64,000 nucleotides of DNA from Coprinus comatus (Eukaryota; Basidiomycota; Agaricomycetes; Agaricales; Agaricaceae), in contig JAWPGT010000011.1 in NCBI GenBank assembly GCA_034638255.1, positions 1 to 64,000 of the forward strand, read 5' to 3'. Below the pieces are notes generated by a model. The model was not told where the DNA came from and made no database searches. It saw only the letters and a program-made list of their open reading frames with translations. Below are positions 1-64,000 of the stretch, one piece after another. A program made the position numbers and the translations under genes. How positions within the stretch are numbered: position 1 is the stretch's first letter; every line of letters begins with the position of its first letter.

Positions 1-1205
1 CGAAGTTGATTGCGCTGTGGGAAGGATTGGAGGTGTAGTGAGCAATACTCTGGTACTAGGTCCCAGGTGAGTCACTCTAACTAAATATGTAATATTTCGC
101 TTGATACATGTTTTAATCCTTATGATTTTAGGCTCATTACAACCGTCTTGACGACGCCGTCCGAACAGTGCCATCCGCACTCCGCACTACCCAAAACTCC
201 GGTGCCGACACACTCCTCTCTGGTGAGTTACCATATATGTTCCTCCCCAACTAAATATTTAATATGTCACTCAATATCTATGCACTCCTTTTGTATCTAG
301 GCTCATTAAAATCACCTAAATGACGCCGTTCGAACGATACCATTTACACTGCACACTGTCCAAAACCCCTGTGCCGACATGCACATCTCTGGTAAGTTAC
401 CACATATGTTCCTCCCCAACGAAATAACTGATATATCATTCAATATCTGTGCACTCCTCCTGTACTTAGGTTCGTTAAAACCGTCTAAACGGCGTTGTTA
501 CAACGATACTATCCGCACCACGTACCCCTCAAAACTCATGTACCGACATGCAGATCTTTGGTAAGTTACTATATATATATTACTCTCCAACTAAATAACT
601 AATAACTCGCCCATTTCTTATCCAATCCTTTTGTGTTTAGGCTCGTTATAACCACATTAACCGCCCCTTTCCAACGCTGGTACTCGCACGCCGTACAGTC
701 GAGTATCATGCTTCGTGTGATGTGATCTTTGTAACACATCATCCAAGGTTCGCTTTTTCTCTCCATTTTATGTTAATAATTACTTATTTCACTATTACAG
801 TCTCTATTCTGATACAAAGGTATAAGAATGTATTAATACTGTAGACTAAGTTAGTATATCACATGTATTATTACAACTTCAATGATATTTTTTTTATTGT
901 CCTTATTCCCTTACTTGGTGTGACCTTGAGAGTACTTGAATTATCCTGAAAATGCAAATAAAATCCTGTAAAATATAATTACAAGGTAGAAAAGTAACTT
1001 TTATGTGCTGTCCAAGTACGTTCAAAGCTATTCAAGTACACCCAAGTTAGAGGGACCTACTTGGAGCTCCTTGGGACAAATTTTCCAAGGAACTCCAAGG
1101 ATAATTTTACTCTTCTTTGAATTCTATTGGGGTGTACTTGGAGCTCCTTGGATGCCTTTCTAAGTAACTTCAAGTACCTCCAAGGACATGCGCGAAATCC
1201 TGATG
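1..1205 (+). mobile_element. Truncated view of the TA-insertion DNA transposon (left-arm copy)
   Basis: This is the same element as at 6265-8266, in opposite orientation and cut by the window start. Its inner end reads CGCGAAATCCTGATG at about 1191-1205 and is followed by TA (1206-1207) and then kinase coding sequence. It contains three complete 91-nt exon-like repeat units and a subterminal zone rich in ACTTGG/CCAAGT words. It was carried here with the inverted duplication and is not an independent insertion, because the flanking kinase sequence is the same in both arms. Confidence 0.85.
132..730 (+). repeat. Tandem array of exon-like units (left-arm copy)
   Basis: Units repeat every 168-172 bp. 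Complete exon-like segments lie at 132-222, 301-391 and 470-560, each exactly 91 nt. Each is preceded by a pyrimidine-rich tract ending in TAG and followed by GTGAGT or GTAAGT. The last unit, from about 642, has lost the 5' splice signal and runs into AT-rich DNA. This mirrors 6740-7339 of the right arm. Frames are not conserved, since 91 is not a multiple of three and the units hold stops, so it is not an ordinary repeated coding exon. Confidence 0.8.
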
Positions 1206-1207
1206 TA

Positions 1208-2608
1208 TTGAGGCACGCGAGTTTGAAGCTGAGGGTGACGAACAAGAACTACATGTAGATCATCTCTACCCCGAAGACAGCCAGAGATTTCCCTTCGAAA
1301 AGAACACCACTAAAGGTTGTGATACTCGAGCACAACTGGCATCCCACGCTGGTGCCACTATGGCTACGCAATATTGAAATCACTTACTCACTGTACTAAT
1401 TGTCGGAAAGAAAGCATGTTTCATCAAGTGGGATCGTTCTTTGGCTGTCGTCACTAGATCCTTTGACATAACCAAGGAACCTCTCCTGCTGTTTGAATGT
1501 ATCGGCCATGGGAAACATGTTTATGTCTAAGAGATGGGTTCGGAAGGAAAGTAAATTGAATATATCTGATCTACAATTGAGCGTCCTTGTTCTTGACGTT
1601 GTTGGCCGTAGTTTGGTTGCATTTCACAAGGTATATGATCTTATTGGTGGATTGGCTGATGCAATACAAGGTATGTATTGATGATCATTGAAAGTTTTTC
1701 TACATACACTAAACTGACTTGAGTAGCGTATGAGGAAGCGTTGGCAAAAGCGCATATTATGCACCGTGATATTAGTCCCCAACAATATTCTTCTCGTTCC
1801 GAATGGTAGCAAGTCTTGGAAAGGTATACTCATTGATTGGGATCATGCTTTTGAAAAGGATGTGAAATCGGAAAATAGCCTTGCATGCCGCGCAGTGAGT
1901 TTCTCGATATCTAAAATATCCTCTTCTTCGTCTCTGACCAATGTCATGACACGACATACCTAGGGAACTTGGCAATTCATGTCTATTTGGCTGCTCAAAA
2001 ATGATCAAGCAAAACACACACCCTCAGATGACCGCGAATCGGCACTCCACGTTCTTTTGTGGATATGCCTTCGGTATCTAAAACATAATCTGAGTGCACA
2101 AAAGCTTGCCCGTTACCTCAATTCATTTGACTATTGTGTTGTATATGATGGGACACATATGGGTGGAGAATTAAAAAAGGAAATGTTATTTTGTTGGGGT
2201 GAAGCAGAACTTCCCATCAAATTCAATATCGAGCCGATCACAGATCTTCTACAAGATCTTGTTCAAGAATTCCGCAAACGCTACCTGCCTCTTAGTTTGA
2301 GGCCTTCCAATTATCAAGATTCCATTGCACAAACATTAGAGAATCCACATTGGCTTGTCAACACCCTCCGAGACACCCGCGAGAAACTTCCGGAACTGGA
2401 AAAGGGGGATTGGGTTGATAACATCAAAAACATCCTGAACAAGGGTCTGCGTGCAGCCTTATATCGAACATCTCATATGTACGATGCCTACACTCTGAAG
2501 AGTAGTGATCGTGAGAGAGTCACTCCTGCGAATACAATTGGGAGCTGTGGTAGTAACAATAGTGATCTGGAGCTACCATCCAAACGTGCTAGAACTAAAA
2601 CTAATTAA
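1208..2608 (+). pseudogene. FunK1-type kinase, 3' part, dead copy (left arm)
   Basis: This is the C-terminal two-thirds of a fungal FunK1-family kinase, orthologous in layout to the intact copy at 13573-16214. It starts directly after the transposon end, so the N-terminus is absent on this side. Breaks seen: a TGA codon at about 1376 where the intact gene has CGA (Arg), a 437-bp deletion joining about 1497 to 1498 that removes most of the N-lobe region, and an extra C after HRDISP near 1780 that shifts frame in the catalytic loop. The 209-codon tail from 1979 is open. After 2508 the tail resembles the intact third copy (ends SKRARTKTN) and not the right-arm copy. A product is very unlikely to be functional. 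Confidence 0.85.
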
Positions 2609-3727
2609 TTATGTAGTCGTTACTGTACCAATATAGTTTGTAATTCTAGGTCCTAAAATATGTGCCAGCATCCTTTGAATGTTGTCATTTAATACCCACT
2701 GGTGGTTTGAGAAGCTTGGATCATGATTCTTAAAAATGAGGTGATTTTAATGGTACATAGAAACGGTTTTTTCAGCTCTTGCTTCTGTTCGTTAGAAACA
2801 CATCGACATTGAATCGGTACTTTCAAAGCAAAAAAAAAGTCTCCTAAGAAAAGGGATAAGAAGGAAAAGGGGAGGGAGAAGCAAACTCCAACTCGTGATT
2901 ATAGTCGTTCAAGCTTCAGGCTTCAAGTTCAGTTTAACTTCCAACTCCTTATACACCAACTTCAGCTCTACCACCAAGAAATAACATACAAAATCTTTTG
3001 AACTTTGTGGTAGTATATTCGGAATGCTTTCAGCTCATGGTCCAGGAAGTAATGGTTTATAATGAACAACACCTTTGTTTTTAATACCTGTTTGGTGATT
3101 CAACTTGAAATCGTTAGACCAGTTGAACGTTCAATGTCTAGAGCTAAATGCAGGCACCACAACTCAGGACGCCGCTGATAACCTTGCCTGAGGGAAAATG
3201 TTAAGAGTTATGAAAATGGAACAAAAAAGGGAAGGGAATACCAAACCACAAGGCTTTTTCCTTTTAGTGTTATGTCCTAATGTCCATATACAAATGAGCT
3301 TCGTATATAATTGTAGTGGTTCAAACGTTCAAATGTTCATATTACTCGCCCGTTCGTCTCAAGCACAATAAGTATTAGAACCTGTGTCAAGCAGTTTCCA
3401 CCAAAAGTATCCCCGGTCTTCGAGTGTTTTGTCCAGATGTTCTGAAAAGGTTCGATTGGTGCGCGCAGAAGTTAGAACACAGTTGGAACTTGGTTAAAGA
3501 GCTTCAATCTAAGGCCGTCTTGCTCTACAGATGAAAGAATGCGCGAAATTGATGGTGGAACTCGGATAGAACCAACCTTGCAAGGTAACAGGGACCCGGG
3601 GTAATGACCTTGGAATCAATCTCTCGCCCACCACCTTTACCAGGATATGGATAGCCAATACCCTCCACCTTATAATTCTGCCCTTTCACAACAGCACCAA
3701 CACCGAAAATTGGGTTGTTCACTTGTA
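2609..3727. other. Inverted-repeat spacer, kinase 3' flank and unassigned DNA
   Basis: Positions 2609-2665 and 2880-2990 match, in reverse complement, the 3' flank of the intact kinase (about 13410-13572). The 215 bp between them are absent there but partly match the right-arm kinase's flank. From about 3000 to 3727 I recognise no gene. A 70-codon open frame on the minus strand at 3525-3737 lacks an ATG start and has no recognisable domain. Confidence 0.6.
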
Positions 3728-4275
3728 TAATTTTCAAGAATATAATCCACCGTAACTTTCATTATATCAATGTTTTCGAAGGTTTAGAGACAATTCTATA
3801 ATGGAGAGTTTTGTGATGTAAAGGAGCGGAGAAGTATATATCGTTCCCATTAATTTGGCGCCTATTCCAGGTGACAAGTAAAGCATATATTCACACAGAA
3901 GCCCTCATCCCACAAATACAGAGGACATATGAAAACAAGAAGAAAGAGTACTAGGAAAGAAAGGAAATTTATTTCTTTCACCAACAATATCAACCAAGGA
4001 GTTGTAACGGCTTGGGTAGATCTTTAAGAACAAGAGGGAGTTGCGGAAAGCACCATAATAGTAACAGAAGGTAACAGCTACCGTAGCCCATGAAGCTTTT
4101 GATCACAGATGTAACCATAAACATGCTCAGCCGTGAGGTCAATAGAGGGGACCGATGAATGATTCACCTGAAATTATGACTCATTGCTGATACACAATGA
4201 GCTTTGTCAATTACTATTCTTACCAGTTTTCCAGCTGGAGTAGTAGTTTTTGAAGTAGAGAAACGAAGCTAGAAC
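3728..4275 (-). pseudogene. Decayed RecQ helicase fragment in the spacer
   Basis: This aligns by eye with the helicase gene at about 11455-11940, in the same orientation. Matches include the exon upstream of motif II (starting near SFVSLLQK), the motif II region reading DKAHCVSAMSHNFR instead of [15 protein letters not shown], and the segment encoding YFSAPLY...RVVPKPSK, with many substitutions and indels. The region between, covering motif III, is rearranged. No open frame survives and no promoter-side exons are present. It shows that helicase and kinase sequences were duplicated together at this locus. It is clearly a fragment; its outer limits are approximate. Confidence 0.75.
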
Positions 4276-4425
4276 TTGTCACTATGATCACTGTAGCTCA
4301 TAAATCATGATCCAAGCTTTTCAAACAACTGGTATTAGATGACACATTTCAAAAAACGCAAACATATTTTTGGACCCGGAATTAGAATTACCAACTGTAT
4401 CAGTACAACAATGACTATTCAATAT
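4276..4425. other. 3' flank of the right-arm kinase
   Basis: This is noncoding and diverged, but still alignable to 2609-2750 in the opposite orientation; a shared word is AAGCTTGGATCATGATT. It is the region where the two arms stop being identical but remain paralogous. Confidence 0.6.
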
Positions 4426-6262
4426 TTAAGTGGGGTCTATCCTAGCACGTTTGGCTGATAGTTCCGAATCACTATTGTCACTACTACCACAACGCTCAAT
4501 GTCCTTCGCAGGAGGGACTCTATGCTCACTACTCTTCAGAGTGTAGGCATCGTACATATGAGATGTTCGATATAAGGCTGCACGCAGACCCTTGTTCAGG
4601 ATGTTTTTGATGTTATCAACCCAATCCCCCTTTTCCAGTTCCGGAAGTTTCTCGCGGGTGTCTCGGAGGGTGTTGACAAGCCAATGTGGATTCTCTAATG
4701 TTTGTGCAATGGAATCTTGATAATTGGAAGGCCTCAAACTAAGAGGCAGGTAGCGTTTGCGGAATTCTTGAACAAGATCTTGTAGAAGATCTGTGATCGG
4801 CTCGATATTGAATTTGATGGGAAGTTCTGCTTCACCCCAACAAAATAACATTTCCTTTTTTAATTCTCCACCCATATGTGTCCCATCATATACAACACAA
4901 TAGTCAAATGAATTGAGGTAACGGGCAAGCTTTTGTGCACTCAGATTATGTTTTAGATACCGAAGGCATATCCACAAAAGAACGTGGAGTGCCGATTCGC
5001 GGTCATCTGAGGGTGTGTGTTTTGCTTGATCATTTTTGAGCAGCCAAATAGACATGAATTGCCAAGTTCCCTAGGTATGTCGTGTCATGACATTGGTCAG
5101 AGACGAAGAAGAGGATATTTTAGATATCGAGAAACTCACTGCGCGGCATGCAAGGCTATTTTCCGATTTCACATCCTTTTCAAAAGCATGATCCCAATCA
5201 ATGAGTATACCTTTCCAAGACTTGCTACCATTCGGAACGAGAAGAATATTGTTGGGACTAATATCACGGTGCATAATATGCGCTTTTGCCAACGCTTCCT
5301 CATACGCTACTCAAGTCAGTTTAGTGTATGTAGAAAAACTTTCAATGATCATCAATACATACCTTGTATTGCATCAGCCAATCCACCAATAAGATCATAT
5401 ACCTTGTGAAATGCAACCAAACTACGGCCAACAACGTCAAGAACAAGGACGCTCAATTGTAGATCAGATATATTCAATTTACTTTCCTTCCGAACCCATC
5501 TCTTAGACATAAACATGTTTCCCATGGCCGATACACCCCAGTCCCCACCACATATCTTCCCAGCAATATTGCTGACACCTGCATCCTCCAGCTTTGTGTA
5601 AATATCAGATTCGGAGATCCTACGAGGATTATGCCAAGAATCTTTGATGTAGCATACTCGGTGCTGACCATCAAGGTCGAGTTGTATGGCGGCGCATGAG
5701 CAAGAGCATCGTCCAAAGGGAGAGAGTCCCCGTTCATTACAGTGAGGAGCAGGAACAATGAATGTGTGATGTTGGAAATTGAGTTTTAAAAATGGTTGGG
5801 TCGCAATGTCAATATTCTTAAGGAACTCCTGACCTGCAAGTCCTAGCCAAAGTTCGGGAGCCATGTTCTTCAAATGGTCATGAGCGAGTTGAGCCTCCTT
5901 TTTTGTTGCAGGTTGTACATTGGGATTACTCCCGTGTTGAGTAGGAGTGAGTTGTCGGAAACGCTTGAAGAATTCAAACAGCAGGAGAGGTTCCTTGGTT
6001 ATGTCAAAGGATCTAGTGACGACAGCCAAAGAACGATCCCACTTGATGAAACGTGCTTTCTTTCCGACAATTAGTACAGTGAGTAAGTGATTTCAATATT
6101 GCGTAGCCATAGTGGCACCAGCGTGGGATGCCAGTTGTGCTCGAGTATCACAACCTTTAGTGGTGTTCTTTTCGAAGGGAAATCTCTGGCTGTCTTCGGG
6201 GTAGAGATGATCTACATGTAGTTCTTGTTCGTCACCCTCAGCTTCAAACTCGCGTGCCTCAA
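4426..6262 (-). pseudogene. FunK1-type kinase, 3' part (right arm), cut off by a transposon
   Basis: This is the C-terminal part of the kinase whose N-terminal part lies at 8269-9361; the 2,002-bp transposon separates them. The parts preserved from the intact copy are the conserved block ending in ADAIQG, then the exon with HRDISPNNILLV and the IDWDHAF metal-site motif, then a GTWQFMS activation-segment exon and a 209-codon C-terminal exon. A TGA replaces an Arg codon in MATQY-stop-NHLLTVLIVG near 6095, and the same stop occurs in the left arm, so it predates the inverted duplication. Downstream of that stop a 225-codon open frame remains (from 6029). The C-terminal 30 residues differ from those of the other copies. 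Confidence 0.85.
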
Positions 6263-7470
6263 TACATCAGGATTTCGCGCATGTCCTTGGAGGTACTTGA
6301 AGTTACTTAGAAAGGCATCCAAGGAGCTCCAAGTACACCCCAATAGAATTCAAAGAAGAGTAAAATTATCCTTGGAGTTCCTTGGAAAATTTGTCCCAAG
6401 GAGCTCCAAGTAGGTCCCTCTAACTTGGGTGTACTTGAATAGCTTTGAACGTACTTGGACAGCACATAAAAGTTACTTTTCTACCTTGTAATTATATTTT
6501 ACAGGATTTTATTTGCATTTTCAGGATAATTCAAGTACTCTCAAGGTCACACCAAGTAAGGGAATAAGGACAATAAAAAAAAATATCATTGAAGTTGTAA
6601 TAATACATGTGATATACTAACTTAGTCTACAGTATTAATACATTCTTATACCTTTGTATCAGAATAGAGACTGTAATAGTGAAATAAGTAATTATTAACA
6701 TAAAATGGAGAGAAAAAGCGAACCTTGGATGATGTGTTACAAAGATCACATCACACGAAGCATGATACTCGACTGTACGGCGTGCGAGTACCAGCGTTGG
6801 AAAGGGGCGGTTAATGTGGTTATAACGAGCCTAAACACAAAAGGATTGGATAAGAAATGGGCGAGTTATTAGTTATTTAGTTGGAGAGTAATATATATAT
6901 AGTAACTTACCAAAGATCTGCATGTCGGTACATGAGTTTTGAGGGGTACGTGGTGCGGATAGTATCGTTGTAACAACGCCGTTTAGACGGTTTTAACGAA
7001 CCTAAGTACAGGAGGAGTGCACAGATATTGAATGATATATCAGTTATTTCGTTGGGGAGGAACATATGTGGTAACTTACCAGAGATGTGCATGTCGGCAC
7101 AGGGGTTTTGGACAGTGTGCAGTGTAAATGGTATCGTTCGAACGGCGTCATTTAGGTGATTTTAATGAGCCTAGATACAAAAGGAGTGCATAGATATTGA
7201 GTGACATATTAAATATTTAGTTGGGGAGGAACATATATGGTAACTCACCAGAGAGGAGTGTGTCGGCACCGGAGTTTTGGGTAGTGCGGAGTGCGGATGG
7301 CACTGTTCGGACGGCGTCGTCAAGACGGTTGTAATGAGCCTAAAATCATAAGGATTAAACATGTATCAAGCGAAATATTACATATTTAGTTAGAGTGACT
7401 CACCTGGGACCTAGTACCAGAGTATTGCTCACTACACCTCCAATCCTTCCCCACAGCGCAATCAACTTCG
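4526..7470. repeat. Right arm of the large inverted repeat
   Basis: This is the reverse complement of 1-2508 and is longer by the 437 bp that the left arm lost. It carries the kinase 3' part (minus strand) and part of the 2,002-bp transposon. The first base with a visible partner is 7470 only because the window starts there; the true end may lie further right. The spacer between the arms (2509-4525) is about 2 kb. Confidence 0.95.
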
Positions 7471-8266
7471 GTCAGTCATGGAGGAGTTACGAATGGTCTA
7501 AACGAGCCTAGGTAAATGTCTCTATGTGAAGAAATGAGTGAGACAGCCTCAGGATACTACAGAGTGATGACATACCAATATTATTCATGCCATACCATGA
7601 GAATTAGACCATAGCACGTGTGGCTAGGCTTGTTCGAAGCAAAAAAAAGAGCCAGTTCCAAAGAGCCAAGACACGTGCCAAAGCGTGATGAAATGAGTAC
7701 AACAGACCAAAAACATTGTATGCTTACCTTGTTCAATAAAGTGGCTGTTATAGTACAAGTACTAAACCACGCGACGCGTAACCGCCGTCATTCGAAGCAA
7801 AACGGTGAGACGATTCTAGAGAGCCTAAAAACGTGAGATTTTGTTAGGAATTGAGTGAATAGGGATGTAATGATGTGGCAGATGTATTATGATCTCATGA
7901 GATTGTTGCCATTGGGATGTGACGTGGAGTGAGTGATGTGTGACAAGGAGAGTAGGATGTCACACTCATCCGCTTTTTTTGCAAAGTCCAAATTTGATAA
8001 CATCAAAAGTTTCAAAACATATGTGATGATCAATAATCATTGATCAGAACAAAAAAAACAAATAGTGTTAATAATGTAAACTAAAGTTTAACATTTTTCG
8101 TGAGCAAGTAAAGCTTGAGGATTTACTTGGTTCTATCCTTGACCTAACTTGGAACTAAAAAGCTCCTCAGAGTACCTTGGGACATTTTTCACCAAGGATG
8201 TACAAGTACAACAAGTAGTCTAAGCAACCCTAAGGTAGACCCAAGCAAATGTGCAATTTCCTGATG
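6265..8266. mobile_element. 2,002-bp DNA transposon with TA target duplication
   Basis: Both ends are visible. One end starts CATCAGGATTTCGCGCATG at 6265. The other, read on the minus strand from 8266, starts CATCAGGAAATTGCACATT. This gives imperfect terminal inverted repeats that stay similar for at least 25 bp, followed by subterminal ACTTGG/CCAAGT-rich zones of about 200 bp. TA flanks both ends (6263-6264 and 8267-8268). Removing the element with one TA rejoins the kinase reading (GATGG-TA-TTGAGG), matching the uninterrupted copy. No transposase frame is visible, so the element is probably non-autonomous. The TA duplication suggests a Tc1/mariner-type or similar superfamily, but the ends do not let me assign a family. 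Confidence 0.88.
6740..7830 (-). repeat. Tandem 160-172-bp repeats carrying exon-like 91-nt modules
   Basis: The landmark GAGCC or GAACC recurs at 6826, 6998, 7167, 7336, 7504, 7663 and 7821 (spacing 172, 169, 169, 168, 159, 158). Read on the minus strand, each unit has a TAG acceptor followed by G(C/T)TC, an exon-like segment, and a GTAAGT or GTGAGT donor. Segments: 7824-7738 (87 nt), 7507-7404 (104 nt), 7339-7249, 7170-7080 and 7001-6911 (91 nt each), and a last unit from 6829 lacking a donor. The 7663 unit has lost its acceptor (TTG). Only 7339-7249 is fully open in a frame giving an ordinary-looking peptide (HYNRLDDAVRTV...); others hold stops. Confidence 0.8.
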
Positions 8267-8268
8267 TA

Positions 8269-9361
8269 CCATCAGTTGCAACATCCATTTCTGGGGAAAC
8301 ATAGAGCACTTTGGCACCCTGGTCTTGGATATCTTCATAATCCTCCTCATCCTGGACACTCTCCTGAACCGTCATGTCCATGTATTCTGCCTCTTCATCA
8401 TTTGGTTCCCCGTCGTCAAAAGCGTCGTATCCCTCATTCGGCTTAATCTCAATCCAGCAATGAAGGTTTGCAAAATCCATGGTTTGGGGGTTTTGGCGAG
8501 GAACGAATGGAACTCCGGAATAGACGGAAATATCGACACTTTGAGATAAGCAGTCCTTGTCATGGTACTTGTGACTATCTTTGAATCCTAAACCGGGACC
8601 TATATCATTTGGCATATTCTTCCATCGGCAAAGACCATGCCATCCATTGAAAGCATTGACCTGTGCAAAGAAGGTGAGCACACACTTGAAGATCAAAAGA
8701 CATGACAAACACACAAAGTTTTCATACGAGTCGGACTCAGTATAGCTGGGGAGTCTGACAATCATATCACGTCTGTGTTTCGAAGGGTTTCGCTGCTTGT
8801 ATAATATAGGTGTCTCCTTGTTCCAAGGCATAAAGGCATCGAAGAATTTATGGATTGGCATTGGTCCGACATATTGTCCTATCGTTTCGGCCAACACACG
8901 GTCCCTCGTCTTCTTGAGACCCTCCATTGTAACTTCAAAGAGCTCATAGGAAGCTGTCAGAATGGTAGAGAGTGATGTTGAGAATGAGAGTGAAGTTGAG
9001 AGAGAGTTAAGCTCAGACACAGACACAGACACAGACACAGAAAGAAGGGAATTGATTGGATGGTTTGGTTAAGACATGAGGGACTTATATATCTACCAGA
9101 ACAAAGAACAACCAAAAGGGGAGAACAATAAGGACCCTTGCCAGCACACAAAGGGAATATGTAAGTAACATAATAAGGGAAAATAACATTATGAAAGAGT
9201 CCAGAACATCAGGATAAGATAAGTGGAGTGATTAGGAAAGATGGATAAGATAAGGAGATATCTGGGAAAAACCTAACAGAAGCAAGCTTGAGCTGTCTCG
9301 TGTTTCCATTTTGGTCATCACATTTTGCAGGTGCTATGGGCGATTGAGCATGTTGCGGCAT
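8269..9361 (-). pseudogene. FunK1-type kinase, 5' part, split by a solo LTR
   Basis: This is the N-terminal portion of the broken kinase. The start ATG is at 9361 (MPQHAQSPIAPAKC...), aligned with MSQPAQPPATPRKR of the intact copy. The frame runs to RQLKLAS, is interrupted by a 324-bp solo LTR (8955-9278), and resumes as YELFEVTMEGLKKTRDRVLA. An intron (GTGTGT...CAG) follows SYENF, as in the intact gene. Coding then continues through MPNDIGPGLGFKDSHKY to MDVATDG at the transposon junction. The rest of the gene is at 4426-6262. The open frame running from 9038 into the transposon is a by-product of the two insertions and not a natural start and stop. Confidence 0.85.
8955..9278 (-). mobile_element. 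Solo LTR of a retrotransposon
   Basis: The 324-bp insert begins TGTTAGG and ends CTGACA on the minus strand (TG...CA ends, imperfectly inverted). It is flanked by a perfect 5-bp direct repeat GCTTC (plus strand GAAGC at 8950-8954 and 9279-9283). Removing it with one repeat restores the kinase frame RQLKLA-S-YELFEV. A TATATAAG box lies on the minus strand near 9090, compatible with LTR promoter orientation. It includes a short (CAGACA)n tract at about 9013-9040. No internal retrotransposon sequence is present, as expected after LTR-LTR recombination. Confidence 0.88.
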
Positions 9362-9477
9362 GATAGTAGTAATTTTTGTCAAGCCAGACAACTTATGTAA
9401 GCGACATATACATATTTATTTGTTTTATTTTGACTCCTTCGCAAAAATACATATATACTACACATGTCATACAAGTA

Positions 9478-12400
9478 CTAATCTGACAGTTCTAGAACCT
9501 CTTTATCTGCGGGAATGATCGATGGTGTCTGTTTAATCCTTCTTCTAACCACAGGTTTCTCCCTCATTGACTTTGACCAACCATAGAGAATGTTATTGTC
9601 ATCTGAATCATCTTCAATTTCCTCTAAATCCACCAATTCCGTGAAATCGTATTCATCTGAGTTTTTATTCGAGTTCGAGTTCGAGGTGCTAGCTAACGTT
9701 GAATTACGTGTGGTCGGCTGCGATGACAATCTCGCTTGTGTAGCTTGTGTCGAAGGTTTTGGGTTCTTGCTACTGCGGCGACGTGTAACTGGAGCACGAG
9801 GTTCATCATCAAGATACATATTGTAGTTAACGTCCCATCCCTCTTCCTGTATTGGCACCACATCGGCTTTCTTTTTTCCTTTGTCAACTCCAGTTGCGGC
9901 TATAGTTGTAGAAGCCGCGGTTCTTTGTTTCTTTGTCGGGGGAAGGACATCCCCCTCAATACCATCGTCATCATCATCCGCCATCTCGACACCATCATCT
10001 TTTTCCTTCCTCTTGGGCCTTCCTCTCTTTTTAGTGGTTCCTGGTTTCGCCAATGTCAGTGTTAACATAGGTCTAGTTTTACAACGTTCAACAATTGTTT
10101 CCTTCGTTTCGTGTATAAATCTTCCTGCGGAATTGCCAGGTACTACATGTACGTTTGTTGAATATGCCGTTTGTTGATATTCTTCTTTCAAGTAACCTTT
10201 GATGAGTAATTTGACGATTAAATGTTCTATATCCTATGAATCAAATTATATAATGATATCAGCAATCGAAAAATAAAGAAACACACTCACGTCTCTAGGT
10301 AGATCAACAACACCGCCAGCAACACTATCCAGATCCAAACAAACCTTCTCCTTCTCCTTTCCTTTACCCCTTCTTCCCTTCCCACCACCACCAATGACAA
10401 CATCAAACGCACCACCACCAATATTCCTAGCTAAGCCAGCCAACATATTAATAGTGACTTTTCCTCCTACTTTTTGAACATGATTAATGATTTGGAGGAT
10501 TTGCCAGGTATATAAAGAGACGTCTTTGTTTTTGTCGATTGATTCTGGTGGACGCAAACAGTTATCGCAGTGTCCGCAACGTTGGAGTGCGTCTTGATCT
10601 TCTGTTGTCCATGAGGAAATTGATAGGTTTGATGAGTGAGAGAAATATCTGGTAATTTAAGTGAGCAGAATAAGGTTGGATTTATGGGTAAGAGTAGGGA
10701 GAAGGTCAACAAACTTTGCAAAGTGAATTTTACGACATTCCTCTAACTCTTCCGCGAATTCAAGTATTGCATGGACTGTATAACATTCAAAGTTATGAAA
10801 ACAATTAGTGAATCAAAATACCTCATAACCCATGATGAAATACTCACGTTGTTCCTGACCGCTTTTCTCACCAGCAACCATAGAAGCCAAAGTTGATCCA
10901 TCTTGAGGACGATAAAACAAAACACAATCGGCATCTTTCCCATCTCTTCCCGCTCTTCCCGATTCTTGATAATATCCTTCAAGTGATTTCTGAACCATGT
11001 TTAGTCAGGCAAACGCCCGAGTCATATTGAAAGTAACTCACAGACATCTGAAGTAAGAAATAAGATTTTTAATTTGACGTGAATAAGACCAACATACGGA
11101 ATGATGCAATACGAAACGAACGTCTCCTTTATCGATTCCCAGACCAAAAGCTAAACAAAATGAACAATAATTGATAGTTTACAACATGACAACTCACCAA
11201 TCGTAGCGCAAACAACGTTAATCTGACCATCTCTCCAAGCAGAATGTAAACGGGTCTTCTCAAGTTCAGTTTTATCCGCATGATAAACCCCGGTTTTGAT
11301 CTTTCCATTACTCAATTCTTGTAACTCTTGAGCTACTGTTTCTGTGTTCTAAAGTTCGAGATATGCGTAGGTAAATGTGTAACACAACAAGGAAGACAAT
11401 TCTATAAAAACGTACCTTTCTAGAAAGACAATAAACAATCCCAGTCTCATTTGGATGATTTTCAAGAATATAATCAACCATAACTTTTGTTACGTCAGAT
11501 GCTTTGGAAGGTTTAGGAACGACTCTGTAATGGAGATTTTTGCGATACAGAGGAGCGGAGAAGTATACTGTTCCCGTTGCTTTGGCGTCTGTTTCAACGA
11601 ATTCGTCAGCATATATTCATATAAAACAAAAAAGACCTACTTCTTCCATCAACAATATCACCAAGTCGTAAAGTTTTGAGTAAATCTTTGAGAACAAGAG
11701 GAGGACAAGTTGCCGAAAGTGCCATAATAGGAATCGAAGGTAACAGCTGCCGTAGTCGATGAAGCTTTTGATAATCTGGTCTATTAGAAAACATGTTCAA
11801 TCGCGAGGTAAAGGGATACGGCCACTGAATTAATTCACCTGAAAGCATGTCCCATTGCTGATACACAATGAGCTTCATCAATTACTATTCTTGCCAATTT
11901 TCCACCTGATGCTAGTTTTTGGAGTAGAGAGACGAAGCTGTTATCTTTTGTCAATCTTTCCGGCTACAATTCGATGTCCAACTATGTCAGCTTGTAGGAT
12001 GTAGGTTAAGAGAAAGAGGGAGAAACATACAGTGATATAACAAAGTTTAATTTCCTCTTCTTTAGAATTCGGCCGTCTTTCAGCGAGTGCAGTGAGTTGT
12101 CTGAATATATCTTTCTTTTCGCCACTAGGTGTGCCGCTGGTCATGGTAACTGCTTTAACTAATCATCACAAATAAATAAAAATTGAATGGAATTGTAAAG
12201 GGAGCTTTGGAAACGGATAACTCACTTCCGTTTGCTCGTAGATGCAATATTTGATCGGTTATAAGAGCAATTAAAGGTGAAATGACAAGCGTACAACCCG
12301 GTGTTAAGAGTGCAGGAAGTTGATATGTTAATGATTTTCCTCCTCCTGTCGGCATTACTACGACTATATCTCGACCATCCATATTGGCATTACAAATCCT

Positions 12401-13193
12401 GGAATAAGAAAACGTAGTATATCTTAGCGGGTGAAGCGAGTCGTAAGGAAAAGGAACTCACCCTCGTTGACACAGTCGAAACTCATCAATACCAAAAACA
12501 TTCCTCATTCTAGCTTTTAATCCACCAACCCATTCAAAATCACCATCCATATAATTTATACCCTGTTGACCTAACCCAGCCCTTCCTTTTCCCTTTCCAT
12601 TAGCGTTAGTGTTAACATCAGCATTAGCATTCCTAGTAGCATTCGCATTACTAAGACGATCCAATTCATTCAACGATTTAACCATAGCTTCCTTCTGATC
12701 TTGTTTCAACTCGACTTGAGTATTCAAACTTTTAATACTCTCTTTCAAACTTTGAATATCAGCATCCATTTCTGCTATCCGTCTTTTTAATTCTTGTTTC
12801 TTTTCCCAATTCTGTAAGCCTAGACCGTTTTGTCCTATATCATCGTTCGTATTCATAGCGGTAGTAGTAGCCGTAGTAGTATGATTCCGTCCGTTGCTGT
12901 TGGCGGTGTAATTAATTGAAGTTGACGAGACTGATACAAGGATAATTATGGTAGTGGTGTGGTGGTACGTTGTTGATGATCAAAGAATGAGTTGCGTTAA
13001 ATGGCAAGCCGTTTATTGGATTCACCATGATACATGTGTTGTTGAATATCAATCACGGAACGTTGTAATATTTCTTCAAACGCAGGCTAAAAACGAAATC
13101 ATAAGTACATACATGTATATCAAATGGTAACCGAATACGTACATCATCAGAAGCCAATTGATCTCTTTCAAAGCCCCAGTCATCGTCACTCAT
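9478..13193 (-). CDS. RECQ1-like ATP-dependent DNA helicase
   Basis: RecQ-family 3'-5' DNA helicase, presumably nuclear, acting in recombination and replication repair. The gene has about a dozen exons. I place the start at 13193 ([17 protein letters not shown]), joined by two introns to a Thr/Asn-rich leader and a coiled coil ([19 protein letters not shown]), as in RECQ1-type proteins. In order: the [15 protein letters not shown]alker [16 protein letters not shown] motif II, LSATC motif [25 protein letters not shown] motif V, and [13 protein letters not shown] motif VI. A zinc site follows (ECRK... CGHCDNC), then a winged-helix region ([15 protein letters not shown]). The tail is basic with a GRPKRK AT-hook-like patch and acidic runs. 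The aromatic-rich loop after motif II reads SAMGHAFR where the family has SQWGHDFR. The frame appears intact. It lies between two kinase genes on the same strand. Confidence 0.9.
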
Positions 13194-13572
13194 AGCGAAG
13201 AAAGATAAAGACTGCGGGTATGATACGAGGAAGAGGTACAGTGTTTGTAGGTCGACACAAAGAGGATGAGGCGGAAAGAGGAACGCGTGATATAATGAGT
13301 GTTTGTTCCGCGTGACTTTGATTGACGCGCTTTCGTCATGTGATTGAAATTCCGGTAAATATCACTTTTCGATTTCGAGTGCAAAATATGGCATCAAGGA
13401 ACCATTTATTTCTTGGTGGTGGAGCTGAAGTTGGTGTATAAGGAGTTGGAAGTTGAACTGGGCCTGAGGCCTAAAGCTTGAAGCTTGAACAATTATGATC
13501 ACAAGTTGGAGTTTGGCATATATTTTAGGACCTAGAATTACTAACTGTATTAGTACAGTAACGACTACATAA
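13194..13572. other. Helicase promoter side and kinase 3' flank
   Basis: This 379-bp gap separates the intact kinase stop from the helicase start. Positions 13410-13572 match the left-arm kinase 3' flank in reverse complement (shared landmarks CAACTTCCAACTCCTTATAC and CACCAAGAAATAA). The rest should hold the helicase promoter; I see no clear TATA box. Confidence 0.6.
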
Positions 13573-16214
13573 TTAATTAGTTTTAGTTCTAGCACGTTTG
13601 GATGGTGGCTCCGGTTCACTATTGTTACTACCACAGCTTCTAATTTCATTCGCAGGAGTGACTCTCTGATGATCACTACTCTTCAGAGTATACGCATCGT
13701 ACATATGAGATGTTCGACACGATACAGATATACGCGGACCCTTGTTCAGAATGTCTGTAATATTATCCACCCAATCTGGAGCATCCCCTTTTTTCGGTCT
13801 CGGAAGCTTCTCGCGGGCATCTCGGAGGGCGTTGACAAGCCAATGTGGATTTTCTAATGTTTGTGCTATGGATTCTTGATGTTCCCTCATGAGATCATTG
13901 TATTTGGGGTTGGATTTCGAAAACCTAAGAGAATTGTAGCGTTCAGCAACTCGATCAACAAGGTCTTGTAGAAGGTCTGTAATCGGCTCGATATCAAATT
14001 TGATGGGAAGTTCTTGTTCACCCCAACAAAATAACATTTCCTTTTTTAATTCTCCACCCATATGTGTCCCATCATATACGACACAATAGTCAAATGAATT
14101 GAGACAACGGACAAGCTGTTTTGCATCAAGATTATGTTTTAGATGCCGAAGGCATATCCATAAAAGAACGTGGAGCGCCGATTCGCGGTCATCTGAGGGT
14201 GCGTGTTTTGCTTGATCATTTTTGAGCAGCCGAATAGACATGAATTGCCAAGTTCCCTAGACAGATTAAACCATAGTATTCGTCAATAATGAAAAAAAGA
14301 GGGTTCAGATTACAAACTCACTGTACGCCATACAGCATCATTTCCCGATTTACCCTCCAAGCTAACATCATAAGCTTGATCCCAATCAATGAGTATACCT
14401 TTCCAAGACTTGCTACCATCCGGAACGAGAAGAATATTATTTGGACTAATATCGCGGTGCATAATACGCGCTTTTTCCAACGCTTCCTCATACGCTATCA
14501 GGTAAACTTAGCGTAGTAAGAATTTCAATGGTCGTTAGTATATACCTTGCATCGCATCAGCCAATCCCCCAATAAGATCATACGCTTTGCGAAATGCAAC
14601 CAAACTACGACCAATGGTATCGAGAACAAGGACACTCAATGTTAGATCACGTATCCTAAGATTACTTTTCTTCCGAACCCATTTCTGAGACGTGTAGTTG
14701 CTTCCCATGGCCGATACACCCCAGTCTCCACCACAAATCTTCCCAGCAATATTGCTGACACCTGCTTTCTTGAGCTTTGTGTAAATATCAGATTCGGAGA
14801 TCCTACGAGGATTACGCCAAGAATCTTTGAGGTAGCATACTCGGTGCTGACCATCATGATCGAGTTGTACGGCGGCGCATGAGCGAGAGCATCGTCCAAA
14901 GGGAGAGAGTCCCCGTTCATTACAGTGAGGAGCAGGAACAATGAAAGTGTGATGTTGGAAATTGAGTTTTAAAAATGGTTGGGTCGCAATGTCAATATTC
15001 TTAAGGAACTCCTGACCTGCAAGTCCTAGCCAAAGTTCGGGAGCCATGTTCTTCAAATGGTCACGAGCGAGTTGAGCCTCCTTTTTTGTTGCAGGTTGTA
15101 CATTGGGATTACTCCCACGTTGAGAAAGAGTGAGTTGTCGGAAACGCTTGAAGAATTCAAACAGCAGGAGAGGTTCCTTGGTTATGTCAAAGGATCTAGT
15201 GACGACAGCCAAAGAACGATCCCACTTGATGAAACGTGCTTTCTTTCCGACAATTAGTACAGTGATTAGGTGATTTCGATATTGCATAGCCATAGTGGCA
15301 CCAGCGTGGGATGCCAGTTGTGCTCGAGTATCACAACCTTTAGTGGTGTTCTTTTCGAAGGGAAATCTCTGGCTGTCTTCGGGGTAGAGATGTTCTACGT
15401 GTAGTTCTTGTTCGTCGCCCTCAGCTTCAAACTCGCGGGACTCAATACCGTCAATTGCAACATCTATTTCTGGGGAAACATAGAGCACATCTGCACCTTG
15501 GTCTTGGATATCTTCATCTTCTTCCTCATCCTCAACGTTTTCTTCAGCCATCACGTCAACTTCTTCATTATTTGATTTCCCATCGTCAAAAGCATCATAT
15601 TCCTCGTCAGGCTTGATCTCTACCCAACATTCAAGGTTTGCAAAATCCATCGTTTGGGGTTTTTGGCGAGGAACGAATGGAGCTTGGGAATAGACCGAAA
15701 TGTCAACACCTTGGGATAAACAGTCCTTGTCACGGTATTTATGACTATCTTTAAATTCTAGATTAGGTCCAATATCTTTTGGCATGCCCGTCCATCCGCG
15801 AAGAGCATTGTATTTATTGAAAGCACTGACCTGTACAACGTAGATTAGGAAGCACTTGAAGATGAAGAAATATCACAAAATCACAAAGTTTTCGTAAGAG
15901 TCGGATTCATTACATTTCGGAAGGTTCCGGATTTTTTCTACCCTATCCTTGGAAAGTTTGCGCTGCTTGTAGTCGTAGGGTGTTGCCTCGTTCCATGGCA
16001 GCATTTCTTCCATGAATGTATGGATGGGCATTGGCCCGACATAGTGTCCGGCCGTTTCGGTCAACAGACGATCCCTTGTCTGCTTGAGACTAGACTTAGT
16101 GATTTCGAAGAGCTCATAGGAGGAAACCTTGAGCTGTCGTGGTATTGCTCCTGGAATTATCTGTTGGTGAGTGCGTTTGCGAGGTGTTGCGGGCGGTTGA
16201 GCAGGTTGCGACAT
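13573..16214 (-). CDS. Intact FunK1-type protein kinase
   Basis: Fungal-specific protein kinase of the FunK1 group, the one complete copy here. Four exons give about 823 residues: 16214-15885, 15830-14546, 14494-14322 and 14256-13573, all with GT...AG introns in compatible phase. Visible features: a basic N-terminus (MSQPAQPPATPRKRTHQQ), an acidic middle (DEEEDEDIQDQ), a conserved N-lobe-like block (FFKRFRQL... LGLAGQEFL), the catalytic loop HRDISPNNILLV, IDWDQAY in place of DFG, then RTGTWQFMS as activation segment. The tail ends in a basic SKRARTKTN, possibly a nuclear signal. HRD Asp and the following Asn are present, so catalysis is possible. Substrates are unknown. Two broken paralogues lie nearby. 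Confidence 0.88.
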
Positions 16215-16521
16215 AATAGTGGTGGTTGAAGTTCAACATACTGAGTACGGAACTCTTATGTAAGCGGTTTGGTAAAATTCTCTATATATATGCAAATGGC
16301 ATACAAGTACCAAGGGTCTGACAATTCTAGAGACCAGCTCTCCTATCACTTAAATAACACTGTTACCCACACCCACGTAATGCCAAAGTAGTAAAACGGT
16401 ACAAAAAAAACCCCACTCAAAACGAAATCAATTCAAAAGCACAAACCAAAAAACAATAAATTACCATCACAAACCTCAAACAAAATCAAAAACGAAAGAA
16501 AAAAAAACGAAAAAAGAACAT
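16215..16521. other. Intergenic, kinase promoter and 3' flank of the next gene
   Basis: AT-rich with long A tracts on the plus strand at 16400-16520. On the minus strand it holds the kinase 5' flank and the 3' region of the following gene. A TATATATA stretch at about 16283 could serve the kinase. Nothing else is seen. Confidence 0.5.
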
Positions 16522-19500
16522 TCAACAAATCGGTTTAGGTTGTTTAAGAGCCGACCTAAGTGGAACTTTAGGTACCAACCTATGTTCCATATCAATCCTA
16601 ACACCTTCTTCATTCATCCAACCGGTCCCAAATTCCGGATAATCATCTAAATCAGGAGGATACTCATCTCCCGGTAACGCAGGTTTGTAAGCTCCTTCAT
16701 TTGTCCATAATTGATCTCTATATATATATGTAAAAAGACGTTGGGAAAAAGGTACAACAGTTAATAACGATAATGACAAGAGAGAGAGGGAGGGGGAGGG
16801 GGGAAATGAAATAACAAAAAAAAAACGGAACTCACCCTCTTCTACTAAACCAACCTTTCCTTCTATTAAGTGGAACAGGCGAAGGACAAACAAGATTATC
16901 ATTCCATCTAACACATCTTCCCAAACTACCACCTTTCCCCATCCCTATCCCATTACCGCTACCAGTATTAATAGAAAAACTAGGTCCATCATTCTGATCA
17001 CCATCCGAATATCTTCGTTTAGGCGGTTCCCCATGTACATGTACATATCCATATTGTTGTGTTTGATTTAATTGTGATTGTGCATTCGAAGTAGTAGGCG
17101 TAGTAGTCGGTGTAGTAGTAGCAGCAGTAGTAGTAGTATGTCGTCTCGAAGGAGCAGGAAAAGGCGTGTACGAACGAGGTGGTTGACTTTGACTTTGACC
17201 CAAACTCTGAACATTCATCCGCGAAAACCCAACATCAGTTTCGGTACTACATTCCGAAGGAGGAGATGGATTCCTCACAGTCAAAACCGGTTTACCATTA
17301 CTATTCTCATTTTGTTGATGTTGGTATTGTTGTGGTGGGGAAGTACGATTATAAATCTGTGTAGGTGAATTTGAATTGGAGTTCGAATTCGTATGTATTC
17401 CTTTAGGCGAAGAAGTTAAAACGTTCGCATAAATCGGTTGACCTGAAGCTACCAGTGAAGCTGACGTTGATCCTTGACCTTGACCTTGAGCAGAATACCT
17501 CTCCCTCTCCCTCTCCCTATCTCTTTCATCATACACCACAGATCCAGGCCTATGAATTTGCGTAAATCGTGAAGGTGGACTAGGTGTCGATGTCTTACTA
17601 ACCATCCCACTCCCATTCCCCATTCCCAAGCCTAAACCATCTTTCCTGACAGCTCCCCAATTATTAGAAACAGAATTATTCCTATTCCTCGTCATCGTCA
17701 TCGTCATCCCCATCCCCATCGGTGCCGTCGTAACAGGGACAGGAACAGGAACAGGTGGAACAGGAGTAGTTGAATAATGATATAAAGCCGACGACGCATA
17801 CGAAGATGAAGATGAAGACAAAGGTCCACTTTGTCCAGGAACAACAATAGTACCATGACCATGACCTTGCGAACGACTCGGATATGAATTACTATTATTA
17901 TCCCGATAAGATGAATTAGGTGGTGGTGGTGGTCCTGTTAAAGGTCGATAAGGATCATCTTGAACATGTGCCAATGAACGATATCCGAGTCCCGAGCGAT
18001 ATGAATTCGTACCCGTATTCGTATTCGCATTCGAAGGAGGAGAAGAATCGTAAGTATGATAACCATTTCCAGTTCCATTTCCAGTTGATATCGCAGGTGT
18101 CGTACTAGAAGGCCGAAGTATTCCATGACCATGACCACGATCACGATCGTAAACAGATGAAGTCGCACCTGAAGTCACTGGTAAAGGAGGACTTGATCTT
18201 GTATTGATACTGGTACTGTTATAGCGGTCGTTCCACCTCGGTGATGAATCTCTTGACACGTTCGTAACATGAGTTTGAGGAAGAGGAGCTTCAGGTAAAT
18301 GAAGACCTAAAACCGATTCCGATAAACCTCCAACTCCAGGTCCACCAATTCCAACTCCAGTAACTTGATCAAGATGAACATCTTCACGTCGCAAAGGCGA
18401 CGACCGTGGTGAATTAATCATATTCACATTCGTATCAGGTGAAACAGGAACAGGAATAGGAACTTCATTAACCATTTGGGATTGGGATTGGGATTGAGAT
18501 TGAGATTGAGGTAAACTTGCGACTCTCGAGTTTCGTCTTTTACGAGAATTCAAAGTCGAATTCGAGGTTGAAGTAGGTGGTGCGGGTGCGGGTACGGGTG
18601 CAGGTACCTGTACTTTCTCTTGTTCCACAGCAGTACTTGTAGCCCCAGAGTTACGTCGTTGACGTGTATTCGAAGTCGAAGCTGAAGCTGAAGCTGGAGG
18701 AGGAGCAGGAGTAGAAGAGGTAGAAGGACCTGATACGGGTTGCGATTGCGATTTTGTTTTATCAATTTCAGTGACTGTAACTCCAGAGTTACGTCTCTGA
18801 CGGGAAGTTGAAGTCGAAGCTGGAGGAGGAGGAGGAGGACCATTAGGTGGTGATTGTGATTGTGATATCGATAGATCAATTTCAGTACTTGTAACTCCAG
18901 AGTTACGTCTCTGACGAGAAGGAGGAGGTATATTCTTCTGTGATGGTGGTGGAGGAGGTGAAGATCGTAACTGTGTTTGTTCCGTTTCACCAGATTTAGG
19001 GCTAGTACGAGGTGTCGAAGAATGATATGTTGCATGATTACTTGAACTTGAATTAACTGAATGTCCAGCATTACCAGTATATTCGTATTCGCGTTCTGAA
19101 GGAACTCCACGTGAAAGAGGACGTCTATAACCATGTCCTGAATTTGAACTTGAACCCGAACCTGAATCTCTTCGTTCCCTCATCATTGTTTTCATCCGTC
19201 CATCATTCCCATTCCCATTCCCATTTCCCAAACTTTCCCTTTCCCTTTCTCTTTCTCTAGATCCGGAACGACGAATATAACCAGTCCCTCTTCCTTCCTC
19301 CAAAGATTCCACAATAGCAGAACTATCCAAACTCAAAGTTAAATCATGAACAGACGAACTTGTATATGAACTAGGTTGAACAATAACATCAACATCAACA
19401 TCATCATCATAAGTTCTCATACCATCACTTCTCGGAAACGGAACTCGTTGTGGTTGATGTTGATGAAGCGGTAGATTTCTTTCATGATTAACAGGAACAG

Positions 19501-20445
19501 AAACAGGTGTAGAACGTCCAGCACTACTTCCCGAATCCGAAGTATAATACGAAGGAGAAGAAAAAATAGCATTATGTTCCGCATTCATCCTAGCTTCAAG
19601 TGAAACATCTTCTGTACCACTTTCCGATGGTGGAATTGTAGGAATTGTATGATGCCAAGTATTATAAGTAGAAGTTGGAGGAGGGGGTATAGGATTGTAT
19701 GCGCTAGTTGATCTTGTATGAGAAGAATTTGATGGAGGAATGGGTATGGGGGGTATAGGAGAATGAGTTGACCGAAGGTGATCAGATCGGAGTATACCTC
19801 CCTCGTGGCGATTGGAAGAAGGAAAGGATCTTTCCGTCGTTGACCCTGGTTGTAGGGGTGGCGCGGAACTAGACATTGAAATCGAATTTCGCCTCATCGA
19901 AGAGGTATTGTCGTCCTCGCGAAGAGGACTTGGTAAAGGACTCTTGAATGTTACAAGACTATCCGTGGACATGGCAGGAGAAAATACGGAATCATCTGTT
20001 GGAGAATAAGATGCATTTGTTGCGGTATCTCCGTATTCCGAATCGAAATCAGATTGCTCGTAGACATATGCACTCCTCGTGTTTTCCCTGTAGGTGGAGT
20101 AATTCGGCTGTTGAGTAGTTGCACGAGAGTTGTACAAGCGGGGTCCTGAGTCTGTCCTGAGGGGTGGATATTTGGTCGAGCGGTGAGAGTCTGTCGTCGT
20201 AGTCGCATAACGTGGAGTATTGTAGTATTCTGTTGCACCTCCCGAAAGATAGCCCAAGTCGTGCTTCGGTGTATAATATGGACCCATAGGTGGTGCCTTA
20301 AATGCCCGAGCTGAGAATTGATTTGGGTGAGCGGGATAGCCCTTCATTTAGAATATGAGAGAGTAGAAATGGTTGACTTGGGTTGTGAACGTACCATGGG
20401 GTTCATTGAGGTTAATCTTGAACTCTGCTGAACGGAGGAAAACAT
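16522..20445 (-). CDS. Large Ser/Pro/Thr-rich low-complexity protein with conserved C-terminus
   Basis: I do not recognise a named domain. The main exon is open from ATG 20347 to 16836. A final exon (16717-16522) follows an intron and ends PLRSALKQPKPIC. A better start may be ATG 20445 in a short first exon (MFSSVQQSSRLTSMNPM) spliced in phase to GYPAHPNQ, replacing MKGYPAHP; the proposed acceptor sits only about 8 nt from a CTAA-like branch point. The body is disordered, with poly-Ser, poly-Pro, QSQSQ runs and four spaced copies of RxRRNS(G) at about 18500-18920. The C-terminus is denser and looks structured: LGRCVRWNDNLVCPSP, RRKGWFSRRGDQLWTNEG, DYPEFGTGWMNEEGVRID. Its composition suggests a phosphorylated scaffold or regulator, which is inference only. 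It is divergently oriented to CFT1. Confidence 0.82.
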
Positions 20446-21019
20446 TGTGCGGAGAGGATGACTTTACAGAAAAGCATCGAAATTAGGGGAGAGAGGAACC
20501 GAGGATATATAGGCTGTAGACGTAGTTACATCATGCAAAAGACACGAGTTGAACTTGAGGTGATCCATGCGGCAATTCTGTTCACTGCACAGTTCCTGTG
20601 GATCCGATGTATTGTGACATATCGTATGCAACACGAAATGAGTGCGGAGGAGTGGAGACGCATATATTTGCACCACATAGAAGCATTAAACGAGAGCTAT
20701 CACCGCAAGAAGTGTCGATATATACGATATATATGTTGGCAGTAGAGTTCATAGATGGTTCATCTATATGAGCAGACCCATAACTAGCACGGCACAGTTC
20801 GGTAACCAGGAGCGCTCATCCATCGCAGTTTTCCAATAGAGTGCAAGGGTAATTTAAGCAACGATAGCCCTGAGAGATAGAAATGGATGTCAGGAGGAGG
20901 AGGCAAACAAGGATCAATGGAGGAGAGAGATTACGTCAGCAGGAGAGTTGTGTTATGAAATCTTCCCTTGCCGCAACGATTACTAGTTGGGACGAGGATT
21001 ATAGAGATTAAGATACAAG
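20446..21019. other. Divergent promoter region
   Basis: Lies between the Ser/Pro-rich gene (minus) and CFT1 (plus), so it probably holds both promoters. Poly-purine stretches occur near 20890. An open frame at 20458-20745 has no family features, and I take it as chance. Confidence 0.5.
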
Positions 21020-24000
21020 ATGCATGCCTTGCATCAGGAAATTCTGCCGTCGAGCGGCGTGGAATTCGCTACCAGTCTCAAGCTCTTGCCCTCCACCTTA
21101 CACGAACTGCCAACCCCACCCAACGCGACAATTCGCCATGAACTCACTGCCAGGGTCTTGTGCAACGTGGTGGTCGCAAGATCAAATCTCCTCCGCATTT
21201 TCGAGGTGCGAGAAGAGCCTGCCCCGGTATCAACAGCTGCAGACGATGAAAGAGAGAGAGAGAGAAAGGGAAAGACTCGTAGGGGGACTGAGGCAGTGGA
21301 GGGCGAGGTTGAGATGGATGAGTCTGGAGAGGGTTTTGTCAATATAGCAAAGGTGATTTACTAGAATGTCAATCAATATACATTCTCAGCCCCAAAACAA
21401 TCCAATATGTGCTGACTGTCCTGTTAGTCTGCCCAGAAGACTGTCAAATATCCCACCGTCACTAAATTCTATTTCATCCGTGAACATCGTCTCTACGGAA
21501 CTGTCACTGGCTTGGAGGGTATCAGGACAATCTCCTCCTTCGACGACAAGCTCGACAGGCTTCTCGTCTCCTTCAAAGATGCCAAGGTATGTTTCAACTT
21601 ACTCATGCCTCTCATAGTCTCTAACATTTCATAGATCGCATTGCTGGAATGGTCCGACGCTGTTCACGACCTCACAACAGTATCGATCCACACCTACGAA
21701 CGTGCTCCTCAGCTGGTACGCGTCGTGGAACTCATTTCGGTGTTACAAGATACTTAGACGCCTTATAGTTATCATTGGATTCACCCCTGTTTCGCGCTGA
21801 CCTACGTGTCGATCCTCATTCTCGCTGTGCAGCTCTCTCTCTTCCAAAGCATGCTATAGCCATTCTTCCATTCTATCAATCACAAGCGGAACTTGATGTC
21901 ATGGACCAAGATTTGAATCAACCAAAGTGCGTCACCACACTGCCAGTTCCGAGTGTGAAAGAAACTTACCCCCTTCACTTTTCATCTTCCAGGGACGTTC
22001 CATACTCTCCCAGTTTCATTCTTGATCTCCCAAATCAAGTGGACGAGAACATTCGCAATGTTATAGATTTCGTTTTCTTACCAGGATTCAATAATCCAAC
22101 CATTGCTATTCTTTTCCAACCTCAACAAACTTGGACAGGGTAAGAGCATTTCCTCATATATCTATATCCTCATGTACCAAAAAAAAAAACCTTCACAGTC
22201 GTCTACGAGAATTCAAAGATACCGTCCGACTCATAATCTTCACACTCGACACCTTAACTCAAAATTCCACCATCATCACATCCGTCGAAGGTTTACCACA
22301 CGATTCATTCTCCCTTCTTCCCTGTTCTACAACATTCGGTGGAGTCTTAATAATAACCAGTAACTCCGTTATATACGTTGATCAAGCATCTCGTAGAGTT
22401 GGGTTACCAGTTAATGGATGGGCTAATCGAATTAGTGATCTTTCATACCCTCCTCCTCCTGCTACTGTTACCGAAGAAGATCCTACTTCTACAAGGATGT
22501 TGGGTTTAGAAGGATGTCGAGCAATAATGGTTGATGAAAAAACTATGTTTTTGGTTCTTAAAGATGGTACCGTTTATCCTGTTGAATTAATAGTTGATGG
22601 AAAAACGGTATCGAAATTGAATTTGGCTAATGCATTAGCTCAAACTACAATTCCTTCGGTTGTTAAAAGGGTGGATGAGGAGAATATTTTTATTGGAAGT
22701 GCTGTTGGTCCTTCTGTTTTGGTTAAGACTGCTCATGTTGAAGAAGAGATTGAGGAAGATGAAAATAGTGAAGGTGGGGTAGGGCAAGGTGGTCCAGGAG
22801 GAGGTGAAGGAGGAGCTAGAGTTACTGAGGATGTTATGGATTTTGATGATGATGATGGTATGTTCCTTTCTTCTTCTTCATATACTCAATTAACTTCTGA
22901 TTTATTTCCCTCTCTTTAGATATCTACGGTGACTCGAAAATGGAAACAGAACCAACTGAAAACGGAGGTACAATTCAACACGTGAAGAAAACTAAAACAG
23001 TTCTTCATCTTTCTTTACGTGATTATTTACCTGCATATGGTCCGGTTTCAAGTATGACATTTTCACTGGCCATGCATGGTGTAAGTTACAAAAAACCCCT
23101 ATGCATATTTATATTTACTTAATGCAATAATAGGAAAAACCGGTACCCGAATTGGTAGCTGCTACAGGATCAGGTCATCTTGGTGGATTCACACTTTTCC
23201 AAGTACGTCTCCACATCCTCGTTCTTACATTTTTCTCTTCTTTCAAATAACTCAACTCAACACACTTTTTTTTCTTTTCTTTTTTTTTTTTGAAATATAG
23301 CGCGACTTGCCTATTCGTAGGAAACGTAAAATCCTAGCAATCAGTGGATCTCGTGGAATGTGGTCTTTACCAATTCGTCAACCTTTTAGCAGAAGTAGTG
23401 GAATGTCTTCACAATCGGATATTGATACTTTGATTTTAAGTACTGATATTAATCCTTCTCCTGGATCTTCACGTGTACGTATTTTCCTTTGTCCTTTTTA
23501 TTATTATTATTCCAACGCTCAACATTCGCCATCCACTTTCACCCTCACCTTCTCAAAACAAACAAAAAACAAACAAAAAAACAATCACAGATCGCTGTCC
23601 GTTCACCAAACCGAGACGTTACAATAACAAATCGAATCCCAGGATTAACAATCGGAGCCTCCCCCTTCTTTAACAGAACCGCAATCCTACACGTAATGAC
23701 GAATGCTATAAGAGTATTGGAACCAGATGGATCAGAACGTCAAACTATTCCTGATAAAGATGGCAATATGCCTAGACCGAAAATTAGAGCTTGTAGTATT
23801 TTGGATCCTTTTGTTTTGGTTTTGAGAGAGGATGATTCGATTGGTTTGTTTATTGGTGAAGCTGAACGTGGTAGGATTAGGAGGAAAGATATGTCACCTA
23901 TGGGTGATAAGGTATGTGTTATTTGGAATTTTTGGTGTACGTTTTTGAATTTAAAATGGTTTGTTAAGACTTCGAGGTACCTTGCGGGTTGTTTTTATAC

Positions 24001-27000
24001 GGATAGTACAGGGATTTTTGAAAATCAATTCGAAAATCCAGTACAAACAACAAATGCTACTACTTCAACACTTCAAACTGCTTCTGGAGCTAAATCTCAA
24101 TGGCTATTATTAATACGACCTCAAGGTGTTCTCGAGGTTAGTTTTCCATCGTCTTTTTCTTGTATCGTTTTCTTCGTTTCTAATTGATCAACATTAATAT
24201 TAACATAACATAGATATGGACATTACCGAAATTGGCGTTAGCGTTTTCGACAATGGCTTTGTCGTCTTTACAATCTACTTTTTCGGATTCATTTGATTCG
24301 GTTGGGTTGTCATTACCTCAAGATCCTCCTAGGAAACCTCAAGAATTGGATATTGAACAGATTTTACTTGCTCCTATTGGTGAAAGTTCTCCTACACCTC
24401 ATTTATGTGTACGTTATTATTCTCCGTAAATGACCCGTTCGTATTAATTAATCTGCGTTTTTTTAGGTCTTCTTGAGATCAGGTCAATTAGCTATATATC
24501 AAGTACTCCCTCTAATTTCCAACTCTAACTCATCCATAACATCTTCATCCTCATCTTCGACCACAACACCTTCAAGACAAACAACATTAAAACTCAAATT
24601 CATAAAAGTAGCTTCTAAATCATTTGATATCCCTCGTCCTTCCGATGATTCCGATCCTTCCTCTTCCTCCTCCAACCCTAATTCCTCCAATCCCAATCAA
24701 AACGTCAACAAACCAAAAACCAAAAGTCATAGTAATATCCTAGCCGAACAAAAAAAAGTAGTTCGTCAATTTATACCATTTACAACATCACCTTCACCTG
24801 GAGTTTTTTATTCTGGTGTTTTTTTTACTGGTGATAAACCTCATTGGATTTTGAGTATGGATAGATGTGGTTTGATGGTTTATCCTAGTGGACATAATGT
24901 TGTTAATGCTTTTACTAGTTGTTCGATTTGGTGTGAGGATGATAGAGGGAAAGGTGATGGTTATGGACATAGTCATGGACATGGACATGGGCATGGAAGG
25001 GATGGGAGAGATGTAAGAGGTGATATGAGAGGTGATGTTAATGTAAGAGGAGAGGGATATGGTAGAGGTAGAGGAGATTTTTTGATGTATACTGAAGAGG
25101 TGGGTCTTTGTTTTTATATTTTCCTTTTTCTTTTTCTTTGTGAAGGAAGAAGGGTTTGACAAAATTATGAATTAGGGTCCGGTTCTTATTGAATGGATAC
25201 CGGATTTCCAATTTAATACTACACTTCCAACAAAATCAGTACCGAGAGGAAGAAATTATTCAAGTGTGGTGTTTGATGCTTCTACTAGTTTGATCGTGGC
25301 TGCTTCTTCTTTGCAAGCTAGGTTTGCTTCGTTTGATGAAGATGGGAATAAATTGTGGGAACCGGATGGTTAGTATTCCTCTTTTTTTTACTTCTTCTTG
25401 TTGATAATAAGATGTGAAACTCACATACACACGTGTGTTTTTGTTTAACTAGCACCGAATATTATGGAACCGTTAGCTGATTGTTCCGCTCTTGAGCTTA
25501 TTGCTCCTGATATTTGGGTTACGATGGATGGGTACATCTTTTTTTTCTTATTGATTTGATTATATTGACTGATACGCTGTTCTGTTTCTTTTTAGATACG
25601 AATTTGCGACAAATGAATATATTAATGATATGACGATAGTTACGCTCGAAACTGCAGCTACAGAATCTGGAACTAAAGATTTTATTGCGGTTGGAACTAC
25701 TATTGATCGTGGTGAAGATCTTGCTGCTAAAGGAGCTGTAAGTTTTTTGTTTTTTGTTTTCCCGATTTCCGTTACGTTGGAGACTAAAATAATTTATAGA
25801 CATACATATTTGAAATTGCGGAAGTCGTACCTGATCAAGCAGTTTCTCAACGCAGATGGTATAAATTACGTTTACGTTGTAGAGATGAAGCGAAAGGACC
25901 TGTTACGGCTGTTTGTGCTTTGAATGATTATCTTGTTTCTTCTATGGGTCAAAAGGTATTTTTGTTATTTTTTTTTATTTCTTACTCTTACTTATATATA
26001 TATATATAAACAGATTTTCGTTAGGGCCTTCGATTCAGATGAACGTTTAGTAGGAGTTGCGTTTTTAGATGTGGGAGTTTATGTGACTTCGTTAAGAACT
26101 CTTAAGAATTTGTTGTTAATTGGAGATGCCGTGAAAAGTGTTTCGTTTGTTGCTTTCCAGGTTTGTTTATCTATTCCTCTCAACTTTTTTTTTTTTTGCT
26201 TTATTAATGTTGTATAGGAGGATCCGTATAAACTTGTATTGTTATCGAAAGATACGCAATCGGTTTGTGTTACAAGAGCTGATTTCTTGTTTTCGGAGAA
26301 CGATTTGAGGATTGTTACGGGTGATGAAGATGGGATTATTAGAATTTATGAATATGAACCACAAGGTATGTTTATTATACCATTTACTTCATTAGTCAAA
26401 TTTGGTTGTTGGGAAATGAGAACTGAAAAATTATCTACTTTTGTAGATCCTGATTCGAGAGATGGAAAACATTTGATTCTAAGAACGGAATTCCATGGTC
26501 AACGTGAATATCGTACTTCGGCACTTGTTGCTCATAGGACTAAGCATGATTCGGATATTCCTCAAGCGAGGTTGATTACTGGTACGTCTACACACGCATC
26601 TTGGAGCTTTATCTGTCTTCGAACTTAGTTGTTCTTGTTTTTGTTTTTGTTTTTGTTTGATAGGATCTGCGGATGGTTCTTTGACTTCTTTAACACTTGT
26701 TGATGAAGCTGCTTTTAAGAGGTTGTTATTGTTACAAGGGCAGTTAACAAGAAGTTTACAACATGTTGCGGCTTTGAATCCTAAAGCATTCCGGTGAGTT
26801 CTTCTCGTTTCCTTTTTTATTATTATCCCCGAACCCGAACACCTTATCTGACCTTTTCTTCTTTTTGTCCTACATAGGATTGTAAGGAACGAATATGTTT
26901 CGAAACCTTTTACGAAGGGTATCCTGGATGGACATTTATTATCACAATATGAAGGGTTACCTATCAATAGGCAACATGAAGTTACCCAACAGATTGGAAC

Positions 27001-27052
27001 GGATCAGAATAAAGTGTTGAAAGATTGGATTGAACTGAGAGGATCTTGGTGA
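21020..27052 (+). CDS. CFT1: Cleavage and polyadenylation factor subunit CPSF160/Cft1
   Basis: Largest subunit of the nuclear mRNA 3'-end cleavage and polyadenylation complex, a scaffold of WD-like beta-propellers of the CPSF_A/DDB1 type. Starts MHALHQEILPSSGVEFA. The N-terminal propeller motifs NVVVARSNLLRIFEVRE and FYFIREHRLYGTVTGLEGIRTISSFDDKLDRLLVSF... are followed by the hallmark IALLEWSDAVHDL. The middle contains VPELVAATGSGHLGGFTLFQ and GSRGMWSLPIRQ. The C-terminal CPSF_A region includes GRGEDLAAKGA-like (DRGEDLAAKGA) and RVDAREADFLFSENDLRIVTGDEDG-like sequence (RADFLFSENDLRIVTGDEDGIIRIYEY), ending DWIELRGSW. At least fifteen short introns, the first GTGATT... at 21354 joining NIAK to KTVKYPTVTKF. 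I estimate around 1,400 residues, usual for the family. A His/Gly-rich low-complexity insertion lies at about 24957-25080. The frame looks intact. Confidence 0.93.
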
Positions 27053-29569
27053 TCGACGGTGTTGATGCGGATGCGTACATGATGAACCACTCACTTTTTT
27101 TCTTAGCTTTAATTTTTTTTTCCTTTTCTTTTTTTGAAGAGTTTCAAATAGTACTGAGTATGTTTTTTGTTGCAGATAATATGAATATAATACATGATCC
27201 GATCTTGCGGTTTGAAGTAATCTAGTATGACAACTCGAGTCATTAGATTCCCAAATGATGCGCGATATGATCGATTTCCTTATATCGAATGGGAGACTGT
27301 ACTATGCCATTCTAGTACTAACTAACCTGCAGAACTTTGTATCCATTCATTATTGGAAAGATCAACAATGATGATATAGCCTTTGACAAGATTCCAGGCT
27401 AGTTAAACTTTAAAAAAAAAGGAACAATCGGCCATGATGGCCGACCCAATGATCCCTTGAATCTTAACGACTACTATTTATGTACGTAGTATGTAGACTA
27501 TGGCCTAAAGCGCTCAAGCGCTCGTACAACGAGAGGTTTAGTCGGAATGGATTGTTCTTCCACTGGCACTAGTAGTAGTAGTAGTGATGTTGGGCTTTGT
27601 TAGCACCACATATACATACTGCAAGTCGTTTTTTTTTTCTTAGACTGTACTGAGTGGGGGTGGGGTATGCGTAGTTGAGTGAAGATCCGTGAGTAGCGGA
27701 AAACTTGTACGACTCAATTCCACAACTGATCAATATTTTTAAATATCTGCGATTAGGAAACGTTAACATTGACAACTACATAGTAGTAACTGGTTATATT
27801 TGTAACCAATGTTACTCCAGTAAGTAAGTCATTGACCACTACTGATTCTGGTGATATCTATGGTGTCAAATCTTGAAATTTTTTATTCAATATAGTCTAT
27901 TGGCCTCGAAGTCAGTGGCGTATTGAATGATTGGATAGAGTGGACCCGAATTCATTTTATTTCGGGATGTATGGTAGATATATATATACGTGTATGTTGA
28001 TGCTATGTATGTCGAGTCGAGTCGTTCCGACTCCCGAACCACCCGGTAATTGGTAGCACCGGCAACATCACCACATATCACAAAATAAATCCCCTCTACT
28101 AAAAACGAACTGTATCCTGTCCATTTTTACCCATTTTTATTTTCTCTCTATAACCGGCGGTTTTGCAAGAACGAATGTCAAAGCACACCCAAGATCTAAG
28201 AGCATGACCGACCGTCGGTAGTTTCGAAGTTCCTGGAAAGAGTGCGACGGTGCCTATATGATATTTCATTCACATGCATTACTTCGATATCACTGGTACC
28301 GAGAGTCTAAGGTTCTCCAGCCTGGACTTCGAAATAGATTTCGAAGACGAGCTTAGTGCTTGACATATAAAGTAATACCACACTAGTATATCATGAATCA
28401 CGATAACGATGTACTGTTGGTTCGAATCTGAATTCTGACATCTAATGATAATCATTAATCGGTTGGAACGGACCCCGGATTACGGTCCTATCGTTCCGAC
28501 TCCAAGGCGAACGTTCAGCTCTGGGCTAAGTTAAGCCATTGATGTTTACAGCCCCCCTTAGGTGGATAGAGTGGATCTATAGACTCTACTTCTATCAAAT
28601 TTACATATTTGGCCTGTATCAGAAATCTGCATGTACAATGATATATCAAGAGGTTGTCAACTTCGTCAGTTATAAGACCCCAAAGAGGTATTTGTTTTGT
28701 TACCCTGAGCTTCTTGGTAACGGAGCCGGGGGGCCATATTGTCAATCATTAAAAAAATGAAATGAACGTCAACTTGGACACTTTGGACCATTGACAAATG
28801 GACACCACAACGCACGTTCCTTTTCCCCCTGAAGAAACTTATAGGGTTCTCCAATGACGTCACTAATGTATTTATTTTAAGATCAATAAACTTACAATTC
28901 TGTCTCGTTCCTCTCAGATTTTTCTGGTTTCTTTCTCTCGACGACCATCACCGAATTCTCCTACTTCCTTAAGCTAACTATCCAGGATCAAAACAAATAT
29001 CAACTTCAGAATCTCTCATATACCAATGGCCTTAGTTGGACTGTTCCCTTCATAGGACCATATTTGTGACTTTTTTTTTTTGTAATGTGGGATGATTGTT
29101 CGATGTTATTTGGACCCCGCGAACCACCAGATACTATATAACGACATGTGCATTGTGCATTGTGCATGAGGATTGGTCAACTCTTTTATAATTGTAGGCT
29201 GATGGTGATATTAGACATCGTTGTAGCGTATTATAGATCATGATGGGGCTGACTGACAGGTATTGGAGATTGTTAATCATTCATGCATTAAAACGTATCA
29301 CTGAGCTAAGCAATGATTTATGATTCATGATAGAAGGTTTCACAAAGTACATATGCAACATAAGTTCTTATCTTATATACATAGTACCTCTTTGATGTAT
29401 ACGCAAGGATGAATCGATGACGTTTTGGTTTGGGATTAGTCAGTGTGAAATTGTGGCTTTCTTCTGGTATGTACATATATCTATTTAAGAAGGATTCGAA
29501 AGTTTATCGATGGTAATACCCTAACTCGTATTCTCTCTCACCTGTACGCTTATATCTGTACTTGAGATA
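27053..29569. other. Gene-free interval
   Basis: Carries the CFT1 3' flank with T-rich tracts at 27090-27135, a perfect CGGCCATGATGGCCG hairpin near 27430, and several pairs of phrases around GTTCCGACTCC (28021, 28490). No open frame with family features, no tRNA with both promoter boxes, and no terminal repeats that I can support. The last 200 bp should hold the promoter of the glutathione transferase remnant. Confidence 0.5.
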
Positions 29570-30833
29570 ATGACAGAACAAATTACTCTCTATTCTTCCA
29601 AGGTATGATTTCTTTTAATAAAATAAGGATAGACGACACATGGTAATTCAAACTGATATCTTAGATTTGTCCTTTTGCTCATCGAGTAATTGGTATTAAA
29701 CTCAACCCAAGTTCAGGTACTGATTGAATATCTAATAAATCCGTTATTAGGTTGAGATAGCATTGAAAGAATTGGGACTCTCATACAATCGTTATGAAAT
29801 TGATTTAAAGAATAAACCAGAATGGCATACTCCTAAAATCAATCCTGCAAGTAAGGTACCTTTTATTTTCCATTTTAATCGAAACAAAGACAAAAAAATG
29901 TCAATGTCTCGGTCTCATAATCTCATATCAACTTTTATCAATTACAATTACTAACCCCTACCCCCTACCCCTCCTCCATTTTACTTTCATTATATTTTCA
30001 TTATGGTAATATAGGTCCCAGCAATCAGTTACGGAGGTCCAAAAACATCGGCGGACAAGCCAAATCCAGAATCAATTAAACTAGCAGAATCACTCGTTCT
30101 TCTCGAATTTATCGCTTGATCTCACTTCCACCACCACAACACCAACGCCAACGTCAACACCGTTACTTCCTAAAGATCCAATCCTAAGAGCCAAAGTTCG
30201 ATTTTTTCATAGAAATAGTTTCTTCGAAAGTTGTACTTTCTTGGCTTGTAGCTGTTAATCGTGGTGAACCTTTAGATAATTTCATTTTTGCTCTTGATGA
30301 AATTCAAAAAATTACTTCCTACTCAAGAGGATGGATATATGTAATTGGAGAACAATGGACAATTGCAGATGCTGCTATTCTTTCGTGTTTTTTTTTTGGC
30401 TAGAGCGGGAGTAGCTTTGAAAAAATGATTTAGGAGCTTATGATGTTTGTATTGGAAAGAAAGTTTGGGAAGAGGTGTTTCAAAGTGTAGTAGTAGTAGT
30501 AGTGGTGGTGATGGTGGTGGTGGTGGTGGTGGTGGTGGTGGTGGTGGTGAGAGGTTTGGGAAGTTTAGGAAGTATTTTGAGAGGGTTAAAGGAAGAAAGA
30601 GTTTTTTTGGAACCTGTTGATGAGGTGAGTTTGCTACTTTTCAATATACTACCATTCCCTATAATAGAATCTTGAATTACAATTGTAATCTCAAGATGAT
30701 GTTAGTAAAAACGGGAGCTAATTTATCCTTTCTTGTCTTTGTTGTACAGGAATATATTTTGACCGAGTATAAGCAGAGGTTTGGAAATATTAGAGCTCAG
30801 AGGTTAGCTGCGAAACAGGCTCCTTCTCTGTAA
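29570..30833 (+). pseudogene. Glutathione S-transferase-like gene with several frame breaks
   Basis: The first exons are clean: MTEQITLYSSK, an intron, ICPFAHRVIGIKL (the CPFAHR active-site Cys type, omega/Ure2-like), then VEIALKELGLSYNRYEIDLKNKPEWHTPKINPASK and VPAISYGGPK...ESIKLAESLVLLEFIA. Then TTATCGCTTGATCTC has an extra T giving a stop, and later blocks (IVSSKVVLSWLAV, GEQWTIADAAILSF, FERVKGRKSFLEP, and a last exon EYILTEYKQRFGNIRAQ) lie in different frames. Breaks sit mostly at T or A runs, including a ten-T run at about 30392. A (GTG)n tract adds a Gly/Val run. In life the enzyme would conjugate or reduce with glutathione. It is either a pseudogene or a gene with homopolymer sequence errors. 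Confidence 0.8.
30486..30549 (+). repeat. (GTG)n/(GTA)n microsatellite
   Basis: Near-perfect trinucleotide tract inside the glutathione transferase remnant. In the frame used by the gene's neighbours it would encode Gly or Val repeats. Confidence 0.9.
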
Positions 30834-31267
30834 ATATTTGTATATGTTATATGCTATAATTATCAGCGAAATGATCGTATTGATTGATCTCAATATCAGT
30901 TTTGTGATGTCAACCAAGAGTCGGTTTGAAGAGAACGCGATCGTAGAGTTGTCCCCCCCTCCCCATTTTTAACATGAGACCGAGGGCGGTCGGTGGGGGG
31001 AAAATGTATTTAACCAAAGGCACCTCGGCAATTATACCAATTTCTCTTTAAATCCGCACCAACTGATTATGCTCTAAAAGCACCGTATACATCCGACGCC
31101 GCACGCGTCATAAATTAATAACTTTAAGTATGTACAATTAACTAGAAGAAAAAAATCATATCTTGTGTCCAGACTATGAACATACTTTTTAGGTGATTCT
31201 AGAAAATGAGGTTGACAGGTGGGGTGGTGGTGGATGAGTAAGATTATATTTTATATTTTGAGTAATT

Positions 31268-34200
31268 ATGGTAACCGTAGTGATGGTGTTAACTCCAATC
31301 CCAACGTCCATGTCGACGTTCATGGTATCTTCCTCTGCCTCATCCTCATCCTCTCCACGTCCCCTTCATTTATCTATTTCTTCTTCTCCTATTTCTACAC
31401 CTTCTTCTTCGTATTATCGTTCACCATTGTCAGCCACAACGACAACGACAACACAACGACAACATCAACGACAACGCCAGCGACTGCAAGTACCAGTAAT
31501 AGCCATAACGATAATGATAGGAATAGGGATGGTAATGACGCGGACGTATGGATTGGGGTTGGGGTTGTTGATGGTGGAGGAGACAAGGTGAAGGAGAAAG
31601 AGAAGGAAGTGAAAGCTAAAAGAAGACAATCTTCAATAGCTTACTTTCCACCGAATTCAACTTCAAGTCCAAGACGCGGAAGTGCTATCTTACCTCCACA
31701 ACAACAACGAAGAAGAAGAAACTCCATAGGTGCTGGTGATGATTATTCTACACGTATAGGTCCAGGATTCGGAATGCTTCTGCTTCTGCCTCTGCCTTTG
31801 CTTTTGCTTCGGGTCCTGGTTCAATTTCAACTTCAACCTCAGCTTTACCATTGTCGAATAGGAAGGATAGATCTGGTGTCGTGTCATTACCACCTACCTC
31901 TATTACGACTGACAATAACAACAACAACAACAATAATAATAATAACCACACATATTCTCATTCTCATTCGGCGTTATTGGGATCATTACCTAGAGGATTA
32001 GGACCTGGAGAAAGACCACCACTTACCCTTACAGAAAAGTACGTATCCCCATTTTCTGTTTTCCGTTTCTCCCCCTCTTTTTCCTTTTGTGCATCTCTTA
32101 CGGTGTTACATATTTACCGCATTCGCATATCTCCTTGGGGAGAAAGAACTGTTTGACCTGTTTTTATTTTTTTTTTTGGGACGGTCTGATTTACGTTTTT
32201 TTTTGTTCTAGACATGCGGATTTATTACGGTTTATCGCTCAAAAGGAATCCAAATGTTTGGAATTACGTTCTCAATTGGCTGTTCATGAAGCTGAACTTG
32301 TTCAATGTACGTTCCTCCTCCTCCTTATTTTTCGCTTGGTTGACACTGACACTAACATTAACATATGCATAATCATAAAAATCATCAGTGAAACGTAAAT
32401 GGGAACGAATAGTTAATAGAGGACTTGAACGCGAATCATCTTCATCATCATCCTCTTCCTCACCCTTACCTTCATCCTCATCCTCTTCCTATTCTTACTC
32501 TCATTCTCATTCCCATTTAACGACAACTCCTCAATCCACTCCTTACATAACAACAATGACAGGGACACCAATGACAGCGTCAACGAATAATGACAGCGGG
32601 AATGGTGGGAATGGTACTGGGAATAATGTTCTAGAAGGTATTAAAGAAGGAATGCAAGGTGTTAGTAGATTAATGGCAGCTGCTGGATTTTCAATTTCGG
32701 ATCCTTCTTATTCTTCAACGAAATCGAAAGTGAAGGGGAAAGTAGTATCACCTAGGGATAAAGCATCGAAAGCAATGTCTATATCGACAGCTGCAAAGGT
32801 GGTACCTACGATAACTACAACATCGGTTAAATCGAAACTAGGTTCGGGTTCGGGCTCGGGTTCTGGTTCTGGTTGGTTCGAGAACGAGAACCCCACAGAC
32901 GCAGACGCATATGAATAAAGAATCAAGTTCATCGGTTTCGACTTTTGTTACTAATACTAGTACTAGTGGGAGTGGGAATGGGAATGTTAGGTTTTCGCAG
33001 TCTTCTGTATCATCTTTAGGTGAAGATGTGTGGTTGATGGTGTTCTGGGAAGTTGGGAAAATACAGATGAGGATAAGGATAAGGATAAGGACAAGGAAGA
33101 GGAGGTGGAAGAAGAGATGAGGAGGATGAGGATGATCAAGTCCAAGTGTTAATGGTGCGCGACACCGGAGCTACACCAACTATGAGTCCAAATCCTGAAT
33201 TTCATCAACAGAAGCAAAAACAGAAACAGAAACATGCTAGGAAAAATTCGACAGGATCAGGATTTGGATCAGGGTCAGGACAGAAATCACCTTTGAAACC
33301 GTTATGTTTGGAAAAAGAATGTCAGAGGAGGAATGAAGTTTTATTAGAAGAACGTGTTTTTGGTGGTCTTGATACTTCTTCATCCTTTAAAGATAAAGAC
33401 AAAGATAGTTTGGGCAACGATAAGGAGAGTGGGAATGGGAAAGGGAAAGAGGATAAAGGAGATGAATCTACTAGGACTTGGAGTTCTTCAATTGGTGTTG
33501 GTATTGGAATGGATAATGCGAATGCGAAAGTTCATCGAAGAAAATCGTTGAATAATTATAATCAAGGGAGTGCGAGTTGTGATTATGGGTTGGTTGTGGT
33601 GGAGGATTTACTTCTTGCACAGGCGGTGGGTCTGGATTCGAGGATGGATTCACCTTCACCTGTACGATATTCGAATAGTGGATTAGGATCAAGAACGAGA
33701 ACGCCATCCCCATTACCTCCAACATCGACATCGAAGCAGAATAAAAGAGCGACTGTACATTTTGGTGTTGGTATATCTTCCAACTTGAATTCAAGTTCCA
33801 ATACGAATACGAATACAAATACGAATACGAATATACCCACTCCTGCTCCTGTTAGTTCTTGGATGGGTAGTGTTGGTAAAAAGTTGGGACAGTTTCAAAA
33901 AAGTTCTACGTACGTCAAAGTTACTCATTTTTTTACTCTCATTTTTTCTGGTAATTTAGGTTTTTTATTATTATAGGTTTACAGTGAATCAGAAAAGAGC
34001 ATCAGTGTTGTTTTCGGATATGTCTCAAAGTATTGTTTCTGCTTTGACAAGTTCTTCTGGTTCCGGTTCCGGTACTACCACGACGACTACGACTACGACT
34101 ACGACTACGTTATCGAATTCGATACCCACTGTGTCAAAGCCAATGACCAAATCCTCGATGTCCAAGTCATTGTTAGATGATAATGATGAAGAAGAAATGA

Positions 34201-34352
34201 AAAGTGTTGGAATGAGTTTGATTCCTAGTCCTATTCCTAGTCCGAATCCGAGTATGAAATCTACTCGGAATCGAATTTCAAATTCGGGAAAGAAGGAGGA
34301 TAAAAAGGTTGATGATGGTGATGGTGATGATGAAGAAGAGTGGAATTGGTGA
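31268..34352 (+). pseudogene. DUF4048-type low-complexity protein, frame broken
   Basis: The recognisable core, after an intron, is TLTEK then HADLLRFIAQKESKCLELRSQLAVHEAEL, then (after another intron) KRKWERIVNRGLERE and a later GIKEGMQGVSRLMAAAGFSISD. This order resembles fungal DUF4048 proteins. The C-terminus is TVNQKRASVLFSDMSQSIVSAL...EEEWNW, stop at 34350-34352, after an intron near 33910-33976. The likely start is in the Ser-rich frame at 31268. Reading frame must change near 31440, 31770, 32905, 33025 and 33110 to keep sensible composition. All five changes are in low-complexity DNA. Basic phospho-site-like motifs (RRRRNS, ARKNS, HRRKS) recur. Pseudogene or assembly errors; function unknown. 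Confidence 0.65.
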
Positions 34353-34711
34353 TTAATTTTTTGTTCGCTTTGCTACTGAGTAGTACTTCTATTATGTTAA
34401 CTTGTATTATTATTATTATGATAATATTTTTTTCTTGGGAACCGAGGACCAGTAGCCATTGATGCAGTATACGCTGATCATGAGATCGATCACGCGCACG
34501 TTGTGTAACTGTTGTGGATAAACGATGTATTTAAGCGATCGAGTATTGCTCTTTTTAAGGTCCGAAAGGTACGGTGGAAGTGATCGGGTGTTCGGCTTCG
34601 GAACTCTGATCTGTCTCTTGTTGACGTTAACGTTAACGTCAAGGTCCGAAGACGCTTAACCTCGTCAATAGCTGTTGGCGCTCCTCTTTGCTTCTCTTGC
34701 TCTCTCTTTGT

Positions 34712-34749
<38 letters not shown>

Positions 34750-34798
34750 CTTTCTTCCATTCTCTCATACCCACTAGATTATCTTTCGTTATTGGAAC
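34353..34798. other. Intergenic with (CT)n promoter-proximal tract
   Basis: A perfect CT microsatellite (34715-34747) lies about 50 bp upstream of the carrier start codon and is probably part of its promoter or 5' leader. A GTTAACGTTAACGT tract occurs near 34625. No gene seen. Confidence 0.6.
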
Positions 34799-36209
34799 AT
34801 GGAAGGCGAGAAAGTTATCAAAGATATCTTATTCGGTGGTGTACGTCCCTTCCTTATAATCAAACAAACCAACTCATTAAACAATGAATGGGGTGTTATA
34901 GTTTGCAGGAATGGTATCAAAAGTCTTTGAACATCCATTCGATTTGACCAAAGTCAGATTACAAGCTCAAGTTTTAGATTCTAAAGCCAGGTTTAATGGT
35001 CCTTTGGATTGTTTGTATAAGACTTGGAAAGGTGAAGGTGTTAGAGGGTTGTATAGGGTATGTCGTTTTTTTTTTCTTTCGTTCTTCTTTTATTATCTCT
35101 AATCCATATCCGTATCTCTATCTCCGATGTCCCTATCCCTATCTCTACATCTCACCGGCATATCTTCTGTTTCCTTTATATATCGTCTACTCTCATACTT
35201 GACACTGACCATATGATATGGAATATAGGGTCTACCAGCACCAATAACAGGCGCAATAGCCGAAAACGCTTCACTCTTTTTATCGTATAGAGAAATTCAA
35301 GCTTTTATACATAGATTTAATGGAAGAAATCCTGATACTTCAGAAGAACTTTCTATTGCTTGGAAAATGTTTGCTGGTGCCGGTGCTGGTGCTATTACCA
35401 GTTTCATTTTGTACGTATCATCTCTCTCTCTCTCTCTCTTTTTCCTTACTTTAAACTTGTGACTAACGCGTTGGATCTTTGGTAGGACTCCAGTGGAATT
35501 AGTCAAATGTAAAATGCAAGTTCAACAAATGGCACTTTCTCCTATTCCTTCCTCATCACTATCCTCTACATCTGGAGGAACAACAACAGCAACCCTCACG
35601 AAACCTAAACTCCCAGGTCCAATATCAGTTTTAACTTCAATCCTTCGTACAACGGGATTAAAAGGATTATGGTTAGGTCAAACAGGAACTTTAATTCGTG
35701 AAACAGGTGGTGGTGCAGCTTGGTTTGGAACTAAAGAATACGTCGCTTCTTTATTAGTTGCTAGACGTTTGAAACTTGAAGCTTCCGATTCCGATTTATC
35801 ATTAGCAGGAGGAGGAATAGGAATAGGAATAGGAGGAGGAAGTGGTGTTCCAAGTGTTAAAGATTTAAAACCTTGGGAATCAGCGTTATCAGGAGCAGTA
35901 GCAGGAGCTATGTTTAATTTGGTTTTATTTCCTGCTGATACAGTTAAAAGTGCTATGCAAACTGAATCTGAATTACGTCCTACTCAATCTTCTTCATCAT
36001 CATCATCATCATCGTCGTCTCGGTCTCCCACTTCAACAACCTCGAATACGAATGGATCACCTGGATTTTTGAAAACGTTTAATCAAATGTATAAAAAAGG
36101 AGGAATAAAAGGGTTATATGCAGGTTGTGGAATTACAGTAGCTAGAAGTATACCTTCTTCTGCTATTATTTTTTTGACTTTTGATGGATTGGTTAAGTAT
36201 TTTGGATGA
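34799..36209 (+). CDS. ORT1: Mitochondrial carrier, ornithine-carrier type
   Basis: Six-helix SLC25 transporter of the mitochondrial inner membrane. Four exons, starting MEGEKVIKDILFGG then FAGMVSKVFEH. All three carrier signatures are present: PFDLTKVRLQAQ, PVELVKCKMQVQQ and PADTVKSAMQTE, each followed by the (K/R)GLY or GLW element (EGVRGLYRGLPAP, GLKGLWLGQTGTL, GIKGLYAGCGITVARSIPSSA). The RETGGGAAWFGTKEY motif in the second repeat and the ALSGAVAGAMFN helix resemble fungal Ort1/Arg11 (ARG-13) ornithine carriers, which link mitochondrial ornithine synthesis to cytosolic arginine synthesis. The substrate is inferred from resemblance. Ser-rich low-complexity loops lie between repeats 2 and 3. 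Intact. Confidence 0.85.
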
Positions 36210-37947
36210 ATCGATTTTTTTTTTTTTTTTTTTTATGGATGAGGCCTAGGTTTGATAGGAGATAGCGTTAATTTGGAGATGGGTTTCACTGGGGGTGGGT
36301 TTGATTTGGAGATTGTTTAATTTGGAGATTGGTTATTTTGGAGATGGTTGATTGGGGATGGGTTCTCTCTTTCCCTTTCCAAATTTTTATTTTATTTTAT
36401 TTGGATTTTTAAAAAGGGATTTACTTTTGATTGAAGGTCGGGAGAAGTTAGAGTGGAATGTCGGAGAAAGAGAAGTGAAAGGGGAGGGGGAATTGGAATG
36501 GGAGAAAGGAAGTGAAAGTTTGGTTGGGTTGAGTTTAGTTTAGTAGGGTAGAATCATTGATATTTGGGATTTTAGAGGATTTATTGGATCTATGGGGATT
36601 CTAAAAGCGAAAGAAAGAGATTAGACGAGCTAAGTTTGGTAGTAAATGTGAAACGTGAAGGGTTGGCGATGATTTTTCTTTTTTGTAGGATTTTGATTTT
36701 TGTAGTTGCTTGCCGTTGCTGTTAGATATGATACATTGATGAATGAACAAAATACATACATACCCCTGTACATATTCACAGTATATTTTTACTCTTAGTT
36801 TCATTTTGGAAAACAAAAAACAATAAAGAGAACCAGGTTCGCAATGAACGTGAACCCAAAAAGAAAAGAATTAAAAATAAACAAACAAATTTAAACCTAT
36901 GTATGTACTTGTAGGTAGTACATACCACGTAGTTCTATAAAAAGATGAAAAATCCCGAGTACTCCACAGGACAAAAAAAAGAGAGTTAAGCGCACTAAGC
37001 GTTAATTATTAATTATCCCTCCCCCCTCCCCCGGCTAAAAAACTTCTTACTCTACTCTCTACATTACACAATTCATATATCATACATAGCTTCCATAACT
37101 TCTATAAACTCCGTCTTTCACTCGATCCTTACTCCTCGGTCTCTATAATCATTCAAAAAAATTTCCGTTCCCTGAGTCCCTCTGATCTTTCCATAGTCCA
37201 AAGGAAGGTTTTTTTTATGTTTAAGGTTCTTCCTCTTCTCTCTTCCTCTTCCATTTCAATTTTCAATTTCGGGTATTCGAATTCAAATTTCAATGTTTTC
37301 ATTCTACATAGTCTACGTAATAAAATATAATTAGTACATCCAAAACACTTTCTTTCGCTTTTCGAGTGTGTGTGTACAGACAGAGCCGTATCTTTCAACA
37401 ACAAAAAACTATTCCTTTTCTTTTTCTTTTTCGTTTCCTTTTCGCCCTCTTTTCATCGAGTGTGTTTGGGTTTGGTTGGGTGATAGTAGATACCGGTGTG
37501 CCAAGACTTTAAAAAAACGCTTACCTAGCATTCATCACGGAGTACAAAAGTTCTTTCCACCTTTCCAATTCTTTCTCTCACCATAGCCATAAATCTCTGG
37601 CATAAACCATAAATATTAAGCTATAATGTCAGTTGTCAGTTGTCAGTTGTCAATTGTCAATTGTCAACGTTAGTTAGTTTAGTGTCTTCCAATCCTGATA
37701 GAATACACGCAAAATTTTTTTTTTTTCAAAAACAAATGAAGTTTTCAAGTTGTCTTCCAATTACCCTGGGTCTAAACAAAACGATTACTCCTATTTTGTC
37801 CAAACCTAAGTCTTAGCTTTAGCTCAGATACCAACATCAACATCAACATCAACATCGACATTCTTAACTAACTCTACAATCAAGTTCCAGAAAACCAAAA
37901 GTAACACGAGTCAGAAAGAATAAAAAATTAAATTAAAAAAAAAGAAT
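36210..37947. other. Convergent 3' region, gene-free
   Basis: Lies between the carrier 3' end and the 3' end of the phosphatase. It contains a run of T after the carrier stop (36214-36233), a TTGGAGAT repeated phrase at 36270-36350, C-rich runs at 37018-37032, and a short tandem repeat of AGTTGTC/AATTGTC at about 37627-37667. No gene seen. The open frame at 36352-36543 begins with an ATG but has no family features. Confidence 0.5.
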
Positions 37948-40060
37948 CTAAAAAAGTGAAGAAGGCGATGGTGGTGGTGGTGAAGATCTAACTCCTAATC
38001 CAACCACCTGAAATATAATAGGTAACACTTCGGCTGCTAATATAGCTATACCAGCATATACTATCACTTTCGTCAACACTATTTATTATTATTATTATTA
38101 TAGTCAGTATTAGTATTATTAATTGAAGAATAAAAACGTACCATCAGCATCATAATGTTTAACCAACTCTCCATCTTTATCTCTTTCTCTTTCCTTCTCA
38201 TCACCATCATATTCATATTCATATCCACGTTCATCTTCATCTTCATTTAATTTAATAGAAACCCCTCGTTTCTTTTTTTCTTCTCCATTAACACCAGCAA
38301 CAACATTCCTCAACCCACTTTTTCTAACATTTCCTCTACCTTTAACCTGAACAGCACTTCCTTTCGCAATAGCATATTCTCCTCTTCCCCAATTTCCCTC
38401 ACCATCACCATAACCAATACCATCACCAATACCAATACCACGATGATCATCAGAAAGAACGCTTAAATCAATCAAACTAGGTATCGGATGTAAAACCTTA
38501 ACACCAACCATTCCACCACCACCACCTTCACTTTCATCCAAATCAACTTGAAATTCACTTGGAACATGATTATATTTCGTAGCAGGTGTATAAAACCTCC
38601 TATTTGGAAGTTTAATCAGTTTTGATAATGTTCTGAATGTAGGTGGTAGAATTAAATGGAGGAGGGATTTTGTTAAGAGACGCCATGTGAATATCGTTAT
38701 TATTCCTATTATTAGATAAGTTTAGATTGAATTAAAGAGAGAGAAAGAGAGAGAGACGTACCGATTATCATTTTTATTAATGCACAAAACCACCAAATAC
38801 CAATATCCATCCAATTTCTATCAATTTGAATCCACTCTCCTGCTACACCATTATACATCCAACCACTTCCAGGCATAATCAACCCTTTAACTTTATCCCC
38901 AATCCCAATCCCAGTTCCAGTTCCAATTATTGTTGTTGAAGGTAGTTGGAATTGAATAACAATCCAACGTCCTATAAAAATACCAAACACAACACTTGCA
39001 AAAGCTATTGCGTCTTCGAAACATGGACAATCATCTACCGGTTGTGGATGTTGATTTACCAATAGGATTATTAGTGAGGTTAAGATAAGAGGGGTTGTAT
39101 ATGTTGAAGTTGAAGTTGTTAACCGGTTCCATAATATGTTGTAGAGATTTAAACCTTTGGCAAATGTAAAGTTTAACGTGGTAGCGTCGAGTGGTGATGA
39201 TAATGATGTAGGAATTGGAATTGATATTTGTATACCACGAAATGAAGAAGATAACCACCAAATTAAAGAACCGAGTAATACACCTGTAAAACAATCTGTG
39301 AATGAATGCATTGCGGTATAGATACGACCGAATACGATTGAGAAAGTGTAGATGAGAAGAAGGATGGATAGGATTGTGAATGTTGTTTGTGAGATTGAAG
39401 GTGTTGATGTTGGTGGATATGCTAAGTCGTAGATGTGGGAAAAGAAGAATAAACCCATTGAGACACTGTTTGTGGAGTGTGTTGAAGGAAAACCGTATTC
39501 GAGGTGATGAGAACCTATGGCTGTTAATATCATTAGATATATTAGTAATTGGGTATGGTGTAGTTACATACTGAGACGAGTGACTGGAGGAGAGAAAGGA
39601 CGTGGAGAACAGAATAAATCTTTGATGACAGACGAAAAGTAAACTCCAGCAGCCAACTGGAACAAGAGGCTGGAGAGAGGATATGAGACAAGGCACGTGG
39701 TTGGATGGTTGATACACACCCTCTTCCCAATTGATCATAGCCAAAGAAATAGAGAGCAGGAAGAAAAGTCATGAAAAAGGTGTGTGTTCCGAGAGAAGAC
39801 GAGTAGACGAAATAGGCGTCAAGCCATGGAGATCTTAATTTGTTCTGAAGAGCAGCAATGATATGAGACTCTGGACGGACAGTAAGCAGCAAGGCACGTC
39901 TGACGGCAGCTCTCCAGGGGGGGAGGATTGCGTCGTATGCATCCGTTGGAAGATTGCCGGGGACGGAAGACATGGATGGATGAGCTGGTTTGGGTTTGTT
40001 TTTTTCGGTTGGGTTGGAAATGCTTATGTCAGCCGTCGGAGTTAGGATTAGGCGAACCAT
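37948..40060 (-). CDS. LCB3: Sphingoid long-chain-base phosphate phosphatase (PAP2 family)
   Basis: Integral-membrane lipid phosphatase of the ER that dephosphorylates long-chain base phosphates. Exons run from ATG 40060 (an internal MSSVPGNLP is an alternative start) through SPWLDAYFVYSSSLGTHTFFMTFLPALYFFGYDQLGRG, then LLFQLAAGVYFSSVIKDLFCSPRPF, then AIGSHHLEYGFPSTHSTNSVSMG, then FGRIYTAMHSFTDCFTGVLLGS. These hold the three PAP2 motifs (K...RP, PSTH, R...H...D), with STH in place of SGH as in Lcb3/SGPP-type enzymes. Several hydrophobic helices follow. A hydrophilic Gly/Glu/Lys-rich loop (38140-38540) precedes a last exon VLTKVIVYAGIAILAAEVLPII that gives another membrane helix and ends PPPSPSSLF. 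The acceptor choice after GRG is mine, because it keeps frame. Confidence 0.88.
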
Positions 40061-40189
40061 GTGAATTGGGGAAAATTGCGGGGTAGAGATGCGGAGATAG
40101 GACTGGTGTTTGTTTGTGTTTGGGGAGTAGATCTTGATTGAGGACCCCAGAGAGTGGATGATATTAGGAGAGATGATTTAGTTGGGCAA

Positions 40190-42299
40190 ATGAGCTTTCC
40201 GATGAACGCCCACTACGACTTTCGCAATGACTTTGCTGACGACCTTGCCTCTCTCACAACCCATAACATATTCGACATCTCAGCCCCTATTCATGATCCT
40301 CCCCCAAACTTCAACTCGACTCTTCCTGCGCTAAACTCGTCTATGCGCTATGAACCCCATCCTGACCCTCCCCCCCACCACCCTCCCTCCTCCTTCTTCC
40401 ACCGCCACACCCCCTCTCCCTCCCACAACCAACGCTCTCGTTCTCGCTCACGGCCTCCCTCGGGCGCTGGAACAGGCGGTCCTACTCGTACTGTCAGGGG
40501 CAAACGTGGTAACAGTGTCAGCAGCACCTCTCCTCCTCCCCCTCGTCCTCAGGCCATCGTCATTCCAGGCTCACATCACTCCCATCATCGAATGGCTGCA
40601 AGCTTGGGTGGTCTAGGAACTCAAGGCTGGTTTGTTAATTCTCATTCCTCAGCTTCGGATTTCTCTCTTCCAACTCCAGATTCCCTACACTCCCATTCCC
40701 ATTCCTTACATTCCCATTCCCATCCACACACACAAACACATCAGGGATACACTCCCTTTTCATTAAACTCTCCTACTACTGATATGCATCTGCCTCCCCT
40801 TTCTCATCATCATATTCCTCAACTCGGTGGTGCTGGTAGTGTTCCTAAAGATCCTCAATCTCATCTTCAATCCATTTCTACAAGTATAGGATCAAACGGA
40901 ACTATTGTAAATGGGATCAACGGTTTAGCTTTGGGAATGTCTCCTTCTCATAATCATGCTTCTCCAACAAACTCAAACTCGAATAACAATAATAACGTTG
41001 TTAATCAGGTTCAATCGGCGGCTGAGAAACAAGCTGCTATAGCTAATGAAAAGAGGAGACGAAGAAGGGAAAGTCATAATGCTGTCGAAAGACGAAGAAG
41101 AGACAACATTAACGAAAAAATCAGTGAATTGGCTACTTTGATACCGGAATGTATGCTTGATGTTGGGATTGTTGGAGGTACTGGTACCGGTACTAGTAAT
41201 GGAGGCACAAGTGGGAACGGAACAGGTTCGGGATTGGAAGATCAATTACTTTCACCGATATCACCTTCGGAAAGTGGTAGTTTGACGATTCCAGGATTGA
41301 AAAAGGAAGAGGATGGAATGGGAGTGACGACTGGTACTACTAATAATAATAATACTGGTTTGGGGTCTGTGGAAAATGGGGTTGTTAAGGCGAATAAAGG
41401 GATGATTTTGAGGAAGAGTGTTGAATATATTCGGTATGTTTTCTATACTTTAAGAACGAGATTAATGTTAATCTGATGTGTGTGTGTGTGTGTGTTTCAG
41501 ATACTTACAACAATTGGTTACGGCACAAGGAGCACGTAATAGAGAACTCGAACAAGAATTAAAAGCTTATCGATCTGGTGAAAAACCTGAACCTACTTCT
41601 GATCAAAACGATAACCTACTCAACAATCATCTTCAAAATCACAATCTCAGTCTTAACATCGATTTCAATAACAACAATAACAACAGCTCCAATGGGAACA
41701 ATACCAACACCAATAACAATAACGATGGTATGATTCTCGTTCCCGAGGGTGGTAACGGAAATGGGAATGGGAATAACGTGGGAGGTGGTGGTAGTGGGAA
41801 TGGGAATGGTGGATTCAATGGATTCAATGGACTTTCAATGTCACCGACATTACATGAAGACGATGAAATGGAAATGGAAATGATGCAACCTCAACATCAA
41901 TATCACCAACAACACCAACACCAACAACACCAACAACATCAACAACACCACATTCACCAAAACCATCCTCACCAAAATCATCCTCACGCTCACCAAAATC
42001 ATAACATGCATACACAACATACGTTAAATGGTGGAGATTCGGAAGGAAGTTTAAGTCCTGATGCTAGTGTTTCAATTGATGGTATTGATAATGTTTCTCT
42101 TGATGGTGTTGGTGTTGGTAACGGTATGAATGTTAATGTTGGAGGAGGTTTAGGTTTGGGATTGGGATTGGGAGGAGAGGAAAGAGGAAGAAAGAGAGAT
42201 GTGGTACGTACTAGAACGAATGTAAATGGGAATGGGGTTGGAGTTGGAGTTGGAGTTGGAGTTGGAGGTGAAAGTCAATTGGTAGCTATGGAATCGTGA
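40190..42299 (+). CDS. USF-like bHLH transcription factor with expanded loop
   Basis: Nuclear DNA-binding protein. First ATG in frame is at 40190 (MSFPMNAHYDFRNDFADDL); the frame is open upstream to a GTG but has no earlier ATG, so a 5' exon is possible. The N-terminal 280 residues are His/Ser/Pro-rich. The basic region RRRRRESHNAVERRRRDNIN has the His-Glu-Arg pattern that reads CANNTG E-boxes, CACGTG in USF/Cbf1-type proteins. Helix 1 is EKISELATLIPECM. About 80 Gly/Thr/Asn-rich residues precede helix 2 (ILRKSVEYIR). An intron (41434-41500) cuts helix 2, continuing YLQQLVTAQGARNRELEQEL, a zipper-like extension. The C-terminus has Asn, Gly and His/Gln repeats. Targets unknown. Confidence 0.85.
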
Positions 42300-45200
42300 A
42301 AAAGTTTTCTTTCCCTTATTCCCTCCCCCCCCCTCTTCCTCCCTACTCTCATTTTTTGTGTGTGAAGTGGTTGAACGTTGATATTGAGGGTTGTTGTTTT
42401 TTTTTTTTTGTGTTTTTGATTTTTGATTTGATGAGGATATTGGACGGTTTTATATGATTTCGGATTTGAATTCTGAATTCAATTCTTGGTTTATGGTTTC
42501 TCCCTTTTTTTTTTTTTTTGTTGTTGTCGGTATCACCGATTTGTGATTTACGATTACGATTTTATGATTGTGATTTGTGATATTTGATTTTTTTGATTGT
42601 GATTTGTGATTTTGTGATTGGAGTTTTTTGGTTATTATATATAACAACCCTTTCCCCTCCCCCCTCCCCCTCGAAAAAAAATGTGGTCGTGAAAGTGATC
42701 ACTTTTTTGTGTTCTTGTGTTCTTCTCCCCTCTCCTCTCATTTCTTCTCTCGTTTTTCTTGTTTACGTTTTTTCATGATACGTTCTTTTTTATTATTTAC
42801 CCACTTTTTTTTTTTACAATTGTACCATTCACTTTTCATGTTTCATATTTCATTTTTCACATTTCAATACCTTTACTTTTACTTTTACTTTCACTTTAAA
42901 TTTCTGCTTTCTGCTTTTTGCTTTTTTACCCACTAAAATACCATGTGGAAATGTCCAAATTAGTAAAAGGGTCTCTTTTTTCTACACGTTTTGTGTTATT
43001 TACGTTTTTCTTTGATTCCTGATTTTGATTCTTTACCTGTCTCTTGCTTTTTCTTTTTACTGTTTTATCTATGTACCTCACTGTATTGAAAAGTCAAAAT
43101 TCGAGTCAATGTTTTTTGTTTTTGTTGGAAGAATATCAACATCAATAGTATATAACACGTAGTTGTGAATAAGGTTGGGTGTTGTAAAAATCGTTTTTTA
43201 ACTTCCCCTTTTAAAAGAATATTCAACAAACACTTGAAGTTTAGAAGAGTGGGATAATTTTTGTAGATTGTAGTATAGTATAGTACTGGTACATAGCCTG
43301 GAGACCGATTCAAGCACCGTTTCGTTTCTTTTTCTTTCTTTTTTTTTCTTTATTCAGGATTCAAAGAAATGTGAACGCCGAGTTAATCTCGGTGATCTCG
43401 AAAATCAAACGAGTTTTTTTTTTTTTGAAAGTTGTCACCATTTTACTTACCAATACTCAATTATTCACCGGCCTCCGAATCCGAATCCGAAAAAAACTCC
43501 AAGGGTCGAAAGTCAAAAAAAAAAAAAAAAAAGTTCCAAACTTGGTTCAAAATACCTTAACAACGACTTGCATAGCTCACCTTTACTAATCGTTACCGAA
43601 CTCTCCTATATGAATTATGTATTAGTACTTATATTCAATATATCAATTGTGTCCGAGTCTCCAAGTGACTTGAATACATAATTCGGAAATTGACAAAGAC
43701 CCTATATCAGTCATCCATTAGTTTGAAGTTTCCATACAAGTTCCATACTAACCGTACTATACCGACCATCGGAACCGGTCATCGGTATTCATTACGATTT
43801 AAGGGGGTATTAGAACCTTTGATCCTTTGGTATTATTGGCCCCAAAGGACAAAGGGAATAATGGTTTAACCGTTCAACTCCAGTCTCCGACTTCTTAGGA
43901 CTCCAACATAGAAACAGTCTCCCCCTCTCACTCATATAGGTAAGGGCTACATTACTAGGGTATGTAAATATACTAGATACCCACACAGTCCGTTTTTTCC
44001 CGTTCACCTTTCCCCTCCCCCTTCATTCTTCGTATGTTTCCATTTTCTCAATGATCAATGATTCTCTTGATTGGTTCTTTGATTGATTTCGTTTTCGTAA
44101 ATTTTTTTTCCCGAATTCCCATTGATTTTCGTACTCAGGCCTTCAGACTTTGACTAGGAGTCACCCTCTCTCTAGTCATCCCTTCTTACTTTCTTACTTA
44201 TTGAAAGTTCAGTCTTGTTTCTCCAGTAAGTACTAAGAAAAGGTCTAGGGGACTCGACTCGGACGTCTTGTTCTTGGCCTGAATAACCAACTAAGAAGTT
44301 ATTTTTTGACCTCTTCCAATTATATAGCCATCTTATATAGGAGGTGATTATACAAAAAAGAACCTTCAACCTTCAATGGCCAACTAATTCGATAAGTTTG
44401 TGGTATTGGTGAATGGGGGTAAGAGCCTGAGGGGTGATCCCAATCAATTGAAACGGTACTACCAACAGGGGAACTTGGAGTCTCGAAATTTGGATTTTTG
44501 GATTGGTGATGGATAGAATTGGGGAAGGGGGAGGTTTCGGGGAGGTTACATATCATTGTAGGTAATGTTGAACCCTGAAGTCGCAATAGTGCACACTGCG
44601 GTATTCAAATTTCAAGGTCCACTATGACCCCCCCGGATTGCTTTACGTTAATAAACTCACAGAGTGGTTTGCTTAGCTCCAAGGGCCCCGGCCCAACTAC
44701 TTAAAGTGGTAGATTAGAGGTAGGGGTAAGTGTACGTACTATGTATTTGAATGGGAGTGTAGGGAGATTGAAAATTCAATAGAGTTTATGTTTGATATTT
44801 GTTCGTAAAACTGGAACTGGGGACCTGGACCCATTGGTGTTACGTTTCTTTGATTCTTGCATATACATATTAGTATATGATCATCGCTCGATTTGATGCA
44901 AGTTCCAGTTTATGTAGTACGTACTAGCACAGATATGTTCAAATTTCAACTTTTTGTACGTTATGTTTTTTTTTGTGAATACAAAAAGAATTCTTTTATA
45001 GGTTCAGGAGCTGTCAATGAAATTCAAAAAAGAGAAACAACAGAAATTCGGAATAGAAAAAGGGATGGAATAGGGAATATATTGACTCCTTGAACCACTG
45101 AACTGATTTCTAGTATATGTGTGTACAATGTACCTAGTTAAAAACGTTAAAGTTCTAGAAATACCCGACTGTACCCGGGCAGTTTAAATCTGAGGAGAGA

Positions 45201-48200
45201 GTTGAAGTTCGGGAAAACACAAACTCACTATCATACTACTGTTTTTCTTTTTAATATATCCATTTTAAGTTCAAGCTTCAAGCATATTAGTAAATGGAAA
45301 AGCAGTATCATATCATAAATTGTTACAGAGTCTAAATGTTTAACTTTCAACTTCGCTTCTATCCACTGTCCAACGTGGAAAAAATAAAATTACTGATACT
45401 ATACTCGACATGGTAATCTTTGCCTTAGCGAACGTCAAGTGTTGAGCATTGGGAACCGGTGCCACCACTGAGTTCTTCGTACGGTTGACATCCCATTGAC
45501 ATATCTCATTGGTCAGTACTAGTATCCGACGTCCATCAATCAACTTGGTTTGCGAATTTGAAAAACAAAATACAAAACATAAATAACAAAGTAAAAATAT
45601 CTTGCTCGGTAAGAACGCCACCGCCGTCACGGAAAATTATGCAAACCCAAGCCTAGTAAAGGTCAGGAGTATTTGAGACATCGAGTATATTGAAATTTCA
45701 AGAAACTTCGACTCCAACATTCGAACCTCGGAAATCGGTAGTCCTACTTGGAGCCAGGAATCTGTCATGAAAGCTGTCAACCTCGAGTTAGTGAAGCCTG
45801 GAGTCAAGGAACAAATGATGCCACTAGTAGTGTTAGTACGAAGCCGTCGTCATTCGAAGTTGAAGTTGCGAATCTGAATTTCCCCGCTGGTACTAGTTAT
45901 TATTTTCTCTTTTATCATTTTCTCGGCGCGCCGCTCTCCGAGGATGCTCAAGTTTCAAGTTTTCCAAGGTTTGTGCATGCCTCCAGTCTTCTGTATTTCA
46001 GGTCCAACACCTTAGTGATCCGACTCTAACGCTGCGCTATAAGCCTTACTCTTTGATTTGGAGCTAGTACTCTCCACGCACGTTTCTCTGGGTAATTGAC
46101 TTAGTAGCCGCCTGTAGCCGTATACTCGGCAGAAATTTATCCACACTTGTGTCTATACTTAGAGGAGTCTGAACCAGGGGTCGACGAAACGAATTATAAA
46201 TGGGTTTATAAGGTAACTTTTGAGCGTCAGCTTCGTTGGGAACTCTTACTTTACGTACAGATACTTCACCTTACGTTATATTTTCTGTTATTTTCTCGGG
46301 GATTGTCTTTCAAAATGATAAGCGAAAACTCCGTATAGTATTTAGTATGTACTATTTTTACCTCAACAAACACCAGTATCTAGGTTATTCAAAGAAGGGA
46401 AATGTGGATGTGGATACTTTCAGCATATAGATTCCACTGTCCATGATGTAGTATGATGCCATTTGGAAGGTTGATATTGGATTGATACGAGTCGATAATC
46501 CAATGGTTGGGGACTGTTGGGGATCCAGGCCCAGGGGTATCACTAGCCCCGAAGACCCTTATTCAATCATCATCTAGGGACGCGGGACTCCTTTCCTTTT
46601 TTCTCTTTCCTTTTATTTCTTATTCCCTTTTCTTGAAACTTTCTTCAACAGGGACGTTACTAGTTCGAAAAGTTCATTATAAGTATCCCACACTGACTCG
46701 TAAGTGTCGGAATAACTTTATTTTACACAAAAAATATGAACAAGGGACGTTTTCAACCCTTTTCGCGAGGTCGGAGAATGTGATGAAAGAGGTCCGGAGG
46801 TAGGACTCGGTGACCGAGTAACCGGTGGATAAAAGGCCGAGCTTGGACTATATCAAGTATAAGAGGGGGTAAGATGGAGGGTAAGAGCATAAGTAGCTGG
46901 CAATCAAAACAAGACAAAAAAACAGCCGAACGAATAGGATATTTTATATTATACTAGAAATTCCGAGTAGTATGAATGTCTTCGTGTCCTTTACATTGAA
47001 CAATACGAGTCTCCTCTAATGAGTACATTTGGGGTATTACCCTAGTAACACTGATTTGGAGTCGGTTATTTGGATTTTGCGAACTGGACGGAATTTAACA
47101 ACATGGATTTGAAGACAACCCCCCTCCATACCACTGACCAGTAGGCTACCGCACAGTGTTTCGGGAGCATTAACATGGCATCCCTGTACTGTGGGAAACT
47201 TGTTGGATTTGTGATAATTGCTACAATTGGGGTATTTGGAAATTCGATGTGATCGTCCGCGGATTAGTGAGGCCTTCTGGGACTACGAGAACTGGACTCT
47301 GAATACCGAGCGTTTTCAAGTTCTAGGGATTACTGAATACGAGTACGTGCTACTACTAGTAAGCACTATTCTGTCTCCTGGTAGGCGGCCATAGGTTATT
47401 TTGACAACATATAGTAGTATCAGTGAATGATCTAGTAAAAAGCGGTTAATGGGTCACGTTCAACCTATTATCACTTCTACATCGACATCGCTTGAACGGG
47501 CACCGTCTACGATTTGATCAGCTATGTTCAGGAGGTGAAATGGGAATGACATTATGACATCTCGCAAGTTCATTTTTCTGGAACCTTGTTTAAGAAGTTA
47601 TTGTCGCCCTTGGATTGCTCTACGGCGATTTCCTTGCTTGAAAATGTAAAGTCGCTTAACTATCGCTTAAGAATATTATATATATAAATGTATGTGTATT
47701 TCGCGTAACACTTCCTCAATAATTTAGGCGGTGTTACTAAATACATAATCAACATCATAATTGAGTTTACATCAACGTTCCAACCAACATATCGAGATGA
47801 TCTCGAATTATCCGAGACAAATCAGTTCGCCCTATTCCATCTCCTCAGTGGAGGTTATGTATGTCCTGTATACATTGCTAACCTTCCAAGTGAACAACCT
47901 CTCATTTGACTTCAGTTATTCAACTGAACATCCAATGACTCTGTTTGCATCAACGAAATCCATGTGGTCAGGGACCCTTGGAGAACTAGTCTAGATCGTA
48001 AGTTTCTTTTAGAACAATTAGACTGAATATGCACTACCACCTACCACATCTAGTATCATAAAGTTCATTACACAATACATTGTTTTGTGATGGTGCATTT
48101 AACGTGGATATTTGATCTTGTAAAGTTTACATATGTATGTCCCATCGTCTAAGTAATGAGTAGGTGCGTAGCAACCGCATTAAACATGCTTAAGGCCGAA

Positions 48201-51200
48201 CTCTGACGTTTTCGGGGTCTCTCTCCGAGTAGAGGTGAAAAAAGAAGAAAGAGTGAAGAGTAGAAAGAGAATGGCAACTCAGTACTCAGCCCCGGGCTTA
48301 TAGTATATGACAAATGTCGGATGAGAGGAAATAAAGACGAAATTAAGGATAGGAGGACATATTTAATGCCATAATAGAAAACCTGAGGTATATAACATAA
48401 GACTTACTTAAACGTTTGAGTGACTTGACACTTCACGCTTAGCACTTACCCGAAGGGCGTAAGAGGACCAATGCGCAAGCGAATGCGAAAGTGACAGGCC
48501 TAAATGCGAATGTGCGAAGGTTGAGGAGAAGGTTCGGATCAGAAGAGTGTCTTTTTAAGGGGGGTTCTAATCAGTACAAGCAGACTTGAGGCACACAGCT
48601 GTGGTATAAATGGTTCGGGAATGGTAGTATGTAAGGAGATGAGTACGAGGAAGGTTCTTCAAGCCTTTCTATAACTCTATTACTCCATTCTGAGGTATAA
48701 ATATTTGGAGTATTTTAAGTTGTTAGTAGTATGAAGTATTTGTATTCTAGACAGGGTCAGACATTGTTAGAAGTATTCTCTTTAGAGTTCTGGACTTGTA
48801 GATTGTTTCCGCTTTCTGTGACATATGTCACGTCAAGTTACTGAAGCGTCTGCAGACACATGAAGATTATCTAATACATCTGCAGGTGAGTAGTTAAGAA
48901 GTTATTGTATATCCTCAACATAAAAAGTGTCTGCAGTGTTTGTGTTTTATCTCAGTCATTTCTTATTGGTTTCCCTCCATTCCTTTGTCATCGTGCTCGT
49001 CTCGTCGCCCTCTACAATCCTGCGCTTACAGTATTCGGGGTCAGACATTGCAAGAGTACTAACCAATATATTCAGAAGAACTCATACATTATCTACATTC
49101 GTCTAGCTCAACATTAAAAATCTAGTGCTCCACGGACTTTAGCTAGTCAGCATCATCCCAGGGTTCCTCGCACATTACTAACTCTCCCTAAACAACCCAG
49201 TTCATGGTGCATCTCTAGAGCTTTATTACGTTGGATGCAAAGTATAAACTTGAACGCAGACTCAAACTCAGAATTTAACGCCTCTGGGGTTTGAGAAGTT
49301 GACTTAGAATTCTTGGATAGCGAAATTTGGAAATGGGTTTGGAGCACTCGGGGTCATGATGCCTCTAATGAGGCTCAGAAGTCGCCTTTCTTTACGAGGC
49401 ACCATGAAGCATAAGAGTAGAAGCACATTGTGGAGAAAGAAGACGTTCAGGTTTCATGAGACTCTGAGATGGAATGATTTTACCCTTGGGAAGTCCACTA
49501 CGAAGGATTGAATGTATATATGTATATTATCTAAGTCGTATACTTAAAGTGTTATTTACAGGTGTGTGAGTGGTTCAAGGGAGCTAATATAAAGAAGTCC
49601 ATAGAGAGGAAGGAAGGTGGAAACCAAGATCAAAGGATCGAGGCAGAGCTTGGATTCCTCCTTCATTTCAAGCTTAGGGGTGCGGATCGGTGGTGTTAAG
49701 AGTTTAGAAGCTTATTTGTTAACTGGACGGAAAGTACTCGTTGTGGTAGTAATTTTCAACATTTTAAAGGAACTAGAGGCCAAGTAGATGTCCTAATCGA
49801 GGATGCCAAGAAGTTAGTAGGTGTAACACTCGAACGTTCGGACGTTCAAGTTCCGGTGAGGGTTGTGTCGTAGTTTGTACTATATCAATCCGGGTCCGAG
49901 GGTGAATCATTGAATGAGATTACTAGGAAGGGAATGTGGTGTGATATACCGCAGTGGTTGATGGTAAATCACTCTACTGACGAGCAACTCAACTTGCAGT
50001 ATGAGGTCCAAGTATGATCATTATCAAGTTACTGATGTAGTGTACTCAACTGGAAAATGGTAAGTAATGTAATTAGAATTCCTCTTTTAGAAAAACATGT
50101 CGAGGGTGACCAGGGGCCACAACAGGAAAAATAAGTAAGAATATAACAGCTTGAGCCTAGACGTCAGATGCTAACCATTAAGAGCCTTTGGCATGTAAAA
50201 CTGCGTGGACAAAAGTTACTTTGCTGGAATGAATCAAAGTCAATAAGCCCTATGAGCCAAAACAGTGGGGAAACTTGCACACACTTAAATAATATGATGT
50301 AGAATCGAACCCTGAGGTTGGCCCACAGCGAGTGGTAAGATCGTAAGCGGGTGAGATCATCATAAAGTTGGCATCAAAATTCAATTGCTACACCTGGTCC
50401 ATCCCCATTAGCTGATGGTTTTTTTTAGACTAAACTCACGCCACTACATTCTCGATAGCATTCAGAGGAAATGCTCACAATTGCTAGGGCCTAAGTAAGC
50501 AAGGTTCACCTCTCTACCCTATCCAAGTTTCATAGAATTCATCTCGCTCTTCGGTTGCGCGAGCAGCCGGTGCTTGGTTGGTGCTGATCCCCAAAATATT
50601 GCATCTTTCCATTTGGATTTAATTTCCAGAAATAGACTTAATAGCCCCGTTATACGCGTAGGGCCGAAGAAGTCTTAATATCAGATTTACATGCGCTAAC
50701 GTAAACCTCCCCGCTTTCGGTACCTAGACCTAAGAGGACCTGAATCCTTACTTAGATGTGATAAAAAGAAAGTACCAATGTGCCGCGAAGGTTGCCGTTG
50801 GAGTTGTAGAGAAAAGAACAAAAGTGGTTTTTGATGGTGAGAGATTTCGTTGAGAAGATAGCGTTTATTGGAAGGGCCAATTTTCTGAGAACAGTTCGTG
50901 GAGCGCTTATTTACTTATTCCACCCGATATATCTACTGGAAAGTGTGCATGAATGGTTGAAGGTTCGAAAGTTTCGACCTGTTATGCTTTGCTTGAGTGT
51001 TTACAAAACGGGAAGTACGCGAGATAGGTAGTCTGAATTCCACATGGCTGTGGAGCCAGTCAGAGCACAGCAGTTAAATCCTGTAAACCTCTACGGACGC
51101 ATCTAACTGTATGATTCTACTACGACATTAAAGAAGCATAATCACCACCAATCCGTATTCTCTCCCTGTGAGTTGTCTATCAGGAACGTCAGTTCTCCGC

Positions 51201-53006
51201 TATTCTTAGTATTTGATTCCAATCATAAATCATTGGCTCTGTCCCAGAAGTATACCAATTCGGAAGCAATCACGGACCTACGGAGCTAGCATTCCGCGTG
51301 GATGCGGGGAAACTTGGGTAAACGCTCGGAGCCTAACTGCGCGAGCCTTGGACCAAGGTGGTCGAAGCTTTACATTCATCATTTTCTACACATGATTCGA
51401 CACCTTGAAGGAACCGCACAATTGGGCATCCGATTGTTGAGAACAGAAGCTGTATGTGGGTTCTATTATCGTCATAGTCCACTGCCGGGCCGTCAAAGGG
51501 GCGGACCGATGGATATCGTTGCGATCTTAAACAGATTTTTGTATATCTATCATTTTTTGTAATCCTGGGAGAAATTGAATGAGTGGTGGAAAATCGAAAA
51601 TCAGAAGCTTTGACAGCCTTCGATGATGAGGAATTTCTCGGACTTGTTCCTTGCTAAATTAGTATCCTGAAAGACTTCTTTGTGAGTACTTGAATTTTGA
51701 GATGTGTTGTCCCCACCCACATTGATAGAGTTTTGATCCCCCGCTTGAAGCTTGGAGGACAATTGATGCTTGTAATTACGCTCTTTTCCGTTCAGAAGTA
51801 TGGTGCCTTCCCAAGAGTCTCCTTCGTCCGCTTTTGTTCTCGGTTCCAATGAAGCCTCCTTTCAAATGACTAATCGATGCCAATGCCAAGGAGTGAATGA
51901 AAGCATGTCTGCAATAAATATCTCGTTCTCCGTATTCCCAGATTTGGTCCTTCCCCAAAGCATGGATAGATTTGTTTTGCAATGATAATAATACTCTCGG
52001 TGATAACAAATGTTACAAGCCTCGCGGAGTTACTTACTATTACTGATGAGAGCAGTTATGTAGTTGTCAGTCAGGACCAGAAGGAGTGAAAGAAGGATAA
52101 GATACATATAAATGTTAGAAGTCGTATTTAAGTGGCCGGGGTCCTCTTACCTTGATGGAGAAATGCTGTCATTGTGAAAGGTAAGATGGGCCCAAAGTGG
52201 TGGGTTTAGCAAAAAGGATTTAGTAAAGTGATATAGCTTCGACAAATATGATGCAAGAACAAGCGACAAGGGCGGTTGCAGACCAGACCCACCAGGGAAA
52301 TGACCTCATTCTAATAATTACAGTTCAGGGCTGAACCTTTCAGGACGATATACAACTCGACTGCACACCTAAGGCTGGAGTTTTGTTGTTCGGGGGAAAC
52401 ACCTGAGAGATAGAAGCGTATTCAATTGTCTGCTACCGCCGCCGCTTCGGAGCCGTAGTATTCCAACTTTAAGCTTCATGCGGGGAGCAAACACACGTAC
52501 CCACATCCTGTTCCTGAAATAGCGGGAAAGCCAAATGTGAAGAATAACTACCGAGCGAATCTGACCCCACATACATTGTGTCGCATGTGTAGTGTTGCTA
52601 CCAGAGCGAAGTTTATCCTGAAGGATCGACACCAAATGGGTGTTACGAAGAGCCTAATTAGCTGTCCGAGCCACCGGCCCGTCGAAGAGGATCGATTTGC
52701 TTCGCATACTTACAGGCAAACACTTCAACGTTCACATTTACAAGGAGATATAGTAAAAGGATGGAGTATCTTTGCGTAAGAAAAAGGTGTGCGATACTTT
52801 TTGCCATTTGGCAAGCTACCTGTTCGGTTCAGGGACAAGCTTCGACTTCAGTAAAACATACCCATTCTAAAAACCCAGCTTCTTTCCAGCTTCTTTCCAC
52901 TTACGATTATATGAGGATTAGCAAGAACCCAGATTGACAAAGTCTAACTACTGATTGTATAGATGCTAACAATATAAACTGCATACTCGCCGCGACTTGG
53001 TATCTT
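42300..53006. other. 10.7-kb gene-poor interval
   Basis: No open frame above about 100 codons has recognisable family features, and I find no reverse transcriptase, integrase or transposase motifs. The first 700 bp, beyond the bHLH gene, are T-rich with repeated GATTTGTGATT phrases. The rest holds many short phrases such as GACTCC and GGACCC without clear periodicity. A direct repeat of GGGTCAGACATTG occurs at 48754 and 49038. One ATG-less minus-strand frame at about 51601-51860 has protein-like composition but no partner exons that I could find. It may be an old transposon graveyard or a structural region. That is inference only. Confidence 0.55.
48754..49050. repeat. Short direct repeat pair flanking about 270 bp
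   Basis: GGGTCAGACATTG occurs at 48754-48766 and 49038-49050, each preceded by a nearby TATTC and followed by similar A/G-rich sequence. It could be flanking duplications of an inserted piece, or chance. Confidence 0.35.
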
Positions 53007-54769
53007 TTACAACAACTTTCTCTCCGAAGTTACAGCTACTGCGTAGAGAAGAGCTTTGGGTACTCTCCCACCCATGAAGTTAAAATGCTGATCTATCAAG
53101 TTCCAGCCGGCCTTCTTCAACTTGTCCTGTACCACCATATATTCCTTCTGGACCAACAAGTAAGTCTCCTTGATTATTTCAAGTTTTCCTTTTTCAGGAT
53201 CAGTGAAATCAATCGTTTTCTGTTTGAGTGTCCGACAAATTTCTACAGCATGGTACCAACCTTTCAGCTGATCACTTGGGTGGAATCCGTCCTTGAAGCA
53301 TATATGAAGGCGGGGGTAGTATTTTGTGTCGTACAGTAGTAATTCTTTTGAGAGAGGTTTTCTGGGATCAAAGCAAATTATGTATTTTTCTGTTTTGAAA
53401 ATCCCCAGGAATTCTCTCGAAAGGGCCGAGCCACGCATCACGTTTACAGGAGAAGAACCAATATGACATTCACCCAATATATGCGTAGTTTGAGGTTCAC
53501 GAATGAGGTTTGGGAAGTTCACAAGATATTCTTGGGTGGAAATTAATCGAGGTGAAATGCCCTTTTCATCCATCTCTCGATAATTTAGCCACAGAAGAGT
53601 AGCTCGTTGCTGATTAAAATGGCGTAGTTCAAGGACTCGTACTCCAGCGTAGTTGATGAAGAGATGAGAAATGATGAGGATGAATAGCAAGGTATAGGTC
53701 GCGAAGGGAGACGTGATATGGGGTAAAACTAGAGATCCAAGCTACACCACCAAGGTCAGCTGGCACTGTCAGTTTATTTGAGAAAGCTGCTTACCATCAT
53801 TCCAGCTAATGCCAGAACAGTTTCCTTACTAGCGTCTTTTGCATTGACATCAGCAACATCTCCAACGCCTGTTAGAGGAGAGGCAAAATGTAGTGTAATA
53901 GCTGCCTTAGACCCTCCGGCGACAATCCCACAGAGAGCTTTCAAAGCTGCACTTATACATAGGCCAGCTACTCGAGCGCCAGAAAATAGGTAAGTGTTGA
54001 GCATGGGAGAAAAGAGGTCGAGTATCAAAGCAAGGTCATTCAAGATGTCGGCAAGAAGACGGTAGGCTCTGGCCTCCTGTGCAAGGGTGGTACCAACGTA
54101 ATAGGCGCCGATAATTGCTAAGCAAAACATGAGCATTGGGAGTAAAAGTTTGATTAATGCTTCAAAAACTCACTAGTCAGTCGGCCAAAAGCATCCTGCA
54201 CTATATTGAGCAGGACAGCATTCGTGGATGTTGCGGAGGGATCACCAACGCCGAGCCCTGTTGATTCTATTGAGCTCAAGTGTTATCGATAAATCGAGAA
54301 CAAGACTAGCCTTCAAGTACAGCTCTGGAGGCTAGTAAGCTTGCAAGGGAGTTGCAAAATGCTTGAAGTGCGTTAAGTTTTTGATATCTGTCGGAGAGAA
54401 TATGTTGAAAACACGTCCCAGCTTCGAGGCAGAACGTGTGTCGTACTGGAGATAATCTACCAAACATTGTTAGCTCTAATCATGCCGGTCCTTTGCTGCT
54501 CACCAGATGTGACGCTCTCTGGATACCCTGCTGGCAAGAAGACCCTCCAGAAAAACTCCTTCAAACGCGTCATACTTCTCTTTCTAATAGGAGAAATCTT
54601 CCTCCAATTCCCAATTTGTAAGTCCTAGTATCATTGGGGAATTAGGGGGATTCTCATATTAGTTTATAAGGTTACCTACACCTTCTGGGGTGTATAAAAG
54701 TCGCCTCTCCTTATTCTGCGCGTCTTTTTCCACAAGAATTAGTGACATCTCGATTTTTGGTAATTCCAT
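53007..54769 (-). CDS. RUS1/DUF647 family membrane protein
   Basis: Member of the root-UVB-sensitive (DUF647) family, conserved from fungi to plants; the biochemical role in fungi is not established. I start it at ATG 54769 (MELPKIEMSLILVEKDAQNK). Exons give DLQIGNWRK, MTRLKEFFWRVFLPAGYPESVTSDYLQYQ, LNALQAFCNSLASLLASRAVLE, GLGVGDPSATSTNAVLLNIVQDAFGRL, IGAYYVGTTLAQEARAYRLLADILNDLALILDLFSP, ALCGIVAGGSKAAITLHFAS, DVNAKDASKETVLALAGM, and LGSLVLPHITSPFATYTLLFILIISHLFINYAGVRVLEL. These match the family's order: P-x-G-Y-P-x-S-V, the GVGD block, and the ADxxND block. Several hydrophobic segments suggest membrane insertion. One intron appears to use a GC donor. A soluble C-terminal half (227 codons) is open to the stop. 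Confidence 0.85.
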
Positions 54770-54870
54770 GTGTTCTTTGTCTGTACGGTTTGATGCATCA
54801 TGCATCATGCATGTTGGTTAAAAGTAGGTGTTGCCGTGGGAATAATGATGTCTATATGTTGCAGATTATG

Positions 54871-55722
54871 CAGACTCCTTCCCAGTCCACGTGATCGCTT
54901 CCTTTTATAGCAAACTTGTGAACAAGAGCTAGTCGCGACAGCGGACTGGCACATCTTGTGTGTGGCTTTATTTGATATAAGCTTCTGAGACCCGTGTGAA
55001 CCTAGTAAACAACGCGTACTTTCCACGCCCAGTTACCCAATTGAGTAACAGCGGAAGTCTGATGTCAGAAGAGGCTGAGAAGAACTACCATATCCATCGG
55101 CGTGAAAATGTTTATTCAACCCCCCGTCATCATGATTATTTTTATTTGTAGTCTACTTTTTACTGTCTTGACTCTCAAAAGCCCATTTAAATGTGATGTC
55201 GGGTTCATGCATATACAAAAGGTCTGCAATATTAGATCAATTAGGTTGTAGTGTTCCATGATCCTGAAAGATGATCAGTATAAGGTGTGGCATTGTGATT
55301 AAGTTCCAATGAAGCTCTATTCATTCGTGAGTTGTAGCCTGTAGGCTTGTTACTTGTAAAGTTGTAGCAGTATACTACTACACTTAAGGGTTGATGAGAG
55401 TGGCACTGATCCGAGGTAAATGTGGCAGAGAGAGAGATGGTAGTGTGAAAGGCATAATGGTTTCCCTGTTTTTATTTATCTGGTACACAACTCATGTTTC
55501 CTCATGTAAGTTATCAAGATGACTCCCGCCTTCCCTATTGGATGACTTCCGAATTAGGATATGGTGCGCATGATGCCCGCTGTTTGTACATTCACACGGG
55601 TTAGTGGAAGCTCCAGACCAAATAAAGCCACACACAAGATGTGCCAGTCCGCTGTCGCGACTAGCTCTTGTTCACAAGTTTGCTATAAAAGGAAGCGATC
55701 ACGTGGACTGGGAAGGAGTCTG
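54871..55722. mobile_element. Non-autonomous Mutator-like element with 9-bp target duplication
   Basis: The 852-bp element begins CAGACTCCTTCCCAGTCCAC and ends with the reverse complement. Terminal inverted repeats are identical for 104 bp (54871-54974 against 55619-55722), then diverge but stay recognisable to about 130 bp. A perfect 9-bp direct repeat CAGATTATG flanks it (54862-54870 and 55723-55731). Long inverted repeats and a 9-bp duplication fit a Mutator-like (MULE) element. No transposase frame is present. Each repeat carries a TATAAAAGG-like box (minus strand on the left, plus on the right) that could act as a promoter. It lies just upstream of the RUS1-like gene. Confidence 0.9.
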
Positions 55723-55826
55723 CAGATTATGATATATCACAACGAGTCTGAGATTGGTTTTTTGAGCGTATTATATGAATTAGCATTTATCAGCCATCTG
55801 CAAGAGAGTAGTAGAATTTTTGATGT

Positions 55827-57412
55827 TTATTCACTGCAAGATACAAATTGAACTACTTTGCCGAATAAAGTGTCTCTATCCCCATTCAACGAGTGATTTA
55901 CTTCAATAGGTGCTACATATGCCTTTCTCATACGAAACACAACTCGATTGGAAAGAATATTACGTGTTATTCGGCAAGCACTATCAAGTGCCGTGGTTAA
56001 CCAAGCCATGGTATTCTTAAATATGATAGTATACTCACTATATTGACATCAGTTCATTCTCCCGCTGAAATAACATTGTATTTTAGAGCAGATCTAGTGT
56101 TTAAATGAGAAATGCACTCACAAAATAGAAAGTAATTAAGAATGTGATAACAGAGGACACTGAGTAATGATGATAAATGATATGTACTATGCATGAGTAA
56201 AGTTGAAAACGTACTCATCAGAAAGATGTAGAATATGAGGCCTAGAGAGGAGAAGAATAACAAGTTAAAGGCTTGACACTATGTACCATCTTCTCCCGGT
56301 TTATGACTAACCTTCGGTATAGAGGACTTGAAATAATTTGTCCCTCCTTACTACCGTAAAATAATTACTTGGAATACGCATATCTAGACAATTGTAACAG
56401 TGATTGGTGGAAGAATTCTTTGAGCATTATATCACTTACAATGTCGATAGAGGGGAACTGATATCAATACAACGAGGACTGGTTTCACAATCATGAGTCA
56501 GTGACCATATCCTTGTTGAAGTCAATGGCAACATACGGATATCATAACTCAGTAGAAATGCATACGCGATATAGAGGGAGTCAAGCTTTGCTATACACCC
56601 GGAAAATGTGTTGGTTTCAATATCTAATGTGTAGTTATTATTTTGCGTCACCGTTAATTGGCATTCATTGAATTATCAGATTCACATACATTGAAATGGT
56701 TCCCTGAGTTCCATTCCCGCTAAAGCCCCAACTACACTGGATGCAGTTATGATGTATAGAATTGTCACAATCACGATGAAAGTGTTCATTTGCCAAATAA
56801 TCCAAAGACGAAGGGTAAATGAAACTGAGAGTGTCCCTTGGAATCAACACTATCTTCGCACAAACAAGTTCAGCCTTACATTCAACTGCGCCGGAGCCCA
56901 TTAAGTAGATCCCTGTAAAAATTTAGACAAACCATTATAATGTTACCGGTTAGGGGGTGTGAAACTTACATATTGTAAGTTGCATCAGTGTCTCGCATTG
57001 GGGTGAAGCTCCAAATCCAAATTCGCGGAGAAGGATAACAGAAAAATCTATCAGCGGAAAATATCGATTAAACAAGAATAAAATCTTCAAGGCACTCCAG
57101 CGCATTGGCCACACATAAGACAATTCCATCTCAAGAGTTATAAGATACTCATAGGCCTGGGGGTATACGGTAAGCTTAGCTGCAGGGAGGGAACTTTCAT
57201 ACTTACAAAGAGTGCGATTGATGAAACTGAAAGTACTCCGGTGTGAGAAGAAATGATGAGGAATATACGGAGTAATCGTACCATCTAAATACTAATAACG
57301 AAGGAATCAGCCATACTTTTTCCCGTTAGACATGATACTAATTGAATTTGACACATACGTAGCCGATCTGTAAGAGCTCTAGGACAGAGAGAGCATTTGA
57401 TTCAGAAATCAT
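55827..57412 (-). CDS. DUF6533 seven-helix membrane protein
   Basis: A basidiomycete-type multi-span membrane protein, probably with a GPCR-like fold; ligand and role unknown. The multi-exon model starts at ATG 57412 (MISESNALSVLELLQIGY) and joins MVRLLRIFLIISSHTGVLSV, then AYEYLITLEMELSYVWPMRWSALKILFLFNRYFPLIDF, the DUF6533 signature with YDYLLTL-like and W...W...K...F...RY spacing. Next come GASPQCETLMQL, a short 43-nt intron, VEWTLSVSFTLRLWIIWQM, FIVIVTILYIITASSVVGALAGMELR, SGCIAKLDSLYIAYAFLL, and later DKLFQVLYTEGLIFYIFLMSTFSTLL. The last exon is NTMAWLTTALDSACRITRNILSNRVVFRMRKAY... with stop at 55827. Exon limits in the middle are my reading and less certain. Confidence 0.75.
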
Positions 57413-58066
57413 CGATTGAAGACTGGAAAACGACGGCAATCCAAAGGACAAAGGATATAATGTCAATTGGCTGGACTAAGTCAAACTTATATATACGAGT
57501 AATCTTATACCACTAGCCTAGATCGGATATTAGCGATACTCTTTCTTGATGTGATTTTATCATCCCTGAGTTGATTCATTCATATGTGTTGATTCACATT
57601 GATTGTACACCAAAGACACCTTATTAGTATGACTCTGAAGATGATATATAGAAATGAAATGTAACTTTGGGTTCGGCATCCAGGGTTTGGGGATTTTAAA
57701 TACGGTGATAAAAAGGTAGTGACTGAGAGAGATCCACCAATTGCTGGTAAGTGGGCGGTGCGGACAAATAACTAATGTAAATCAATCAATAGTTGAATCA
57801 ATCATGTTTTGTTCGACTCTTTATAAGTATTATGCTATTCCATTTGATAGAATACATTGACGAATATTCATCAATGAATCATCAATTGATGCACCACTCA
57901 GACTGACCACACTAGGCTATTGACGGCAGGTTACTTACACCACAACCACAATATCCTTCTCAGGCAACACACACACAAACGAAACTAGACTGAACTCAAC
58001 TTCTTTTTCATCACCATCACCATTCATCTCCCCCTCCTTGTCTAACACGCGGCTTTAGGTTTGATA
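57413..58066. other. Divergent promoter region
   Basis: Shared 5' flank of the DUF6533 gene (minus) and the dehydrogenase gene (plus). It contains a short inverted stretch with repeated TTGATTCA words at 57570-57600, and a CA-rich leader at 57940-58030. No other feature. Confidence 0.5.
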
Positions 58067-59542
58067 ATGGTTAACTCCGACACTTCTAAGAAGAGCTTCA
58101 ACCCATCCACTAGTTTGCAAGATCTCACAGGAAAAATAGCATTTGTGACAGGTGGAAAGTACGTTTGTCCCCTGAAACGCGTCGCTTCTTCTCTACTCAC
58201 CGACGAAATCACATACGCAATTAACAGTCGTGGTATAGGTTACGAAACAGTAAAACACCTCGCACGTAAAGGCGCTACAGTCTATTTAGGTTCCCGATCT
58301 GAAGAAGCAGGAAAAGCAGCAGCTGAAAAGTTGAACAATGAAATCAAAGAATTGCATAAAGGTGTAACGGAGAGTCCAGGGATGGGAAAGGTGATTAGTA
58401 CTTGGTGTGATATTAGTTCGCCTCAAAATGCGAAAAAGACCGGAGAAGGTTTGGTTGAAATTGTTGAGAGGTTGGATATTGTTGGTGAGTTCGTATCGTT
58501 TTTGGTAATAACGTGAATGTTGTGGTTAAGGAGCTACAACCAAGTGTTGAATGCGGCTATGTTAGCGGATTATCGCATGAAGAATCCAAGTGGTATGTGG
58601 ATTAGCTGCTTTAAACCTGCGAAACTTGAAAATCTGATCTTTCTTGGTTGCAGAAATACTCGCAACCAAGTGAGTTCTGCACAATAAAAACATGAATTTC
58701 TATCCTAATCACACAACCTGTTAACAAAAAAGTCACTTCGGAAATTTCGTTCTCATACAAGCACTCCTTCCAAAATTACAATCAACAGCACATGCATATG
58801 GAGAAGCTCGTCTTATAACTGTACGTTCTCATCTAATACCTCCATTCCTTCAATTTAGGTATTCCATATTCACAATTCTCCTATACATTAGGTATCTTCA
58901 CTAGCGCATACATTTTACCCAGCAAATAATCCAAACATAACCTTCTCTTCCGATTCCGATTTTCGTCAAGATTACAGTACCTTATTCCACAACATCCTCG
59001 GATTCAAACTACACAAAAAGTTCAAAACTGCTTTTTCTTATTACACAGTTTCGAAACTTTGTCAACTTCTCACTCACATTTATATCGCGAATTCTACTTC
59101 ACCTTTCTCTACCTCACAGCCAACGCTAACGTCAACGTCATCTCCCGTTCCAAACCCAACTCCAAACGATACACCCGAAAATCCTACCTCCACCAATTCC
59201 ACTCCAAATCCGAATTCAAATTTAATCGTCATATCAGTCGATCCAGGCGCAGTCAACACATTTTCTCACCAAACTTTCTTAACACGCCTGTTCACACCCA
59301 TAATCAACATATTTTTCGATTCACCAGAAATAGGTTCTTACAATCTTCTCTTCGCTTCAGCTTCTCCTATGATTAGTTCTAACAAAGACAAATATCATGG
59401 GAAATTTTTGACTCCTGTTGGTAACGTTGTTGATATGGGTAAAAATGTGACGTTGGAGAGAGCTAGAGAGTTGGTTGAGACTACGGAGGATATGTTGTTG
59501 AGGTTGAAGAATGGAGAAGAGATTTTTCCTTTAGTTAAGTAA
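58067..59542 (+). pseudogene. Short-chain dehydrogenase/reductase with a damaged NNAG segment
   Basis: NAD(P)-dependent oxidoreductase of the classical SDR type, similar to retinol or light-dependent-protochlorophyllide-like fungal SDRs. Starts ATG 58067 (MVNSDTSKKSF). The cofactor motif is split by an intron: FVTGGN and RGIGYETVKHLARKGATVYLGSR. Also present: WCDISSPQNA, LATNHFGNFVLIQALLPKL, ARLITVSSLAH, the catalytic YYTVSK, and VISVDPGAVNT. The segment between LDIV and NAAMLADY, where the family has NNAG, cannot be read: every splice choice I tried gives a stop or loses the motif, implying a small deletion or frame shift near 58534-58560. The rest is open to TAA 59540. An unusual Thr/Pro/Asn-rich loop follows YYTVSK. 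Pseudogene or local sequence error. Confidence 0.7.
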
Positions 59543-59942
59543 GGGATGATATTGTTGAATGTTGAATGTTACATTGGAGAGATTTACAGAGTCGGAGGAA
59601 GCTTTGTTGATGTTGGATAGGGAGCACTTTTTTTTCGTATCTGAAACAATTCAGATGAAACAGGATGATAGTGTTCATGCATATGTACATGTAGTCAGGG
59701 CGATCGGTTAGGTAGGATTTTCTTGAGTTTATCTTCATATATGATACCCATATTTATAGTTAGTATCAGCCTAACGCCCTTTTACGAGAGTCAATCTAAC
59801 AAGACATTCATAGTAGTGATACAATTATTTTTGGTTATTACACAAAACGCAAACACGCATCCCCATTTTACAAAAATTTCGAATTCAAGTGGGGAATATG
59901 CAAAATATTCAATTGGTATGACAAGAAAGAAACGCTGCCGGT
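59543..59942. other. Convergent 3' intergenic region
   Basis: Between the stops of the dehydrogenase and the eIF4E-like gene. Apart from a T run at 59630 I see nothing. Confidence 0.5.
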
Positions 59943-61409
59943 TCAGCGTTTAATAGGCGGCTGTCCGCTGGGCGACTTCCACGAGCCTCCGAGAGCTCCC
60001 ATTGCAAAGCTGCTGAAAGTTGCACTAGCACTGCCTGGTTGGTCTGCTCCAACTGGGAACCCACTCAACCTCCCTGAGTTAGGAAGGCCGCCTGCACTCA
60101 TGGGTGCTTGGAACGAAGAGCGGAAACCAGTGGTAGGCATCGACGAGATGTTGAGGAACTTGTTTGGTTGGGGTCTATCTTCTGTATTGTACTGCAAATA
60201 TGGGAATTAATACGGCGGCCTAAGGGAAAATAAATAAAAATTCGAGAAAATCACCTGGAACTCAAAGCCAATTTGGTCAGAATCAGTAAGATCCAACAAT
60301 TTGATCATCTTCTTCCCAATTCCATTCAACTTCTCCACGTCATCCTTACCCCTCGTCCATAGTTGGATCCTATCGACTTTTGTTCTCAAGCTGACAACGG
60401 CACCGCATATCTCATCCTCATCCTCTAAAGATTCTCCAACCAGTGCCATTGCCAAATAACTCCAGCATCGATCCAGTAGCTCTGGGTTATTCTTCATCGT
60501 TAGAACCCATTTGCCTCCATTGGCGTTGGCAGGATCTTCCCACATGGGTTTTATTCCAGATTTGAAGAGGTGATAGTTCGAATTCTTTTCTAGCTTTGAA
60601 GGAGGTTTGAGCCAGTTATAGTAGCGACAGAAAGCCTCAACCGTGTTGAATTCGCCGATGACAGTGAGTCCGGCTTCATAATCTTGCATATCAGGGGGAT
60701 GACCAGAATCTGGGGCAGCAGACGGGGGCGCTGAGGCAGGTGTGAATGGGACTTTACTCTTGCTGTCATGGTATATTGTCCTAAGGGGAGATAATCAAAG
60801 TCAGGGTTGTGGTCCCTGAATGACGCAATATACGAGGGGGACATACCAGGTGAACTGGAGAGGATGCTCTGGAGCCCTCATCTGCACACCAGGAGTCTTC
60901 GGATCCTCAATCATAGGAGCCTCAGGTGGTTTTGCGGACCCGTCAATGCTGAGCTGACGTGCCTTGACGAGGCGTGCAGTGATGGCGTCAAGAGAGGGGA
61001 TGTTCTTATACCCAACCTTAACAGGCCTCTTCTCAGTAGCACCCGTTTCTTGATTGAGCCTCTCCAGTTTCTCAGACGTGAGTCCATCACCGCTGTTTGT
61101 TACACCGTCTGAATGAGGAGGAGTGGTCGACAGGGCTGATGGTGAAGTGGAGCGGGTGTTGGGTGCGTTAACTGCGGTAGAATCTGTGGTGGATGCTGTT
61201 GTTGCAACAGATACACTTGATCCAGTGCGTAGAGCATGGGCTGCAAGGCGAGGACGTGGCAAAGATGAACTGACGCCCGACTGTTCTTTCGACTGAGCGT
61301 TGAGGCCGATACGGGCAACGAGCTTCTCTAGAGGTGGTAGACGACCTGCACCAATGGACTTGGTTATGTGTTCCGTATTCTTGGTAGATGTCCCATCGGT
61401 GGAGGTCAT
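59943..61409 (-). CDS. eIF4E-family cap-binding protein (4EHP-like)
   Basis: Cytoplasmic mRNA cap-binding protein. Starts MTSTDGTSTKNTEHITKSIG at 61409. A disordered Ser/Thr/Pro-rich N-terminus of about 170 residues runs into HPLQFTW, then (after an intron) TIYHDSKSKVPF. The core follows: IGEFNTVEAFCRYYNWLKPPSKL, NYHLFKSGIKPMWEDPANANGGKWVLTM (with the cap-stacking WED), LDRCWSYLAMALVGESLEDEDEICGAVVSLR and DRIQLWTRGKD. The NYHLFK...IKPMWEDPANANGGKW stretch is closest in my memory to class II eIF4E/4EHP. A last exon adds a Gly/Ser-rich tail ending SGQPPIKR. The Trp usual in VEDFW is Cys here. Both tails are longer than in canonical eIF4E. Confidence 0.88.
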
Positions 61410-63539
61410 CGTGGTGGAGGTTGAAGGTAGACCACAGAAATCACATCACATGCGCTTATGAGTGATGAAACAGTTTCATTGATCCCAAAACATACACAGC
61501 ATCAAATGCATCACATATTCTACTAATCGTCATTAACCGTTCCGTGCTCTTGACCAACATACCCACATTTTATAAACACCGTATATGGGTGGGCTGGCGC
61601 CTTCCAGAGTTGGGTGGATTGTTTGTTATCTTATCACAGTGGGCTTTGAACATTAATCAAAAAATTTTTTGAACAACTCTTTCTAATCGCATGACATGCG
61701 GCGCGGACTTGCATTTGAACGTTGAACATACACTGTCCTGAACTTTTCAGATATACTCAGAATCCACAATCGTGATCTAGTGCTGCCACCGGCACACTTG
61801 GACAACATAGCCCAGCGCCTTATTAATAAGGGTTTCTACCAAATATTGCAATTGCTAAACCAGACACCTCGGCCTGACCTGATTTAAAGGAAGCTGCCAA
61901 AGCTATAGACATTTCCTAAAACATGGGAAATGTACTTCTCAAGAGAACTTAGAGCTATGTGAATCATTTCCTATCCTGTGACAATGATGATAACTAGCTC
62001 AAAATATCTCTTGAGCTATCCCGAGTCTCTGCTTTCTATCCTGTATCTTCACGACATTTTTAGACATACTATATAACAGTAGATTAGTACACCCCTTAAC
62101 ATTCTAGCTGATGGATGTGCTATATTAATAGGGACTTGTGGTGAATACCAAACCTTCCCTAGCGAAGAGAAACTCAACAAAAGATGTCATAAAAATAATA
62201 AGTACGGCAAATAAATATTAAAAATAAGTTCGGCTCTCAATCTGCTTCCTCCGAGAGCCTCGTAGTATCTCCTGCTTTTCCCTTCTTCACATCCTGCTTA
62301 CCTATCCTCCTCCTTCCATTTCCCCCTCCGGAACCTTGCGATGACCCTTTCTCAGAGATTCGAAAAAGAACAGGATCATGATGCTTCAGGCTATCTATCA
62401 ACTATGTATTCGAGCGCGTTCTAGTATGAACTTGAATTGTCCTACTGTCTCCATACGTGGTGTTTCAGGAAGTTGTGTTGACCAAGGCTTGGTCTATTAT
62501 CAGTGTTGAGATTTCTCGTGGTAACTGACAAAAACTTAAAACCCCACTTTTCGAAACGCCAGTTGCTGGTGGTCACTTCAGAGGATGTCCATGATCAAGT
62601 GGATCTTTACTATCTGTGTAGCAACTTTTGAATTCTTGGGAGATCATTTAGTAACACCCCGGGTATGTCTGTCACCAATGACTGACAGAATTCACATACC
62701 CTCAATACTATATTTAAGTTTCACTGACAGGTATGTTATTGGTTGGGCTGCGGGGCATTTTTGGACAATGAAGCGGACACCTGGCTGACATGAATGAAAG
62801 TGACATCGATTAACCGAAAGATAAAATGGGTTTGACGGTGGACTGAATGGAAATGATCAATGACACCGGTTGGCTAGTGACTTGTTGTGAGTTTCATGCA
62901 TCGGAGGCACATGTGTGAGTACGACTACACCGAAATAACTCATTAGCCGTTGAATCGAATATAAGGCTGTTACAGCATCGGGTATATGATCACTTTGCAA
63001 TTTTTGGAGATTACTTGGAGTCTACTTGACGCCAGAAAAAGCTAGTAGTAGAAAGCCAAGCAGCCATGGATATCAAGATCAAGATGGAATGTCGCTCAAC
63101 GAATCGAGAGGTGATGAACTTGCCTTTTCTTGTTGTTGCGTTCTCGGGGACCTCAAATACAGGAGACCCATGGACCACTAAATATATACCAGTAAATTCG
63201 GGGTCCCCTTCGTGTGCCCACGGAATGATGATACTCGTTGTAGCATCAGGTGTTGGAAATAATCAATAGTATCTACATCAAATATATACTTTGCATCAGT
63301 CAGTATTTCAATACAATACTTGCTCAGGTACTTGCTCATCCACCTGTGCAGTATAATTATTCTCCTTTCTCCTCAAGATCCGATCATGTATTACGTCGAA
63401 TATAGATGCTCGACATAGTATAAGTATTCGAGCAAACGACTTGTCACCTGGCATTCCCTCCTAAACCAGCTTCTCTCTCCGCCTTCTCTCTCTATCACCT
63501 TTTCCCTCTATCTCTTGTGTGTTAAGACAGTTTGATACA
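61410..63539. other. 2.1-kb gene-free interval
   Basis: Holds the promoter of the eIF4E-like gene and of the aldo-keto reductase. No coding frame with family features. A CT-rich leader (63466-63520) precedes the reductase. Open frames at 62585-62788 and 63066-63269 look random. Confidence 0.5.
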
Positions 63540-64000
63540 ATGACTCAAGCACTCCAACCAATTCCAAAACGTACCTTCGAAAAGGACCAGGTGTCTTCCG
63601 TCGGTCTTGGACTCATGGGTCTATCCTCTTTCTACGGAACGATTGACTCGGATGAAGAAAGATTCAAGGTAACTTTAACCCCTGAGCAATCGATTCTTCG
63701 TACTAATACTCGTCTTGATTCTCTTACAGTTACTAGATGCTGCTTACGAGGCTGGCTGTACCTTCTGGGATACCGCCGATGTATATGGCGATTCTGAAGA
63801 CCTTTTGGGAAAATGGTATGATACCAAAACCTAAGGCATTACGCATGGGATTATATCTAAGTTAACATAACTTACATAGGTTTAAACGTACAGGAAAAAG
63901 ATCCGAGATCTTCCTTTCCTCTAAGTGTGGTGTCACTCTTGGAAGGGCCGCTGAAGAGAGCCGTGGTCCTGATGGTTCACCTGAATATATCAAAGCTGCT
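63540..64000 (+). CDS. Aldo-keto reductase, 5' part (cut by window end)
   Basis: NADPH-dependent reductase of the yakC/AKR13-like group. Starts MTQALQPIPKRTFEKDQVSSVGLGLMGLSSFYG at 63540. After an intron: LLDAAYEAGCTFWDTADVYGDSEDLLGKW (catalytic Asp and Tyr of the family in DTADVYG), then another intron and FKRTGKRSEIFLSSKCGV, which starts the Lys motif region. Reading frame and introns (63669-63728 and about 63816-63880) are sound. The catalytic Lys is in LSSKCG; the His lies beyond the window. Complete in the genome as far as can be seen. Confidence 0.85.

Follow-up and report, generated by a model that had tools for sequence, protein, structure and literature searches.

A non-autonomous PlavakaB-like transposon of Coprinus comatus with a tandem array of exon-like units, most likely a spliced noncoding transcription unit

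The window analyzed here is the whole 64,000-nucleotide stretch at the start of contig C11 of the Coprinus comatus genome (35.7 Mb in 134 contigs). Close to its beginning, the frame of a fungal protein kinase gene is interrupted by a 2,002-bp element bounded by inverted repeats; the kinase flanks on the two sides of the element join into a single 323-aa frame, which runs in the same sense as the array of exon-like units that the element carries. The locus displays the following features:

4429..6262, minus strand: 3′ portion of the kinase gene (PF17667, fungal protein kinase) into which the element is inserted
8269..9068, minus strand: 5′ part of the kinase open frame, without a Pfam match of its own
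6265..8266, minus strand (array sense): whole element, 2,002 bp, a non-autonomous PlavakaB-like DNA transposon with borders common to the genomic copies
8241..8266, minus strand: terminal inverted repeat, 5′ side in the array sense
6265..6290, minus strand: terminal inverted repeat, 3′ side in the array sense
6263..6264: left TA target duplication, from the flanks of copies
8267..8268: right TA target duplication, from the flanks of copies
7825..8240, minus strand: region upstream of the array, a possible promoter, with a TTTGGACTT.. stretch that by eye is common to other families
1..1205, plus strand: second, inverted copy of the element, cut by the contig start

The contig opens with a near-perfect palindrome (window 1-2508 and 4526-7451) that contains two copies of the element and two copies of the kinase gene, of which the left kinase copy is shorter by about 437 bp; the palindrome extends beyond the element into the kinase gene. 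The left-arm partners of the exon-like units that a preliminary description of this DNA had set beside those of the right arm do exist, but they belong to the truncated second copy, which is 100% identical to the right copy over the arms, and being the same sequence within a palindrome they lend no independent support. A near-identical arrangement is found at the end of contig C45, and the two may be one region assembled twice. A further PF17667 kinase is encoded at 14538-15872 of the window (minus strand).

Alignment of the window with 20 genomic stretches placed the borders of the element near 6265 and 8266, and these shared borders replace the extent of 6740-7830 proposed earlier, which was too small. 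The window copy has CATCAGGA..TCCTGATG ends, and the inverted pair formed by 6263-6290 and 8241-8268 is 79% complementary. The genome search for more copies suggested in the preliminary description recovered at least 40 places, including the right copy and the partial left copy of the window (40 of 53 candidates were scored, which makes this a lower bound, and partial matches are included). Identity to the window copy is at least 98% in 24 of the 35 aligned copies and 89% to 94% in the other 11, and a search with a single unit gave at least 87 matches (40 of 52 candidates scored) that by eye fall within copies of this family (family 1). Among the 28 copies aligned over at least 1,700 bases, with the window copy and L009 sharing one site, 21 have clear CATCAGGA..TCCTGATG ends and seven are without a clear end; the target duplications of the 21 are of 2 bp in 16 copies and, by eye, of 3 bp in L016, with none in the remaining four. 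These ends and duplications fit the published PlavakaB transposons, for which termini of the form CATCA..TGATG and target duplications of 2 or 3 bp are given in the consulted excerpt of PMC12730594. No Plavaka transposase is found within this element; the genome as a whole has 66 rows of Plavaka transposase matches. On contig C39 there is a 12.5-kb Plavaka-type element (C39:748-13272; L043 and L044) with CATCAGGA..TCCTGATG ends, a TA duplication and PF18759 matches, one matched stretch of which has stop codons; at its end, 3 of 26 positions differ. Adjoining the transposase matches of this C39 element is a divergent gene in which a 177-nt exon-intron unit occurs three times in tandem.

At L041 (C29:182900-187600), two shorter family-1 copies, 99.6% identical to each other, lie in inverted orientation and are separated by about 0.84 kb, which includes part of a retrotransposon-like frame. 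This middle segment was considered as cargo and rejected, since by eye the frame is the same retrotransposon-like frame that is interrupted in L011 and is therefore insertion-site sequence. The four copies L036-L039 (on C98, C33, C3 and C102) are nearly identical, share their flanks and have no matching ends; three lie no more than 20 kb from the end of a contig, and all are probably part of a longer repeat.

The array within the element consists of seven units, all on the minus strand:

7728..7824, minus strand: unit 1 exon-like segment, 97 nt, acceptor TTTTTAG, donor GTAAGC at 7727
7576..7666, minus strand: unit 2 exon-like segment, 91 nt, TTG at the acceptor, donor GTATGT at 7575
7404..7507, minus strand: unit 3 exon-like segment, 104 nt, donor GTGAGT at 7403
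7249..7339, minus strand: unit 4 exon-like segment, 91 nt, donor GTGAGT at 7248
7080..7170, minus strand: unit 5 exon-like segment, 91 nt, donor GTAAGT at 7079
6911..7001, minus strand: unit 6 exon-like segment, 91 nt, donor GTAAGT at 6910
6720..6830, minus strand: unit 7, acceptor present, read as the last exon, with 6720 as nominal 3′ end

The unit starts (7824, 7666, 7507, 7339, 7170, 7001 and 6830) are spaced by 158, 159, 168, 169, 169 and 171 nt, and the array has six donors in total and TAG acceptors at six of the seven units, which confirms the earlier observation of tandem units of 158-172 bp with their own splice signals inside a transposon. Likewise, the three right-arm segments described as exactly 91 nt (7249-7339, 7080-7170 and 6911-7001) are of that length, as is unit 2. 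The array is not uniform in its signals: the acceptor of unit 2 is TTG in the window copy and in eight of the nine compared sequences (TAG in L033), that of unit 4 is lost in four of the nine, and unit 7 shows no donor of the types searched. No GTRAGY donor was seen in the element upstream of unit 1, yet unit 1 keeps an acceptor.

The array is not unique to this family, as other families with CATCA..TGATG ends carry related units. A second family is represented by L042 (1,353 bp) and its relatives L046 (1,310 bp) and L049 (1,328 bp), with an aa target duplication at L049 and none clear at L042 or L046, and a third by L048 (1,812 bp, with an aa duplication) and by L050, of which one end was fetched. 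In L045 (480-1916), exon-like units form two divergently oriented arrays, one on each strand, and no recognizable termini were seen within the 3 kb fetched. Across the families, the mean identity of 22 exons, picked for having donors, is 45%. Unit starts were also located blind to donors, by searching eight stretches for a 22-letter exon-start motif of which at least 15 letters had to match; 20 of the 23 starts recovered have a donor 70-112 nt downstream, the background being 12% over all positions of these stretches and 5% in host DNA, and 18 of the 23 are preceded by AG. The 23 exclude some known units that score below the cut-off (e.g., unit 3 of the window), and because the units share descent and the motif was derived from them, the 20 of 23 are not independent trials. 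Donors thus persist where exon interiors no longer align well. The three starts that lack a donor are the last units of the window copy, L045 and L048, and the five that lack an AG are the first units of L045, L048 and L050, in all of which the donor is present, together with unit 2 of the window copy and unit 3 of L050. First units without an acceptor, as in one family, and last units without a donor are the layout of a multi-exon gene. A branch-like word, CTNAY, is present at branch-region positions in 12 of 13 introns by counting window and in 11 of 13 in an item-by-item list (mean of 7.7 in shuffles, P 0.012). Donor, branch and acceptor words follow one another in order with the logic of first and last exons, the exceptions being the acceptor of unit 2 and unit 1 in the window copy and unit 3 of L050. 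An apparent shift of the unit 4 donor in family 3 was dropped, as L045 is missing the sequence between the end of unit 4 and the unit 6 donor, and different units had been compared.

Splice dinucleotides vary less than the interior of the array, with modest support from each test (P 0.007 to 0.053). Over nine subfamily sequences, the donor GT is kept in 53 of 53 cells and the acceptor AG in 47 of 52 cells at six acceptors (48 of 61 when unit 2 is counted). By parsimony, the 26 GT/AG sites took 3 steps, whereas the rest of the array averages 0.44 per site (P 0.007); when they are compared to non-CpG sites only, P is 0.053. The 26 sites include the unit 2 acceptor, and without it there are 2 steps in 24 sites (P 0.003 and 0.029, respectively). 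Between L048 and L050 of family 3, 1 of 24 GT/AG positions differs, against 214 of 1,046 others (20.5%; P 0.03), and in each of the three pairs of family 2 none of the 8 GT/AG positions differs, against 10-24% elsewhere. Steps per site are 0.53 in exons and 0.32 in introns overall; exon sites took 0.32 steps outside CpG and 1.26 at CpG, so that outside CpG exons resemble introns (0.29), with the flanks slower at 0.14. Among the singletons in 22 young copies, 51 of 79 are C>T or G>A. These same copies were tried as a mutation baseline and set aside for having too few changes (2 singletons at 54 core sites, 53 at 943 other array sites). As a good part of the interior drift falls at CpG, some of the contrast drawn earlier between kept splice signals and a drifting interior is mutation pressure, and some acceptors have been lost; what stands of it is the slower change at GT/AG. 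Equal drift at splice sites and elsewhere is accordingly not what we find, though narrowly so. At the level of single units, the donor columns of units 4-6 are conserved, as are many other columns.

Codon periodicity was detected neither in the three family-1 exons of 91 nt nor in five family-3 exons (P 0.09 to 1 for the latter), stops occur in most frames of most exons, and the longest unspliced frames in eight sequences are of 63-82 aa. Spliced in silico, the best frames in eight family-1 sequences reach 38-103 aa. The extremes, a 103-aa frame in both L032 and L033 (reached by 5% and 0% of 100 shuffles, respectively) and a 91-aa frame in the window copy (reached by 3-7%), come from particular exon choices among many tried. 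Family 3 yields spliced frames of 84, 41 and 89 aa, and 3% of shuffles equal the 89-aa one. In six of eight family-1 subfamily sequences, units 5-7 when spliced share an open frame of 62 aa, and 21-40% of shuffles yield one as long. Our reading is that the recurrent and long frames are due to chance. The earlier expectation that an ordinary protein is unlikely is supported, with no evident protein and no codon periodicity, yet with this one short frame recurring.

Taken together, we judge it on balance probable that the element is a non-autonomous PlavakaB-like transposon with a multi-exon transcription unit of its own that has no evident protein, a judgement that takes in its role (see below). 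The array itself is most likely a spliced, noncoding transcription unit, borne by the transposon and grown by exon duplication. It would comprise the upstream region, a first exon, internal exons bearing both splice sites and a terminal exon that has only an acceptor, and the exons would be tandem copies of one exon-plus-intron unit that was multiplied and then diverged. Based on the signals and their order, we infer that the unit is transcribed and spliced. Since splicing signals are mostly kept without an evident protein, splicing or its RNA may matter to the element and, more weakly, we infer as most likely one of two roles. In the first, efficient splicing would keep the transcript out of a splicing-coupled RNAi pathway of the Cryptococcus SCANR type; in Cryptococcus, poorly spliced transposon RNA is a template for siRNA (PMC5851062). 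The genome has profile matches to the Piwi domain (19 rows) and to DNA methylases (5 rows), by which splicing-coupled RNAi and methylation are possible in this fungus. In the second, efficient splicing would keep the element transcribed and hence open to a transposase acting in trans. Under either role, exon interiors would be nearly free filler. Of the three roles offered in the preliminary description, a repetitive spliced noncoding RNA is the best fit. A structured RNA was considered and rejected, as eight exon or intron stretches show no folding advantage over their shuffles (z -1.03 to 0.17); the window has no Rfam match at the gathering threshold.

The most serious competitor is that the array is decayed coding sequence, its exons descending from a transposon accessory gene with repeated coding exons and its splice sites being inherited from living partners rather than selected. 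The repeated 177-nt units in the gene of the C39 element make such an origin conceivable, and in some exons read from the first base a recurring NRL..AVRT-like string can be seen by eye. It is because of the recurrent and long spliced frames described above that we leave this account a real, if minor, share of the probability. Against it, apart from the missing periodicity, the stops and the ease with which shuffles match the 62-aa length, an exon of 91 nt shifts the frame, and the array was not found in the C39 element, which resembles it only at the end and in short words. The related suggestion of a duplicated exon of a dead gene is likewise weakened, as several diverged families keep the layout, although a short frame does recur in one of them. 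That the array instead acts at the level of DNA, with units of ~147-171 bp whose GC-richer exons and AT-rich introns position nucleosomes or bind a protein and whose splice words are incidental, we regard as unlikely. Its main point is the rarity of gaps: summed over six subfamily sequences each compared with the window, family 1 has 2 gaps with 742 substitutions in the array and 23 with 206 in the flanks, and L048 and L050 differ by 2 gaps with 167 substitutions in the array and 20 with 122 in the flanks. The composition also agrees (exons 42-59% GC, introns 28-45%). However, 16 of the 23 family-1 flank gaps are in homopolymers, which leaves 1 against 7, and spacing predicts neither ordered donors, acceptors and branch-like words nor first units without acceptors and last units without donors.

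Two further accounts fare worse. An old tandem duplication of an exon-intron piece without function, whose splice words have not yet decayed, would agree with the modest strength of each conservation test alone and with the loss of some acceptors; donors still end 20 of the 23 units across several families despite the 45% mean exon identity, and we hold this account to be very improbable. We give the least credence of all to a splicing trap or mobile intron by which host transcripts would be spared the insertion, the harm-limiting role that had also been proposed. The window copy does lie in the kinase frame in the sense of its array, and plant elements of the En/Spm type can be spliced from transcripts (PMC4219821, in the part consulted). 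Nevertheless, five insertion sites in or at the edge of open frames of at least 300 aa divide into two sense and three antisense, the splice signals are more than 400 nt inside the element, and a last unit with an acceptor and without a donor would capture a host transcript and not release it.

The usual description of a non-autonomous DNA transposon is of two ends that enclose dispensable filler. In the present case, the order of splice signals of a gene seems to be kept by several families without an evident protein. We tentatively posit, as a possibility that we rate below even chances, a transposon lineage whose sole cargo is a repeated-exon RNA gene, and in which the conserved information is the act of splicing (its signals, their order and the first and last exons) and not the exon sequence, serving to evade splicing-coupled silencing or to stay transcribed. 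If the RNA is made and spliced, it could be tested directly on this element whether a transposon is protected by splicing itself, which would be the converse of the Cryptococcus case. The array would also illustrate the growth of a multi-exon RNA gene from a single exon-intron unit duplicated in tandem, and the C39 element shows that tandem exon growth occurs in a related transposon. Our literature searches, with Repbase, some preprints and most subscription papers outside their scope, found no element of this layout.

Among the closest known systems is PlavakaB of the CMCT clade (PMC12730594, consulted in excerpt), with which the element shares the CATCA..TGATG termini and duplications of 2 bp (once 3 bp); it differs in having no transposase and in carrying a noncoding exon-like array, a feature not mentioned for PlavakaB in that excerpt. 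The accessory gene of the C39 element, a transposon whose ends are of the same type, is likewise built of exon-intron units in tandem, but its exons look coding and its sequence is unrelated to the array. The transposon-derived long noncoding RNAs of Blumeria (PMC10648671) are a precedent for noncoding RNA from fungal transposons; they are described as coming from transposon-derived antisense sequences, and the excerpt consulted does not mention a tandem exon array. Introners (PMC9860276, in the part consulted) are also mobile sequences with splice signals, but they add an intron to host genes, whereas here a whole array is added, which is found in exons in both orientations. An introner or mobile intron would need splice sites at or close to its ends for the entire element to leave host transcripts; the donors and acceptors found here are more than 400 nt inside the element on either side. 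Finally, splicing of transposon sequence is shared with the En/Spm (CACTA) elements, which, in the account consulted (PMC4219821), leave with an intron or via terminal splice sites, whereas the element described here has many internal exons and introns of its own.
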